Part shown: positions 1 through 64,000 of the stretch, in pieces
Position numbering within the stretch: position 1 is the first letter of the stretch
Layout of the letters: each line of letters starts with the position of its first letter
NCBI RefSeq assembly: GCF_036246005.1
Contig: NZ_CP109171.1
Span: forward strand, 7,676,001 to 7,740,000
Direction: 5' to 3'
Source: Streptomyces sp. NBC_01723
GTDB lineage: Bacteria; Actinomycetota; Actinomycetes; Streptomycetales; Streptomycetaceae
Length of the DNA: 64,000 nt
The notes under the pieces: model-generated
What the model saw: only the letters and a program-made list of their open reading frames with translations
Told to the model about the DNA's origin: nothing
Database searches by the model: none
Translations under genes and position numbers: made by a program

Positions 1-1209
1 GTTCTCCGCAGTGTCCAGGTCGGTTCGGCCGCGCAGGGCGGCCGGAGAGTCGAGGTCTGCCCCTTCGAGTGCGGCCGGCAGGGGATTCCAGTCCGGATCG
101 AGCAGGCCGAGCCTCGCCTTCTGGGTGAGTGTCCGGCGAACGGCCCGATCGACCCACGCCTCCGGGACACGGCCGTCGGCGACCGCGTCGGCAAGGGGCG
201 GGCCGTAGGCCTTGACGTTCGGCAGTTCGACGTCGACGCCCGCCCGCAGTGCCAGGCCGGCGGCGTCGGCCCACTCGGCCGCGACGCCGTGCAGGGTCTT
301 GAGGAAGGCGATGGCGAAGTAGTCGGCGACGACGGTGCCGTCGAAGTCCCACGTGTCGCGCAGCAGCCCGGTGAGCAGCTCCTCGTCGGCCGCGGAGGGG
401 ACGCCGTCGGTGTCGGTGTAGGCAGTCATCACCGAACGCGCGCCGCCTTCACGGATCGCCATCTCGAAGGGGGGCAGCAGGACGTCGGCGCGCTCCCGCG
501 GGCCCATGGAGGAGGGGGCGAGGTTACGCCCGGCGCGCGAGGCCGAGTAGCCGACGAAGTGCTTGAGGGTGGCGACGATCCCGGCCGACTCAAGACCCTG
601 CACATACGCTGTTCCGACGGTGCCGACGAGGTACGGGTCCTCGCCGATGGTCTCCTCGACCCGGCCCCAGCGGGCATCGCGCACGACGTCCAGGACGGGC
701 GCGAGTCCCTGGTGAACGCCGACGGCACGCATGTCCCGCCCGATGGCACAGGCCATGCGCCGCACCGTGTCGGGGTCGAAGGTGGCGCCCCAGGACAGCG
801 GGACGGGGTAGGCCGTCGCCCCCCAGGCGGCGAAGCCGGCCAGACACTCGTCGTGCGCGAGAGCGGGGATGCCGAATCGGTTCGAGGCGGCGATCCGGGT
901 CTGGGTGCGGGCCAGGGAGAGCGCACCCAGAGCGGGGTCTACCGGGACCGTGCCGAAGGGCCGGGTCAGCTGGCCCAGTCCGGTGGGCAGGAGCGCGTCG
1001 AGATCGACGGCCTCCTCCATGTCGTGCTGGTGGGGGGCCACTTCACCGCCCTGATCGGAGGCGCCCACCCAGACTCCGTACAGCTGGGCGGTCTTCTCCT
1101 GAAGTGTCATCGCGTCGATCAGGGCTTCGACTCGCGCGGTGACGGAAGAGGTGGTGTCGTTCCAGCGGGAGACTCCGGCGGTGTTGTCTACGGCCACGTT
1201 GGCGTTCAC
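1..1209 (-). CDS. bxlA: GH3 beta-xylosidase, N-terminal part (cut by left edge)
   Basis: Partial glycoside hydrolase family 3 enzyme, start GTG at 1209; the C-terminal part lies beyond base 1. About 403 residues are visible, with no signal peptide, so it probably acts on imported xylo-oligosaccharides in the cytoplasm. The GH3 TIM-barrel is clear: a WGRVEETIGEDPYLVG block near residues 181-196, the LKHF substrate-binding pair near 215-218, and the nucleophile aspartate of the VVADY segment at about residue 296. It is the last gene of a leftward run after a binding protein and two permeases, the order of bxlEFGA operons described in Streptomyces, which is why I use bxlA. Other GH3 activities (beta-glucosidase, arabinofuranosidase) cannot be excluded, but the neighbouring xylanase and GH43 genes favour xylosidase. 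Confidence 0.85.
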   Translation of the reverse strand, partial: MNANVAVDNTAGVSRWNDTTSSVTARVEALIDAMTLQEKTAQLYGVWVGASDQGGEVAPHQHDMEEAVDLDALLPTGLGQLTRPFGTVPVDPALGALSLARTQTRIAASNRFGIPALAHDECLAGFAAWGATAYPVPLSWGATFDPDTVRRMACAIGRDMRAVGVHQGLAPVLDVVRDARWGRVEETIGEDPYLVGTVGTAYVQGLESAGIVATLKHFVGYSASRAGRNLAPSSMGPRERADVLLPPFEMAIREGGARSVMTAYTDTDGVPSAADEELLTGLLRDTWDFDGTVVADYFAIAFLKTLHGVAAEWADAAGLALRAGVDVELPNVKAYGPPLADAVADGRVPEAWVDRAVRRTLTQKARLGLLDPDWNPLPAALEGADLDSPAALRGRTDLDTAEN

Positions 1210-1329
1210 TTTCCCTCCCACGGCCCGCGGACCCTCGACCTGGGTGCGACGGGCGAACAAGTAGACGAGCGGGACTCGATGCGGGACGGGCCATGTCCGG
1301 GTTCCGGCACCGTCCCGGGCCCGCGTCGG

Positions 1330-2226
1330 TCATCGGCTGAATCCGGCGGTCAGACCGCTCAGCAGTTGGCGGCGGCCGAAGGCGTAGAGGATCAGGACGG
1401 GCAGTGTGGTGAGGACGACGGCGGCGAGAACGGCGGGGACGTTGACCCCGTACTGGCCCTGGAAGGTCCACAGCGCGAGCGGCAGGGTCCGGCGTTCGGG
1501 ACTCTGAGTGAGCACCAGTGGCAGCAGGAACCCGTTCCAGATGGTCAGGGCGTTGAAGATGGTCACGGTGAGGATGGCCGGCCGGGTGAGCGGTGCCGCC
1601 AGCCGCCACAGCGTCGTCCATTCGGTGGCGCCGTCGACCCGCATCGAGTCGAACAGTTCGTCGGGTACGTCTCGGATGAAGTTGGCGAGCACCAGCACCG
1701 ACAGCGGGATGGCGAACGCGATCGACGGGAGGATCAGCGCCAGCAGGGTGTCGTACAACTGCAACTTGATGATGATCAGGTAGACGGGGATCACCGTCGC
1801 CTGCAGCGGGATGGCCAGGCCCATGAGGAACAGCCCGTTCATCGCGCGCAGCAACCGCATGCGCCAGCCCCGTACGATCGCGTAGGCCGCCATGAAGGAG
1901 AACACGACCGCCGGTACCACGGCGCCCGCGGTGACCACGACGCTGTTCAGGAAGTAGCGCAGGAAGTCGGACTCGATGACCAGTCGGTAGTTGTCCAGTG
2001 TGGGGTCGCCCGAAGGCACCAGCGGGTTGCTCGCGTAGTAGCGGCTCTGGGCCTTGAGACTGGTGATGAGGGTCCAGTACAGAGGTACGGCCACGACGAC
2101 GAGCCACAGCCATCCGGCCAGGCCCCCGGCCCAGTTGCGTCGGCGTGCCGCCCGGAGGGAGTGGCGCTGCCGTTCGCCCGGTGCGGCCTTGTGGGGTCGT
2201 CGTGTCTCGGACAGCGTGGTGGTCAC
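1330..2226 (-). CDS. bxlG: Sugar ABC transporter permease, MalG type
   Basis: Second inner-membrane permease of a carbohydrate ABC importer, 298 residues, start GTG at 2226. A short basic N-terminus is followed by about six hydrophobic segments. The EAA-type cytoplasmic loop that docks the ATPase is visible near residue 195 (ELFDSMRVDGATEWTTLWR). One base separates it from the upstream permease stop, so the two are almost certainly co-translated. No ATPase gene is present; streptomycete sugar importers commonly share the MsiK ATPase encoded elsewhere. Context predicts uptake of xylobiose or xylo-oligosaccharides. Confidence 0.85.
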   Translation of the reverse strand: MTTTLSETRRPHKAAPGERQRHSLRAARRRNWAGGLAGWLWLVVVAVPLYWTLITSLKAQSRYYASNPLVPSGDPTLDNYRLVIESDFLRYFLNSVVVTAGAVVPAVVFSFMAAYAIVRGWRMRLLRAMNGLFLMGLAIPLQATVIPVYLIIIKLQLYDTLLALILPSIAFAIPLSVLVLANFIRDVPDELFDSMRVDGATEWTTLWRLAAPLTRPAILTVTIFNALTIWNGFLLPLVLTQSPERRTLPLALWTFQGQYGVNVPAVLAAVVLTTLPVLILYAFGRRQLLSGLTAGFSR

Positions 2227-2227
2227 C

Positions 2228-3130
2228 TCAGGCTCCCTCGAGTTGGCTCGCCCCGGCGTCGCGGCCCCCGAGCCGGCGCAGCAGCAGGGCGAGGGCCAGC
2301 CCCACCAGGACCAGGATGACCGCGATGACGCTGGCCGGTCCCATCAGGCTGGCCTGGAAACCCCGCTTGTACATGTCCAGTGCCAGGACCCGGGTGGCGT
2401 CGCCGGGACCGCCCTCGGTGAGGACGAAGATGAGGTCGAAGAAGGTCAGCGACCCGACCACCATCAGAGTGGACGAGGTGATGATGGTGTACCTCAGCTG
2501 GGGCAGCGTGATGCTGAGGAACTGCCGAATCCGACCGGCTCCGTCCAACTGGGCTGCTTCGTAGAGGGATTTCGGAATCTGCTGGACACCACCCTGGTAG
2601 ATCAGGGAGTGGAACGGGACGAACTGCCAGGAGACGACGAAGACGACGATGCCGAAGGCGAGCCCAGGCCGTCCCAGCCAGTCCTGGCTGAGCAGTGGGA
2701 GCTTCAGCCCGGCCCCGAGGCCGAAGTTGGGGTCCAGCAGGGCCTTGTACGCGATGGCGATGGCCGCGGAGCTGAGCATCAGAGGGACGAAGTACACCAC
2801 GCCGAGCACCGCACGGTAGCGCTGGCGGCCCGCGAGGAACGTGCCGAGCAGAATGCTCAGTGGCGTCTGGACGACCCACGACACCGCCATCACCATGAAG
2901 GTCACCCAGAGGGCGTGCGGCAGCCCGGGGTCGGTGAGCACCGCACGCCAACTGGTCAGCCCCGACTGGTGGATGGCGCCGATCCCGTCCCAGGTGGTGA
3001 AGCTCAGAGCGAAGACTCCGACGAGCGGGACCACGGCGAAGCCGACGAAGACCACCAGCGCCGGTGTCGCCAGCCAGGGCAGAATGCTGCGCGGTCGGCG
3101 GTGCGGCGGATGGCCCGTGAGCGAACTCAT
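2228..3130 (-). CDS. bxlF: Sugar ABC transporter permease, MalF type
   Basis: First permease of the importer, 300 residues, with six predicted membrane segments and the EAA loop near residue 192 (SLYEAAQLDGAGRIRQFL). The ATG at 3130 overlaps the stop of the upstream binding-protein gene in an ATGA arrangement, indicating translational coupling. It pairs with the following MalG-type permease to form the membrane channel. Substrate is inferred from the GH3 gene downstream and the divergent xylan regulator; nothing in the permease itself fixes specificity. Confidence 0.85.
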   Translation of the reverse strand: MSSLTGHPPHRRPRSILPWLATPALVVFVGFAVVPLVGVFALSFTTWDGIGAIHQSGLTSWRAVLTDPGLPHALWVTFMVMAVSWVVQTPLSILLGTFLAGRQRYRAVLGVVYFVPLMLSSAAIAIAYKALLDPNFGLGAGLKLPLLSQDWLGRPGLAFGIVVFVVSWQFVPFHSLIYQGGVQQIPKSLYEAAQLDGAGRIRQFLSITLPQLRYTIITSSTLMVVGSLTFFDLIFVLTEGGPGDATRVLALDMYKRGFQASLMGPASVIAVILVLVGLALALLLRRLGGRDAGASQLEGA

Positions 3131-4437
3131 TTGCCGGTGACCGCGTTGAGGTTGCCGGCGAACTGCTCCGGGGAGAGGGACAGCTGGAACAACTTGACGA
3201 TGTTGTCCAGCAGGGTCTCGGCGGCCGTCGGACTGAGCGCTTGGTCCCAGGACTGCACGAACGTCTTGGCCTTGGTGGCGATGCCGTAGTTGACCTGGAG
3301 GAAGTCGGCGCTCTTGGAGGCGGCCAGCAGCTTCTCCGTGCCCAACCGGACCGGAACCGACCCGTTGTCGATCCAGGCCTTCACCTCGGCGTCCTGGAGG
3401 ACACCGGTCGCGAAGAAGTCCTTGGCGGTCTTCTTCTCCTCGTCGGTGGCCTTCGAGGAGATGGACAGGTACTGGGCGGGGTTGCCGACCGCGTTGCTCG
3501 GATCACCCTTTCCGCCGTCGACGGGCGGGAAGTTCATGTAGCCCAGTTGGCCGCTGGAGACAAAGTCTCCGCCGTCGGCCTGCTGGATGCCGTACGACCA
3601 TGCACCGTGCAGCATCATCGCGGCCCTGCCGGTGTACAGCAGCGCCTGGTCGGCGTTGGAGTCCGCTGTGATGGAGGAGAACCCCTTGATGAACCCGCCG
3701 GCCTCGACCAGGTCCTGCACCTTGGTCAGCGCGGTGATGGCGTCCGGGTTCGACCAGGCGTCCTTCTCGCCCTCGATGACCGCCTGGAACACCTCGGGAC
3801 CGCCGATGCGGTCGAACAGGAACTCCAGCCACATCATGTTCGTCCATCGGGACTGGCCACCCAGGGAGAGCGGTGCTATGCCCTTCGCGTTGAACCTGGG
3901 CACCAGAGCCATGAGGTCGTCCCAGGACTCCGGCGGCTCCACGCCGACCTGGTCGAACACCTTCTTGTTGTAGTAGAGGATGATCGGCTGCACGGTCTCG
4001 CACGGGATCGCGTAGATCTTGCCGTTGACGGTCGCCGCGTCGAACGAGGAAGGGAACAGCCCCTTCTTGACCTCGGAGTGCTCGTCGAACCACGACGTGA
4101 GGTCCTCGACCTGGCCCGCTTCCGCGTAGGTGCGCAGTGTCCCGCCGCCCCAGCCCCAGATGATGGTGGGCGCCTGTCCGGCACCGATGGCGGTCTTGAT
4201 CTTCGTCTTGTACGCGTCGTTCTGGAACGTCGTGTCATCGATCTGGTTGTCGGGATGGGCCTTGTTGAACGCGTCCACCGCGCCGCCTCGGACGCCTTCC
4301 TGTGGCTGGCCGTTCAGGTACCAGTACGTGGCCCCACCATCGCTCTTGCCGGGGCCGGACGAGCCGCAGGCCGCCAGTGCCGCTGAGGCCGGTACAGCGG
4401 CGGCCAGGCCGAGGAGGGTACGTCGGGAGAGCGCCAT
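3127..4437 (-). CDS. bxlE: Extracellular sugar-binding lipoprotein (family 1 SBP)
   Basis: Solute-binding lipoprotein, 436 residues. I chose ATG 4437 rather than upstream in-frame starts because it follows a GGAGAAAAG ribosome site and begins a proper signal peptide: two arginines, a hydrophobic core and the lipobox LAAC ahead of a Gly/Ser-rich linker. The mature part has family-1 substrate-binding features such as a W-rich motif and a TGRAAMMLHGAW-type segment near the ligand cleft. It is the first gene of the importer operon and carries its own strong promoter and probable operator. By position it matches BxlE; the ligand (xylobiose or longer) is inferred. Confidence 0.85.
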   Translation of the reverse strand: MALSRRTLLGLAAAVPASAALAACGSSGPGKSDGGATYWYLNGQPQEGVRGGAVDAFNKAHPDNQIDDTTFQNDAYKTKIKTAIGAGQAPTIIWGWGGGTLRTYAEAGQVEDLTSWFDEHSEVKKGLFPSSFDAATVNGKIYAIPCETVQPIILYYNKKVFDQVGVEPPESWDDLMALVPRFNAKGIAPLSLGGQSRWTNMMWLEFLFDRIGGPEVFQAVIEGEKDAWSNPDAITALTKVQDLVEAGGFIKGFSSITADSNADQALLYTGRAAMMLHGAWSYGIQQADGGDFVSSGQLGYMNFPPVDGGKGDPSNAVGNPAQYLSISSKATDEEKKTAKDFFATGVLQDAEVKAWIDNGSVPVRLGTEKLLAASKSADFLQVNYGIATKAKTFVQSWDQALSPTAAETLLDNIVKLFQLSLSPEQFAGNLNAVTGK

Positions 4438-4491
4438 GTCTTTTCTCCGCACTCGAGAGTCACCGGCTTCTCGTGAGTCATGGTGAAAGGT

Positions 4492-4499
4492 TTTCGAAA
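4492..4499. promoter_or_regulatory. Probable LacI-family operator in the bxlE leader
   Basis: TTTCGAAA inside a near-palindromic block (AAGG..CCTT flanks) about 20-25 bases downstream of the predicted bxlE transcription start. The location suits roadblock repression by the divergent LacI regulator. Confidence 0.55.
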
Positions 4500-4525
4500 G
4501 AACCTTCTCCGAACTCTGTTCGTGC

Positions 4526-4555
4526 AAATTAGGTTTCGGGCTGATGGCCTGTCAA
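4526..4555 (-). promoter_or_regulatory. Probable bxlE promoter
   Basis: Read on the minus strand: TTGACA (4555-4550), an 18-base spacer, then TAATTT (4531-4526). This is close to the vegetative sigma consensus. The start would be near 4519, giving a leader of about 80 bases. The spacer contains GTTTCG-like half-sites. Confidence 0.6.
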
Positions 4556-4645
4556 GGGACGTGCGCATGCCTTCTGGAGGCGGCTTCGGACCCCGCATTT
4601 TCAGGACACTACGGCGCCCGGGGGTGCCTGACCTATCTCGAAAGT

Positions 4646-4655
4646 GTTTCGAAAC
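4646..4655. promoter_or_regulatory. Probable operator between bxlE and bxlR
   Basis: Perfect 10-base palindrome GTTTCGAAAC, next to a second CGAAAG half-site (4639-4644). It resembles the CGAA/TTCG inverted elements reported for xylan regulators of Streptomyces and lies upstream of the LacI gene. Confidence 0.5.
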
Positions 4656-4892
4656 TGCCTGACTCGGGGTAGGCAGTTGAGGCGGTGATCTTTCCTTGAG
4701 CACCGTAGATGCTGGTCAGATCGTGCCGAAGGGGCGCTCGGTCCTGCTTCCGGACCGGTCGAGGCCGCGGGGCTTGTCGGCACCTCCCGAGCGGGCTCGT
4801 GGCGCGGGTGCCGTACTGTTGACCGGTTCCACCCGTGTTGCCGGCCCGACCGGAGACTCACCACACCGGTGGACGAATACGGGAGGGAACCG

Positions 4893-5921
4893 ATGCGACC
4901 GAACGCGAGACGCACCACTTTGGCGGACATCGCCCAAGCGGCCGGGGTCTCCGTCGCGACCGTGTCCAAAGTGGTGAACGGTCGCGGTGACGTGGCGCCG
5001 CAGACCCGCACCCGGGTGCAGGAGCTGTTGCACCAACACGACTACCTCGCCCCCGTGTTCCGCCACACCGAGGCCGTCGAAAGCCCGACCATCGAGGTGC
5101 AGTTCAAGGGCGGCCTGAAGCCGTACGTCGCCGAAACCCTGGAAGGGATCATCGACTCCGCCTCCGAACTGGGGGCTTCGGTGGTGATCAGCAAGGCGTC
5201 CAGTGCCCCGCACTGGGCCCGGGACCTGGTCTCCGCCGGGCGCCGTGCCGTCATCGCGGTCACCAGCGTGTACACCACGGCGCACCTCAACGAGCTGGCC
5301 CGGTCCGGGCTGCCGCTGGTCGTGTTGGACCCCTTGCATCTGCCGGACAACCGGGTGAACAGCGTCGGGGCCACCAACTTCGCCGGCGGGCTGACCGCGA
5401 CGCAGCACCTGCTCTCCCTGGGTCACCGCCGCGTCGCCTACCTCGGCGGGCCCGCCATGGCCGTGTGCAACCAGGCCCGCATGCACGGCTACCGCGCCGC
5501 GATCGAGGCGGGAGGGGCCCAGGTACCGGAGGCTTACGTCCAGCCGGGAGAGTTCACGCACGAGACGGGACTGCTCGGAGCCGCGGCACTGTTGGACCTG
5601 CAGGAGCCACCGACGGCGATCTTCGCAGGCAACGACGAGATCGCCGTCGGGGTCGTCGAGACCGCCCGGGGCCGAGGCCTGCGCGTGCCGGAAGACCTGA
5701 GCGTGGTCGGCTTCGACGACACGAGCCTCGCCCGGATGTCCTCACCGCCCCTCACCACGGTGCGTCAGCCCTTGCGGGAGATGGGCGGTGCCGCCCTGCG
5801 TACCGCGCTCCGACTCGCCAACGGCGAGAAGGTCGAGTCCCACCACATCGAGCTCGCCACCGAACTCGTGGTACGCGCCTCGACGGCGCCGCCGTCCGAA
5901 GAGCCCCCGGAACGCGGGTAG
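4893..5921 (+). CDS. bxlR: LacI-family transcriptional regulator (BxlR-like)
   Basis: Repressor of 342 residues. ATG 4893 follows a GGGAGGGA ribosome site; an upstream GTG at 4869 is possible but lacks one. The N-terminal helix-turn-helix is typical (TLADIAQAAGVSVATVSKVVNGRG, residues about 9-32), followed by a periplasmic-binding-protein-like ligand domain with VVGFDDTSLARM and LTTVRQP signatures. It is divergent from the importer operon and near GH43 and GH11 genes, so it probably represses xylan use until a xylo-oligosaccharide binds. Candidate operators are TTTCGAAA at 4492, GTTTCGAAAC at 4646 and CGAAACTTTCG at 8077. Confidence 0.85.
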   Translation: MRPNARRTTLADIAQAAGVSVATVSKVVNGRGDVAPQTRTRVQELLHQHDYLAPVFRHTEAVESPTIEVQFKGGLKPYVAETLEGIIDSASELGASVVISKASSAPHWARDLVSAGRRAVIAVTSVYTTAHLNELARSGLPLVVLDPLHLPDNRVNSVGATNFAGGLTATQHLLSLGHRRVAYLGGPAMAVCNQARMHGYRAAIEAGGAQVPEAYVQPGEFTHETGLLGAAALLDLQEPPTAIFAGNDEIAVGVVETARGRGLRVPEDLSVVGFDDTSLARMSSPPLTTVRQPLREMGGAALRTALRLANGEKVESHHIELATELVVRASTAPPSEEPPERG

Positions 5922-6255
5922 CAGGCCACGTGCTCCTCGTCGCGCACGGTGCGTCGCCACAAGCCGTTGACGAGACGTCCCCGCAGAGAACCTCCGCGGA
6001 CGTGGGGTCAAGACTGGGAACCCGGTAGCGGGCGGTCATGGCACGGGGCCACTCGACACGGGCGTCAGCCGCGCCGGCGTCGTGCAGGCGCCGCAGCGGT
6101 CGCCCTACCGATCTCGACGCCGTTCCGGCGGGAGCCCGCACGCGCACTTCGCCCACGCCTTCCAGCGGGTCTCCTTTCCGGTGGGGGGTGCGGGGTCGGG
6201 GGGACAGCGGGTCGGTCCGCCGACGTCGGAACAGACCGACGGCCGTTCATGGGCG
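5922..6255. other. Intergenic region between bxlR and GH43, no gene seen
   Basis: Convergent intergenic stretch of 334 bases. Open frames here show no family signature and no ribosome site. The only structure I can support is the hairpin at 6211-6240. Confidence 0.5.
6211..6240 (-). terminator. Hairpin downstream of the GH43 gene
   Basis: GTCGGTC (6211-6217) pairs with GACCGAC (6234-6240), and the loop itself contains the palindrome CCGACGTCGG. It sits just past the GH43 stop codon on the minus strand, so it is probably a transcription terminator. Confidence 0.45.
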
Positions 6256-7785
6256 TTACACGGACGGCGCCGGGACGTACTCCAACCAGTCGAAGGCGAC
6301 CGTGCCCTCGGTGGCGTACATGCCGATCACACGGCCGGTGAAGCCGCAGGCGACCTCGGTGGACAGGTAGCGCCCGTCCAGTTCGGCGAGCGGCCGGGCG
6401 TCCGGGGCGTCGGGTTCGCCGAGCCCGAAGGCGATGGTGTCGGGCCCCGTGGTCCCGCCGTCGGTGAGTTCGGGCGACGCGGGAACGAGGCCAGACGTCC
6501 GGATCGTCACGGCGAGGTGCAGCGGCCCGGCCGGTACCGGTCGGCGGGCCACGGTCTGGCGCAGCGGCCCGATCCGGGCGACGACACGGACCTCCCCGCC
6601 CCCGGCCTCCACCTCATAGTGGTGGGCCTCGTCGAGGCGTACGCAGAGACCGCCGCATCCCGTACCCGGGTCGATCAGGGCGGTGACGCGGCAGTCGTGG
6701 TGCTGCTGGCGCCGCCCGATGAAGGTGTACCCGGGGCTGTCGAGGGATGGGCCGGTGGCGCCGAGCAGCAGCCAGCCCGGCCGCTCGGTGAGCGACCAGG
6801 AGCTGTCCGGGCGGGCGAACGGCGAGATCCAGTGCGGTGCGAGAGCGGACCCGTCGAAGTCGTCACGGGCGGGCGGGGCCGGGAGGGGGTGCCAGGCGCC
6901 ACCAGGGGCCGCATGGCTCACGGGAACGGGCGTGACGACGGGCCATCCGTCCCGGTCCCACTCCACGGGGGTCAGGAACGTCTCGCGGCCGAGCACGTGC
7001 ACGTCGGGCGTGAAGCCGCGGGGACGGACACCCAGCAGCACCATCCACCAGCCGCCGTCGGGAGCCTCCACCAGGTCGGCGTGGCCCGTGTTCTGGATGG
7101 AGCGGGCGGTACCGCTGTGGGACAGCAGGGGGTTGTCGGGCGCCCCTTCCCAGGGACCGCGCGGCGAGCGGCCGCGGGCCACGGACACGCTGTGACCGCG
7201 TTCCGTGCCGCCTTCCGCGATCAGCAGGTACCACCAGTCGCCGATGCGGTAGAGGTGCGGCGCCTCCGGGTACTTGAGGCCGCTGCCCGACCATGTGGCG
7301 AAGGGCTTCTCCAGCACCTCGCCCTTGACCGGGTCGATCCTGGCCATGTTGACGCCCCCTTCGGGGCCGGAGAAGGCACACCAGCAGGTGCCGTCCTCCT
7401 CCCATGCCAGGTCGGGATCGATCCCGGTCAGGTCGATCCACACGGGGTCGCTCCAGGGCCCTTCGGGCCGCTCGGCCGAGACGACGAAGTTGCCGCCACC
7501 GTCGACGTTGGTGTTGATGACCCAGTAGCGGCCGTCGTGGTGACGGATGGTCGGGGCGTAGAGGCCTCCGGATGCCTTGGCGCCGGGGAGGGGCAACGGC
7601 AGTTGCCCGGGCCGGTCGAGCACGTTGCCGATCTGTTCCCAGTGCACGAGGTCCTTGCTGTGGAACAGTGGCAGCCCGGGGAAGTACTCGAAGCTGGAGC
7701 ACACCAGGTAGTAGTCGCCGCCGACCCGGCACACGCTCGGATCGGGGTGGAACCCGCTGATCACCGGATTGTCGTACATGGGCAC
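6256..7785 (-). CDS. GH43 beta-xylosidase / alpha-L-arabinofuranosidase
   Basis: Five-bladed beta-propeller glycosidase of about 509 residues without a signal peptide, so probably cytoplasmic. GTG 7785 lies seven bases after an AGGGAGGA ribosome site; the ATG two codons on is the alternative. Catalytic residues typical of GH43 are visible: base D in FHPDPS (about residue 15), pKa modulator D in GIDPDLAWEEDG (about 123) and acid E in PEAPHLYR (about 174). From about residue 310 a concanavalin-like C-terminal domain follows, as in GH43 xylosidases. It is divergent from xlnC and shares its promoter region, fitting removal of xylose or arabinose from imported fragments. Confidence 0.85.
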   Translation of the reverse strand: MPMYDNPVISGFHPDPSVCRVGGDYYLVCSSFEYFPGLPLFHSKDLVHWEQIGNVLDRPGQLPLPLPGAKASGGLYAPTIRHHDGRYWVINTNVDGGGNFVVSAERPEGPWSDPVWIDLTGIDPDLAWEEDGTCWCAFSGPEGGVNMARIDPVKGEVLEKPFATWSGSGLKYPEAPHLYRIGDWWYLLIAEGGTERGHSVSVARGRSPRGPWEGAPDNPLLSHSGTARSIQNTGHADLVEAPDGGWWMVLLGVRPRGFTPDVHVLGRETFLTPVEWDRDGWPVVTPVPVSHAAPGGAWHPLPAPPARDDFDGSALAPHWISPFARPDSSWSLTERPGWLLLGATGPSLDSPGYTFIGRRQQHHDCRVTALIDPGTGCGGLCVRLDEAHHYEVEAGGGEVRVVARIGPLRQTVARRPVPAGPLHLAVTIRTSGLVPASPELTDGGTTGPDTIAFGLGEPDAPDARPLAELDGRYLSTEVACGFTGRVIGMYATEGTVAFDWLEYVPAPSV

Positions 7786-8428
7786 GGGGGAGTCCTCCCT
7801 TCGAGCCGCCGGGTGCCGAGAGTCCAACGAGGTCCCCCGGCCCGCTCACCGCAGAGGCCGGGCCTGAAGTCTCCGTTGCGCATCCTGAGGTCCAGCGGAT
7901 CGACGCCCGCCGCGTGGAAGCCGAGGAGAACGTCGTCGGCACCTGGCCGGGGGTGATGCGGGTGGTGGCGCTTTCGCTGGAAATGGTCCGGCGGGGCGGT
8001 GGCCCCCTCCCCGCGTCCAGCGGCGTAGGCGCCGGTAATGCCGTTCTTCTCTGTGGTCGGCTCACGTCTTGGACTTCGAAACTTTCGGAAGCTGTGCGTA
8101 TGATTGCGCGCCATCCCTCCAGTATCGCATCCATTCTCCTGTGGCAGTTCGTACAGGGAGTGCTGTGACCTGCAAAAGAGCGTTTGTCGCAGCCTCTTCT
8201 TGCGTGGGGAACATTTCCGAAAGCGTGTCGAAAGTATTGACAGGGTCATGGCGCTCTACGAAAACTGTGGCCACTGAACGGCAGGAGACCGCCAGTCCGC
8301 TCGTGCCACGTGGCCGGGTGCGGCGGTCGGTTGTCACGGTGTGACGGCCGGGCGTCCCCGCCGTGGTTCCGGCAAGGCCGCGGGCGACAGAAGTCGCCCG
8401 CCCCCACCAGCCTTCATCAGGAGAACGC
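7786..8428. promoter_or_regulatory. Shared divergent control region of GH43 and xlnC
   Basis: About 640 bases with no convincing gene. It contains the perfect palindrome at 8077-8087, two further CGAAAG half-sites at about 8217-8233, and a TTGACA box at 8237-8242 pointing toward xlnC. I could not identify a good -10 hexamer at normal spacing. The long leader leaves room for several operator copies. Confidence 0.5.
8077..8087. promoter_or_regulatory. Xylan-regulator operator candidate CGAAACTTTCG
   Basis: Perfect 11-base inverted repeat (central C) between the divergent GH43 and xylanase genes. I recall elements of this kind upstream of streptomycete xylanase genes. The same core in shorter form occurs near bxlE. 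Confidence 0.65.
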
Positions 8429-9154
8429 ATGCAACAGGACGGCACGCAGCACAACCGGATCAAGCAGAACCCCGGCCCCTTCGACGGAGTGAGCCGACGA
8501 GGCTTCCTCGGTGGCGCCGGCACCCTCGCGCTCGCCACCGCGTCCGGGCTGCTGCTGCCCGGCACCGCCCACGCCGCCACCACCATCACCACCAACCAGA
8601 CCGGCACCGACGGCATGTACTACTCGTTCTGGACCGACGGTGGCGGCTCCGTCTCCATGACGCTCAACGGTGGCGGCAGTTACAGCACCCGGTGGACCAA
8701 CTGCGGCAACTTCGTGGCCGGCAAGGGCTGGAGCACCGGCGGACGCAGGACGGTCCGCTACAACGGCTACTTCAACCCGTCGGGCAACGGCTACGGCTGC
8801 CTCTACGGCTGGACCTCGAACCCGCTGGTGGAGTACTACATCGTCGACAACTGGGGCAGCTACCGGCCCACCGGTACGTACCGGGGCACCGTTTCCAGTG
8901 ACGGCGGCACCTACGACATCTACCAGACGACCCGGTACAACGCTCCCTCCGTGGAAGGGACCAAGACCTTCCAGCAGTACTGGAGTGTCCGGCAGTCGAA
9001 GGTGACCAGCGGCTCCGGCACCATCACCACCGGCAACCACTTCGACGCCTGGGCGCGCGCGGGCATGAACATGGGCCAGTTCAAGTACTACATGATCATG
9101 GCCACCGAGGGCTATCAGAGCAGTGGAAGCTCCACCATCACGGTCAGTGGCTGA
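8429..9154 (+). CDS. xlnC: Tat-secreted GH11 endo-1,4-beta-xylanase
   Basis: Endoxylanase that cuts xylan outside the cell, 241 residues. ATG 8429 follows a CAGGAG site; a longer GTG start at 8363 would only add a non-homologous leader. The twin-arginine signal SRRGFL (residues 22-27), hydrophobic stretch and AHA cleavage site match XlnC of S. lividans, a known Tat substrate, and the rest agrees with XlnC almost residue for residue as I remember it. The GH11 jelly-roll catalytic pair is E135 (PLVEYY) and E227 (MATEGYQ). No carbohydrate-binding module is present. Expression is probably controlled by the palindromes upstream. Confidence 0.93.
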
Positions 9155-9208
9155 CCTCTGTCCGGCGCACAACCGCTTACGGGCCCCGTCTTCGGGCGAA
9201 TTCGAGGG

Positions 9209-9440
9209 GTCGTTGCAACACTGCTGGTCAGCTGGCTAGGTCCAGTAGCTTAGCGAGGCGCTCGGCTGGGGTTCCCAGCCGAGCGTTTTGCGTGGGCGGC
9301 TGTGGAGTTCGGCGGCCACGGTCTGGAGGTGCTCAAGGGGGTGGGCGTTGGGGGCGGTGCCCTTGGACGCCTTCTCGCGCAGTCGGTCGGCGATGTGGAT
9401 GCGGTAAGGCTGCTCCGTCAGGTACGGGTCCAGCGTTGGT
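9209..9440 (-). pseudogene. C-terminal remnant of an IS30-like transposase
   Basis: Read on the minus strand, the segment encodes an AAELHSRPRKTLGW tail characteristic of IS30-family transposases, but one base is missing after the W-E codons. The expected TPAERLAKLL ending is therefore only readable in another frame. A GGGTCGTTGCAACA stretch just left of it resembles an insertion-sequence end. Only the last ~60 codons are recognisable, so this is a dead fragment. It marks the junction between the xylan locus and the accessory region. Confidence 0.65.
9259..9285 (+). terminator. Perfect hairpin followed by TTTT downstream of xlnC
   Basis: Twelve-base arms CGCTCGGCTGGG / CCCAGCCGAGCG with a GTT loop, followed by TTTTG. 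It lies about 105 bases after the xlnC stop. The hairpin arises inside the IS30 remnant and is made perfect by the one-base deletion there. Confidence 0.5.
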
Positions 9441-9747
9441 TGCTTCCGTTCGAGCAGATGCGGAATTGGATCAGGGCGCCGTTGAGACCGTACCGTTTTG
9501 TCGTCCCCACTCGGATGAGTCGTTGCAGAGGGGTCCGATCAGAGTGGTCTGATCGGCCCCCTCCACTCATGTGTGCGCTTCTCCAGTGATCGAGCATGAT
9601 CGCCAGGGGCGCATCTCTGCAAGAAGAAAGTCGATCAGGAGCGATGCGTCGCACACCTGAGGTCGTACGTGCCGTCACCGGGTATAACTGGCTGTTAGTG
9701 CGGTTGGTGAATAGGGGACCACTCCAACCGCCGCAGGGGGAAGGCGG
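9441..9747. other. Intergenic region upstream of the NLR-like gene
   Basis: About 300 bases, less G+C-rich toward its right end, with short inverted segments such as GATCAGAGTGGTCTGATC (9536-9553). No gene is supported. The promoter of the NLR-like gene must lie in the right part, but no clear hexamer pair was found. Confidence 0.4.
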
Positions 9748-12729
9748 TTGATCGCTGTGCCGGTGGGAGTGAAGATCCCGAAGGTCGTTCACGTGGTGTT
9801 CGTAAATGGTCTGTTCACGTCGGCCGATCTGTGGGACCAGTTCCGAAAACTCCTCGCGGCCGACGACGACCTGCGTCGGGTGGCGGTGCATTGCTTCCCC
9901 TATGAGAGCCCGGTGCGGATGCTGCGCAGGGAGCGCGTGATCTCGGCCTACGACGACGCCGCGAAATTGCTCGACGACTACCTCCGCGTACAGATTCCCC
10001 CGACAGGGCTCGTCGTCCTGGTCAGCCACAGCCAGGGCGGGTTGATCGTGCAGCGCTTCCTGACCCGGACGTTCGGCGAAGGACGTGGGTTCGCGCTGAA
10101 CCGCATAGCCCAGATCGTCATGTTCGGCTGTCCCAACAACGGCTCGCCGGCAGTCCACCCTGCACGCCGGGTCCCGTTTCTGGTGCGCCAGGCTCAAGGG
10201 CGGGCGCTACGAACGTACCGCCGGGAGGTCGTGGCAACACGGGAAGCCGTCATGCGGACCGTCGTGCGTGCCGAACGCAGCACCGGGAGCAACTGTTCCA
10301 TCCCCATCCACGCCTACGGCGGAAGCGAGGACGAGGTCGTTCCCGCGCAGGAGGCGAGAGCGGAATTCCCCGTCGGTGCCACCGTGCCGGGTGACCACCT
10401 GCAGCTCGTCCAGCCGCGCGATCACCGTTCGGCCTCCTACGAGGCGGTGAAGCAGACCCTGACCAGGATTCTGGCGGCCAAGGCGGCACAGCCCACCGCA
10501 GCCGGAGAGCCGACCATGCCGTCTCAACTGCAACCCGAGGAGGGTCAGCCAGGCCAGGGGCGGCAGATGCTTCTGCCGCAACAACAGGGTGGCGTGTCGG
10601 TCAGCCCTCCCTACGGACGGCGGCGGATCAAACTGCACGGTCAACGACCGCGAAGCATCATCGCCGACCTGATGGCCCCGACGACCGAGAAGGGGCCCAG
10701 GATCCACGTTCTGGCCGGTCTGGGAGGGTCCGGCAAGAGCCGTATCGCGCTGGAAGCGGTCCGCCAGGCCGAGAGAACGCGCCGCGTGTGGTGGGTGACG
10801 GTGCCTCAGATCAACACCTGTATGCGGGAGGTCGCCCACCAGCTCGGTGTGCCCACCGGAGAGGTGGAACAGGCATTCCGGGGCGAGGGAAGCTCCATCG
10901 ACCTGGTGTGGCGCTACCTTGAGGCCTGCACCGACCCGTGGCTGCTCGTGATCGACAACGCCGACACGCCTGACCGGCTCGCTCCCGAGGCGCGGCAGGT
11001 GGCCGAGGGCGTTGGCTGGGTGCGTCAGCCCGAACGCGCCGACGGGCTCGTCATCCTCACGAGCCGGGACCGATCCGCCGCGTCCTGGCTCCCGCCCTGC
11101 CGTGTCCATCAGGTCCCGCTCCTGGGGGACGAGGACGGAGCCGAACTGCTCGTGGCCGCTGCCCCTCAGGGTGGCTCACGGGAAAAGGCACGTCGGCTCT
11201 CCGTGGCATTGGGAGGGCTGCCGCTGGCCTTGCACGGGGCCGCTTCGTATCTCAACTCCGTGCACCAGGGCTCCCCATCGCTCGACGACCCGGTGATCCA
11301 CGACTTCGACAGCTATCGCGAGAGTTTCGAGGCCCGGAGCTCTTCGCCCCCCGGGACGGCGGCCAGGGGGTTGGAAGAGATGCTGGGCATGTCCGCGATG
11401 ACACAGGTCTGCGGCATCGCGTTGGATCTCTTGGCTCACCAGGGGCTTCCACAGGCAGCACCCCTGTTGCGGGCCCTCGCCTGCCTGGGGATCGCTCCGA
11501 TCCCGTATCGGCCCCTCCTGGAGAGCCGCGTCGTCCAGGAGTCGCCACTGCTGCCCGACTTCACCCGCGGTCGGCGCAACGGTGTACTCAAAGGATTGGA
11601 CGACCTCGGACTCATCGAGCGCATCAGCCGTCCGGAGGCCGAGAGCAGCCACCTCACGCACAGCCTGAGCCTGCACCCTGTGGTGCACGCCCTTCTGCGA
11701 GCCGACCCGCAGATCGAGCATCGGAGATCCGAGTACTACGGCCTCATCGTTGATCTGCTGTCGGACGTCACGCGCTGGTCGCCACCGGATGAGCCGCAGA
11801 GCTGGGACATCTGGACCGCGATCGCACCCCACGTGATGGAGGTCGTACGAGCGTGTCTCACCGGTGGTCGGCACGTCATCGACGACGAAGTGCTGCGCCG
11901 GGCCCTGGAACTGGCGCGCCGGAACCTGCGCTACCTGATCGTGGTGGGACTGCTCAGGCCGGCCCACGAACTGGCCGACGTCGTTCTCGACAACTGCGAA
12001 GCCATCGGGTTCAACCCGGGTGACGAGGAAATTCTCGGGATACGTCATGAAAAGGCTCGCATCGCGCTGGAGAGCGGTGACTATCCGACGGCAGAGGCCG
12101 AACTGCGCAGGGTCGTTGCCCGCCGTCAGGGGTTGTTGGGGCTGGACGACCCTCGTACCCTGGCCAGTCGCCACAAGCTCGCACGCAGCATCCTGGAGCA
12201 GTTCCGCTTCGAGGAGGCAGAACCCCATCTCCGGTCCATCGTGCAGGCCGAGCTAGTCGTCCACGGACCGGACCATTCCGACACGGTCGCCGTGCGGCAC
12301 AGCCTCGCCCGGGCTATGTTCGCTCTGGGGCGCACCTCAGAAGCAGAGGCTGCGCTGCGCGAGATCCTGCAGATCAGCCTCGACAAGTGGTCACCGTCCA
12401 CGATGGAGACGCTCCGTATCCGTCAGAACCTCGCGCGCTGTCTGATGCAGACCCAGCGGCACGAGGAGGCGGAGCAGATGATCCGCCGGGCCTTGGAGGA
12501 CACCACACAGCGGTCCAACTCCGTGCTGGTCATGACGCTCCGACACACGCTGTGTCAGCTCCTCCTGATTCAGGGGCAACTCCGCCGTGCGCACACCGAG
12601 ACGGCGAGTCTCTTGACAGACCGGAAGCAGGTACTCGGATCAACACATCCGGAAACGATCCGGAATCAGAAACTTCTCGATTCGATCGAAGATGTGCTCG
12701 GTCGGCCTCGACCAAAAACAGAAGAATGA
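9748..12729 (+). CDS. NLR-like STAND protein: alpha/beta-hydrolase, NB-ARC ATPase, TPR repeats
   Basis: Protein of 993 residues with three parts. Residues 10-245 form an alpha/beta-hydrolase with nucleophile elbow SHSQG (S95), plausible acid D195 (SEDEVV) and H217 (GDHLQL). Residues about 290-560 are an NB-ARC/STAND ATPase: Walker A GLGGSGKS (324-331), Walker B LLVIDNAD (399-406), a LTSRDR sensor, and a GLPLAL motif near 490. Residues about 720-990 are TPR repeats with a lysine/arginine-rich tail. This is the effector-NTPase-sensor order of bacterial NLR-type defence proteins; here the hydrolase would be a lipase/esterase-like effector released on oligomerisation. No membrane segment. TTG 9748 is the longest start after a GGGGGAAGG site; GTG 9757 or 9763 are alternatives. 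It stands alone after an IS remnant. A regulatory role is the alternative. Confidence 0.8.
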   Translation: MIAVPVGVKIPKVVHVVFVNGLFTSADLWDQFRKLLAADDDLRRVAVHCFPYESPVRMLRRERVISAYDDAAKLLDDYLRVQIPPTGLVVLVSHSQGGLIVQRFLTRTFGEGRGFALNRIAQIVMFGCPNNGSPAVHPARRVPFLVRQAQGRALRTYRREVVATREAVMRTVVRAERSTGSNCSIPIHAYGGSEDEVVPAQEARAEFPVGATVPGDHLQLVQPRDHRSASYEAVKQTLTRILAAKAAQPTAAGEPTMPSQLQPEEGQPGQGRQMLLPQQQGGVSVSPPYGRRRIKLHGQRPRSIIADLMAPTTEKGPRIHVLAGLGGSGKSRIALEAVRQAERTRRVWWVTVPQINTCMREVAHQLGVPTGEVEQAFRGEGSSIDLVWRYLEACTDPWLLVIDNADTPDRLAPEARQVAEGVGWVRQPERADGLVILTSRDRSAASWLPPCRVHQVPLLGDEDGAELLVAAAPQGGSREKARRLSVALGGLPLALHGAASYLNSVHQGSPSLDDPVIHDFDSYRESFEARSSSPPGTAARGLEEMLGMSAMTQVCGIALDLLAHQGLPQAAPLLRALACLGIAPIPYRPLLESRVVQESPLLPDFTRGRRNGVLKGLDDLGLIERISRPEAESSHLTHSLSLHPVVHALLRADPQIEHRRSEYYGLIVDLLSDVTRWSPPDEPQSWDIWTAIAPHVMEVVRACLTGGRHVIDDEVLRRALELARRNLRYLIVVGLLRPAHELADVVLDNCEAIGFNPGDEEILGIRHEKARIALESGDYPTAEAELRRVVARRQGLLGLDDPRTLASRHKLARSILEQFRFEEAEPHLRSIVQAELVVHGPDHSDTVAVRHSLARAMFALGRTSEAEAALREILQISLDKWSPSTMETLRIRQNLARCLMQTQRHEEAEQMIRRALEDTTQRSNSVLVMTLRHTLCQLLLIQGQLRRAHTETASLLTDRKQVLGSTHPETIRNQKLLDSIEDVLGRPRPKTEE

Positions 12730-12849
12730 TCGACTTTCTCAAGCGCCCCACTCTCATGGGCTCTTGCGCCTAGCATCGCTGTCCATCACCCTGTGAGTGA
12801 ACTGATGGACACGCAGCGTAATTCGACCTCTCGTTAGGGAGCTTGCTGT

Positions 12850-13032
12850 ATGAACTCCTACCACTCGGAACCCAGTTCTCCGGGTTCAACACCACCGGAC
12901 GTCGACAGCGATGCCGACCCCGAGCAGTTGGAATCGGCACGCCGCATCGCACTGGAGTCCATCGAGGAGGATCACCGGGCGCTCGAGCGCGACGCAAAGT
13001 TGGCTTACAGCCCCGCGTTACTCCTGGGATAG
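12850..13032 (+). CDS. Small acidic peptide, possible RiPP precursor, TTA codon
   Basis: Sixty-residue peptide preceded by a TAGGGAGC ribosome-site-like stretch. The first 50 residues are acidic and helical in character, resembling a leader peptide (E/D-rich, with LESARRIALESIEED), and the end is a short neutral AYSPALLLG tail that could be a core. Codon 57 (13018-13020) is TTA, the rare codon read by the developmentally controlled bldA tRNA, so production is probably tied to late growth. A 2OG-Fe(II) oxygenase gene begins 42 bases downstream. I do not recognise the family; precursor peptide, small partner protein and antitoxin-like peptide are all possible. Confidence 0.55.
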   Translation: MNSYHSEPSSPGSTPPDVDSDADPEQLESARRIALESIEEDHRALERDAKLAYSPALLLG

Positions 13033-13074
13033 TGGCCCGGTGGCCGGCTTCATCAGCTGAGACGGGACATCGCC

Positions 13075-13896
13075 ATGACCAGCGATTCGCTCATCACATC
13101 CACGTACGTGCGTGACCCCTTCTTCCGCGTGGTCACCGCCCCAGGGTTCACCCGCCACCACATCGCAGACCTGGTCTCGGGGCGCTGCGCCGCGGTGCAG
13201 GTGCCGAACCTCCTTCCCGGGGCGGTGTGCGGCGAGATCGTTCGTGCTCTGTCGGGGGCGGACTTCGACCAGTACGGTGCGGAGCGCGTCCAGCCGGCCG
13301 TCATGCGTTTCGGTGTCGGCGTCAGCGATTATCGGTCCGACGGTGGGATCGCTGCGGAGTACTGGCCCGCTCTTGAGCGGTCTCGCGCGGCCTGGGGCAG
13401 CTTGTCCCTGCCGCTGGATCCGTGGGAAATGGCGCGACAGTCCGTCGGTGCCGACTGGCCCGGCAGGGTCGGTGTCGGGCGGCACGAGGGTCGTGAGATG
13501 GGCGCGGGCGTTGCACGCGAAGCGCCGCAGGGATTCTTGGTGCACTACGACGACTCGGCACGTGAGTTCACCGATCAACTGCTCGAGGCGCCGCTCCTGG
13601 CGCAACTGGCCTTCAATCTCTACCTGTCCGTTCCCGAGTCCGGCGGTGAGACCGTGATCTGGCGTCATCGCTGGCATCCCAGAGATGAGGAATTCCGACC
13701 GCAGGGCTCCTACGGATTCACCAGTGAATGCGTACGAGATGCGGAGTCGATCGAGGTCCGGGCCGCTGTGGGGGACGGCCTGCTCTTCGACTCGCGAAAC
13801 TATCATGCAGTGAAGCCCAGCCACGGTGGACGGCGCATAGCACTCGGATTCTCTGTCGGTGTGGCCGTCACTGGAGAGTTGTTGGCTTGGGGATGA
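13075..13896 (+). CDS. 2-oxoglutarate/Fe(II)-dependent oxygenase
   Basis: Protein of 273 residues with the double-stranded beta-helix metal site of 2OG oxygenases: H157-x-D159 (VHYDDS), distal H244 (NYHAVKP) and R254 (GGRRIALGF) to hold 2-oxoglutarate. SVPESGGET near residue 185 is typical of prolyl-4-hydroxylase-like enzymes. It is probably a soluble hydroxylase acting on a peptide, amino acid or small molecule. It follows the TTA-containing small peptide by 42 bases and is followed by a PhzF-type gene, all in one direction, suggesting a small biosynthetic or modification operon. The substrate is unknown. Confidence 0.75.
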   Translation: MTSDSLITSTYVRDPFFRVVTAPGFTRHHIADLVSGRCAAVQVPNLLPGAVCGEIVRALSGADFDQYGAERVQPAVMRFGVGVSDYRSDGGIAAEYWPALERSRAAWGSLSLPLDPWEMARQSVGADWPGRVGVGRHEGREMGAGVAREAPQGFLVHYDDSAREFTDQLLEAPLLAQLAFNLYLSVPESGGETVIWRHRWHPRDEEFRPQGSYGFTSECVRDAESIEVRAAVGDGLLFDSRNYHAVKPSHGGRRIALGFSVGVAVTGELLAWG

Positions 13897-13946
13897 GCGT
13901 CCGCTGCGGGGCATTTGACACCCGCGGCGCGAATGAAAGATGCGAT

Positions 13947-14792
13947 ATGGTGGAAATGGAAGTACTTCGCTATTCGGCGTTCACGAAGGAAGCGTGGGGC
14001 GGTAATCCGGCCGGCGTGGTATTGAATGCCAAAGGGCTCAGTTCGGCCGATATGGCCGCAATCGCAAAGGAAGTCGGCTACTCGGAAACGGCCTTCGTTC
14101 TTCCGGCCGACGGCCCAGAGTTCGACGTACGCTACTTCAGCCCTGGGATCGAGGTCCCCTTCTGCGGGCACGCCACCATCGCGGCAGCAGTCGCCTACGC
14201 CCATCGCCACGGCGTGGGCGATTTGAAGCTGCGCACCAAGGCCGGCGTCATCGGCGTGCGCACCGCGGTGGACGCCGCTGGGTGGTGCACGGCGACCCTG
14301 ACGAGTGTTCCGCCGCGAACCGCAGGGGTGACCGACGCCCAGATCGAGGATCTGCTTGCCCTCCTGGGCTGGGAGGCGTCAGAGCTGGACCTGCGCCTCC
14401 CGCCTCGGGCCACGTACGCGGGGGCATGGCACTTGGTCCTGGCGGCGGCCACGCGCTCCCGGCTGGCCCGCCTCGACTACGACATGCCGAAGCTGACCCG
14501 GCTCATGGAGCGACACGGTTGGGTGACGGTCAATCTCGTCTGGCGGGAAAGCAGCACGGTCTTCCATGCTCGCAACCCCTTCCCGACGGGCGGAGTCTTC
14601 GAAGACCCGGCCACGGGCGCGGCGGCAGCGGCCCTCGGCGGCTACCTGAGGGACCGTCGACTGATCCCTCTCCCCGCCGAGGTGACAGTGCTCCAAGGCC
14701 ACGACATGGGCCGCCCGAGCTCCATCACGGTCGACATCCCGGAAGAGCCGGGGACGGGAATCGGCATCACCGGTACGGCCGTGCCCATCTGA
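13947..14792 (+). CDS. PhzF-family isomerase/epimerase
   Basis: Protein of 281 residues of the PhzF/diaminopimelate-epimerase-like fold. Visible signatures are GGNPAGVV near the N-terminus, YSETAFV with the expected catalytic glutamate (about residue 45), FCGHATIAAA and the C-terminal ATGAAAAALGGYL. The ATG at 13947 has a GAAAGA site six bases upstream; a second ATG follows three codons later. It lies 50 bases after the 2OG oxygenase. PhzF proteins isomerise small metabolites, as in phenazine synthesis, but most have unknown substrates and no other phenazine genes are here. Confidence 0.8.
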   Translation: MVEMEVLRYSAFTKEAWGGNPAGVVLNAKGLSSADMAAIAKEVGYSETAFVLPADGPEFDVRYFSPGIEVPFCGHATIAAAVAYAHRHGVGDLKLRTKAGVIGVRTAVDAAGWCTATLTSVPPRTAGVTDAQIEDLLALLGWEASELDLRLPPRATYAGAWHLVLAAATRSRLARLDYDMPKLTRLMERHGWVTVNLVWRESSTVFHARNPFPTGGVFEDPATGAAAAALGGYLRDRRLIPLPAEVTVLQGHDMGRPSSITVDIPEEPGTGIGITGTAVPI

Positions 14793-14804
14793 GGCCCGCT
14801 CCGG

Positions 14805-15290
14805 TCACGGGGCGATCTCGACCAGAGCCTCGATCTTCACCGGTGCCCGGAGTGGCAGGTCCGCCACACCTACGACGGAGCGCGCGTGCTTCCCTCGTGA
14901 GCCGAACGCCGCTTCGTAGAGTTCGCTCGCTCCGTCCACCACCCTGTCCAGGTCGTGAAAGCCCGGCGCCGCTGCAACGTACCCGGTGACTTTGACGATG
15001 CGGGAGACACGTTCGAGGCTTACTTCCGCGTGCACCGCGGCCAGGGATGACAGGGCGCACCGTCGGCACAGTCCCCGGGCCTGGTCGAGGGACACCCCGG
15101 CGCCCACGTGGCCCTCCTGCACCAGGTCGTTGCCCGTCAACGGGATCTGGCCCGCCACGAAGACGAACCGGCCACTCGCGACGGCGGGGACGTACGAGCC
15201 TTTGGGGGCGCTGACCGCTGGGAGCCGTAGTCCCAGTGAAGCCAGTCTGGACAAAGGGGAATCGGCAAGATTCTCCACATGTGAGGACAT
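14805..15290 (-). CDS. RidA/YjgF-family protein
   Basis: Protein of 161 residues of the Rid family, which hydrolyses reactive enamines and imines. The VFVAGQIPLTG motif, central helices and the C-terminal ARSVVGVADLP block are visible; the R in ARS corresponds to the family's key arginine. ATG 15290 is chosen; a GTG at 15320 would add ten residues. It converges on the PhzF gene with only 12 bases between stops, so it is probably transcribed separately. Confidence 0.8.
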   Translation of the reverse strand: MSSHVENLADSPLSRLASLGLRLPAVSAPKGSYVPAVASGRFVFVAGQIPLTGNDLVQEGHVGAGVSLDQARGLCRRCALSSLAAVHAEVSLERVSRIVKVTGYVAAAPGFHDLDRVVDGASELYEAAFGSRGKHARSVVGVADLPLRAPVKIEALVEIAP

Positions 15291-15351
15291 GGCCCGAACT
15301 CTACTGCCGGACTCCCTCACGGGTACTACCCGATCGGACCCCCTCTTGACG

Positions 15352-15603
15352 CCCCCCGGGGGCGCCGGTCGGCCGCGACCCGCGCGGCGGCCACTACGCA
15401 GTGCCGCGCCGCTACCGCCTCCACCTGACGTCCGGCCACGACGGCTGTCTGGGCATCGCGGTCGTGCACAGCCTCCTCGGCCTGGACGAGATCTGTCCCG
15501 TCACTCTCCTGGATCCTGTGGTCCCACGTAAGGACCCTCATCGCCCACCCGGCCTTCGGCGGCCGCCTCGCGGACAGTCCCGCGATCCCCGCCGCGAACC
15601 AGT
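15352..15603 (+). pseudogene. Degenerate glutathione S-transferase-like fragment
   Basis: One frame reads DPRGGHYAVPRRYRLHL followed by GHDGCLGIAVVHSLLGLDE, reminiscent of the start of streptomycete glutathionyl-hydroquinone-reductase-type transferases. A second frame reads RTLIAHPAFGGRL before a stop, like their C-terminus. The middle of a normal ~300-residue protein is absent and the frame shifts between the pieces. I consider it a decayed gene; similarity is recalled, not computed. Confidence 0.35.
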
Positions 15604-15608
15604 GAACG

Positions 15609-15640
15609 CCGTGTCCGCCGCCCCCCAGCGGCGGACACGG
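15609..15640. terminator. Strong hairpin
   Basis: Perfect 12-base arms CCGTGTCCGCCG / CGGCGGACACGG with an eight-base loop, in the intergenic stretch before the stop of the astacin-like gene. Confidence 0.55.
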
Positions 15641-15646
15641 CATGTG

Positions 15647-15686
15647 CCGCCGTACGTCACCCTCCCCCGAAGGTGGCGTACGGCGG
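15647..15686. terminator. Second hairpin, probable terminator of the astacin-like gene
   Basis: Fifteen-base arms (15647-15661 and 15672-15686) with one mismatch and a ten-base loop. It lies immediately downstream of the minus-strand metalloprotease-like gene. Confidence 0.55.
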
Positions 15687-15742
15687 CCGGCCCCCGGTGC
15701 CGGACTGTGGCCGCGGCGCCCGGGTGTCCCTGAGTCCCGCGG

Positions 15743-16822
15743 TCACCAGCACATGACCGCGGTCTCGCCGGCACCCCACGAGGAGTACAGGCGCACCCGG
15801 ACGACATAGCGGCGGCCCTTGACGAAACGGGCCCTGATGGTGGCGTTGCGGGAGGTGCCGCCGTCGTCCTGTCCCACGAGGAAGCGGGGCACGCCGTCCC
15901 GCTCCTCGAAGACCACGACGACGGCGTCGCTGTCCCCGAAGGTGCCCACGGTGTACTCGCGGGTCTCCGGCGGGTCCAGCCGGAAGTCGGCCTGCTCGCC
16001 GGGCCCGAGGCCGAGCGGCACCGAACGGAACGGCACCAGCGGACCCGGCCGGCCGGTGGGCGGGTACCAGCGCAGGGCGAACTCCTTGTCGGCCGCGGAC
16101 AGGGTGCCGGGCGGCTGGAGTCCCGAGCGGTAGTGCTCGGGCTCCAGTATCAGACCCGACGGGAAGGGGTACTCCATGATCGACTGCGGGTCCCAGACCG
16201 GTCCGTTGGCCTCGTCGCCGTCGAGCTTGCGCAGGATGTTGTGGAAGGTCCGCTCCCGGCTCCAGTGGTTGGGCGGGCCCGCCAGCTCTGCGTAGACCGC
16301 CTCGTCGTCCCAGAGGATGCCCGCGAACGGGCTCTGGTGCTCGTGCAGCATGCCGAGCGCGTGCCCGATCTGGTGCAGTGCCGTCGCGCGCTCACCCGGC
16401 GCGGTCAGGTCCCAGCCGAAATTCATCGTGCGGTCGTTCAGACCGACCCGGAGCGCGTCCTTGCCGATCACCGACCAGGATCCGTCACCGGGCTGGAAGC
16501 CGATGCGCAGCTCCGCCTCCGAGCGGTCCCGCACCTCGGTGAGACCGACCCCGATGCCGAGGTCCCGCCACTCCCGGAAGCAGTCGCGCACCACGTCCCG
16601 CTGCTCCTCGGTCCCCACCCACGATTCCCGCCGCGGCCGGCCGGACCCCCGCATCGGGACCACCGAGTCGTCGGTGTCGCCGCCCAGGAAGCAGTAGTGC
16701 AGAACGGTTCCGTCGACCCACATCCGCTGCCCGCCCACGAGCGCGGCGACACGCTCGGCGGCCAGCCCCGGCGCGAACGCGGGGAGCGGCTGCTGCGCGA
16801 GCGAGCAGTAGCGTGCGGTCAT
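15743..16822 (-). CDS. Astacin-like (M12A) metallopeptidase homologue with HQxxH site
   Basis: Protein of 359 residues with an astacin-type fold. The zinc motif reads HQIGHALGMLHEHQ (residues 150 onward): all three zinc histidines are present, but the catalytic glutamate of HExxH is glutamine (codon CAG). The Met-turn SIMEYPFPSG is intact. A beta-rich C-terminal domain (from about 285) follows. No signal peptide is apparent. The E-to-Q change is the substitution normally used to abolish activity, so this may be a binding protein or pseudoenzyme; otherwise the residue is simply variant. It is divergent from the LuxR-type regulator, with 72 bases between starts. Confidence 0.8.
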   Translation of the reverse strand: MTARYCSLAQQPLPAFAPGLAAERVAALVGGQRMWVDGTVLHYCFLGGDTDDSVVPMRGSGRPRRESWVGTEEQRDVVRDCFREWRDLGIGVGLTEVRDRSEAELRIGFQPGDGSWSVIGKDALRVGLNDRTMNFGWDLTAPGERATALHQIGHALGMLHEHQSPFAGILWDDEAVYAELAGPPNHWSRERTFHNILRKLDGDEANGPVWDPQSIMEYPFPSGLILEPEHYRSGLQPPGTLSAADKEFALRWYPPTGRPGPLVPFRSVPLGLGPGEQADFRLDPPETREYTVGTFGDSDAVVVVFEERDGVPRFLVGQDDGGTSRNATIRARFVKGRRYVVRVRLYSSWGAGETAVMCW

Positions 16823-16894
16823 GGCCCCCAGACTGCCGTCCGGCCGGGATCCGGCGCCTGAGTCGGGGGGTACTCAAGTCACCCTGTATCAGGG

Positions 16895-18709
16895 ATGAGT
16901 AAGCCGACTCATGTTGTCGTGACGACTTCTCTGCGCGACGCGAAGACGCTTCGGACGCCCTGGCCGTTCACCGGGCGGACGGACGAACTGGAACTGGTGC
17001 GCCGCTCCGTGGCCGCCGGACGGGGCGGCCTCGTGGTGACGGGCCCGGCGGGCTTCGGCAAGACCCGGCTCGTGACCGAGGCCCTGCGCGGCCTGGACTG
17101 CGCCCGCGCGGCCGGCACGCCCGAGACCCGGGACATCCCCTTCGCCGCCTTCGCCCACCTGCTGCCCGAAGGCGTCACGCTGCACCGCGCGGTACACCTG
17201 CTGTCCGGCGTACGGCTGCTGCTGGTCGACGACGCGCACCTGCTCGACAGCGCCTCCGCCGCCCTGGTGCACCAACTCGCCGTGCACGGCCGCACCCGGC
17301 TCCTGGTGGTCGCCACCGAGGGCGCCGCCGTACCGGGCGCGGTGTCCCGGCTGTGGTCCGGCGAACTGCTGCCGCGCCTCGCCCTGGAACCGCTGCCCCG
17401 CGAGGAGACCGCCGAACTCCTCACGGCGGGGGCGGGCACCAACCTGGGACCCCTCACCGCCGACCGGCTGCACCGCCTGTGCCGGGGGGACCTGCGGCTG
17501 CTGCGCGACCTGCTGACCGCCGTGCGGGAGCACGGCCTGCTCGTGCCGGTGCCCGGAACGGACCAGCGGGCCTGGCGGGGGCCCGTACCGATCACCGTGG
17601 GGGTGCGGGAGCGCACCGCGCACCTCCTCGACCGCGAGGGCGCCGAGGAGCGCGAGACGCTCGAACGCCTGGCCTTCGCCGAGCCCCTGCCCCTCGACCC
17701 GGACGCCCTCGACGTACGGATCCTGGAGCGCCTGGAGGCGGACGGCCTGGTCACGGTCGACGACCGGGGCACCGCCCGGCTTGCCCACCCCCTGCACGGC
17801 CCGGTCCTGCGCGCCGCCGCGGGACGGCTGCGGGCCCGGCGCCTGGCCCGCACCCCCGACCAGTGCGGCCCCGCCCTGGAGGCGGAGCGGGCCGCCCTCG
17901 CGCTGCGCATCGAACAGGCCGACGTACGGGAGCTGGAGACGCCCGTGGGGGAGTGGCTGGCGGCCGAGGGAGCGCAGCTGCCCGCCGGGTACGCGGCGCT
18001 GCGCGCCCGGTTCGCCCGGTTGCGCGGGCGGCTGAGCGAGGCCGCCGCGTGGGCCCGGGAAGGACTGCGGACGAGCATCGACGACTCCTCCTGCCTCCAT
18101 GAACTCGGCCTGGCCACCGCCCAGTCGGGCGAGGCGCCGACGGGGAGCCACGGCGCGGCCGCCTGGGCCGCCGCCGCGCGCGGCGACCTCGACGGGGCCG
18201 TCCGCGCGGCCGGTTCCGATGACCCGTACGACGCCGTACGGCTCGGCGCCCCCGACCGGGCCGCCGGGCGGCTGACCGGCGTCTTCGCCGAGCACGCCGA
18301 CGCCCTCGCGCGCGAGGACGGACCCGCGCTCGACCGGGTGGCCGAGGAACTGGAGCGGCGCGGCTTCCTGCTGTTCGCGGCCGAGGCGCACGCCCAGGCG
18401 GTGCCCGCCCACCGCGACCCGCGCGCCGCTCGTACCGCCCGTACCCGCGCCGCCGCCCTCGCCAGGCGCTGCCAGGGCGCCCGGACCCCGGCCCTGTCCG
18501 GACTGGTGCTCGGCGAACTCACCGCCCGCCAGCGGCAGATCGTCACGCTGGCCGCCGCGGGGCTGAGCAACCGGCAGATCGCGGAGCGCCTCACCCTCTC
18601 CGTCCGCACCGTCGGCAACCACCTCTACGGCGCCTACACCCGCCTGGGCGCCGGCGACCGCGGCGCCCTGCCCTGGCTGATGGACCTGCCCGAGTCCCAG
18701 CCTGCCTGA
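16895..18709 (+). CDS. ATPase-LuxR transcriptional regulator (LAL-like, compact)
   Basis: Regulator of 604 residues. An N-terminal P-loop ATPase follows TGRTDELELVRR (Walker A GPAGFGKT near residue 50; Walker B LLLVDDAH near 110). A helical middle and a C-terminal LuxR helix-turn-helix (LTARQRQIVTLAAAGLSNRQ, about residues 543-562) complete it. It is shorter than classical ~900-residue LAL regulators because the TPR-like middle is reduced. It probably uses nucleotide binding to switch DNA binding. It is divergent from the astacin-like gene and convergent with the CHAT protease gene, so either may be a target; no operator was identified. Confidence 0.8.
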   Translation: MSKPTHVVVTTSLRDAKTLRTPWPFTGRTDELELVRRSVAAGRGGLVVTGPAGFGKTRLVTEALRGLDCARAAGTPETRDIPFAAFAHLLPEGVTLHRAVHLLSGVRLLLVDDAHLLDSASAALVHQLAVHGRTRLLVVATEGAAVPGAVSRLWSGELLPRLALEPLPREETAELLTAGAGTNLGPLTADRLHRLCRGDLRLLRDLLTAVREHGLLVPVPGTDQRAWRGPVPITVGVRERTAHLLDREGAEERETLERLAFAEPLPLDPDALDVRILERLEADGLVTVDDRGTARLAHPLHGPVLRAAAGRLRARRLARTPDQCGPALEAERAALALRIEQADVRELETPVGEWLAAEGAQLPAGYAALRARFARLRGRLSEAAAWAREGLRTSIDDSSCLHELGLATAQSGEAPTGSHGAAAWAAAARGDLDGAVRAAGSDDPYDAVRLGAPDRAAGRLTGVFAEHADALAREDGPALDRVAEELERRGFLLFAAEAHAQAVPAHRDPRAARTARTRAAALARRCQGARTPALSGLVLGELTARQRQIVTLAAAGLSNRQIAERLTLSVRTVGNHLYGAYTRLGAGDRGALPWLMDLPESQPA

Positions 18710-18728
18710 CGTGGCCGGCGGCGAGGTC

Positions 18729-21560
18729 TCAGGCCGCCCCGAACGCCGAGAAGGCCCAGCCGGTCGCCTGGTGCACCGCGTCGCCCGGCAGCGCGGCCCG
18801 CGCGTCACGCAGCGCCTCCGCCAGCGACAGACCGGCGTCCAGGCCCTTGTGCAGGGTGAGCATCAGCGGCACCACCGCGGCGTCGTTGACGGGCGCGCTG
18901 CACGCCACCACGCCTGCCGTACCCAGCGGCAGCAGCGCGGTGACCAGCCCGAGCAACTCGTCCGCGCCGACGGACGCGAACCGCGCGGTGTCGCAGCAGG
19001 ACAGGATGATCCGGTACGGGCTGCGGTCGAGGCGCTCCAGGTCGTGCACGATGAGCGGCCCGTCCGCCATGCGCAGCGACGAGAACAGCGGGCTGTCCGC
19101 ACGGAAGGTGCCGTGCGCGGCGATGTGCGCCAACGCGGCCCCGTCCAACTCCCGCAACACCCGCGGCACCCGCGCCGCGTCGCCCTCCAGCACGGTGGGC
19201 CGTGGCACGGGAAGGTCGGGGGCCCCGGCCCCGCCGCCCGGGACGCCGTACCCGTTGGCCGGGCCGAGCCCCCGGCCCGTGCGGTCGGGCGTCCCGTCGG
19301 CGCGGTCCGGCGTCCCGTCCGTGCGGCCCTCCGGCCCCCTGTACGTGCCGGTGCCGGGCGCGCCCGGCGTCGTCGCGTCCGGTGCCGCCACGCCCGGAGT
19401 TGCCCTCCCCGGCGCCCCCGGCGCCCCGTACCGCTCCGCCAGCTCCGTCACCTCGGCGCCGCCGCTCGCCAGTCCCGGGCCGCGGACCAGGACCTGGCGG
19501 CCGCCGGGCGGTGGGGCCGTGTCACTCGCGCGGAGCCAGCTGCTCGCCGACGGCGACACGCTGAGCACCCGCTCGCGCAGCGCGGGCAGCAGGGCCCACG
19601 GCACCCGGTGCAGGCGGCCGGGCGGGACCACCACCACCGGACCGGAGCCGAGGTGGGCCGCGGCGGGGCCGAGCAGCAGCTCCTGGAGGCGCGCGCCCGC
19701 CGCCTCCACCAGGGGCAGCCGCGCCTCCGCCCCCGGGTGGGCCAGCCGCCGCAGCCCGGCCTGCACGTGCTCCGCCTCCCGTTCCGCCTCCGCCAGCAGC
19801 CCGGCCTCGAACCGCCGCACCCGCCCCTGTCCGCACAGCAGCACGTGCACGCGCCCGTCGAGCACGGCCAGTTCCACCAGCCGTACGTCGTCCCCCAGCC
19901 GCCGCAGCAGCCGCCCGACGTCGAACCGGTTGCCGTCGCCGGGCGCCCCGCCCCGCATGTGCAGGGTGCGGGAGCGGATCTCCCGCTCCAGGCGCCGCTG
20001 TTCGCGCTCCAGCGCGGGGACGGGCCGGCCGCCGTCCGTGCGGGCCTCCTCCGCGCGGGCGGCGATCTCCCGGAACGCCGTCATGCCGCTCAGCAGCGCG
20101 GGATCGGCCGGCGGCCGGGTCGGCGGCGCCGTCAGCACGGTCGCCCGCCAGCGCTCGCTCCACACCAGCAGCCGCCGCGGCCCGCCCGAGACCAGACTGG
20201 CCTCCTGCGCGAGCGCCGCCAGTTCGGCCCCCTGCGCCGTGGCCCGGGCCCGCAGCTCCGAGGCGCCCAGCGTCATCCGGTGGTCGTCGAGCACGTCCAA
20301 GCCCCGTCGGCAGGCCTCCAGCACCCCGCGCGCCGACCCCGCCGCCCGGGCCCGCAGCGCCTGCGCCGCCCAGCCGGTCATCCGCGCCAGCGGCGGCCCG
20401 CCGTGCCGGCTGCGCGCGGCGACGGCCAGATGCCGTTCCGCGTCCGCCGTCCAGCCGAGGCCGAGCGCGATCCGGCCCGCGAGCAGCGACGCCTCCGGCG
20501 CGGCCGGCGCCCCGAAGGCGGCCAGCCGCTCGGCCACCGCCGCCGCGTCCGCGACCAGCCGCCCCGACGCGCGCCCCGTGGCGACCCGGGCCTCCAGCAG
20601 CACCAGCCGGGCGTGCGTCTCGTACCAGGTACGCCGCTGCCCGGCGAACAGCCGCACCGCCAGAGCCGCGCGCGCCAGCGAGGTCCGCGGCTCGCCCGCC
20701 AGCCGGGCCGCCCGCGCGGCGACCAGCAGCAACTCGGCCCTGCGGGTGGACTGCCCGCCGATCCCGTCCAGCGCGGCCGTCGCCGCGTCCGCCTCGGCCA
20801 GCGCCTCCGTGGCCAGCCCCGCCGCCATCAGCACCTCGCACCGCCGGATGGTGAGCATGAACGTCGGCGTGCCCAGCTTCGCGTACCGCTCCTCCGCCTC
20901 GTCCAGCAGCCGCAGCGCCGCCGGCACATCACCGGACCGGAACGCCGCGAGCCCCCGGCTCTCCACCGCGTCCGCCTTGTCGTGCTCCTGGCCGGTCGTG
21001 TCCCACAGCCGCTCCGCCGCCGTGAAGTCGGCGTCCGCGCGCTCCACCGAGCCCAGCGCCAGGTGCACGGTCGCCCGCAGCGTCAGCGCCCGCGCCGTCC
21101 AGATCACGTCGTCCGCCTGCCGCAGCACCGGGATCGCCCGCCGCACGTCCTCCAGCGCCTCGCCGTGCCGCCCGAGCACCCACCAGACGTACGCCCGCCT
21201 GAACAGCACCCGCGCCCTGGTGTGCCCGGTCCCGCGTGCCACGCCCCGCTCGAACGCGGCCAGCCCCTCCCGCGTGCGCCCGGAATGCACCAACGCGACC
21301 CCGAGCGTGGCCAGTACGTCCGCCTCCCGCTCGGGCGAGTCCGCGCGGGAGGCCAGATCCCGGGCGCGCCGCAGGTGGGCCAGGGCCAGCCGGGTGTCGC
21401 CGAAGTCCCGCTGCCAGATGCCGATCACCTGGTGGGCGACCGAGGCGTGCAGCGGCGACGGATCGGCCGCGAGCAGTTCCTCCGCCCGCGCCAGCGCTTC
21501 GTTGGGGGCGGCGAACACCATGGGCAGCAGTTGGAGAACCGAGTCGTTTCCCGCCGTCAC
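18729..21560 (-). CDS. TPR-CHAT caspase-like protease
   Basis: Large protein of about 943 residues. The N-terminal two thirds are alanine- and arginine-rich helical repeats of TPR type. The C-terminal ~300 residues form a CHAT domain of the caspase clan, with histidine in ALAHIAAHGTF and cysteine in IILSCCDTARF, followed by GADELLGLVTALLPLGT. A low-complexity Gly/Pro/Thr linker precedes this catalytic half. I place the start at GTG 21560; the open frame extends upstream to 21731, but that leader is of poor composition. No signal peptide, so cytoplasmic. It is divergent from the subtilase-sigma operon with about 160 bases between, suggesting a shared switch. Substrates are unknown; CHAT proteases in other systems process defence or death effectors. 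Confidence 0.8.
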   Translation of the reverse strand: MTAGNDSVLQLLPMVFAAPNEALARAEELLAADPSPLHASVAHQVIGIWQRDFGDTRLALAHLRRARDLASRADSPEREADVLATLGVALVHSGRTREGLAAFERGVARGTGHTRARVLFRRAYVWWVLGRHGEALEDVRRAIPVLRQADDVIWTARALTLRATVHLALGSVERADADFTAAERLWDTTGQEHDKADAVESRGLAAFRSGDVPAALRLLDEAEERYAKLGTPTFMLTIRRCEVLMAAGLATEALAEADAATAALDGIGGQSTRRAELLLVAARAARLAGEPRTSLARAALAVRLFAGQRRTWYETHARLVLLEARVATGRASGRLVADAAAVAERLAAFGAPAAPEASLLAGRIALGLGWTADAERHLAVAARSRHGGPPLARMTGWAAQALRARAAGSARGVLEACRRGLDVLDDHRMTLGASELRARATAQGAELAALAQEASLVSGGPRRLLVWSERWRATVLTAPPTRPPADPALLSGMTAFREIAARAEEARTDGGRPVPALEREQRRLEREIRSRTLHMRGGAPGDGNRFDVGRLLRRLGDDVRLVELAVLDGRVHVLLCGQGRVRRFEAGLLAEAEREAEHVQAGLRRLAHPGAEARLPLVEAAGARLQELLLGPAAAHLGSGPVVVVPPGRLHRVPWALLPALRERVLSVSPSASSWLRASDTAPPPGGRQVLVRGPGLASGGAEVTELAERYGAPGAPGRATPGVAAPDATTPGAPGTGTYRGPEGRTDGTPDRADGTPDRTGRGLGPANGYGVPGGGAGAPDLPVPRPTVLEGDAARVPRVLRELDGAALAHIAAHGTFRADSPLFSSLRMADGPLIVHDLERLDRSPYRIILSCCDTARFASVGADELLGLVTALLPLGTAGVVACSAPVNDAAVVPLMLTLHKGLDAGLSLAEALRDARAALPGDAVHQATGWAFSAFGAA

Positions 21561-21721
21561 CCCACGGATGGTAGTGCTCCGGAACCACACCCCACAGGTT
21601 CGAGTCTGTATCAATCGGCCGCCCCGGGACTCTGATTGACGAACGCGGCCCCGACCGCAGCCGGACCGCAGCCGGACGCGGCCACGACCGCCGTCACCGC
21701 CGCCGACGTGGAGGACATGCC

Positions 21722-23155
21722 ATGGCACCACAGCGATTCCACGAGCAGTTCGACCAGATCCAGCGCTCGATGCCGGACATCCCGCTGGCGATGGGCCCGG
21801 ACGACTCCGCCGAGTTCTTCTACGAGAAGGGCGTCGTCCTCGCCCGCGACGGCGAGGAGGCCCGCATCGTCGAGGACACCGTGCGCGACCACTTCACCGC
21901 GATGTCCGGACTCACCTCGGACTCCGTGCGCCGCACCGGCCCCGAGACCAACCGCACCGGCATCACCCGCATCCGGGTCGGCGAGGCGGACGAGGGCGAC
22001 CGCGGCACCGACTCCACCGTCGCCCACGCCCTGCGCTCCCTGCGGACCGTGGAGGGCCGCGCGGGCCGCCGGCTGATCAGCCGCAACCACGTCGTCTCCA
22101 TCGCTGTCAACGCCTGCCCCGGCGACGAACCCGTACCCGTCCCGGTCAGCGAGCCGCCGAACCCGGCCGCCGACGGGACGCCGTACGACGAGGAGACCGC
22201 CGTGGGCGTCCTCGTCATCGACACCGGCCTCATGAACGACTACCGCTCCTACCCGCTGCTGGCCCACACCGACGGCGACGCCCAGCTCAAGGAGTGCGAC
22301 GACGACGGCGTCCTGCTGCAGTACGTCGGCCACGGCACCTTCATCGCCGGGCTCGTCGCCGCCGTCGCCCCCAACACCGACGTGACCGTCCTGGGCACGC
22401 TCAACGACGCCGGGGCCATCCTGGAGTCCGAGCTGGGCGAGAAGCTCTTCGAGGCCGTCGACCGAGGCGGCTGGCCCGAGGTCCTCAGCCTCTCCGCCGG
22501 CACCTCCAACGGCCGCGTGGACGGCCTGCTCGGGTTGCACGCCTTCATGGAGGAACTGCGCGACCAGCGCACCCTGCTCGTCGCCGCCGCCGGCAACAAC
22601 GCCAGCGCCACGCCGTTCTGGCCCGCCGCCTACGCCGACCTGCCCGGCTGGGAGAACTCGGTGCTGTCGGTCGGCGCGCTGCGCTCCGACGGCGAGTTCG
22701 GCGCCTGCTTCAGCAACCACGGCGGCTGGGTCAAGGTCTACGCCCCGGGCGAGCGCCTCACCAGCGCGCTGACCGGCTTCGGGACCCCCGTGCCGTACGT
22801 CTACCAGCACTCCACCTACGACGCCTGCCGGTTCGGGTTCGCCTATCCCTGCACCTGCCAGTACCCCCGGCACAACGGGGTGCTGAGCGAGCCGGGCGAG
22901 GCACCCGCCAAGCCGGACCAGGTGATGTTCGAGGGGCACGCGCAGTGGAGCGGCACCTCGTTCGCCACCCCCGTGGTCGCGGGTCTCGTCGCCGCCCACA
23001 TGACGGCGCACAAGGAGACCGACCCGCGCGCGGCCCGGACGCAGCTCCTCGCGGCCAACACCGAGTACGCGGAGGTGCGGGGCGCGCACGTTCCCGCGTT
23101 GCTGCCGCCCACCTGGCACCCGGTCACCGTCGACCCGTCGGACGGCGGGTCGTGA
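21722..23155 (+). CDS. Cytoplasmic S8 (subtilisin-like) serine protease
   Basis: Protein of 477 residues with the subtilase triad: D167 (GVLVIDTG), H204 (GHGTFIAG) and S413 (GTSFATP), with the oxyanion N292 (AAAGNN). There is no signal peptide or membrane anchor, unusual for the family. The first ~155 residues could be an inhibitory or recognition region. A Cys-rich insertion (YPCTCQYP, about 375-382) precedes the serine. ATG 21722 follows a GGAGGA site. The sigma-factor gene follows about 70 bases on, so protease and sigma factor form an operon and the protease may act on a regulator or partner. Confidence 0.85.
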   Translation: MAPQRFHEQFDQIQRSMPDIPLAMGPDDSAEFFYEKGVVLARDGEEARIVEDTVRDHFTAMSGLTSDSVRRTGPETNRTGITRIRVGEADEGDRGTDSTVAHALRSLRTVEGRAGRRLISRNHVVSIAVNACPGDEPVPVPVSEPPNPAADGTPYDEETAVGVLVIDTGLMNDYRSYPLLAHTDGDAQLKECDDDGVLLQYVGHGTFIAGLVAAVAPNTDVTVLGTLNDAGAILESELGEKLFEAVDRGGWPEVLSLSAGTSNGRVDGLLGLHAFMEELRDQRTLLVAAAGNNASATPFWPAAYADLPGWENSVLSVGALRSDGEFGACFSNHGGWVKVYAPGERLTSALTGFGTPVPYVYQHSTYDACRFGFAYPCTCQYPRHNGVLSEPGEAPAKPDQVMFEGHAQWSGTSFATPVVAGLVAAHMTAHKETDPRAARTQLLAANTEYAEVRGAHVPALLPPTWHPVTVDPSDGGS

Positions 23156-23226
23156 GCGTCCTGACGGCGGCCGGAAGCACTCGCTCCACGGCGTACGATG
23201 ACGTGTCGTACACGAGGGGTGGGACC

Positions 23227-23802
23227 GTGGACCGTGCACATGTCGGGGCGCTCGTCCAGTCGGCCGCCGACGGGGACGCGGCGGCCTGGAAGTCACTGGT
23301 GGACGGGCTCGGCCCGCTGGTGTGGTCCGTCGTGCGGGCGCACGGGCTGTCCGACGCCGACGCGCACGAGGCGTACCAGACCGCCTGGTTCCGGTTCGCC
23401 CAGCACCTGGGGCGGATCCGCGAACCGGAGAAGACCGGCTCCTGGCTGGCGAGCACGGCACGCCACGAGTGCCTGAAGCTGCTGCGGGCCTCGAAGCGGT
23501 GGACGCCGACGGACGACCCGCAGCTGCTCGACCGGCCGAGCGAGGACCGTACGCCGGAGGAGTCGGTGCTCGACTCCGAGGAGGCCGCCGCGCAGACCGA
23601 GCGGGTGCGCCGGTTGTGGCAGGAGTTCGAGGAACTGGGCGAGCGGTGCCGCCAGTTGCTGCGGGTGCTGATCGCCTCGCCGCCGCCCAGCTATCAGGAG
23701 GTGTCCGCCGCGCTGGGGATCGCGGTGGGCAGCATCGGACCCATGCGCCAGCGCTGCCTGCGCCGGTTGCGGGCCCGGCTGGAGACACGGGGGACGGTAT
23801 GA
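23227..23802 (+). CDS. ECF-type RNA polymerase sigma factor
   Basis: Sigma-70 family protein of 191 residues. Region 2 is around ADAHEAYQTAWFRFAQHL and region 4 is the C-terminal SYQEVSAALGIAVGSIGPMRQR helix-turn-helix. I chose GTG 23227, which has GAGGGG seven bases upstream; a GTG at 23152, overlapping the subtilase stop, is an alternative that adds 25 residues. No anti-sigma factor of standard type is adjacent. It overlaps the next gene by four bases (ATGA). It probably directs genes of this module or a stress response. Confidence 0.8.
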   Translation: MDRAHVGALVQSAADGDAAAWKSLVDGLGPLVWSVVRAHGLSDADAHEAYQTAWFRFAQHLGRIREPEKTGSWLASTARHECLKLLRASKRWTPTDDPQLLDRPSEDRTPEESVLDSEEAAAQTERVRRLWQEFEELGERCRQLLRVLIASPPPSYQEVSAALGIAVGSIGPMRQRCLRRLRARLETRGTV

Positions 23803-24320
23803 GCGACCGGCACGACGACTTCGACGGGCTCGACGACTTCGCCGAGCCCCGCGACGGACTTCCCGAGGGGGCGTTCGCGGACAACGACCCGGAGGACGGC
23901 CTGCTGGAGGAGGAGCTGCGGCAGGCGGCCGCGATCCTGGACCCGGTTCCGGCCGGCCTGCGCCAGGTCGCCGTCGACGCCTTCGCGCTGCACGACCTCG
24001 ACGCCCGCGTCGCCGAGCTGACCTTCGACTCCCTGGTCGACGCCATCCCGGTCCGGGGGGAGACGGACCCGCCGCGGATGCTGACCTTCCGCAGCGACGG
24101 GGTGACCGTCGACGTGGAGGTCACCGTGGACGGGCTGATCGGCCAGGTGCTGCCGCCGGGCCCGGCCGGGATCGAGGTGCTGAGCGGCCCGCGGGCGCAC
24201 GCCCGGCTGACCGCCGACGACATGGGCCGGTTCACCGGCGACGCCCCGCCCGCGGGCCCGTTCGCGCTGCGGCTGCGGACCGGCGGCGAGGTGGTCGTCA
24301 CCGAGTGGCTGCGCGCCTGA
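23799..24320 (+). CDS. Small acidic protein of unknown function in the subtilase-sigma operon
   Basis: Protein of 173 residues. The first ~40 residues are very acidic; the rest reads as a compact beta-rich domain with RMLTFRSDGVTVDVEVTVDG and VLPPGPAGIEV segments. No membrane helix, zinc motif or known anti-sigma signature. The ATG overlaps the sigma-factor stop, so its level is coupled to the sigma factor. I do not recognise the family. Position suggests a partner, inhibitor or substrate of the sigma factor or subtilase. Confidence 0.7.
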   Translation: MSDRHDDFDGLDDFAEPRDGLPEGAFADNDPEDGLLEEELRQAAAILDPVPAGLRQVAVDAFALHDLDARVAELTFDSLVDAIPVRGETDPPRMLTFRSDGVTVDVEVTVDGLIGQVLPPGPAGIEVLSGPRAHARLTADDMGRFTGDAPPAGPFALRLRTGGEVVVTEWLRA

Positions 24321-24340
24321 CCCGGCCGCGGTCGCCGAGG

Positions 24341-25138
24341 TCAGACGGGCAAGGCGTCCACCAGTGCCGCGAGTGACCGCGCGAGGCGGGGCAGGCCGGG
24401 CCCGGCCGGGCCGCCGGGCTCGGTCATGTAGGTGTCCCGGCGGATCTCCACCATGAGCGCGCGGACCTCGTGCCGCCGCCCGTAGAAGTCCAGCGGTACG
24501 TACGTCCCGCCGAAGGGGCTGTCCAGGCCCGTCTCCCCGCATGGTTCGAACGCCGCCCGGGCCGCCGCGAGCAGCCCGGGCGGGGTGTGGAACGGATCGG
24601 TGCCGAGGCAGACCGCCGGGCGCGGGCCCTCGCCGTGCAGCTCGTAGGGGAGCGGCTCGGTGGGGTAGGAGTGCACGTCGATGACCACGGCCCGCCCGGT
24701 CGCCGCCAGCCGGTCGGCGACCGCCTCGGTCATCGCCCGCGTGTACGGCCGGAAATACCGCTCGACCAGCGGCCCGGGGTCGGTGCCGGCGGCGCGCAGC
24801 ACCTCGCGGTGCGAGGTCCGCGTGTACACGGCGCCCATGCCGACGGCGGCCATCTCCTCCCGTTCGTCCGGGAACCGCTCCGGGTCGACGACCAGTCGCG
24901 ACGTCCGGTTCACGAACCGCCAGGGCGTGAGGCCGGCCAGTCCTGCGGCCCGCTCGGCGATCTCGGCGGTGTGCGCGTCGGTCATGTGGTCCAGCTCCCG
25001 CTCCAGCGCGGCGTCCGTGAGCACGATGCCGGTGCGGACGTCGGCGGGGATCCCGCGGGAGGAGTGCGGCACGTGGAGGATCACGGGGGACCCGGGAGCG
25101 CCGGGCAGCAGCTCGAAGGCGGGCGGGGCGTCGGTCAC
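24341..25138 (-). CDS. N-formylglutamate amidohydrolase family enzyme
   Basis: Zinc amidohydrolase of about 265 residues. Motifs include [13 protein letters not shown] near the N-terminus, an [10 protein letters not shown] segment with metal-ligand candidates, [14 protein letters not shown], and [16 protein letters not shown]. The family removes formyl groups from N-formyl-L-glutamate in histidine degradation, but many members act on other acylated or peptidoglycan-derived substrates and no hut genes are nearby. GTG 25138 has GGAG seven bases upstream; a GTG at 25165 is possible. It lies directly beyond the icd terminator. Confidence 0.8.
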
Positions 25139-25169
25139 GGGGCGGCTCCAAGTCTCGGTCGGCACAGAC

Positions 25170-25206
25170 GGGCACCCCGTCTCCCTGGGAGGGAGACGGG
25201 GTGCCC
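25170..25206 (-). terminator. Strong terminator after icd
   Basis: Perfect 16-base arms (25170-25185 and 25191-25206) around a TGGGA loop, 15 bases past the icd stop on the minus strand. Confidence 0.8.
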
Positions 25207-25221
25207 GGGAACGGATGAGGA

Positions 25222-28621
<3,400 letters not shown>

Positions 28622-28739
28622 CGGCCACCTCCACGGGGCTCGGCCGCGGCGAAGTTCCCCGCCGACGGCAGGATGTGAGCTCGCGTCACGTCGTCACCTG
28701 CTCGATCACTCGATGGCTACTGGATTCCGGGATGTGCGT

Positions 28740-28773
28740 TCGCGCCGGTCGCAAGGCAGTTCGACCGGCGCGA
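28740..28773 (-). terminator. Terminator of the amino-acid permease gene
   Basis: Perfect 12-base arms TCGCGCCGGTCG / CGACCGGCGCGA with a ten-base loop, about 65 bases past the permease stop on the minus strand. Confidence 0.7.
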
Positions 28774-28836
28774 GGGCTCATCCTGCCGTATCCCGAGCGG
28801 TGTTCCGTACCGCGCACAGGGGCGGGGAGAGGTGTT

Positions 28837-30381
28837 TCAGACGATCCCCTCGGCGAGTTCCGCCTGCTCACGGTCGTCGCCGTACGCCGCGGTCGTCGGA
28901 GTGCCGTACGACCGACGGGCGACGAACCACCACACCGTGGCCAAAACCAGTACGACGACCAGGGCGACGGCCGCGTAGTTCATCGTGTCGACCGTCACCG
29001 GCGACGACTGGGGGAGGCAGAACAGCACGGTGACGAACGCCACCCACACCACCGCGACCCAGCCCACCGGCCTGCTCCACCGGCCCAGGTTCCACGGCCC
29101 CGGCGTGAACCGGTCGCCCGCCCGCAGCCGCAGCAGCACCGGGATGGCGTACGCCGGGGTGATGCCGATGACGTTGATCGCGGTCACCGCGCCGTACGCC
29201 GTCGCCGAGTACAGGGACGGCACGGCCAGCAGACCGGCCACCACCACCGACAGCCACACCGCGGCCACCGGCGTCTGGGTGCGGGCGGAGACCTTGCGCC
29301 ACAGGGCCGAGCCGGGCAGGGCACCGTCCCGGCTGAACGCGAACACCATGCGGCTGGCGGCGGCCACCTCGGCGTTGCCGCAGAACAGCTGCGCCACGAT
29401 CACCACGAGCAGCAGCGCGCTCGCGCCGTCCGTGCCCAGGCCGTCCAGGAGGATCTGCGCGGGCGGCACCCCGGTCGCCGTGTTCTGCGTGGCCGCGTAG
29501 TCCTGGATCGCGAAGGTCAGTCCGGCCAGCAGCACGAAACCCGCCAGCCACGACACCCAGATGGCCCGCACGATGCCGCGCGCCGCCGACACCGAGGCGT
29601 TCGACGTCTCCTCGGACAGATGGGCCGAGGCGTCGTAGCCGGAGAACGTGTACTGCGCCAGCAGCAGGCCGATCGCGGCCACGTACAGCGGGTTCTCCCA
29701 GCCGGTGTCGTTGACGAACTCGGTGAAGACGAAGGACGGCGACTGGTGGTGGTCGGGGACGATCACCAGCGCGCCGACGATGAGCGCCACACCGGCCAGG
29801 TGCCACCACACGCTCACCGAGTTGAGGACACTGACCAGCCGCACGCCGAAGAGGTTGAGGGTGGCGTGCAGCATCAGGATCACGACGAAGATCAGCATCG
29901 TCTTCTCCGGCGTCGGCTCGAAGCCCCACTGGAGGTTCAGGAACGCGCCCGTGAACAGGGCCGCCCCGTAGTCGATCCCGGCGATCGCGCCGAGCAGCCC
30001 CAGCAGGTTCAGCCAGCCCGTGTACCAGCCCCAGCGGCGTCCGCCGAGCCGGTCGGCCATGTAGTACAGCGCGCCGGACGTCGGATACGCACTGGTGACC
30101 TCGGCCAGCGCCATCCCGACGCAGAGCACGAACAGGCCGACGCCCGCCCAGCCCCACAGCATCACGGCGGGGCCGCCCGTGCCCATGCCGAAGCCGTACA
30201 GGGTCATGCAGCCGGACAGGATCGAGATCACCGAGAAGCTGATCGCGAAGTTGCCGAAGCCGCCCATGCGGCGGGCCAGCACCGGCCGGTAGCCGAGTTC
30301 GCGCAGGCGCTGCTCCTCGTCGGTCGCGGCGCCGGACCCGGCGCGCGGCCCCGGGACGGACGGTTCGGAAGGGCGGGACAT
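28837..30381 (-). CDS. APC-superfamily amino-acid permease
   Basis: Integral membrane transporter of 514 residues with about twelve membrane segments. An N-terminal cytoplasmic LRELGYRPVLARRMGGFGNFAISFSV motif is typical of the GABA/choline-permease-like branch of the APC superfamily, as are the YPTSGALYYM and FSGYDASAHLSEET segments. ATG 30381 has GGAGG upstream. It follows the hypothetical gene 30414-31418 by 32 bases on the same strand, so they may be co-transcribed. The substrate cannot be fixed from sequence; amines, GABA or ethanolamine-like compounds are candidates. Confidence 0.9.
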   Translation of the reverse strand: MSRPSEPSVPGPRAGSGAATDEEQRLRELGYRPVLARRMGGFGNFAISFSVISILSGCMTLYGFGMGTGGPAVMLWGWAGVGLFVLCVGMALAEVTSAYPTSGALYYMADRLGGRRWGWYTGWLNLLGLLGAIAGIDYGAALFTGAFLNLQWGFEPTPEKTMLIFVVILMLHATLNLFGVRLVSVLNSVSVWWHLAGVALIVGALVIVPDHHQSPSFVFTEFVNDTGWENPLYVAAIGLLLAQYTFSGYDASAHLSEETSNASVSAARGIVRAIWVSWLAGFVLLAGLTFAIQDYAATQNTATGVPPAQILLDGLGTDGASALLLVVIVAQLFCGNAEVAAASRMVFAFSRDGALPGSALWRKVSARTQTPVAAVWLSVVVAGLLAVPSLYSATAYGAVTAINVIGITPAYAIPVLLRLRAGDRFTPGPWNLGRWSRPVGWVAVVWVAFVTVLFCLPQSSPVTVDTMNYAAVALVVVLVLATVWWFVARRSYGTPTTAAYGDDREQAELAEGIV

Positions 30382-30413
30382 ACGAAACCTCCGGAACGGA
30401 AGGGTGTGGGGGG

Positions 30414-31418
30414 TCAGGGTTGGCGGCCACCGCCGTGGGCGGCCGAGCGGCTGCGCGTCCGGGCCTGGAGGAAGACCGTCACCGCCCGCTGGGAGGAGCC
30501 CGTCCCCGGTGCCCGGCAGGCCCAGGGCTGCGGCGTCCAGTAGGGGCCGATCGCGTCGAACACCCGGTCCGCCTCCGAGAACCGCAGGGCGCCCCACAGG
30601 GCGTGCGCCAGGTGGTTCATGTCCAGCTGGGACCGCTCGTCGTGGGGGGTCAGGGCGAACCAGGAGTGGTACGCCTGCCGCGCCTCCCGGGTGGCGTCCT
30701 CCGCCACCCAGTGCAGGTCGAGGGCGGCCTCCCGCCCGCCCGAACGCCGGTAACGCTCCACCCGCACGTACAGCGGCAGCATGTGCAGCGCGGAGCCGGG
30801 CGGCGCCGACCCCGCCGCCCACTGCGCGAACCCCGCCGCCTGCGCGAGCCGTTCGGAGCCGCCCCGCGGATACAGGAACTGGAGCATCCGGTGGTGCGCC
30901 TCGCGGTTGTACGGGTCCCGCTTGCCGGCCTGTGCGAGCAGGCCCCACGGCCCCGCCGGCAGCATGGGCTCCGGCGGCGCCATCCGGTGCTCGTCCCAGC
31001 GCTGCTCCTCGTCCAGCCGGGCCAGCGCCAGCAGGCACACCCACGGCACCGGGTCGTACGGCGCCGAACGGGTCGCCGCGTCGCAGGCGTGCCAGGCCTG
31101 GAGCCACAGTTCCCGCGTGCGCGGGTGGTCCTCGCGGTGCGCCCGCAGCGCGCGCTCCACGACGACCCGGGCGTGCATCACCGCGGCCGGTACGCTGTGC
31201 GGCTCCTCGGTGAGCCAGGCCCGCACCACGTCGGTACCGGCGGCGGACGCGGCCAGCACCTGGGTGCGCTGCGTCCACCGCGACCAGGACGTGGTCTCGT
31301 CGAGCAGGGCGCGCATCGACATCCAGCGCCCGGCCCGCAGCTCCTGGAGGGCGGAGCGCAGTCCGGTGTCGTGGCCCGCGGGGTCGTAGGCGGGCTGGGC
31401 CCCGTCCCTGGCCATCAT
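30414..31418 (-). CDS. Conserved hypothetical helical-repeat protein
   Basis: Protein of 334 residues, tryptophan- and alanine-rich helices throughout (for example RELWLQAWHACDAATRSAPYDPVPWVCLLAL), suggesting TPR-like repeats but with no named domain. No signal peptide or membrane helix. The double ATG at 31415-31418 is the likely start. It is upstream of the amino-acid permease in the same direction and carries a promoter with a near-perfect palindrome between its boxes. The function is unknown; a regulatory or scaffold role with the permease is possible. Confidence 0.75.
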   Translation of the reverse strand: MMARDGAQPAYDPAGHDTGLRSALQELRAGRWMSMRALLDETTSWSRWTQRTQVLAASAAGTDVVRAWLTEEPHSVPAAVMHARVVVERALRAHREDHPRTRELWLQAWHACDAATRSAPYDPVPWVCLLALARLDEEQRWDEHRMAPPEPMLPAGPWGLLAQAGKRDPYNREAHHRMLQFLYPRGGSERLAQAAGFAQWAAGSAPPGSALHMLPLYVRVERYRRSGGREAALDLHWVAEDATREARQAYHSWFALTPHDERSQLDMNHLAHALWGALRFSEADRVFDAIGPYWTPQPWACRAPGTGSSQRAVTVFLQARTRSRSAAHGGGRQP

Positions 31419-31515
31419 GCGCCCGCTGCCGGGAGTGGTACGGGCGGGACGGCAGCGTGGCGTGACAAACAGCCCTCCCCTGGGCGGCGGTGAAGCGGTC
31501 GTGCGGTCGGCGGAC

Positions 31516-31541
31516 ACTATAGAGGCGGAGGTTCCGCCTCT
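31516..31541 (-). promoter_or_regulatory. TATAGT -10 box with adjoining operator-like palindrome
   Basis: On the minus strand TATAGT (31521-31516) is a good -10 box. The inverted repeat AGAGGCGGA-GGT-TCCGCCTCT (31521-31541) lies over the region between -10 and -35, where a repressor would block. No good -35 hexamer accompanies it, consistent with a regulated promoter. Confidence 0.5.
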
Positions 31542-31608
31542 GTTCGGTTTCGGCGCAGCCGTGCAAATCAGCTCCCACCAGGGCGAATTGGCTGCCCGTC
31601 GGCCACCC

Positions 31609-31638
31609 TTGACGCGGGTCCGCACCCGGCGGCAGGCT
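31609..31638 (+). promoter_or_regulatory. Probable promoter of the FGGY kinase operon
   Basis: TTGACG (31609-31614), an 18-base spacer and CAGGCT (31633-31638). The kinase ATG lies about 50 bases further and has a purine-rich ribosome site. Confidence 0.5.
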
Positions 31639-31689
31639 GGCCCGCAGTGATCGCCGAGGCCCTCGGCGGGGGAGGCGGGAAGGGACGCG

Positions 31690-33129
<1,440 letters not shown>

Positions 33130-33188
33130 GGGGCATCGGGTGGGTGCCGGGGCCGAGGTGCGCCGGGGAAGGTCCTGCGGGCTCGTCC

Positions 33189-33273
33189 GCGTCACCGCCG
33201 ACGGGACCGGCCTTCCGCCGCACGCGTTTCCGCAGGGCCGTCCACGCGCTGCTCGCCGGGGGCCCCGGCATGA
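33189..33273 (+). repeat. Decayed tandem copy of the kinase 3' end
   Basis: Bases 33189-33273 resemble 33045-33129, the last 28 codons of the kinase. They share a CGCGTCACC-CCGAC block and most of the final 57 bases through GGCATGA. Frame is not kept, so this is a duplication remnant within the 219-base gap before the next gene, which otherwise holds nothing recognisable. Confidence 0.6.
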
Positions 33274-33348
33274 CGCGCGCCGTCGCCGTCGGCGTGACGT
33301 TCGCCGGGAACCCCTCGTGACGGGCGCCCGTACCGGACGGAGCCCCGC

Positions 33349-34755
33349 ATGACCACCGTCACCGTCTCCGGCGCGCTGCCCGAGGACCCGTACGACGTGG
33401 TGATCGTCGGTGCCGGAGTGGTCGGGTGCGCGATCGCGCGTCGGCTCGCGCACCATCCGGAGCTGCGTGTCGCGCTCGTCGAGGCGCGGGACGACGTCGG
33501 ACAGGGCACCTCCAAGGCCAACACCGCCATCCTGCACACCGGCTTCGACGCCGTGCCCGGCTCCCTGGAGGCCCGGCTCGTACGGACCGGCTCCCGCGAA
33601 CTCGCCGCGTACGCAGCCGAGTCCGGCATCCCCGTCGAGCCCGTGGGCGCGCTGCTCGTCGCCTGGGACGAGGAACAGCTCGCCGCCCTGCCCCGCCTCG
33701 CCGAGAAGGCCGCGCGCAACGAGTACCACGACACCCGCGTCCTCGGCCCCGCCGACCTCTACGCCCGCGAACCCCACCTCGGACCCGGCGCGCTCGGCGC
33801 CCTGCACGTGCCCGGCGAGAGCGTCATCTGCCCGTGGACGACGACCCTGGCGTACGCCACCCAGGCGGTCCGGGCCGGCGTCCACCTGCACCTCGAGGCG
33901 CCTGTGGCACACGCCGGACACCACGACGGCGTCCACCACCTGACCACCCCGCGCGGCACCGTGCGCGCCCGCCGCCTCGTCAACGCCGCCGGACTGCACG
34001 CCGACACCCTCGACCGGCAACTCGGCCACGACGACTTCACCGTCACCCCGCGCCGGGGCCAGCTCATCGTCCACGACACGTTCGCCCGCGCACTCGTCCG
34101 GCACATCCTCCTGCCCGTCCCCACCGCGCTCGGCAAGGGCGTCCTGGTCGCCCCCACCGTGCACGGCAACGTCCTGCTCGGGCCCACCGCCGAGGACCTC
34201 GACGACAAGGGCGCCACCGAGTCCACCGCCGAGGGCCTGCACCGCCTGCGCGAGCAGGGCCGCCGTATCCTCCCCGCGCTGCTGGAGGAGGAGGTCACCG
34301 CCGTCTACGCAGGCCTGCGCGCCGCCACCGAGCACGACGACTACCGGATCACCGCCCACCCCGGCCAGGGCTGCGTCACCGTCGGCGGCATCCGCTCCAC
34401 CGGCCTCACCGCCTCCCTCGCCATCGCCGAGCACGTCACCGGCCTCCTCGCCGGCACCGGACTCGACCTCGGTCCGCAACGCCCCCCGGAGCCGGTCCGC
34501 ATGCCCTCCCTCGGCGAGACGTGCCCGCGCCCCCACCAACGGCCCGACCTGGTCGCCGCCGACCCGGAGTACGGCGTCCTCGTCTGCCACTGCGAGCGCG
34601 TCTCCCGGGGCGAGATCCGCGACGCCCTCGCCAGTACGATCCCGCCCCGCGGCCTCGACGGACTGCGCCGCCGCACCCGCGCGCGGGCGGGCCGCTGCCA
34701 GGGCTTCCACTGCGGGGCGGCGCTCCGGGAACTGTTCGAGGAGGCACGGCGATGA
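33349..34755 (+). CDS. GlpA-like FAD-dependent glycerol-3-phosphate dehydrogenase
   Basis: Flavoprotein of 468 residues. An N-terminal Rossmann fold (DVVIVGAGVVGCAIARRLA) binds FAD; the central DAO-type domain includes GALHVPGESVICPWTTTLA. The C-terminus carries a BFD-like [2Fe-2S] module with four cysteines: CHC near residue 413 and CQGFHC near 453. This layout matches the GlpA subunit of anaerobic-type glycerol-3-phosphate dehydrogenases and the related glycerol-3-phosphate oxidoreductases. It is co-directional with the FGGY kinase and overlaps the next flavoprotein gene by four bases. Confidence 0.85.
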   Translation: MTTVTVSGALPEDPYDVVIVGAGVVGCAIARRLAHHPELRVALVEARDDVGQGTSKANTAILHTGFDAVPGSLEARLVRTGSRELAAYAAESGIPVEPVGALLVAWDEEQLAALPRLAEKAARNEYHDTRVLGPADLYAREPHLGPGALGALHVPGESVICPWTTTLAYATQAVRAGVHLHLEAPVAHAGHHDGVHHLTTPRGTVRARRLVNAAGLHADTLDRQLGHDDFTVTPRRGQLIVHDTFARALVRHILLPVPTALGKGVLVAPTVHGNVLLGPTAEDLDDKGATESTAEGLHRLREQGRRILPALLEEEVTAVYAGLRAATEHDDYRITAHPGQGCVTVGGIRSTGLTASLAIAEHVTGLLAGTGLDLGPQRPPEPVRMPSLGETCPRPHQRPDLVAADPEYGVLVCHCERVSRGEIRDALASTIPPRGLDGLRRRTRARAGRCQGFHCGAALRELFEEARR

Positions 34756-35975
34756 CTCGTGAGGTCGACGTCCTGGTGGTGGGGGCGGGCCCCGCCGGCC
34801 TCGTGGCCGCGACCCAGCTCGCGATGTCCGGCGCGCGCGTCGAGGTCCTGGAGCGCGAGCGGTGGCCCGGGGGAGCGCCGGTCCACTGCGCGCACCGCGG
34901 CTTCGGCACCTGGCCGCACACGCGGACCGGCCCCGCCCACGCCCGGCTGCTCGCCGACGCGGCGGTCCGCGCGGGGGCCGACGTACGGACCGGCGTCACC
35001 GCCCTCGACTGGGCGGGTCCCCGCACCCTCGCCACCGTCGGACCCCGGGGCGCCGAGACCATAGCCGCCCGGGCCGTCCTCCTCGCCACCGGCGCCCGCG
35101 AACGCCCCCGCGCCGCCCGCCTCGTCCCCGGCACCCGCCCCGCCGGCGTCTACACCACCGGCGAACTCCAGCGGGCCGTGCACCACTACGGGCAGCACAT
35201 CGGCGACCACGCGGTGATCGTCGGCGCGGAAGCCGTCTCGCACGCCGCCGCCGACACCGTACGCGCCGCCGGAGCCGAGGTGGTGGCACTGCTCACGGAG
35301 CTGCCCCGGGCCCCGGCCCGCCCCGCGCTGACCCTGAACACCCGGCTGCGGCACCGCACTCCGGTCCTCACCGGCACCACGGTCACCGAACTCCTCGGCC
35401 ACGGAGGCCTGTCGGGCGTGCGCGTCCGCCACCGCGACGGCCGCACGGCCACCCTCCGCTGCGACACCGTCGTGTTCACCGGCGACTTCGTCCCCGAGCA
35501 CGAACTCGCCCGGCGCGGCGCGCTGATCCTCGACCCCGGCACCGGCGGCCCCGCCGTGGACGGCGCCCTGCGGACCACCCGCCCCGGCGTCTTCGCCGCC
35601 GGCAGTGTGCTGCACGCCGTCGAGAGCGCCGCCACCGCAGCCCGCGAAGGCGCCCACGCCGCGACCGCCGTACACGACCGGCTCGGCACACACGCGCCGG
35701 ACGACCGGCCCGCCGCCGTCCCCCTCCTCGCCGGGCCACCCCTGCTCCGCGTCACCCCGAACCGCGTCACCCCCGCCGACCGCCTCCCCTACCTCCTGCG
35801 CACCGCGATCCCACTGCCCCGCCCCGTCCTGTACGTCACCCAGGACGGCCGCCCGCTGCACCGCGCCCGCCTCCCGTTCACCACCGCCGTCCCGCACCGC
35901 CCGCTGACCCTGACGGCCCGCTGGACGCACCGGGTCGACCCCGGCGGCGGACCGGTACGCGTCACCGTCGCCTGA
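34752..35975 (+). CDS. FAD/NAD(P)-dependent oxidoreductase (second flavoprotein subunit)
   Basis: Protein of 407 residues with an N-terminal FAD-binding motif (VDVLVVGAGPAGLVAATQLA), an NAD(P)-type internal segment (HAVIVGAEAVSHAAADTV) and GVFAAGSVLHAVESAATAAREG near residue 290, which closes over the flavin. It belongs with the pyridine-nucleotide-disulphide-type subunits that partner GlpA-like proteins. ATG 34752 overlaps the GlpA-like stop (ATGA), so equimolar synthesis is expected. In homologous systems a small DUF1667 zinc/iron protein completes the complex; none is encoded here. The extreme G+C third-position bias does not differ from its neighbours. Confidence 0.8.
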   Translation: MTREVDVLVVGAGPAGLVAATQLAMSGARVEVLERERWPGGAPVHCAHRGFGTWPHTRTGPAHARLLADAAVRAGADVRTGVTALDWAGPRTLATVGPRGAETIAARAVLLATGARERPRAARLVPGTRPAGVYTTGELQRAVHHYGQHIGDHAVIVGAEAVSHAAADTVRAAGAEVVALLTELPRAPARPALTLNTRLRHRTPVLTGTTVTELLGHGGLSGVRVRHRDGRTATLRCDTVVFTGDFVPEHELARRGALILDPGTGGPAVDGALRTTRPGVFAAGSVLHAVESAATAAREGAHAATAVHDRLGTHAPDDRPAAVPLLAGPPLLRVTPNRVTPADRLPYLLRTAIPLPRPVLYVTQDGRPLHRARLPFTTAVPHRPLTLTARWTHRVDPGGGPVRVTVA

Positions 35976-36000
35976 CCGGTACCCGGAGCGCCGGCGGCCC

Positions 36001-36999
36001 TCAGATCACCCGCATCCGCACCAGCGCGGCCAGCGTCAACGCCCCCGGCAGCAGCGGCAGCCAGACCGTCAGGAGCCGAAACGCCAGCACCACCGCCGTG
36101 GCCACCGCCGCCGGACCGCCCGCCGCCACCAGCGCGACGACCAGCGCCGCCTCGACCGAGCCGATACCGCCCGGCGTCGGCACCAGCGCCACCGCGACGG
36201 TCGCCGCCAGATACGCCACCGCCATGTGCGCGACCGGCACCGGCAGCCCCAGCGACAGGCCCACCAGGACCAGCGCGGACGCCTGCAGCGCGGGGAACGC
36301 GAGCGCGCCGCCCCACAGGGCCACCGCCCGCGCCGGGAGACGGTGCACCGAGCGGGCCTCACCGAGCGCCGTCCGCAGGAACGAGACCACCGCCCCGCGC
36401 AGCCGCGGCACCAGCACGAGCACCCCCGCCGCGACCACCGGCACCACACCCACGACCGCCAGGAGCGGCCCCACCGCTCCCTCGGGCAGCAGCGTGCCGA
36501 GCCGCAGCGCGCCGGGGAACAGGAGGAACAGAACGCCCAGCAGGGCGAGCCGGCCCACGCTCTCCGCCAGCAGATACAGGGCGAGAGCCGCCGAGGACCG
36601 CGCCAGCGGCAGCCCGCACACCGCCATGAACCGCAGGTTGACCGCGCTCGCGCCCAGGCCCGTCGGCAGCAGGTGGTTGGCCGCGCCCGCCGCGAACTGC
36701 GTGGCCAGCAGCCGCCGTCGGGGCAGCCGTTCCACCACCGCGCCCTGCCGGGTGCAGGCGGCGGCCACCCAGGTCAGACAGGTCGCGCCGGCCGCCGCCA
36801 GCAGCCACGGCCAGCGGGCCGTGGCGAGATGACCGAAGCCCTCGGCGAGCACCGACCGGTGCCGCACCGCGACCACGGTGACCAGCAGCAGCGGAAGCAC
36901 GCACAGGATCCGGCGGACCGGAACCCGCCGCAGGAGCGGCTTCTCGGGGAGGCGTGGACGTCGTGGGAGTCGTACCGCTGTCGTCACACCACAAGACAT
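36001..36999 (-). CDS. Flippase-like integral membrane protein (MprF/AglD TM family)
   Basis: Membrane protein of 332 residues with about eight hydrophobic segments and a basic N-terminus. ANHLLPTGLGASAVNLRFMA and VPTPGGIGSVEAALVVAL are typical of the lysylphosphatidylglycerol-synthase transmembrane-region family, whose members move lipids or lipid-linked groups across the membrane. There is no aminoacyl-transferase domain, so it is not a full MprF. ATG 36999 is preceded by CTGGGGGA. It is divergent from the ABC exporter gene, with about 108 bases between starts. Confidence 0.8.
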   Translation of the reverse strand: MSCGVTTAVRLPRRPRLPEKPLLRRVPVRRILCVLPLLLVTVVAVRHRSVLAEGFGHLATARWPWLLAAAGATCLTWVAAACTRQGAVVERLPRRRLLATQFAAGAANHLLPTGLGASAVNLRFMAVCGLPLARSSAALALYLLAESVGRLALLGVLFLLFPGALRLGTLLPEGAVGPLLAVVGVVPVVAAGVLVLVPRLRGAVVSFLRTALGEARSVHRLPARAVALWGGALAFPALQASALVLVGLSLGLPVPVAHMAVAYLAATVAVALVPTPGGIGSVEAALVVALVAAGGPAAVATAVVLAFRLLTVWLPLLPGALTLAALVRMRVI

Positions 37000-37069
37000 T
37001 CCCCCAGCCGCGCCAACTACGGATGGACGACGCGCGGACGACGGCTTACGGACCGCGGGCGCCGCCGAC

Positions 37070-37100
37070 TTGACCTCAAGGTTGCTTGAGGTCCTACCGT
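37070..37100 (+). promoter_or_regulatory. MerR-type promoter (19-bp spacer) of the ABC exporter, leaderless
   Basis: TTGACC (37070-37075) and TACCGT (37095-37100) are separated by 19 bases, the long spacer typical of MerR-activated promoters. GACCTCAAG / CTTGAGGTC forms an inverted repeat over the spacer. The ATG at 37108 is only seven bases past the -10 box, so the mRNA is predicted to start at or next to the start codon. Confidence 0.7.
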
Positions 37101-37107
37101 CCTTCGC

Positions 37108-38988
37108 ATGAGCATGGAAACCACGGCCTGGACCCAACTGCACAGCGTCATGAACGCCGAGCAGGAGCGCCGGCCCCTCGCCCGCGCCACGCTGCGCCGC
37201 ATCGGCGCCTTCGCCCACCCGCACCGCACCCGCATCGTCCGGTTCGTGCTGCTCGGGGTGGTGACCGCACTCCTCGCCGTCGCCACCCCCGTCCTGGCCG
37301 GACGCGTCGTGAACGCGATCGTGTCGGGCGGCGACGAGGGCAGGGTCGTCCGCCTCGCCCTGCTCATCGCCCTCATCGCGGTCGCCGAGGCGGTGCTCGG
37401 CATCCTCTCCCGCAGGATCTCGGCGACGCTGGGGGAGGGGCTCATCCTCGATCTGCGCACGGCCGTGTTCGATCATGTGCAGCGCATGCCCGTCGCGTTC
37501 TTCACACGTACTCGTACGGGCGCGCTGGTCTCCCGGCTCAACAACGACGTCATCGGCGCCCAGCGCGCCTTCAGCAACACCCTGTCCGGCGTCGTCAGCA
37601 ACCTCGTCACCCTCGTGCTCACCCTCGCCGTGATGCTCACCCTGTCCTGGCAGATCACCCTGCTCGCCCTCGCGCTGCTCCCCGTGTTCGTGCTCCCCGC
37701 CCGGCGGATGGGACGCCGCATGGCCCGCATGCAGCGCGAGGCCGCCGCCCTCAACGCCGCGATGGGCACCCGGATGACCGAGCGGTTCTCGGCACCCGGC
37801 GCCACCCTGATCAAACTCTTCGGCCGCCCCGAGGACGAGTCGGACGAATTCGCCGACCGGGCCCGCCGCGTCGCCGACATCGGAGTGCGCACCGCCACCG
37901 CACAGGCGGCCTTCATCACCGCGCTCACCCTCGTCTCCGCCCTGGCCCTCGCCCTCGTCTACGGCCTCGGCGGCTTCCTCGCCCTGCGCGGCAGCCTGGA
38001 CCCCGGCGCCGTCGTCGCCCTGGCCCTGCTGCTCACCCGCCTCTACGCGCCGCTCACCGCGCTCGCCGGGGCCCGCGTGGAGGTCATGAGCGCCCTCGTC
38101 AGCTTCGAGCGGGTCTTCGAGGTGCTGGACCTGACCCCGCTCATCGACGAGAAGCCCGACGCCCGCCCGGTCCCCGACGGCCCGGTCGCCGTCGAGTTCG
38201 ACGACGTCCGCTTCGGCTACCCGGCCGCCGACAAGGTCTCCCTCGCCTCCCTCGAAGAGGTCGCCTCCCTGGACACCCGCGGCGGCGACGAGGTCCTGCA
38301 CGGCCTCTCCTTCCGCGCCGAACCCGGACAGACCGTCGCCCTCGTCGGCTCCTCCGGCGCCGGCAAGTCGACCATCGCCGGACTGCTGCCGCGCCTGTAC
38401 GACACCGACGGCGGCACCGTGCGCGTCGGCGGCGTCGACGTCCGCGACCTGAGCGCCCGTTCGCTGCGCGACACCGTCGGCATGGTCACCCAGGACGGCC
38501 ACCTCTTCCACGACACGGTCCGCGCCAACCTGCTGCTGGCCCGCCCGGGGGCGAGCGAGGACGACCTGTGGGACGCGCTGCGCCGCGCCCGGCTCACCGA
38601 CCTCGTCCGGTCCCTGCCCGACGGTCTCGACACCGTGGTCGGCGAGCGCGGCTACCGGCTCTCCGGCGGCGAACGCCAGCGCATGACCATCGCCCGGCTG
38701 CTGCTCGCCCGACAGCGCGTCGTCATCCTCGACGAGGCCACCGCCCACCTCGACAACACCTCCGAGGCGGCCGTCCAGGAGGCCCTCACCGAAGCCCTGG
38801 CGGACAGGACCGCCCTGGTGATCGCGCACCGCCTGTCCACCGTCCGCGCGGCCGACCGGATCCTGGTCGTCGAGGCCGGCCGCATCGTGGAGAGCGGCAC
38901 CCACGAGGAACTCCTGGCCGCCCAGGGCCGCTACGCCCAGCTGCACCGCAGCCAGTTCGCCCGCCGGACGATGGACAAGGCCGCGTAG
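37108..38988 (+). CDS. ABC exporter, fused membrane and ATPase domains
   Basis: Half-size ABC exporter of 626 residues. Six membrane helices occupy residues about 40-330 and the ATPase domain about 355-620. Walker A is GSSGAGKS, the signature is LSGGE, Walker B is VVILDEAT, and the switch histidine is in VIAHRLST. An insertion of about 20 residues (KVSLASLEEVASLDT) sits after the first strand of the ATPase. It would work as a homodimer or with a partner and export a drug-, lipid- or peptide-like substrate. The promoter indicates control by a MerR-family regulator, but none is encoded adjacent. Confidence 0.92.
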   Translation: MSMETTAWTQLHSVMNAEQERRPLARATLRRIGAFAHPHRTRIVRFVLLGVVTALLAVATPVLAGRVVNAIVSGGDEGRVVRLALLIALIAVAEAVLGILSRRISATLGEGLILDLRTAVFDHVQRMPVAFFTRTRTGALVSRLNNDVIGAQRAFSNTLSGVVSNLVTLVLTLAVMLTLSWQITLLALALLPVFVLPARRMGRRMARMQREAAALNAAMGTRMTERFSAPGATLIKLFGRPEDESDEFADRARRVADIGVRTATAQAAFITALTLVSALALALVYGLGGFLALRGSLDPGAVVALALLLTRLYAPLTALAGARVEVMSALVSFERVFEVLDLTPLIDEKPDARPVPDGPVAVEFDDVRFGYPAADKVSLASLEEVASLDTRGGDEVLHGLSFRAEPGQTVALVGSSGAGKSTIAGLLPRLYDTDGGTVRVGGVDVRDLSARSLRDTVGMVTQDGHLFHDTVRANLLLARPGASEDDLWDALRRARLTDLVRSLPDGLDTVVGERGYRLSGGERQRMTIARLLLARQRVVILDEATAHLDNTSEAAVQEALTEALADRTALVIAHRLSTVRAADRILVVEAGRIVESGTHEELLAAQGRYAQLHRSQFARRTMDKAA

Positions 38989-38994
38989 CCGCCA

Positions 38995-39055
38995 GGGCCT
39001 GTCCGACCATTCCCGTCTGCCTTCCGGGCGACGACGGGAATTGCCGGACAGGCCC
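38995..39055. terminator. Compound bidirectional hairpin
   Basis: Outer arms GGGCCTGTCCG (38995-39005) and CGGACAGGCCC (39045-39055) enclose inner arms ATTCCCGTC (39009-39017) and GACGGGAAT (39033-39041). It separates the convergent ABC exporter and phosphatase genes, and the outer arm touches the phosphatase stop codon. Confidence 0.75.
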
Positions 39056-40836
39056 TACCGCGGGCCGGACACCCCGGCCCGCACCGGCAGGTCCTGCTCC
39101 GCCCAGACCACCTTGCCGTCAGGGGTGCGGCACGAACCCCAGCGCCGGCACAGCATGTTGATCAGCTGCAGACCCCGCCCGCTCTCGTCACTCACGTCCG
39201 CGTGCTGGATCTGCGGCAGGTCGGGGCCGGAGTCCGATACCTCCACCGACAGCCGCTCGTGCCGCAGCAGCCGCAGCTCACCCGGGGCGTTCCCGTACCG
39301 CAGGGCGTTGCCGACCAACTCGCTGACCACCAGCTCCGTCGTGTCGACCAGTTCCTCCAGACCCCACCGCTCCAACTGCTCGCGCACCGCCGTACGGGCC
39401 TGTCCCGCGGCCTTGCCGTCCGGCGGCAGCGGGCGCACGTACACGTCGCACTCCGGACCGAGCGGAAGGGCGAGGGCCGCCAGGACGATCGCGTCGTCCG
39501 ACCGGTCACCGCCGATCCGCTCGGAGACCGCCCGGCATTCGGTGCCGTCGGCGGGCAGGCCCTCGCCGACCGCCACGCGCAACCGCTCCAACTGCGTGCC
39601 CAGATCGGCCGTGCGCGATCTGACCAGCCCGTCCGTGAACAGCGTCAGCCGGCTCCGCTCGGGCACCCGCCGCTCGACCACGTCGTACGGGATCACCCCC
39701 GCCCCCAGCGGCGCCCCCGCGGGCACCTCCAGGAACGCGGAGTCACCGTCGGGCCCGGTCAGCAGCGGCGGCGGGTGACCGGCGCTGGAGACGCGGAAGG
39801 TGCCGCCGTACGGGTCGTACACCGCGCACAGACAGGTGGCGACCTGGTCCTCCTCCAGGTCGCGGGCGGCCAGATCGAGGCGGGCCAGCAGCCGCTCGGG
39901 CGCGATGTCCAGCGCCATCAGGGTCCGGGCCACCGTCCGCAGCCGACCCATGGTCGCGGCGGCGGCCAGACCACGCCCCATCACATCGCCCACCATCAGG
40001 GCGGTTCGTCCGCTGGGCAGCGCGACCACGTCGAACCAGTCGCCGCCCACCGCGGCCGGGTCCGTCGCCGGGTCGTAGCACGAGGTCACGTCGAGCCCGG
40101 GAGTGCTCGGGCTGGACCGCGGGAGCAGGGCTCGCTGCAGCGTCACCACGTGCTCGCGCTCGCGACCGTAGAGCCGGGCGTTGTCGATGTACACGGCGGC
40201 CTTGGACGCCAGCTCCATGGCCAGGGCCACGTCGGTCCGGCTGAACGGCGCCCGGTGGCCGGCCCGTACGAAGTCGGCGAGCCCCAGCAGCACCCCGCGG
40301 GCGATCAGCGGCACCGCCAGGTACGAGTGGACGCCCGCCCGGCGCATGATGTCCGACGACTCGCGCGAGGGCGCGATCACGGCGAAGTCCGCCCGCGTCA
40401 TCCGGGTCACCAGCACCGGCCGACGCGTGGTGAGGCACCGCTGCCCCAGCCGGTCGGCGGTGTGCACCGACAGCTCGCCCACGGGATCGGGCGCGAGGTT
40501 CAGGCCCTCGACCTCCGACACCGCCATGGCCCTGAGCCGCGGCGCGTCCCCTCCGGGGACCCGGTCGCCCTCCTGGAACCGCAGTACCGAGTCCAGCAGG
40601 TCCACCGCGGCGCCGTCGGCCAGCTCCGGCACGATGAAGTCTGCCAGCTCCTCCGCCGTCCGCCGCACGTCGAGCGTGGTGCCGATACTCAGGTCCGCCG
40701 CGTTCAGCCAGGCCAGCCGGCGCCGCGCGCCCAGCGCCTCCGTCATCGACCGCAGCGCCCCCCGCGCCGCCCGGTGCCCGCTCACGAGGGGATTCGGGGG
40801 GCGGCGCACCCCGCTCAGCCACGGTCGCTCCCGCAC
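39055..40836 (-). CDS. PP2C (SpoIIE) phosphatase with GAF and histidine-kinase-like ATPase domains
   Basis: Signalling protein of 593 residues. GTG 40836 follows GGGAGGAGG. A GAF sensor domain (about 35-220) precedes a PP2C/SpoIIE phosphatase (about 240-450; GGDWFDVVALPSGRTALMVGDVMGRG and TLFTDGLVRSR). The C-terminal HATPase_c domain, of the RsbW anti-sigma type, holds ELVVSELVGNALRYG and SDESGRGLQLINML. Such proteins are common in streptomycetes and control stress sigma factors through anti-anti-sigma phosphorylation. No STAS or sigma partner is next to it. Confidence 0.92.
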   Translation of the reverse strand: MRERPWLSGVRRPPNPLVSGHRAARGALRSMTEALGARRRLAWLNAADLSIGTTLDVRRTAEELADFIVPELADGAAVDLLDSVLRFQEGDRVPGGDAPRLRAMAVSEVEGLNLAPDPVGELSVHTADRLGQRCLTTRRPVLVTRMTRADFAVIAPSRESSDIMRRAGVHSYLAVPLIARGVLLGLADFVRAGHRAPFSRTDVALAMELASKAAVYIDNARLYGREREHVVTLQRALLPRSSPSTPGLDVTSCYDPATDPAAVGGDWFDVVALPSGRTALMVGDVMGRGLAAAATMGRLRTVARTLMALDIAPERLLARLDLAARDLEEDQVATCLCAVYDPYGGTFRVSSAGHPPPLLTGPDGDSAFLEVPAGAPLGAGVIPYDVVERRVPERSRLTLFTDGLVRSRTADLGTQLERLRVAVGEGLPADGTECRAVSERIGGDRSDDAIVLAALALPLGPECDVYVRPLPPDGKAAGQARTAVREQLERWGLEELVDTTELVVSELVGNALRYGNAPGELRLLRHERLSVEVSDSGPDLPQIQHADVSDESGRGLQLINMLCRRWGSCRTPDGKVVWAEQDLPVRAGVSGPR

Positions 40837-40952
40837 GCCTCGCCTCCTCCCACGGCCTCCTGCCCCCGATTCTGCCTCGCCCCGGGTCGAGGGGCGACGG
40901 CGAGGCCCCGATCGGCGGGGGAGCGCCGACCGGGGAACCGGCCCGGGACGGC

Positions 40953-42557
40953 TCAGCCGCGCAGCCACACCGCGGTGTCGACGGGCAGCCGGCCGTCCTC
41001 GTCCAGCGGCCGGCTGCCGAGCAGCAGGGAGCGGTGCGCGGGCAGCTCGATCGGCGCGGCCGACAGATTGACCACGCACACCAGACCGCCAGGGCGCCGG
41101 AACGCGAGGACCCCGTCGGGGGCGGGCAGCCAGTCCAGCGGACCGTCACCGAAGCCTTCGGTGGAGCGCCGCAGCCGCAGCGCCTCGCGGTAGAGCGCCA
41201 GCATCGACCCCGGATCCGCGGCCTGCCGGTCCGCTGCGTACCGCGCCCAGCCCTCCGGCTGCGGCAGCCAGGGCTCGGTCTCGGAGCCGAAACCGCAGTA
41301 CGGGGCGTCGGCCGCCCAGGGCAGCGGTACCCGGCAGCCGTCCCGGCCCGGATCGGTCCCCCCGGAGCGGAAGTGCATAGGGTCCTGGATGCTCCCGCGC
41401 GGGACGTCGGCCTCGGGCAGACCGAGTTCCTCCCCCTGGTACAGGTAGACGGAGCCCGGCAGGGCCAGCGTGAGCAGCGCGGCCGCACGGGCGCGCCGGG
41501 TGCCGAGGGCCGGGTCGGTCGGGGTCCCGAACGCCTTCTTCGCGAAGTCGAAACCCGTGTCCTCGCGGCCGTACCGGGTCACCGTCCGGGTCACGTCGTG
41601 ATTGCACAGCACCCAGGTGGCGGGGGCGCCGACCGGAGCGTGCTCGGCCAGCGTGTCGTCGATGGTCCGACGCAGCCGCCCCGCGTCCCAGGGGCAGGAC
41701 AGGAAGTTGAAGTTGAAGGCGGTGTGCAGCTCGTCGGGCCGCAGATAGCGCGCGAAGCGCTCGGCGTCGGGCAGCCACACCTCGCCCACGAAGACGCCCC
41801 CGTACACGTCGGCGACGGTCCGCCAGGAGCGGTAGATGTCGTGCAGCTCGTCCTGGTCGATGTACGGGTGCGGGTCGACGCCCTCCACGAAGTCCGCCAG
41901 CGCGGGGTCCTTGGCGAGCAGCGCGGCGGAGTCGATGCGGACACCCGCCACCCCGCGCTCGAACCAGAACCGCAGGATCTCCTCGTGCTCCCGGCGTACC
42001 TCCGGATGGGCCCAGTTGAGGTCGGGCTGCTCCGGCGTGAACAGGTGCAGGTACCACTCGCCGTCCGGCACCCGGGTCCAGGTGCGGCCGGAGAACTGGG
42101 AGGGCCAGTCGTTGGGCGGCAGTTCACCGTTCTCGCCGCGGCCCGGCCGGAAGTGGAACCGCTCCCGCTCCGCGCTGCCCGGACCGGCGGCCAGCGCCGC
42201 CCGGAACCACGCATGCTGGTCGGAGACGTGGTTGGGGACGATGTCGACGATGGTGCGGATACCCATCTCCCGTGCCTCGGCGATGAGTTTCTCGGCCTCG
42301 CCGAGGGTGCCGAAGGCCGGGTCGATGGTGCGGTAGTCGGCGACGTCGTAGCCGCCGTCGACGAGCGGGGAGACGTACCAGGGCGTGAACCAGACGGCGT
42401 CGACCCCGAGTTCGGCGAGGTAGGGCAGTCGCGCCCGGACGCCCGCGAGGTCACCGGTGCCGTCGCCGTCGCCGTCGGCGAAACTGCGGGGGTACACCTG
42501 GTAGATGACGGCGTCGCGCCACCAGTCTTCGGTGCGGTGCGAGGTGGGGGCTGCCAC
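40953..42557 (-). CDS. GH13 alpha-glucosidase
   Basis: Cytoplasmic glycoside hydrolase family 13 enzyme, 534 residues, no signal peptide. All four GH13 regions are visible: DIVPNHVSDQHAWF (region I), GVRIDSAAL with nucleophile D near residue 216 (region II), FVGEVWLPD with acid E near 274 (region III) and CNHDVTR (region IV). IYQVYPRSFADGDGDG at the start and the short beta C-terminal domain fit alpha-glucosidase/oligo-glucosidase. GTG 42557 has GAAAGGA upstream. It closes the ABC importer operon and, with the nearby GH87 enzyme, probably splits imported nigero- or malto-oligosaccharides. Confidence 0.88.
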   Translation of the reverse strand: MAAPTSHRTEDWWRDAVIYQVYPRSFADGDGDGTGDLAGVRARLPYLAELGVDAVWFTPWYVSPLVDGGYDVADYRTIDPAFGTLGEAEKLIAEAREMGIRTIVDIVPNHVSDQHAWFRAALAAGPGSAERERFHFRPGRGENGELPPNDWPSQFSGRTWTRVPDGEWYLHLFTPEQPDLNWAHPEVRREHEEILRFWFERGVAGVRIDSAALLAKDPALADFVEGVDPHPYIDQDELHDIYRSWRTVADVYGGVFVGEVWLPDAERFARYLRPDELHTAFNFNFLSCPWDAGRLRRTIDDTLAEHAPVGAPATWVLCNHDVTRTVTRYGREDTGFDFAKKAFGTPTDPALGTRRARAAALLTLALPGSVYLYQGEELGLPEADVPRGSIQDPMHFRSGGTDPGRDGCRVPLPWAADAPYCGFGSETEPWLPQPEGWARYAADRQAADPGSMLALYREALRLRRSTEGFGDGPLDWLPAPDGVLAFRRPGGLVCVVNLSAAPIELPAHRSLLLGSRPLDEDGRLPVDTAVWLRG

Positions 42558-42584
42558 GTGACGGTCCTTTCGGGCAGGGTGGAT

Positions 42585-42635
42585 CTTCGCCGCCGGCCCG
42601 GACGGTGCGGGGCGTCGGACGGGCCGGCGGCGAAG
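42585..42635 (-). terminator. Large stem-loop between permease and alpha-glucosidase genes
   Basis: Perfect 16-base arms (42585-42600 and 42620-42635) with a 19-base loop, upstream of the GH13 ribosome site. It may attenuate read-through or stabilise the upstream mRNA. Confidence 0.55.
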
Positions 42636-42683
42636 GTTGACGGGACGAGCCGGCGGGGCGGAGGAGGGCGGGGGCGCGGTGCC

Positions 42684-43559
42684 TCAGCCCTTGAGCCCTC
42701 CGGCGGTGAGTCCGCTCATGATGTTGCGCTGGAAGATCAGGAAGATGATGAGCGTGGGCAGTGAGGCCATGGTCAGCGCGGCGATCAGCACGTTGACGGG
42801 CACACCGTTGGACAGCGAGTAGATCCCCACGTTCAGGGTCTGCCTGGCCGGGTCGGGCAGGGTCAGCATGGGCCAGAGGAAGTCCTTCCAGACGCCCACG
42901 ATCGCGAAGATGGACACCACGCCGAGGATCGGCCGCGAGATCGGCAGGACGATCGACCGCAGGGTGCGCATCGGGGAGGCGCCGTCCATCGCGGCGGCGT
43001 CGAGCAGCTCCCTGGGGATCGAGTCGAAGAACCGCTTCAGCAGGAAGATGTTGAAGGCGTTGGTCACCGAGGGCAGCCAGATCGCCCACGGCGTGTTCAG
43101 CAGGTTGCGTTCGAAGATCGGCACGTCGAGCACCGTCAGGTACTGCGGCACGACCAGGACGGTCGCCGGGATCATCAGCGTCGCCAGCATCATGCCGAGG
43201 ATGGCCTTGCCGAAGACCGGCCGGAGCTTGGACAGCGAGTAGGCCGCCGCCACGTCGAGCACCAGCTGGAAGGCGAGCGCGCCGAACGCGTAGTACAGCG
43301 TGTTCCCCAGCAGGCCGGCCAGGTCCATGACGTTCCAGGCCTGCGAGTAGTTGTCCGGCTCGAAGGACTCGGGCACCAGCGTCGGCGGGGTCCGGACGAC
43401 CTCCTGGGTGTCCTTGAACCCGCTGGAGACCATCCAGTACATGGGGCCCAGGAACACCACGGTGAACAGCGTGATCACACCGCCGAACGTCATCCAGTAG
43501 AGGACCTTGCCGCGGGGCCGGGCGAGCTGGGCCGGCGAGATGAGCGTGCGTGTGGACAT
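42684..43559 (-). CDS. Sugar ABC transporter permease, MalG type (alpha-glucan locus)
   Basis: Permease of 291 residues with six membrane segments and an EAA loop near residue 190 (PRELLDAAAMDGASPMRTLR). ATG 43559 follows GGGGGAA; an apparent longer frame upstream overlaps the other permease and is not coding. It lies 17 bases after the MalF-type gene. The ATPase is missing, as in the xylan importer, implying a shared MsiK-type ATPase elsewhere. It does not closely resemble the 1330-2226 permease and so serves a different sugar. Confidence 0.85.
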   Translation of the reverse strand: MSTRTLISPAQLARPRGKVLYWMTFGGVITLFTVVFLGPMYWMVSSGFKDTQEVVRTPPTLVPESFEPDNYSQAWNVMDLAGLLGNTLYYAFGALAFQLVLDVAAAYSLSKLRPVFGKAILGMMLATLMIPATVLVVPQYLTVLDVPIFERNLLNTPWAIWLPSVTNAFNIFLLKRFFDSIPRELLDAAAMDGASPMRTLRSIVLPISRPILGVVSIFAIVGVWKDFLWPMLTLPDPARQTLNVGIYSLSNGVPVNVLIAALTMASLPTLIIFLIFQRNIMSGLTAGGLKG

Positions 43560-43576
43560 CGGTGGATTCCCCCGGC

Positions 43577-44536
43577 CTACTCGTCCTCGGCGCGGTTGAG
43601 CTTCACGTACGCCGCCGAGAAACCGGCCAGCAGTACGAGGAGCAGCAGGCCGAGGGCCGCCGCGGCGCCGTAGTTGTTGAAGTTGAAGGCGTACTGGTAG
43701 ATGAGGTAGACGACGGTGGTGGTCGAGCCCTCCGGCCCGGCCCCGCCGGTGAGCAGGAAGGGCTCCACGAAGACCTGCATGGTGGCGATGATCTGCATCA
43801 GCAGCATCAGCGAGAGGATGAGCCGCGTCTGCGGGATCGTCACGTGCCAGACCTTGCGCAGCAGTCCGGCCCCGTCCAGCTCCGCCGCCTCGTACAGCTC
43901 GCCCGGGATGCCCTGGAGCGCGGCGAGGTAGATGAGCGCCGCGCCGCCCATGTTCATCCACGTCGACGCGATGACCACGGACAGCATCGAGAGGTCGGGG
44001 TCCTGGAGCCACTGCTGCTCGGGCAGCCCGACGGAGCCGAGCAGTTCGTTGAGCAGCCCGTAACCGGGGTCGTACAGGTACTTGAAGAGCAGGACCGCGG
44101 CGACCGGCGGGAGCATCACCGGCAGGTAGACCAGCAGCCGCAGGTACCCCTTGCCGTGCCTGAGTTCGTTGATGACGAGCGCGACGACGAACGGCACCGC
44201 GAAGCCGAGGACCAGGGCCAGCACGGTGAACAGCAGCGTGTTGCGCCACGCCTGCCAGAAGGCCGGGTCGTTGAAGACCGTTCGCAGGTTGTCCAGGCCG
44301 ACCCAGGAGACCTCGCCCTGGTCCGTCTTCTGGAAGGCGAGGAGGAACTCCCGGACCATCGGGTACCAGGAGAAGAACGCGAAGCAGAGGACCGCTCCGA
44401 TCAGGAAGCCGTGCGCGGTGAGGTTGCGCTTCAGGCTCCTGCCGAAGGACCCGCCGCGCGGGGGCGGGCCGTCCACCGGCGGCTGGGCGTGGCTGGCTCT
44501 CGCCGCCTTGCTCGGGGTCAGGCTGGGGGCCGACAT
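43577..44536 (-). CDS. Sugar ABC transporter permease, MalF type (alpha-glucan locus)
   Basis: Permease of 319 residues with a 40-residue Pro/Ser-rich cytoplasmic N-terminus, six membrane segments and the EAA loop near residue 205 (PGELYEAAELDGAGLLRKVW). It lies 67 bases after the binding-protein gene, with a stem-loop in the gap that would lower permease relative to binding-protein expression. Partner of the next permease. Substrate is inferred to be alpha-gluco-oligosaccharides from the GH13 and GH87 genes that flank the operon. Confidence 0.85.
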   Translation of the reverse strand: MSAPSLTPSKAARASHAQPPVDGPPPRGGSFGRSLKRNLTAHGFLIGAVLCFAFFSWYPMVREFLLAFQKTDQGEVSWVGLDNLRTVFNDPAFWQAWRNTLLFTVLALVLGFAVPFVVALVINELRHGKGYLRLLVYLPVMLPPVAAVLLFKYLYDPGYGLLNELLGSVGLPEQQWLQDPDLSMLSVVIASTWMNMGGAALIYLAALQGIPGELYEAAELDGAGLLRKVWHVTIPQTRLILSLMLLMQIIATMQVFVEPFLLTGGAGPEGSTTTVVYLIYQYAFNFNNYGAAAALGLLLLVLLAGFSAAYVKLNRAEDE

Positions 44537-44567
44537 CGTCGCTCCTTGGGACTGATCTCATGGGCCC

Positions 44568-44593
44568 CGGGGGGCGGTGCGGCCCGCCCCCCG
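44568..44593 (-). promoter_or_regulatory. Stem-loop between binding-protein and permease genes
   Basis: Arms CGGGGGGC / GCCCCCCG with a ten-base loop. It is placed like the stability hairpins between malE and malF in other sugar operons. Confidence 0.45.
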
Positions 44594-44603
44594 AGGGAGC
44601 CGG

Positions 44604-46019
44604 TCACTGCGTGGCCAGAACCTGGTCGACCTGCTTCTCCGCGCTGGAGAGCAGCTTGTCGATGTCGGCGTCCTTGTTGGTGAGGATGCCGGACATCACG
44701 TTGTCCAGGACCTTGTAGACCTCCTGCGCCTTCGGCGGCTCGGCCATGCCCGGCACCGGGTCGTCCATGAAGGCCTTGAAGTTCTCGACCGGCATCGTGG
44801 CGTGCTCGATGCGGGCCGCGTCGTCCTTCGTCTTGGACTCGTTCAGCCAGAAGTTGGGCTGCGGGAGGCCGACCGGGAGCTTGTCGGTCTTCTTGCGGGC
44901 CCAGTTGAACTGACCCTCACCGACGGTGAGGTTCTGGAAGTTCAGCCAGGCGACGGCCGCCTTGATCTTGTCGGACGAGATGCCCTTCTTGACCATGTAG
45001 TTGTTGCCGCCGGCCAGCGTGTTCTTCTCACCCGGAATCGGCCCCATGCCGAAGTTCGCGTAGTCGGCGCCGAGTTGCTGGACCATGTAGGTGATGTCGT
45101 CCGGTGCGGCGAGGAACATGCCGAGCTTGTCGGTGGCGATCTGCTTCTGGAGGTCGCCCCACTTGAGCAGCTGGGTCTTGCCCATGCTCTCGTCCTCCCA
45201 GCGCATGGCGTGGAGGTTCTCGGCGACCTGCTTGCCCGTCTCGTTGTTGAACGCCGCCTTCTTGCCGCTCTCGTCGACGACCTGGGCGCCACGGCTGTAC
45301 ATCTGGGCGGTGAAGTGCCAGCCACCGGTGTTGCCCGCGCTGTACTCGCCGAAGCCGGCGATACCGTCGCCCAGACCGGCGATCTTCTTCGCGGCGGTGC
45401 GGACCTCGTCCCAGGTGCGCGGCGGGTTGTCCGGGTCCAGACCGGCCTTCTCGAAGAGCTTGCGGTTGATCAGCAGGCCCATCGTGTAGTTGCTCGTGGG
45501 CAGGCCGTAGAGCTTGTTCTCGTGCTTGAGCGAGCCCAGGACGTTCGGGTCGATGTCCTTGAGGGCGGGGACCGTCTTGTCGTTGACGTACGCCGTGATG
45601 TCCTCGGCGCCGTCGTTGTCCAGCACCTGCGGCAGGTCGGTGAAGTAGGTGTAGAAGACGTCGGGCTGCGACTTGGCCTTGAGCATCGCGGTGAAGCGCG
45701 GCGGCTCCAGGCACTGGCCGGGGGTGGAGCGGCCCTCGATGGTGACGTTGGGGTAGGTCTTGTTGAACTCCTTGACGTCCTCCTTCCACTCCTTCAGCTC
45801 GGCCGCCTTCGCCGTCGGCGGCATGCAGTCGATGGTGATCGTGACCTTGGTCTTCGGGTCCAGCGGAGCAGCCGGGTCGGAGGACCCGTTGCCGCTTTCG
45901 GAACCGCCGCCGTCGTCACTGCTGCTCGTGCCGCAGGCGGCCAGAGCGGTCAGGGTGAGAGCGGAGACGAGCGTGATGGCGCCGGCACGGCGAGTACGGC
46001 GGAACCGAGCACTTCTCAT
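44604..46019 (-). CDS. Extracellular sugar-binding lipoprotein (alpha-glucan locus)
   Basis: Family-1 solute-binding lipoprotein, 471 residues. ATG 46019 begins a signal with several arginines, a hydrophobic core and lipobox LAAC, then an Asp/Gly/Ser-rich linker; GAAGGGGA is upstream. The mature protein has typical SBP elements (FYTYFTDLPQVLD, KLYGLPTSNYTMGL, AGGNNYMVKKG). It is the first gene of the second ABC importer and lies 151 bases after the LacI gene in the same direction. Ligand is predicted to be an alpha-linked gluco-oligosaccharide; nigero-oligosaccharides are the attractive guess given the GH87 enzyme. Confidence 0.85.
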   Translation of the reverse strand: MRSARFRRTRRAGAITLVSALTLTALAACGTSSSDDGGGSESGNGSSDPAAPLDPKTKVTITIDCMPPTAKAAELKEWKEDVKEFNKTYPNVTIEGRSTPGQCLEPPRFTAMLKAKSQPDVFYTYFTDLPQVLDNDGAEDITAYVNDKTVPALKDIDPNVLGSLKHENKLYGLPTSNYTMGLLINRKLFEKAGLDPDNPPRTWDEVRTAAKKIAGLGDGIAGFGEYSAGNTGGWHFTAQMYSRGAQVVDESGKKAAFNNETGKQVAENLHAMRWEDESMGKTQLLKWGDLQKQIATDKLGMFLAAPDDITYMVQQLGADYANFGMGPIPGEKNTLAGGNNYMVKKGISSDKIKAAVAWLNFQNLTVGEGQFNWARKKTDKLPVGLPQPNFWLNESKTKDDAARIEHATMPVENFKAFMDDPVPGMAEPPKAQEVYKVLDNVMSGILTNKDADIDKLLSSAEKQVDQVLATQ

Positions 46020-46170
46020 GGGTGGTCCCCTTCGGGCATGAACGTGGAAGGCGCCCCACCGCCGATGCGTTGTGGGGCGCCGCTCACTCAACCACCGCGA
46101 ACAAGTGAACGCAATATCTCGCGCTGATTTCGTAATTGCTTGACAGTCAGCCGAAGAAGTTGAGGATCCG

Positions 46171-47184
46171 CTACCGGGCCCCAACCTGCGCGGTGGAGCC
46201 GCGGACGACGAGTTCCGGTTCGAAGAGCAGCTCCCTGTGCGGGACTTCGGTGCCTTGGATCTGGGCGCAGAGGAGGTCGACGGCGGCGCGTCCCATGGCT
46301 TCGATGGGTTGGCGGACGGTGGTGAGGGGTGGTTCGGTGCAGGTCATGAAGGCGCTGTCGTCGTAGCCGATGACGGAGACGTCGTGGGGGACGTGGAGTC
46401 CGCGTCGTCGGGCGGCGCGGACGGCGCCGAGGGCGAGGGGGTCGCTGGCGCAGATGATGCCGGTGACGCCGCGTTCGAGGAGGCGGGCGGCGGCGGCCTG
46501 GCCGCCTTCCAGGGAGAACATGGCGCGTTCCACGAACTCGTCCGGCAGTTCGGCGTGCGCGGCCCCGGCCGCCTCCCGCGCTGCGGCCAGCTTCCTGCGG
46601 GACGGGATGTGGTCGGACGGGCCGAGCACCAGGCCGATGCGTTCGTGGCCCAGGGATGCCAGGTGCCGCCAGGACTGCTCCACGGCCACCGCGTCGTCGC
46701 ACGCGATGCACGGGAAGTCCAGATCCGGGATGGAGGCGTTGATGAGCACGACGGGGATGTTGCGCTCGGCGAGCAGCCGGTAGTGGTCGTGCGGGGCGTC
46801 CGCCTGCGCGAACAGCCCGCCGCCGGCGAAGACGACGCCGGAGACCTGCTGCTGGAGCAGCAGTTCCACGTAGTCGGCCTCGGAGACGCCGCCCTTGGTC
46901 TGGGTGCACAGCACCGGCGTCAGTCCCTGCTGGGCGAGCGCACCGCCGATGACCTCGGCGAACGCCGGGAAGATCGGGTTCTGGAGTTCCGGCAGCACCA
47001 GCCCCACGAGCCTCGCTCTCTCGCCCCGCAGCTGGGTGGGCCGCTCGTAGCCCAGGACGTCCAACGCGCTGAGCACGGACCTTCGGGTCGCCTCGGAGAC
47101 CCCGGGCTTGCCGTTGAGTACCCGGCTGACCGTGGCCTCGCTGACCCCAACCTTCTTCGCCACCTGAGCAAGTCGTCGCGTCAC
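46171..47184 (-). CDS. LacI-family regulator, copy 1
   Basis: Repressor of 337 residues, GTG 47184. The helix-turn-helix is RLAQVAKKVGVSEATVSRVLNG (residues about 3-24), then a ligand-binding domain ending in SVIGYDDSAFMTC and LTTVRQPIEAMG. It sits between the importer operon and the GH87 gene. A GCAAG-N3-CTTGC palindrome 26 bases upstream of its start is a likely autoregulatory operator. It is almost identical in DNA and protein to copy 2 at 51824-52834; differences include one extra glycine (FAGGGLF) and the last few residues. It probably represses the importer, GH13 and GH87 genes in the absence of alpha-glucan fragments. Confidence 0.88.
   Translation of the reverse strand: MTRRLAQVAKKVGVSEATVSRVLNGKPGVSEATRRSVLSALDVLGYERPTQLRGERARLVGLVLPELQNPIFPAFAEVIGGALAQQGLTPVLCTQTKGGVSEADYVELLLQQQVSGVVFAGGGLFAQADAPHDHYRLLAERNIPVVLINASIPDLDFPCIACDDAVAVEQSWRHLASLGHERIGLVLGPSDHIPSRRKLAAAREAAGAAHAELPDEFVERAMFSLEGGQAAAARLLERGVTGIICASDPLALGAVRAARRRGLHVPHDVSVIGYDDSAFMTCTEPPLTTVRQPIEAMGRAAVDLLCAQIQGTEVPHRELLFEPELVVRGSTAQVGAR
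46186..47184. repeat. Direct repeat, left copy (~1 kb, LacI gene)
   Basis: Nearly identical to 51839-52834 in the same orientation, with long runs of perfect identity over the 3' half of the gene and scattered differences elsewhere. The length differs by one codon. Confidence 0.9.
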
Positions 47185-47209
47185 AGACGCAAGACTAGCG
47201 CAAGCCTCT

Positions 47210-47222
47210 GCAAGAGGCTTGC
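47210..47222. promoter_or_regulatory. Operator candidate GCAAG-AGG-CTTGC
   Basis: Perfect inverted repeat upstream of LacI copy 1, with an extra GCAAG half-site just left (47199-47203). The same palindrome with CGG centre lies at the same place upstream of copy 2. Confidence 0.65.
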
Positions 47223-47268
47223 GCCAGTCAGTAGTCTGACCGACAAGGGCCGGTGTGGCCCGCTCGGT

Positions 47269-50200
47269 CTACGGATTGCGGTTGATCTTGAAGGTGGACG
47301 TCGTGTTCCGGACGTCCACGGCGTTGCCCTCCAGCCTCAGACCGTTGAACGTGACCTCGCCGACCGCGGGCCCCTGCCCCGGCTCGGGCATCTCGTTGGC
47401 CCAGAGGCCGAAGCCGGACTTGGCGTCGAACGCGTCACCGCTCTTGCGCGCGCCGGTGATGGACACGTCGGTGAAGACGGTGTCCTTGATCGGGAACTGC
47501 GGCTGCCCTCCCACGTAGTTCGTCTGGAACATGATGCCGCTGTACGTCGGGTCGACGATGTCGACGTTGTTGACCCGGATCCCCTGGAACACCTTCGACG
47601 CGGAGAACACCCAGATGCCGGGGAAGGTCTGCTGTCCCCAGAAGTGGCCGCCGGCGCGGACGATCGAGATGTTCTCGAAGGTCGTCGGGTCGGTGCCGAA
47701 ACCGTTCATCGGGTAGCCGAAGTCCAGCGAACTGATGGTGATGCCGGAGTAGACCAGGGTGTCCGCGATGTGGATGTTGCGGAAGGTGTTGTTGTAGCCG
47801 CCGTAGACGGCGAGACCCGCGGCACGCCAGGTCAGCGTCGTCGAGAGGTTCTCGTACAGGTTGTTCTTCATGTCCGCGCCGCCGGCGTCGATCGCCGAGA
47901 ACAGTGCGAAGCTGTCGTCACCGGTCGCCCGGGCGTCGTTGTTGGACACCAGGTTGTCGGTCGAGCCGTTGGTCATGTTGACACCGTCGGCGAACATGTT
48001 GCGGATCCGGGAGTTCTTGATCGTGATCCGGTCGGTGTTGGCGCCCCAGTAGAGGCACACCATGTGCTCGTTCCAGATGTTGTCGATCACGATGTCCGAC
48101 ACGTTGGAGAAGTCGAACACCTTGCCCGGACCGTCGATGCGGCTGGTGTAGTTGCCGAAGTAGGCGAAGTTCGCGAACGACGACCCCTTCGCGCTCGCCT
48201 CGGCCCGGAAGCCCACGTCGGTGTTGTCCTGTGTCGTGGGCGCGTGGAACTTGGTGAACCACGGACCGGCGCCCACCACCTTCACCGCCTTGCCGTACAC
48301 CTGGAACTTGCTCGACGTCTGGTAGTCCCCGGCCGGCAGGTACACACCGACCAGCTTGCCGGAGGTGTCCATGCGGACCCGGTCGAGCGCGTTCTGCACG
48401 TCCTGGTGCGTGAACCCGGCCGGCACCGCGTACGCCGCTGGGTCGGGGTTGGCCACCGGGGCGACCTGCTCCAGGTTGACGAAGTCGATCGCGTAGTCGG
48501 TGTTGTTCGCGGCGTCCTTCTGCAACCGGATCCTGCTGCCCGCCGGGACGGTCTCGCCCAGCATCAGGTGCGCCTCGTCGTAGATGTGACGCGGCGCGCC
48601 CGCGCCGGGGGAGTTGCCGGGCGAGGCCTCGTTGCCGTAGAGCCAGGCGTACTTCGACGTCAGCGGCAGCGCCTTCTTCAGGACGCCGTCGACGTAGACG
48701 TTGAGTGTGGAGTCGATGCCGCCGCCGCCCGGCGCGTCCGGGATGGAGAAGCGGGTCACCAGGGTGTTGGTGGCGGCCCGGGTGGTGAACTCGACGTACT
48801 CACCGGTCGCGTCGAGCTTGACCGCCTTGCGGCCGGAGGCCTCCCCGGCGATGTCGCCGATGGTCCGGTTCGGTCCGGTCACGGTGGCACCGCCGCCGAC
48901 CGTGCCGTCCTCCGCCTCGTACATGTCGTACGGCATGTTGGCGCCGCGCCCGACGAACAGCGGTTGCGTGGAGGTGTTGTTCTCCCGCTTGACCGGCAGT
49001 TCGTTGGCGTCGTCGGCCACCTTCACCTTCAACGTGTACGAGCCGTTGGCCGCCTTCCAGGTGCCGAGGCTCACCGCGGGACTCGTCGAACCGGCGGCGA
49101 TGACACCGGAGTGCGCGCCGGTCAGCGTCTTGACGGTGGCGCCGTCGGAGTCCACCAGGGTGAGCGTCACCCCGTGGCCGCCGCCCGCGGAGTCCTGGGT
49201 GCCCTGGTTGCGCAGCGCGACCTTGAACGTGACGTCGTCACCGGCGGCCGGGCTGGAAGGGGAGGTGGTGACGGTCGCGGCGACCAGGTCGGAACTCCGG
49301 ACCGGTTTGACGACCAGCGGCTCCGGACGCGTGTAGGTGTTGTTGGTCTCGTTCTGCTCGATGATCTCGCCGGCCTCGTCGGCGACCGCGCTCAGCTCGT
49401 ACGAGCCGGCGTCGCGCGCCCCGAGGGAGGCGCTGACCGTGCTCTGGGCTCCCGCCTGGAGCGCGCCTACGGAGGCGGTGGCGACCTTGGTGTCGCCCAG
49501 CCTCAGGGCGACCTTGCCGGCCGGACTGGCCGCGGCGCCGCTGTTGCGGACGGTGGCCGTCACGGTGATCTCGTCCGACTCGACGGGCGAGGCGGGCGAG
49601 GTGGCCAGCTGCGTCACCTCCAGGTCGGGGTTGGGCGCGGGGGCGCCGATCACCTGGAACTCGGCGACCTGCCCGGCCGTCGCCCCCGTGTTGGAGGTGA
49701 ACCTGAGCTGCACGTCGGCGACCCGGCCGTCGACGGGCACGGTCACACTGTTGCCGCCGCTCGCCGGGTCGAAGACGTAGTCCTTCGCGGCCACCAGGCC
49801 GGTGAACCCGGAGGCCGCCTGCTCGCGCCCGAGCACCTGGATGTTCTGGGTGCGCTTGGACCAACTGGTGTCGGGGTTGAGCCTGAGCACGACGGCACTG
49901 ATGTCGGCGTTGGCGCCGAGCTTGACGGTCAGTGTGTTCGGGTAGCTGCCCGCCGCCCCCTCCCAGTAGGTCGACGTGCTGTTGTCGTTGGCGTTCTCGG
50001 CGACGTACGTGTGGATCACGGACGAGGCGCTGATCGGCTTGCCGACGGCCAGGTTCGAGCCGTCCCTGGTGCCGTTGCGGAGAACGGAGTTGCTGTCGCC
50101 GGACACGTTGCCGGCCGCGTCCCTGGCCCGCACGGAGTACGTCACGTTCGCGGCGACGGGCTGTGTGTCGGTGTAGGTGGTGACGTCGCCCGCGACGCTC

Positions 50201-51558
50201 TTGCGGAGCTTGTTGTCGGCGTAGATGTCGTACCCGGTGACGCCCTTGTTGTCGGTGGAGGCGCTCCAGGTCAGCCTCACCTGACCGGCGGTGGGTTCGG
50301 TGAGGGCGAGGTTCGACGGCGCGGTGGGCGCCTGCGTGTCGCCGTTGTCGCCGCGCCGGGTGACCGTGTTGCTGTTGCCCGACACGTTGCCGGCCGCGTC
50401 CTTGGCCCGCACGTGGTAGGTGACCGTCGCGTCGCCCGGCCGGATGTCGGTGTACGTGGTGGCGTTCCCGCCGACCGAGGTCAGCAGGTCGCCGTCGGCG
50501 TAGATGTCGTACCCCGTGACGGCCGTGTCGTCCGAGGACGCGTTCCAGGTCAGCCTGATCTGGCCGGTCGCCGGCTCGGTGAGGGCGAGGTTCGAGGGGG
50601 TGGTCGGGGCCTGGGTGTCGCCGCTCGCCGGGCCGTAGACCTCCAGTTCGGAGACCTGGGCGGCCGGCTGGCCGGTGTTCGCGGTCACCAGGACGCGCAC
50701 GTGGCGGGCGGTCGTGGCGTCGAAGGCGACCGTCGCCGACTGGCCGCCCGCCGCGTCGAAGGTGTACGCCTTGGCGGCGGTCAGGTCGCTGAAGTCCGTG
50801 CCGTTCTCGCTCGCCTGGATCTTCAGGGTCTGGCTTCGGGCACCCCAGCCGTCCGGCAGCCGCAGCACCACGCGGTCGACCCTGCGGGAGGCGCCGAGGT
50901 CGGCCTGGATCCACTGCGGCAGCGCGTTGTCGGCGCTCTCCCAGTAGGTGGCCTTGTTGCCGTCGTTGCCGTTGCCGGCCGTGTACGCCCCCGTGGAACT
51001 GCTCGCCGTCAGAGTCCGGTTCGCGGCGAGGTTCGTCGACGATTCCCCGGCCGCGTGCACCTCCAGTTCGGAGAGCTGCGCCGCCTGCCAGCCGGTGTTG
51101 GCCGTGATCTCGACCCGCACGAACCGCGTCCTGGTCGCGGGGAAGCTCACGGTGACCGTGTTGCCCGACCCTGGGTCGAAGCGGTAGGTGGCGGAACCCT
51201 TCAGGGTGCTGAAGCTCGTACCGTCGGCGCTGCCCTGGAGGGCGAGTGTCTGGTCGCGGCGCTCCCAGCCGGCGGGCAGTCTCAGGACCACCTCGTCGAT
51301 CCGCTCCGTGGTGCCGAGGTCGGTCTGGACCCACTGCGGGAGGCTGCCGCCGCCGCTCTGCCAGTACGAACCCTGGTTGCCGTCGGTGATGTTGGCGGCG
51401 TTGTACTCGCCGTGCGCGCTGCTCGCCGCCGTGGCGTCCCCCACGGCGATGTTGGGTCCGCCTGCCGCCGTGGCCGACAGCAGTGGGCCGCCCAGCGCCA
51501 GGAGACTGGTCGCGACCACCGTGCACAGAGCACGTGATCTCCAGTTCCGGATTCTCAT
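47269..51558 (-). CDS. Secreted multidomain GH87 alpha-1,3-glucanase / mycodextranase
   Basis: Extracellular enzyme of 1429 residues. ATG 51558 starts a Sec signal ending LLSATAA; GGGGACAG is upstream. Order: two discoidin (F5/8 type C) modules (about 35-300), two fibronectin III modules (about 305-475), a third discoidin module (about 480-615), two CARDB-like modules (about 620-860), a CBM35-like module (MYEAEDGTVGGG, about 865-1030), then a right-handed beta-helix to the end. The helix carries FADGVNMTNGSTDN and ATGDDSFALFSA, whose aspartates match the catalytic cluster I recall for GH87. It should cut alpha-1,3-glucan or nigeran of fungal walls. Flanking LacI copies and the importer/GH13 operon supply regulation, uptake and final hydrolysis. 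Family assignment is from memory. Confidence 0.78.
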   Translation of the reverse strand: MRIRNWRSRALCTVVATSLLALGGPLLSATAAGGPNIAVGDATAASSAHGEYNAANITDGNQGSYWQSGGGSLPQWVQTDLGTTERIDEVVLRLPAGWERRDQTLALQGSADGTSFSTLKGSATYRFDPGSGNTVTVSFPATRTRFVRVEITANTGWQAAQLSELEVHAAGESSTNLAANRTLTASSSTGAYTAGNGNDGNKATYWESADNALPQWIQADLGASRRVDRVVLRLPDGWGARSQTLKIQASENGTDFSDLTAAKAYTFDAAGGQSATVAFDATTARHVRVLVTANTGQPAAQVSELEVYGPASGDTQAPTTPSNLALTEPATGQIRLTWNASSDDTAVTGYDIYADGDLLTSVGGNATTYTDIRPGDATVTYHVRAKDAAGNVSGNSNTVTRRGDNGDTQAPTAPSNLALTEPTAGQVRLTWSASTDNKGVTGYDIYADNKLRKSVAGDVTTYTDTQPVAANVTYSVRARDAAGNVSGDSNSVLRNGTRDGSNLAVGKPISASSVIHTYVAENANDNSTSTYWEGAAGSYPNTLTVKLGANADISAVVLRLNPDTSWSKRTQNIQVLGREQAASGFTGLVAAKDYVFDPASGGNSVTVPVDGRVADVQLRFTSNTGATAGQVAEFQVIGAPAPNPDLEVTQLATSPASPVESDEITVTATVRNSGAAASPAGKVALRLGDTKVATASVGALQAGAQSTVSASLGARDAGSYELSAVADEAGEIIEQNETNNTYTRPEPLVVKPVRSSDLVAATVTTSPSSPAAGDDVTFKVALRNQGTQDSAGGGHGVTLTLVDSDGATVKTLTGAHSGVIAAGSTSPAVSLGTWKAANGSYTLKVKVADDANELPVKRENNTSTQPLFVGRGANMPYDMYEAEDGTVGGGATVTGPNRTIGDIAGEASGRKAVKLDATGEYVEFTTRAATNTLVTRFSIPDAPGGGGIDSTLNVYVDGVLKKALPLTSKYAWLYGNEASPGNSPGAGAPRHIYDEAHLMLGETVPAGSRIRLQKDAANNTDYAIDFVNLEQVAPVANPDPAAYAVPAGFTHQDVQNALDRVRMDTSGKLVGVYLPAGDYQTSSKFQVYGKAVKVVGAGPWFTKFHAPTTQDNTDVGFRAEASAKGSSFANFAYFGNYTSRIDGPGKVFDFSNVSDIVIDNIWNEHMVCLYWGANTDRITIKNSRIRNMFADGVNMTNGSTDNLVSNNDARATGDDSFALFSAIDAGGADMKNNLYENLSTTLTWRAAGLAVYGGYNNTFRNIHIADTLVYSGITISSLDFGYPMNGFGTDPTTFENISIVRAGGHFWGQQTFPGIWVFSASKVFQGIRVNNVDIVDPTYSGIMFQTNYVGGQPQFPIKDTVFTDVSITGARKSGDAFDAKSGFGLWANEMPEPGQGPAVGEVTFNGLRLEGNAVDVRNTTSTFKINRNP

Positions 51559-51778
51559 CTGTCCCCGATCTCCGCCTCGTTCCTGAATGTTCTCTGTCAT
51601 TTACGTTGAGCGCTCAGAGAGTTGCAGAGAACTGTTGGGTCGTCTACAGGATGTGCGGCACGAACTCGGCGCACGGCGGACCGGAGTGGCCGCGGTGAGG
51701 TGCGGGGAAGTCCCGGGTGATGTCCCGGATCAGCGACTTTCACGGGCTCCGTCGGAGAACCGCAAGCCGCTGCCATTT

Positions 51779-51797
51779 CCCGCAAGGAATTTGCGGG
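51779..51797 (-). terminator. Hairpin downstream of LacI copy 2
   Basis: CCCGCAA-GGAAT-TTGCGGG, 27 bases past the copy 2 stop codon on the minus strand. It could terminate that gene. It lies 220 bases upstream of the GH87 start and contains a CGCAAG half-site, so an operator role is also possible. The rest of the 265-base gap (51559-51823) holds the GH87 promoter, not resolved further. Confidence 0.45.
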
Positions 51798-51823
51798 CGG
51801 GGGGAGGGGAGAGAGGTCTGCGG

Positions 51824-52834
51824 TCAGTCGGCGGACGGCTGCGCGGTGGAGCCGCGGACGACGAGTTCCGGTTCGAAGAGCAGCTCGCCGTGCGGGACTT
51901 CGGTGCCTTGGATCTGGGCGCAGAGGAGGTCGACGGCGGCGCGTCCCATGGCTTCGATGGGTTGGCGGACGGTGGTGAGGGGTGGTTCGGTGCAGGTCAT
52001 GAAGGCGCTGTCGTCGTAGCCGATGACGGAGACGTCGTGGGGGACGTGGAGTCCGCGTCGTCGGGCGGCGCGGACGGCGCCGAGGGCGAGGGGGTCGCTG
52101 GCGCAGATGATGCCGGTGACGCCGCGTTCGAGGAGGCGGGCGGCGGCGGCCTGGCCGCCTTCCAGGGAGAACATGGCGCGTTCCACGAACTCGTCCGGCA
52201 GCTCGGCGTGCGCGGCCCCGGCCGCCTCCCGCGCTGCGGCCAGCTTCCTGCGGGACGGGATGTGGTCGGACGGGCCGAGCACCAGGCCGATGCGTTCGTG
52301 GCCCAGCGACGCCAGGTGCCGCCAGGACTGCTCCACGGCCACCGCGTCGTCGCACGCGATGCACGGGAAGTCGAGGTTCTCGATCGACGCGTTGATCAGC
52401 ACCACCGGGATGTTGCGCTCCGCCAGCAGCCGGTAGTGGTCGTGCGGGGCGTCCGCCTGCGCGAACAGCCCGCCCGCGAAGACCACACCCGAGACCTGCT
52501 GCTGGAGCAGCAGTTCCACGTAGTCGGCCTCGGAGACGCCGCCCTTGGTCTGGGTGCACAGCACCGGCGTCAGCCCCTGCTGGGCGAGCGCACCGCCGAT
52601 GACCTCGGCGAACGCCGGGAAGATCGGGTTCTGCAGCTCGGGCAGCACCAGCCCGACCAGCCGGGCCCGTTCGCCCCGCAGCTGGGTGGGCCGCTCGTAC
52701 CCCAGGACGTCCAACGCGCTCAGCACGGCCTGCCGGGTCGCGTCGGAAACCCCGGGCTTGCCGTTGAGTACCCGGCTGACCGTGGCCTCGCTGACCCCAA
52801 CCTTCTTCGCCACCTGAGCAAGTCGTCGCGTCAC
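51824..52834 (-). CDS. LacI-family regulator, copy 2
   Basis: Repressor of 336 residues, GTG 52834 by comparison with copy 1; a longer frame to 52900 is non-homologous leader. HTH residues are identical to copy 1 over the recognition helix, so both should bind the same GCAAG-N3-CTTGC operators. Differences cluster in the ligand domain around ASIENLDF versus ASIPDLDF and at the C-terminus (AQPSAD). It lies upstream of the GH87 gene in the same direction. Whether the two copies respond to different sugars is open. Confidence 0.88.
   Translation of the reverse strand: MTRRLAQVAKKVGVSEATVSRVLNGKPGVSDATRQAVLSALDVLGYERPTQLRGERARLVGLVLPELQNPIFPAFAEVIGGALAQQGLTPVLCTQTKGGVSEADYVELLLQQQVSGVVFAGGLFAQADAPHDHYRLLAERNIPVVLINASIENLDFPCIACDDAVAVEQSWRHLASLGHERIGLVLGPSDHIPSRRKLAAAREAAGAAHAELPDEFVERAMFSLEGGQAAAARLLERGVTGIICASDPLALGAVRAARRRGLHVPHDVSVIGYDDSAFMTCTEPPLTTVRQPIEAMGRAAVDLLCAQIQGTEVPHGELLFEPELVVRGSTAQPSAD
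51839..52834. repeat. Direct repeat, right copy (~1 kb, LacI gene)
   Basis: Partner of 46186-47184, same orientation, about 5.65 kb apart. The repeats bracket the GH87 gene, so recombination between them would delete it while leaving one intact LacI gene. Confidence 0.9.
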
Positions 52835-52858
52835 ACACGAAAGGCTAACGCAAGCACC

Positions 52859-52871
52859 GCAAGCGGCTTGC
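52859..52871. promoter_or_regulatory. Operator candidate GCAAG-CGG-CTTGC
   Basis: Same palindrome and spacing to the start codon as at copy 1 (47210-47222), again with a left half-site (GCAAG, 52850-52854). Conservation outside the coding repeat supports a real operator. Confidence 0.65.
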
Positions 52872-52922
52872 TCGGCGGTCGCATTGGGCGGGCTGCGCAC
52901 TGATTCAGGTGGTATGCCCCGC

Positions 52923-53873
52923 TCAGTCCCAAGTGACCCGCGCGAGGACCGGAAGGTGATCGCTGCCGGTGGCGGACAGGGTGCGGATCCGGCCGACCGT
53001 CGCGGAGCGGGCCATCACCTGGTCGATCCGGGCCATCGGGAAGGCGGCGGGGAAGCTGAGGGCGACGCCCCGCTCGGGCACGTTCAGCTCGCTGGTCAGC
53101 GGATCGAGTGCCCGGTCGTCGACGGTGCCGTTGAGGTCGCCCAGCAGGACCACCCTGCGCGACTGCTCGGCCGCGACGGCGTCGCCGAGCAGCCCGGCGC
53201 TCTCGTCCCGCCAGGACGACGCGAGGCCGGTGAGCCCGACCCGGACCGACGGCAGATGGGCGATGTACACGGCGACCTCGCCGCGCGGTGTGTGCGCAAC
53301 GGCCCGCAGCCCGCGCTCCCACTCCTCCGTGATGCCCCGCGGTCTGATGTCCAGCGGTCGGGCCCCGCTGAGCGGATGCTTCGACCAGAGTCCGACCGTG
53401 CCCCGGACCGTCCGGTACGGGTAGTCCCGGGCGAGGGTCTTCTCGTAGACCGCCCGGGCCGGCGCCACCAGCTCCTGGAGCGCTATCAGGTCGGGCTCCG
53501 CACCGGCCAGTGCGCGGGCCGTTCCCGCCGGGTCGGTGTTCTCGTCGCTGACGTTGTGCTGCACCACCACGAGGTCGTCGGCGCCGGACTCCGGCGCGGG
53601 CAGCAGCAGCGGGCCGAACCGGTACGTCCAGGCGGCCACCGGCAGCAGCAGGGCGACCAGCGCGAGAGCCGAACGGCGCAGCAGGGCCGGCGGGAGCAGC
53701 ACCACGACCAGCACGCCGAGCCACGGCAGGAAGGACTCCAGGAGGCTGCCCAGCCCGCCGGGCCGGTGGGGAACCAGGCCGTGGAACACCAGCAGCAGGG
53801 CGGTGAACACCGCCACCCCGGCCCCTGCCCGCCCGCGCCGCCAGCTCCACCCACGCTTCGCCCGCCCGGTCAT
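52923..53873 (-). CDS. VanJ-like membrane endonuclease/exonuclease/phosphatase-family protein
   Basis: Protein of 316 residues. Three N-terminal hydrophobic helices (about 18-95) anchor an external EEP-fold phosphatase domain with VVQHNVSDEN, LIALQEL, LLGDLNG and GSDHLPVLA metal/catalytic motifs. Size, topology and many segments (YEKTLARDYPYRTVRGTVGLWS, AVYIAHLPSVRVGL) strongly recall VanJ of S. coelicolor, a teicoplanin-resistance protein proposed to act on undecaprenyl pyrophosphate. ATG 53873 has GAGGAG upstream. It is not near van genes here, so it may serve lipid-carrier recycling or cell-wall stress. It is the first gene left of the amylase promoter region. Confidence 0.8.
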   Translation of the reverse strand: MTGRAKRGWSWRRGRAGAGVAVFTALLLVFHGLVPHRPGGLGSLLESFLPWLGVLVVVLLPPALLRRSALALVALLLPVAAWTYRFGPLLLPAPESGADDLVVVQHNVSDENTDPAGTARALAGAEPDLIALQELVAPARAVYEKTLARDYPYRTVRGTVGLWSKHPLSGARPLDIRPRGITEEWERGLRAVAHTPRGEVAVYIAHLPSVRVGLTGLASSWRDESAGLLGDAVAAEQSRRVVLLGDLNGTVDDRALDPLTSELNVPERGVALSFPAAFPMARIDQVMARSATVGRIRTLSATGSDHLPVLARVTWD

Positions 53874-53942
53874 CGCTCCTCGTTCCCTCGTCCTCGCTGT
53901 CAGGACGACGGAACCGGTGGATCAAGTTCCGGGCGATGGAAA

Positions 53943-54077
53943 CTTTCAGAAAGCCTTGCTGAGAGGGTGTCACGTCCCGGGCGGAAGGAGCATCCAAGGG
54001 GGTTGACCACTACTGACGGTGCCCATGCGGTCACCACCGCAACATCTTGCAGTCATCTTTCAGAAACCCTTTGCAAG
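53943..54077 (+). promoter_or_regulatory. Amylase-type control region
   Basis: CTTTCAGAAA occurs twice (53943-53952 and 54057-54066), each followed by a CCTTGC/CCTTTGC element, with CTTGCAG (54046-54052) and TTTGCAAG (54070-54077) bracketing the second. TTGACC at 54003-54008 is a possible -35. CTTGC/GCAAG half-sites match the LacI operators of the alpha-glucan locus. Confidence 0.5.
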
Positions 54078-54150
54078 GGTGTCGACTCCCCAGTCAGCCA
54101 TCGGCAGGCACCCCGGACACCCGCACCCGCACCCTCACACGGGAGATTCC

Positions 54151-54819
54151 ATGTACGGGTGCACCGACAGAGCGCGCAGAACCACCGCCGCGGCACTCGC
54201 ACTCGCCGCCGGAACTTCGGCGGCCATGGTCGCCCTCCGCAACACCGCCCGCGGCCAGGCCGTGACCGACTTGTGGGACGACGGCGGCGACCGGATCGCG
54301 TTCGGGCGCGGCTCCAAGGCGTACGTCGCCCTCAACCACGAGGGCGCCCCGCTCACCCGCACGTTCCAGACCTCGCTGCCGGCCGGTAACTACTGCGACG
54401 TCCAGACCGGCAAGGGCGTCACGGTCGACACCGCCGGCCGCTTCACCGCCACCCTCGCCGCCGGCACGGCCCCCGCGCTGCACGTCGACGCCCACACCTG
54501 CGACGGCGGACCCGGCCCCGACCCGGTGACCTCCGGCGCCTCCTTCGCCGTGAACGCCACCACCAGGTGGGGCCAGAACATCTACGTGACCGGCAACCGT
54601 CCGGAACTCGGCAACTGGAATCCGGGCAACGCCCTCGAGCTCGACTCCGCCGCCCGTCCGGTGTGGAAGCGGGACGTGGAACTCCCCGAGGGCACGTCGT
54701 TCGAGTACAAGTACGTCCGCAAGGACGAGGCGGGCAACGTGACCTGGGAGGGCGGCGCCAACCGCACCGCGACGGTCACCTCCACGAGGACCAGCCTCGA
54801 CGACACCTGGCGCACCTGA
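54151..54819 (+). CDS. Internally deleted alpha-amylase: signal peptide + C domain + CBM20
   Basis: Secreted protein of 222 residues. ATG 54151 after GGGAG starts an amylase-type signal ([18 protein letters not shown]). It runs within a few residues into [20 protein letters not shown], the linker that in full amylases follows the catalytic barrel. Then come the beta-sandwich C domain ([29 protein letters not shown]) and a family-20 starch-binding module from about 125 ([29 protein letters not shown]). The (beta/alpha)8 barrel of about 350-400 residues is missing without breaking the frame. It should bind starch but cannot hydrolyse it. The control region is kept, so it may still be expressed; a decaying gene is the simpler reading. 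Confidence 0.8.
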
Positions 54820-54837
54820 CCCCCGCCACTCCCGGAG

Positions 54838-54885
54838 CATGGGAGAGGGCCCCACGGACGCGCATCCGTGGGGCCCTCTCCCATG
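54838..54885. terminator. Very strong bidirectional terminator
   Basis: Perfect 21-base arms (54838-54858 and 54865-54885) with a six-base loop, between the amylase remnant and the convergent cold-shock gene; it reaches to within three bases of the latter's stop. Confidence 0.85.
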
Positions 54886-54888
54886 CGC

Positions 54889-55338
54889 TCAGCCTTCGAC
54901 CCAGCCGTGCTTCCTGCCGTACTCGACCAGCCGCTGCCGGAGCCGCAGGATCTGCTCCCCGGACAGCGACGGAGCCGCGCTCAGCATCAGTTCCGTCATC
55001 TCGTGGGTGAACTCCGCGGCGCCCAGCACATCACACGTCGGCTCCTCCGCCTCGTGGAACGAGGGCATCGGCGAATGCGCCGGCGCGGCGGACCGCAGCG
55101 GTGCGACCTGCGCCGGTGCCACGGACGGCGGCGCTCCGTCGGCCAGCTGGACGGACGACGCCTTCAGCCCGCGGTCGCCCTCCTCCACCTCGAACTTCAC
55201 CCAGGCCCCGGAACGCACGGACGTCTCCGGGATCAGCAGATCATTGGCATGCAGGAAGACGTCCTCCCCGCCGTGTTCGGGGGCGATGAACCCGTAGCCC
55301 CGCACCCCGTCGAACCTGACAACCCTGCCTACCGCCAT
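54889..55338 (-). CDS. Cold-shock-domain protein with C-terminal extension
   Basis: Protein of 149 residues. Residues 1-65 are a cold-shock domain with RNP-type motifs (GYGFIAPEHGGEDVFLHAND), binding single-stranded RNA/DNA. The remaining ~80 residues are an extension (LRSAAPAHSPMPSF and a helical LSGEQILRLRQRLVEYGRKHGWVEG end) absent from ordinary 67-residue Csp proteins. ATG 55338 is the family start; a GTG three codons earlier is possible. It marks the boundary before the biosynthetic cluster; about 250 bases separate it from the divergent cysteate-synthase-like gene and hold only promoter-like sequence. Confidence 0.85.
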   Translation of the reverse strand: MAVGRVVRFDGVRGYGFIAPEHGGEDVFLHANDLLIPETSVRSGAWVKFEVEEGDRGLKASSVQLADGAPPSVAPAQVAPLRSAAPAHSPMPSFHEAEEPTCDVLGAAEFTHEMTELMLSAAPSLSGEQILRLRQRLVEYGRKHGWVEG

Positions 55339-55590
55339 CTCAACCACACACCTTCTCGCACCTCTGGGCCCCAACGACTCGACAGGATGGTAACTCCGGA
55401 CCGCGGCGAGTGCGGACCGGGACGTTCAAGTGGGGCCGGGCGTCAGTTGAACACGCAACCGTTGAGTGGGTGTGCCGGGCGGCGTACTCATGGATCGCAC
55501 GGCCCGGCTGCCGTACGCTGACCGGCGCACCGCGACACCCGAAACCTCCGCATTCGAGCCATGTCCAAGTGGTCGGCGAAAGGTGGGCAC

Positions 55591-56910
55591 ATGGCCGGGA
55601 ACGGGCGGCGCGGTAGGGACGGGAAGGCCGCGGCCGGGGACCGGCACTACGTACTCGTGTGCTCGCTGTGCGGCGACCGCCGGCCCGACGACGGCCTGAT
55701 CCTGGACTGCCCGCGGGACCATCCGCCCGCGCTGCTCAGAACCGAGTACGCCAACCCGCGGTTCACCCCCGACCAGGAGTACGACGGACTCTTCCGCTAC
55801 CGGGAGTGGCTGCCCGTCGTCCGCGCCCTCCGATCGACGGGCCGGGGCGCCGTGTACCGCAGCCAGGGCCTCGCCGCCGCCCTGGGACTGCCACGGCTGT
55901 GGATCGCGTTCAACGGCTACTGGCCGGAACGCGGCGCCTCGCTCGAGACCGGCACCTTCAAGGAGTTCGAGGCCCTCACGGTGCTCGGCCGGCTCCCGGG
56001 CCGGGAGCACGTCCTGACCGTCGCCTCGTCGGGCAACACCGCCGCCGCGTTCGCCTGGGTCTGCTCCCGGCAGCGCGTGCCCTGCCTGATCGTCGTCTCC
56101 GGCAAGGGCCTGGGCCGGCTGCGGTTCCCCGGCACCCTCGACCCGTGTGTGACGCTCGTGGTCATCGACGACGGCGACTATCCCGACGCCATCGCACTCG
56201 CCTCCTCGATCTCCCGCCTGCCGCCCTTCCTGGCCGAGGGCGGCGTGAAGAACGTCGGCCGCCGGGACGGCCTGGCGGCCGTACTGCTGACGGCGTATGA
56301 GGAAATGAGATGCCTGCCGTCGCACTACTTCCAGGCGGTGGGCAGCGGCACCGGCGCCATCGCGGTCCTCGAGGCCGCCCGCCGGATCGGCGTCGCCGCC
56401 GGCGGACTTCCGCTGCCCAGACTCATGCTGTGCCAGAACCTGCCGTTCACCCCCATCCACGACGCCTGGCGCATGGGGGAGACCGTGAGGGAACCCGAAC
56501 TCACCGACGGGTTCAGGGAGTCCATCGCCAAGGTGCATGCCGACGAGCTGACGAACTGGGCACCCCCCTACAGCATCCGCGCGGGCGTGCACGACGCGCT
56601 GCGCGACAGCGACGGCGACGTCCTGGTCGCCGACAACGCCTCCGTCGTGGTCGCCCGGAACATGTTCCGCGAACTCGAAGGGATCGACATCGAGCCCGCC
56701 GCGGGTGTGGCGGTCGCCTGCCTGCGCGACGCGGTGGCCCAGGGGAAGGTCGACCGGGACGCGGTCGTCCTGCTGAACATCACCGGCGGCGGGCGCCGCC
56801 GCCTCGCGACGGACCGCCCTCTGGTGGGCGCCCGCCCGCACTGGCGCCTGACGAAGGACGCACTCGCCGAGGACGGACTGGCGCAGCGGATCGCCGCGCG
56901 ACGCACATGA
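55591..56910 (+). CDS. PLP-dependent cysteate-synthase-like enzyme
   Basis: Fold-type II PLP enzyme, 439 residues. A Zn-ribbon-like N-terminus (CSLC near residue 24, later C) as in threonine-synthase relatives, the PLP-lysine region GTFKEFEALTVL (about residue 126), phosphate-binding SSGNTAAAF and QAVGSGTGAIA loops are present. The pattern agrees with cysteate synthase, which makes cysteate from phosphoserine and sulfite, but threonine synthase or a diaminopropionate-type enzyme remain possible. ATG 55591 has GAAAGGTGGG upstream; ATG 55561 is weaker. It is the first gene of the Hpg/Dpg cluster, 89 bases before the oxidase, so it probably supplies an unusual amino acid to the product. Confidence 0.7.
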   Translation: MAGNGRRGRDGKAAAGDRHYVLVCSLCGDRRPDDGLILDCPRDHPPALLRTEYANPRFTPDQEYDGLFRYREWLPVVRALRSTGRGAVYRSQGLAAALGLPRLWIAFNGYWPERGASLETGTFKEFEALTVLGRLPGREHVLTVASSGNTAAAFAWVCSRQRVPCLIVVSGKGLGRLRFPGTLDPCVTLVVIDDGDYPDAIALASSISRLPPFLAEGGVKNVGRRDGLAAVLLTAYEEMRCLPSHYFQAVGSGTGAIAVLEAARRIGVAAGGLPLPRLMLCQNLPFTPIHDAWRMGETVREPELTDGFRESIAKVHADELTNWAPPYSIRAGVHDALRDSDGDVLVADNASVVVARNMFRELEGIDIEPAAGVAVACLRDAVAQGKVDRDAVVLLNITGGGRRRLATDRPLVGARPHWRLTKDALAEDGLAQRIAARRT

Positions 56911-56999
56911 ACGGCTTGGACGGGAGGAGCGGCGACAGGCGATACTCAAGCGCTCCTCCAGGAACTCGCTGCGTGCTGCTTTGATCGGGGAAGGATCTG

Positions 57000-58052
57000 A
57001 TGCGGCTTTCGCTCGGCGACTACGCCCGACTGGCGCGCGAACGGCTGGACCCACCGGTCTGGGACTTCCTGGACGGCGGCGCCGGTGAGGAACGCACCCT
57101 ACTGGCCAACACCACCGCCTTCGACCGGGTACGGCTGCGGCCCACGGTACTGAGCGGAGTCACCGCCCCGGAACTCCAGACCAAGATCCTCGACCGCCCG
57201 TGGGCGGTCCCGCTGGCCGTCGCGCCGATGGCCTACCACACCCTGGCGCACCCGGAGGGCGAGGCCGCCACCGTCCGGGCCGCGGCGCGCCGCGGCGTCC
57301 CCGTCGTCGTCAGCATGTTCGCCGGCCGCACCTTCGAGGACCTCGCCGCCGCGGCCGGCGCTCCGCTCTGGCTCCAGACGTACTGTCTGCGCGACCGCGC
57401 CACCGTCCGACGGCTCGTGGAACGTGCGGAGCACGCCGGGTTCGAAGCGGTCGTCCTCACCGTCGACACCCCCCGTCTCGGCCGGCGGCTGCGCGACCTG
57501 CGCAACGGCTTCCGGCTGCCCCCGGGCGTCGGACCCGCCAACCTCGACGGCGACGGCTTCGACAGCCCGGCGGGCCACGCCCTGACCCAGTTCGACCCGG
57601 CGCAGGACTGGGGCTGGGTCGAGTGGCTGCGGTCGGTCACCCGGCTGCCGATCGTGCTGAAGGGGATCCTCACCGGCGCGGACGCGGCACGCGCGGTCAC
57701 CGCCGGGGTGGACGGAATCATCGTCTCGAATCACGGCGGACGCCAACTCGACGGCGTACCGGCGTCCCTGGACGCGCTGCCGGAAGTCGCGGCCGCGGTG
57801 TCGGAGGCGTGTCCCGTCCTCCTCGACGGGGGCGTGCGCCGCGGCGCCGACGTCCTGGCCGCCCGTGCCATGGGCGCGGACGCCGTCCTCCTCGGCCGTC
57901 CCGTGCTGTACGGACTCGCCGTGGACGGCGAGGAGGGCGTCGCGCGGACGCTCGACCTGCTGGTCGACGAACTCACCGACGCCATGACCCTCACCGGCAC
58001 CGCCTCCGTGGCCGCCGTGCCCCCCGAACTGGTCAGCACCTCGCCCGCGTGA
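57000..58052 (+). CDS. hmo: FMN-dependent alpha-hydroxyacid oxidase (hydroxymandelate oxidase-like)
   Basis: Flavin oxidase of 350 residues of the glycolate/mandelate family. MRLSLGDYARLARERLDPPVWDFLDGGAGEE at the start (family FMN fold), LKGILTG with the conserved lysine, and SNHGGRQLDG with catalytic histidine and arginine near residue 245 are present. In glycopeptide clusters the homologous Hmo oxidises L-4-hydroxymandelate to 4-hydroxybenzoylformate for 4-hydroxyphenylglycine. The neighbouring dpgABC genes and an HmaS-like gene start at the right edge support that role. Good ribosome site GGGGAAGGA. Confidence 0.8.
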   Translation: MRLSLGDYARLARERLDPPVWDFLDGGAGEERTLLANTTAFDRVRLRPTVLSGVTAPELQTKILDRPWAVPLAVAPMAYHTLAHPEGEAATVRAAARRGVPVVVSMFAGRTFEDLAAAAGAPLWLQTYCLRDRATVRRLVERAEHAGFEAVVLTVDTPRLGRRLRDLRNGFRLPPGVGPANLDGDGFDSPAGHALTQFDPAQDWGWVEWLRSVTRLPIVLKGILTGADAARAVTAGVDGIIVSNHGGRQLDGVPASLDALPEVAAAVSEACPVLLDGGVRRGADVLAARAMGADAVLLGRPVLYGLAVDGEEGVARTLDLLVDELTDAMTLTGTASVAAVPPELVSTSPA

Positions 58053-58065
58053 CCGGAGCAGCAAC

Positions 58066-58130
58066 CAAAGAGACCAGAGAGAACAGAGAGAACAGAGAGA
58101 AGAGCGAAGAGCGAAGAAAGAGAGAGGAGT
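58066..58130 (+). repeat. Purine-only repetitive tract
   Basis: About 60 bases of nearly pure A/G with repeated AGAGAACAG and GCGAAGA units, unusually A-rich for this genome. It ends in the ribosome site of the small peptide gene. It may be unstructured leader RNA favouring translation. Confidence 0.6.
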
Positions 58131-58135
58131 GGGTG

Positions 58136-58182
58136 ATGTCCGGCTGGACCGTCAAGCGGCTTGTCCGCAGTAAGCGTCGCAT

Positions 58183-58204
<22 letters not shown>
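58136..58204 (+). CDS. 22-residue Trp/Arg-rich leader peptide overlapping dpgA
   Basis: Small gene with GAGGAG six bases before its ATG. The peptide is strongly basic with four tryptophans (MSGWTVKRLV... ending MWGWTFR). Its TGA overlaps an in-frame ATG of dpgA (58201) in ATGA fashion. It may simply couple ribosomes onto dpgA, act as a translation-attenuation leader (tryptophan/arginine codons), or be a real membrane-active peptide. No homology is claimed. Confidence 0.5.
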
Positions 58205-61120
<2,916 letters not shown>

Positions 61121-61199
61121 CCCGTCCCGCACGGCCACGAGCCGTCCGGGACGTCTTCGTCGACGCGCGCCCACCCGCGCGCAGAACTGGAGGAACGCG

Positions 61200-62585
61200 G
61201 TGCGCAGTCACCAGCCCGAACCGGCCGAACCGGCAGGCACGGAAGCGGAAACCGGCCCCCCCGATGCGGTCGTCGCCACCGCACGCCGCCGACTGGACGA
61301 ACTGCGCACCGTGCGGACACCGGTGGAGGACTTCAGGACGGCGGTCACGGATCTGGTGGTCATCGCCTCCCCCTTCCGGGGCGGCACCACACTGCTGACG
61401 GAACTCCTCCGCGGCGCCGAGGACCTCCTGCACTTCCAGGCCGAGATGCAGCCCGTCCTGCGCCTGGCCGGGTGGACCCACCCGGAGAACGGCGCCGACT
61501 CCGAACGGCTCTCCGGCCTCACCGGAGACGTCGCCCTCATCGAGCACGAACTGGGCAGCGACGTGGGCAACCCCGTGAGCGACTGGGACGCCATCGACTG
61601 GTCGCGGTTCGCCCAGGACGTCCTGTGGCGCTGGATCGTGCAGTGGCCCACGGCACCTCTCAGCCTCGCCGAGGTCGAATCCATGCTGGCGAAGGCGCTC
61701 GCGGACCAACCGCCCGGCGGCCTCGACGACGGCAGCGGCGACCCCACCCGCGCGGTCGGCCTCACCCTGCTGAAGATGCTGACGACACGGTACGCGTACG
61801 CGAACCCGTACTACGCCGACGTCTCTGCGGCTGAGATCAACGGCATCCTCCCGGAGGCGCCCCGGCCGGCCGGACCGCACGGCGACACCGTCCTCGAATT
61901 CGCGCCCCTCGCCCTGCCCAAACCCTGGAAGAGGGCGACGCGGCAGGAGGTGGAGAGCCGGACCGTCATCACCAAGACCCCCGTCAACGTCTACAAACTG
62001 GGTGCCCTCAGGGAGTTCTTCCCCCGGGCCCGCATGAGGATCATCCACCTCACCCGCAACCCGGGCGCCGCGATCAGCAGCTACCGCGAGGCATGGCTGT
62101 CGCACTGGTTCTTCAACGCCAGGGTCGGCACCCCGTTGAACATCGCCGGATACACCGAACCGGGACGGCCGTGGAGCCGTCACTGGTGGAAGCTCGACTT
62201 CCCGCCGGGCTGGCAGGACCTCACCGAATCCCCGCTGGAGGAGGTCTGCGCCACCCAGTGGCGCTGCTCGCACACCGCCATCCTCGACTTCGCGGCGCGG
62301 AACAAGGACATCGACGTCCTCCGCCTCCAGTACGAGGACCTGATCGGCACGGCTCACGAACGCACCCGCGCCATCGACGAGTTGGCGAGCTGGCTCGGCA
62401 CGGACCGCGCACCCCTGCTGGCCCCGGCGGTGCGGGGGATGACCCCCATGAACGCCCTCACGCTGCCGCGGCGCGCGAAGTGGTACGGCAACTACGACGT
62501 CCTCAAGGACGCCCTGAACAGCCCCGACGTGCTGTCCCTCGCTGCGGACCTGGGCTACTCGACGGACCTGACCGACTGGCCGTGA
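61200..62585 (+). CDS. PAPS-dependent sulfotransferase, large form
   Basis: Sulfotransferase-family protein of 461 residues. The 5'-phosphosulfate loop is VIASPFRGGTTLLTELL (near residue 55-71) and the 3'-phosphate region is RIIHLTRNPGAAISSYREAW (near 278). It is larger than the ~270-residue StaL-type enzymes that sulfate glycopeptides. GTG 61200 has GGAGG seven bases before. It occupies the place where dpgD is usually found. It could sulfate a phenolic Hpg/Dpg residue of the final peptide. Confidence 0.75.
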   Translation: MRSHQPEPAEPAGTEAETGPPDAVVATARRRLDELRTVRTPVEDFRTAVTDLVVIASPFRGGTTLLTELLRGAEDLLHFQAEMQPVLRLAGWTHPENGADSERLSGLTGDVALIEHELGSDVGNPVSDWDAIDWSRFAQDVLWRWIVQWPTAPLSLAEVESMLAKALADQPPGGLDDGSGDPTRAVGLTLLKMLTTRYAYANPYYADVSAAEINGILPEAPRPAGPHGDTVLEFAPLALPKPWKRATRQEVESRTVITKTPVNVYKLGALREFFPRARMRIIHLTRNPGAAISSYREAWLSHWFFNARVGTPLNIAGYTEPGRPWSRHWWKLDFPPGWQDLTESPLEEVCATQWRCSHTAILDFAARNKDIDVLRLQYEDLIGTAHERTRAIDELASWLGTDRAPLLAPAVRGMTPMNALTLPRRAKWYGNYDVLKDALNSPDVLSLAADLGYSTDLTDWP

Positions 62586-62612
62586 CCCGCGCCCGGCGGC
62601 CGTGACCCCCGC

Positions 62613-63884
62613 TCACCGGCGGTGCAGCCACGCGAGGAAGTCGGGCGGTGCCAGTGCGGCCGCCCTGGCGTGATACCTCGTCAGCTCGTCGCCGGTCAGC
62701 AGGGCCGTGCCGGACCCGGACCCACCCCGCCGGAAGAAGGCCCGGTTGTCACGGGTCGTCCCCAGGGGCTGGATCCGGTCCGCGGCCGCGCGCATCCGGT
62801 CGAACGAGGCGGCCGCGACCAGATCGTCCCAGCCGGCGCCTCCGGTGGGGACCCCGAGATGCCGGCCCAGTCGGGCCATCTCACCCGAGAGGTCGGCCGA
62901 CAGATCCTCGTAGTGGAACAGGAGGATCCCGCCGTCGGTACGGCGGGACCAGGCGTCCGACAGATGCCACAGCACACCCCGCAGGGACGACGGCTGCCCC
63001 TCGCGCGGGGGATCCTCCTCCACCCACCGGGCCAGCCACTCCCGCGGTGCCACCTGCCGCTCCCGACGCGGGCCCCCGGGCCCCGGCACACCGCCGGACC
63101 GGTCGTGGTTGCCGCTCTGGTGGTACAGCGAGACAGCGGTGTCCAGCGGATGCCGGGCGACGACGACATGGGTGACGTCCGGCGCCGTCACGACGTCGCT
63201 CAGCGGCGTATGGGTCTTGATCAGCCGCCGGTGCGACTGACCGGTGAACGCGGCGAACACCTCGTCGCACGGACGCGCCATGTCGTCCAGCCAGGGCGAC
63301 AGTTGAGGCAGCGGCGCCGGGAGGTCCGGAGTCCGCAGGACCAGCAGGGCGCAGATCATCTGCATCCACGTGGTGCCGCTCTTGGCGGGGGTGCTGATGA
63401 CGATGTCACCGGACCGGAAGTCGAACCGGCGCCACCGCGCCGTCCGGAGGAACGTCCACAGCGAGAGGGCGGCGGCGCGTCCGCGGTCGGTCAGGACGAG
63501 CCGCACCCGTCGGCGGTCGGCCCGGTCCACCCGCAGTTCCAGGTACCCGTGCGTGGTCAGCGCGTCCACCGTCTCGCCGGCCTGCCGGTCGCCGATGCCC
63601 AGCACGCGCTTGAGGTCCCCGGCCGCCCCGCCCCGGAACGCCATGGCACCCAGCACGAAGGGCCCGTGCCGCGGAAGGCCGTCGAATCCCGCTGCCGAGA
63701 GATGGGCGTCGAGGTCCGCCTCCACGTCCCCCGCCTCCCGGAGCAGGGAGCGGAGCATTTCATCGCTGACGGCAACAGGAAACACATCCGCAGCGTATTG
63801 AGCTGCCGTCCCGGCGTCAATGCGTGCAAACTCGACAACGCCCGCCACCCGTCCGGAAATCGAAGCGAAAGCCGAGCATTTCAC
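62613..63884 (-). CDS. MarR-like winged helix fused to a sulfotransferase
   Basis: Protein of 423 residues, one open frame. Residues about 35-140 look like a MarR winged helix (FVLGAMAFRGGAAGDLKRVLG, VDALTTHGYLELRVDRADRRRVRLVLTDRG). From about 155 a complete PAPS sulfotransferase begins: VISTPAKSGTTWMQMICALL, then VVVARHPLDTAVSLYHQSGN and FFRRGGSGSG near the end. The domains join within TFLRTARWRRFDFRSGD. GTG 63884 is the longest start, an ATG near 63762 the alternative. It is convergent with the large sulfotransferase and divergent from the HmaS-like start. It may be a self-regulating or substrate-sensing sulfotransferase. Confidence 0.7.
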   Translation of the reverse strand: MKCSAFASISGRVAGVVEFARIDAGTAAQYAADVFPVAVSDEMLRSLLREAGDVEADLDAHLSAAGFDGLPRHGPFVLGAMAFRGGAAGDLKRVLGIGDRQAGETVDALTTHGYLELRVDRADRRRVRLVLTDRGRAAALSLWTFLRTARWRRFDFRSGDIVISTPAKSGTTWMQMICALLVLRTPDLPAPLPQLSPWLDDMARPCDEVFAAFTGQSHRRLIKTHTPLSDVVTAPDVTHVVVARHPLDTAVSLYHQSGNHDRSGGVPGPGGPRRERQVAPREWLARWVEEDPPREGQPSSLRGVLWHLSDAWSRRTDGGILLFHYEDLSADLSGEMARLGRHLGVPTGGAGWDDLVAAASFDRMRAAADRIQPLGTTRDNRAFFRRGGSGSGTALLTGDELTRYHARAAALAPPDFLAWLHRR

Positions 63885-63967
63885 TTTACGCCCGTCGGCC
63901 GTCGTTCCCAGCGGCAGTGATCCTCAGGTAGCGTGCACCGACGCCATTCGGATACCGGAGGGTTCCC

Positions 63968-64000
63968 ATGGATATTGGCGCTATCGATCATCTCGAATGC
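63968..64000 (+). CDS. Start of a probable 4-hydroxymandelate synthase (HmaS/HPPD family)
   Basis: Eleven codons before the right edge, beginning MDIGAIDHLEC, with GGAGGG six bases upstream. IDHLE matches the opening strand of the vicinal-oxygen-chelate fold of 4-hydroxyphenylpyruvate dioxygenase and HmaS. In this cluster HmaS is expected next to Hmo. Too short for certainty. Confidence 0.45.
   Translation, partial: MDIGAIDHLEC

Follow-up and report, generated by a model that had tools for sequence, protein, structure and literature searches.

Why should a gene for a cysteate-synthase-like enzyme stand among phenylglycine and sulfotransferase genes in a streptomycete, and where would its cysteate go? 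The window, i.e., the whole 64,000-nucleotide stretch of Streptomyces sp. NBC_01723 that was analyzed, ends inside this gene group, and positions beyond 64000 are given below as extended coordinates. The reading we judge quite probable is that a strain-specific NRPS cluster directs the synthesis of a peptide of 21 residues, with cysteate made by the PLP enzyme and loaded by module 15 (M15).

A strain-specific block and its cysteate synthase

The cysteate synthase, the Dpg genes, the sulfotransferases, and the NRPS all lie inside one 87-kb block (55372-142524, its right end beyond the window). In blastn comparison this block is absent at the matching site of the same-species genome G277, where the flanks 54223-55371 and 142525-145737 are separated by just 50 bases. 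The block has a GC content of 0.687, with 0.712 in the left and 0.708 in the right flank. To the right of the window follow a halogenase, an aminotransferase, and MbtH, then 68 kb of NRPS; an ABC exporter is encoded on the minus strand, opposite a plus-strand frame at extended 66755-68644. The features reaching into the window are the following:

55372..64000, no strand: left part of the strain-specific block (block end at extended 142524, genome 7818524)
55561..56910, plus strand: cysteate synthase, a PLP enzyme (TIGR03844, 395.6 bits; curated equivalog cut-off 324.9)
57000..58052, plus strand: Hmo-like FMN oxidase, Hpg pathway (PF01070, 423.8 bits; Hmo name from context)
58183..59280, plus strand: DpgA, type III polyketide synthase (NF042429, 637.5 bits; cut-off 425)
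59277..59930, plus strand: DpgB (NF042431, 276.6 bits; cut-off 140)
59927..61120, plus strand: DpgC dioxygenase (NF042432, 626.4 bits; cut-off 530)
61200..62585, plus strand: sulfotransferase 1 (PF13469, 50.6 bits; cut-off 27)
62613..63884, minus strand: sulfotransferase 2 (PF00685, 95.7 bits; cut-off 22)
63968..65044 (extended; the window ends at 64000), plus strand: HmaS-like gene (TIGR01263, 4HPPD, 341.3 bits; cut-off 277)

Three further candidates were discarded. A VanJ-like gene (52923-53873) belongs to flanking DNA that G277 also has, and its 278 bits fall well short of the cut-off (700). The FtsX/ABC genes (extended 142811-145734) were rejected as the cluster exporter because the same DNA is present in G277, and a 629-aa plus-strand frame at extended 66755-68644 has no family match.

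A preliminary description of this DNA had called the PLP enzyme cysteate-synthase-like, and its TIGR03844 score above the curated cut-off bears this out, with a start 30 bases upstream of the one given there. PDB entry 9k3c, named as a cysteate synthase, matches the enzyme with 323 bits, compared with at most 41 bits for threonine synthases. The gene scores 31.8 bits on the thrC model, and two further loci in the same genome exceed the thrC cut-off. The identity of a stray threonine synthase, raised earlier as what would undo the proposal, was rejected on account of these two separate thrC-type loci, and the enzyme sits inside the NRPS-bearing block. Archaeal cysteate synthase (Methanosarcinales), which serves coenzyme M according to PMC12068725, belongs to the same TIGR03844 family, with the 31 actinomycete rows of our enzyme tree grouped separately from the 16 archaeal rows. 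We infer that the enzyme would convert O-phosphoserine and sulfite to L-cysteate. Its homologues adjoin NRPS genes in many other actinomycete loci, and in six other named ones the cysteate synthase is paired with Hpg or Dpg genes.

The neighboring genes agree with the preliminary description, which had listed dpgA-B-C in close overlap, an Hmo-like oxidase, an HmaS-like start at the window edge, and two sulfotransferases. DpgA, DpgB, and DpgC all exceed their equivalog cut-offs, with 4-base overlaps at dpgA/dpgB and dpgB/dpgC; together with the aminotransferase they would supply Dpg. DpgD is the usual fourth member of this set; none was noticed among the block genes identified by general annotation. 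The HmaS-like, Hmo-like, and aminotransferase genes would provide Hpg, with HmaS named from context because the matched model is that of 4-hydroxyphenylpyruvate dioxygenase, and Hmo likewise named from context, its PF01070 match not being specific to Hmo. The two sulfotransferase genes make sulfate esters on the product plausible. Sulfotransferase 2 carries an added N-terminal winged-helix-like stretch (HTH_27, PF13463, 24.1 bits; cut-off 22.2); a structure prediction of the protein from its single sequence was of no use (mean pLDDT 34).

A 21-module assembly line and its A-domain codes

The NRPS that the preliminary description expected to the right is present at genome 7747652-7816146 and comprises 21 C-A-T modules followed by a thioesterase (21 C, 21 A, 21 T, and one TE; the A domains were counted from 26 matches, five of which represent the second or third fragment of a split domain). 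These modules would build the chain, which the terminal thioesterase would release. A domain search of all modules found no separate E domain, and eleven C domains are probably dual condensation/epimerization domains. As assembled, M3, M13, and M16 have frame breaks within their A domains, which would fit a decayed cluster whose product is not made. This reading appears unlikely, since all three breaks fall in G-runs, as homopolymer errors would, and the surrounding stretches are matched at about 99% identity by intact copies in other parts of this cluster, and the other identified block genes have open frames; the frameshifts are thus probably assembly errors.

Hpg/Dpg genes, a halogenase, and MbtH are features shared with glycopeptide, feglymycin, and ramoplanin-type clusters, and their presence here could suggest a cluster of known type. 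A glycopeptide antibiotic cluster is a seven-module NRPS, and a glycopeptide assignment was rejected on the module count of 21. Ramoplanin and enduracidin are long, Hpg-rich halogenated peptides of 17 residues, and to our knowledge neither these nor feglymycin contain cysteate. Feglymycin shares Dpg and is a long peptide, though a 13-mer, as described in PMC5133696. The 21 modules (versus 7, 13, or 17) and the cysteate synthase alongside Asp-type codes make a known type very improbable; no P450 was noticed among the identified block genes, which were annotated with a profile set without a P450 model. By its module count the product is predicted to be neither a glycopeptide-type heptapeptide nor a 13-mer like feglymycin.

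In place of these known types, the strain-specific cysteate-peptide cluster is favored, and here the A-domain codes become informative, the substrate names given with them being predictions. The Asp-type code DLTKMGHVG occurs in M3, M8, and M14. Codes of uncertain substrate are DGLSLGTVM in M2, M7, M13, and M18, DTWTVASVD in M19 and M21, DAWHFGVVD in M20, and DAWQFGLVD in M12. M15 carries DATKMGHVG, which differs from the Asp pockets of M3, M8, and M14 by a Leu-to-Ala change at position 236 (GrsA numbering). We read DATK as a cysteate-selecting pocket, in which Lys278 and His322 would keep their hold on the anion while the smaller Ala would give the sulfonate room. No published A-domain code for cysteate was found in the open-access literature searched, outside which two probable sources of one, Wang 2018 and Liu 2014 (on the stenothricin cluster), fall. 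The cysteate synthase shares this one block with a DATK-bearing A domain.

Co-occurrence of the DATK code and cysteate synthase

A cysteate synthase match was obtained in 25 of the 392 genomes compared within the genus (24 above the cut-off); a genome without a match at E 1e-60 was counted as enzyme-free, lower scores being checked for G377 alone. Codes were compared among the best 116 M15-like A domains of a longer, E-value-ordered list from the 392 genomes, a sample of M15-similar domains that could miss any DATK domain of a different kind carried by an enzyme-free genome. DATK appears in 20 of the 31 listed domains from enzyme-bearing genomes versus 0 of 85 from enzyme-free ones (Fisher 6e-15 for these best 116, relatedness ignored), and D[A/I]TK in 21 of 31 (20 DATK, 1 DITK) versus 1 of 85. 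The remaining ten enzyme-bearing rows are of Asp/Asn type, three being the cluster's own Asp domains. A subset of 90 of the best 111 rows, which left out 21, mostly further matches of genomes already sampled, gave 19 of 23 versus 0 of 67 for D[A/I]TK. DATK was also absent from all 28 domains of enzyme-free genomes in a class sample.

This cross-genome comparison connects the sulfonated amino acid that was earlier proposed for the product with a single A domain, that of M15. The rival possibility is that cysteate serves another use, such as sulfonolipids or general sulfonate metabolism, with M15 a mere variant Asp domain. There is precedent in Alistipes, where an archaeal-type cysteate synthase is used for sulfonolipids according to PMC10191378, and G093 and G289 have the enzyme with no A domain nearby. 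Moreover, DITKMGHVG occurs in G377, a genome without cysteate synthase (best match 41.5 bits), so DITK is no clean mark. We nevertheless consider this explanation improbable, given the zero DATK counts in enzyme-free genomes and, among the matches listed, the presence of a DATK or DSTK domain in 22 of the 25 enzyme-bearing genus genomes (23 counting DITK). Among the same matches, D[A/S/I]TK lies on the enzyme's contig within about 62 kb in 21 of the 23 code-bearing genomes, and on a different draft contig in G121 and G364. A tree of 107 A domains, which leaves out part of the rows added later to the 116-row count, also argues against it, the code group (DITK included) requiring seven changes, six of them forced by well-supported branches, although recombination among A domains may mimic several origins where there was a single one.

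Loading of cysteate by M15 is also in line with genomes outside the genus, where DATK occurs in two Kitasatospora and a Streptosporangiaceae MAG, and DSTK in an acidobacterial MAG; in three of these four, code and enzyme lie on different contigs. Considering best matches only, among 14 genomes of named cysteate-synthase loci three have no A-domain match, six lack the code, and one has the variant DGPKMGHVG. The only one of the four with code and enzyme on one contig is Kitasatospora sp. GAS204B, whose cluster likewise has cysteate synthase, DpgABC, an aminotransferase, and two DATKMGHVG modules, besides one DAYHGGTLC (Dpg-like) module. It differs in having 11 A domains over the 80 kb covered, with Gly- and Val-type codes, and tblastn over these 80 kb gave no match to the halogenase, sulfotransferases, HmaS, or Hmo described here.

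Predicted product and relation to known cysteate peptides

Judged from the genes and codes, the predicted product is a peptide of 21 residues, among them Hpg, Asp, and a single cysteate. Dpg and chlorine are probable further components, the halogenase probably chlorinating an Hpg, and sulfate is a possible one, through the action of the two sulfotransferases.

Peptides with cysteate have been described from Streptomyces before. Stenothricin shares the cysteic acid residue and, by its description in PMC10880069, is a linear octapeptide, compared with 21 modules here. That of S. lincolnensis is, by the title of Wang 2018 (J Org Chem), a cysteate-containing nonribosomal peptide whose biosynthesis was studied; PMC12858407 cites it among papers on cysteate biosynthetic enzymes, and it may be an earlier link of cysteate synthase to an NRPS. 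New here are the proposed code and the pairing of cysteate with phenylglycines. The discodermins of 'Entotheonella', tetradecapeptides with cysteic acid at an Asp-predicted module, show another route to this residue, as their authors, in PMC12858407, found no known cysteate biosynthetic gene in the genome, unlike the cluster here.

It is an even call whether DATK (typically DATKMGHVG, with the variant DSTK) is a general actinomycete cysteate code, derived repeatedly from pockets of Asp/Asn type within cysteate-synthase clusters, that is used once here, in an undescribed 21-residue chlorinated, sulfated Hpg/Dpg peptide. The Asp prediction for the cysteic-acid module reported in PMC12858407 illustrates the need for such a code. 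If it can be put to the test, a code separated from Asp by a single pocket residue would, together with a marker enzyme, allow genome mining for sulfonated peptides, and the recurrence of the pairing of cysteate synthase with Hpg or Dpg genes in six other named actinomycete loci suggests a compound family that would merit isolation.

Cysteate synthase and the genes around it

Family-profile searches of the 8.85 Mb genome recovered the genes named in the preliminary description, among them a cysteate-synthase-like gene, dpgA-B-C and two sulfotransferases, at the positions it had reported, and the assignments at gene level are solid. The nonribosomal peptide synthetase (NRPS) that it had anticipated to the right of the window is likewise present. 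The putative cysteate synthase exceeds its NCBIfam equivalog cut-off (395.6 versus 324.9 bits), while the thrC model gives only 31.8 bits; among PDB entries it scores highest against 9k3c (323 bits), which bears the name cysteate synthase, compared with 41 bits for the best threonine synthase. An orphan threonine synthase had been considered as the alternative, yet this is not the sole gene of that type, two further loci of the genome lying above the thrC cut-off. DpgA, DpgB and DpgC each exceed their model cut-offs, and sulfotransferases 1 and 2 match PF13469 and PF00685, respectively. The second sulfotransferase carries an N-terminal winged-helix-like stretch (PF13463, barely over cut-off); among 101 genus genomes searched at 1e-20 it has a match in only one other genome, spanning residues 147-421 and so lacking this stretch.

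Genes of the cluster discussed here (minus-strand genes are marked; positions above 64000 are genome position minus 7676000)
55561-56910, cysteate synthase
62613-63884, minus strand, sulfotransferase 2
63968-65044, HmaS-like; it matches the 4HPPD model and is called HmaS from its context
65060-66580, flavin halogenase (PF04820, 254.8 bits; CmlS model, 287.4 bits versus a cut-off of 900)
66668-68560, minus strand, MsbA-like ABC exporter
68761-70158, aminotransferase (PF00155), HpgT by context
70308-71342, alpha/beta hydrolase
71417-71629, MbtH
71652-140146, NRPS
140196-140804, methyltransferase
140944-142023, minus strand, frame with only weak helix-turn-helix matches

The last frame is reminiscent of the StrR-type regulators found in phenylglycine clusters.

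The genes appear to form one unit. In G277, a genome of the same species, contig C409 aligns to 54223-55371 and 142525-145737 with 50 bases between, and no cysteate synthase was found at E 1e-60. The intervening block (55372-142524) contains the biosynthetic genes, both sulfotransferases, MbtH and the NRPS, with a GC content of 0.687 versus 0.712 and 0.708 in the flanks. Since these contents are absent together at the G277 site, the comparison supports a single unit, either gained in NBC_01723 or lost in G277, which has other DpgBC-like and Hmo-like DNA (70-74% identity) on different contigs. Outside the block lie an FtsX-type transporter and, close to the block's left end, a VanJ-like gene (52923-53873; 278 bits versus a cut-off of 700) belonging to the flank common to both genomes. 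Elsewhere on the chromosome, a second large NRPS cluster (genome positions 3426380-3465419) has C, A and T domains, some of its C-family matches resembling E domains, and C-domain matches of equal score and opposite orientation near the two chromosome ends (genome positions 20020-21282 and 8740972-8742234) suggest terminal inverted repeats.

Architecture and predicted specificities of the synthetase

According to Pfam searches of the genome, the NRPS has 21 condensation domains, as many carrier domains, and 26 adenylation matches that combine into 21 domains. They follow the order C-A-T, a thioesterase closes the series, and no separate E domain is present. Eleven C domains (2, 3, 4, 9, 10, 12, 13, 15, 16, 19 and 21) score 132-147 bits on PF00668, versus 208-330 for the remaining ten, and carry a QEGxxFHHL stretch, presumably the mark of dual condensation/epimerisation domains. 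The assembly has frame shifts within the A domains of modules M3, M13 and M16, all in G-runs and within stretches that match unbroken copies elsewhere in the cluster at about 99% identity, the pattern that homopolymer error would give. Were the shifts such errors, the modules would divide between two synthetases, one with ten and the other with eleven, whose junction is the 104056/104059 overlap.

The nine pocket positions were read from GrsA anchors (GrsA numbering) and then with a profile from the 18 intact domains, the three split domains being read piece by piece from unmended sequence. The residue names follow general code associations.

Pocket codes of modules M1-M21
M1, M10: DVWHVSLVD, Ser-like
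M2, M7, M13, M18: DGLSLGTVM, no residue given
M3, M8, M14: DLTKMGHVG, Asp
M4: DPWHAGGIA, perhaps Dpg
M5: DFWSVGMVH, Thr
M6, M9, M11, M16: DAFHLGLLC, Hpg
M12: DAWQFGLVD, perhaps Gln
M15: DATKMGHVG, proposed cysteate
M17: DALHLGVLC, Hpg-like
M19, M21: DTWTVASVD, no residue given
M20: DAWHFGVVD, no residue given

The Asp code has a published counterpart in PMC12283262, where DLTKVGHVGK belongs to Asp and Asn domains. The M19/M21 code recurs in Streptomyces sp. DvalAA-43 (L233, L266), whose genome also has a cysteate synthase and Hpg genes. Identity between M15 and the Asp domains M8 and M14 is 79-80%; at position 236, M15 has Ala rather than Leu.

The DATK code and cysteate synthase across genomes

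At E 1e-60, cysteate synthase was detected in 25 of 392 genus genomes, and in 24 of these it exceeds the cut-off. A domains were read near many of these enzymes, together with the first 116 matches listed in a genus-wide M15 search. Of these 116 domains, 31 come from enzyme-bearing genomes and 85 from enzyme-free ones; codes beginning DATK occur in 20 of the former and 0 of the latter (Fisher 6e-15, relatedness ignored); including DITK, the counts become 21/31 and 1/85, the ten remaining enzyme-bearing domains being Asp/Asn-type. The single enzyme-free exception, DITKMGHVG in G377 (C78:19776-20831, L304), comes from a genome where the best match to cysteate synthase was 41.5 bits; the domain is either Asp-type or supplied with cysteate from another source. 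DATK or DSTK is present in 22 of the 25 enzyme-bearing genomes and DITK in G187; no A domains lie in the stretches examined around the enzyme in G093 (80 kb) and G289 (57 kb). A class-wide sample of 394 genomes has the enzyme only in NBC_01723 and G292, and the code in none of 28 domains from enzyme-free genomes, three of the domains being duplicates of genus ones. These sequence comparisons strongly support use of cysteate by the cluster, via M15; sulfation, halogenation, stereochemistry and several residues of the product are predicted.

Behind 37 named cysteate-synthase loci, 14 genomes were searched, best A-domain matches only, and 11 gave matches. D(A/S)TK appeared among these in four (two Kitasatospora, Streptosporangiaceae MAG JOPF032 and acidobacterial MAG AA24), sharing a contig with the enzyme only in Kitasatospora GAS204B, and a variant, DGPKMGHVG, in Actinophytocola; the best matches of six lacked such a code (S. 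cellostaticus, S. sp. DvalAA-43, Saccharothrix, JOPF361, a Blastocatellia MAG and an Oscillatoriales MAG). In 6 of the 37 loci (L037, L039, L040, L044, L051 and L071), Hpg or Dpg genes are found no more than 10 kb from the enzyme. The GAS204B cluster joins DATKMGHVG (two modules) to a Dpg-like module (DAYHGGTLC), so that cysteate with Dpg recurs. By sequence similarity, locus L035 of Streptosporangiaceae MAG JOPF361 is possibly related to the present cluster; its cysteate synthase is 65% identical to that of NBC_01723, and a halogenase about 7 kb away is 69% identical. Val-Cya-Thr-type clusters, which may encode stenothricin, recur in G193, G253 and other genomes.

Literature on cysteate, and phylogeny of the enzyme and the proposed code

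Searches limited to open-access papers yielded nothing pairing cysteate synthase with nonribosomal peptides; the papers found on the enzyme and Streptomyces did not concern peptides, and cysteic acid with hydroxyphenylglycine occurred only in an amino-acid table. Stenothricin contains cysteic acid (PMC10880069), and a cysteate-containing nonribosomal peptide from Streptomyces is thus already known. A code for cysteate may also be in print. Cysteic acid, adenylation domains and Streptomyces occur together in PMC12858407. PMC12283262 covers 2051 A domains, its Cya-3 denoting cyanoalanine, not cysteate, and the main text of PMC13126170 (PARAS) mentions neither 'cysteic' nor 'cysteate'.

The enzyme tree, with 54 rows, gathers the 16 archaeal cysteate synthases in a single group (100/100) and the 31 actinomycete enzymes in a separate one (96/87), where that of NBC_01723 joins the two Streptosporangiaceae MAGs (100/99); the root is unsure because the branch to the single threonine-synthase row is very long. 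When 107 A domains were placed on a tree, M15 fell with the Asp domains of its own cluster (100/99); in G347 and G354, the DATKVGAVN domains fell with DLTKVG(A/S)VN domains of their own genomes. The D(A/S/I)TK group requires seven changes, at least six forced by well-supported branches, one of these being the now doubtful DITK branch; recombination within A domains could inflate the number of origins. A substrate switch would leave just such a trace, with one pocket residue changing recurrently in association with a single enzyme.
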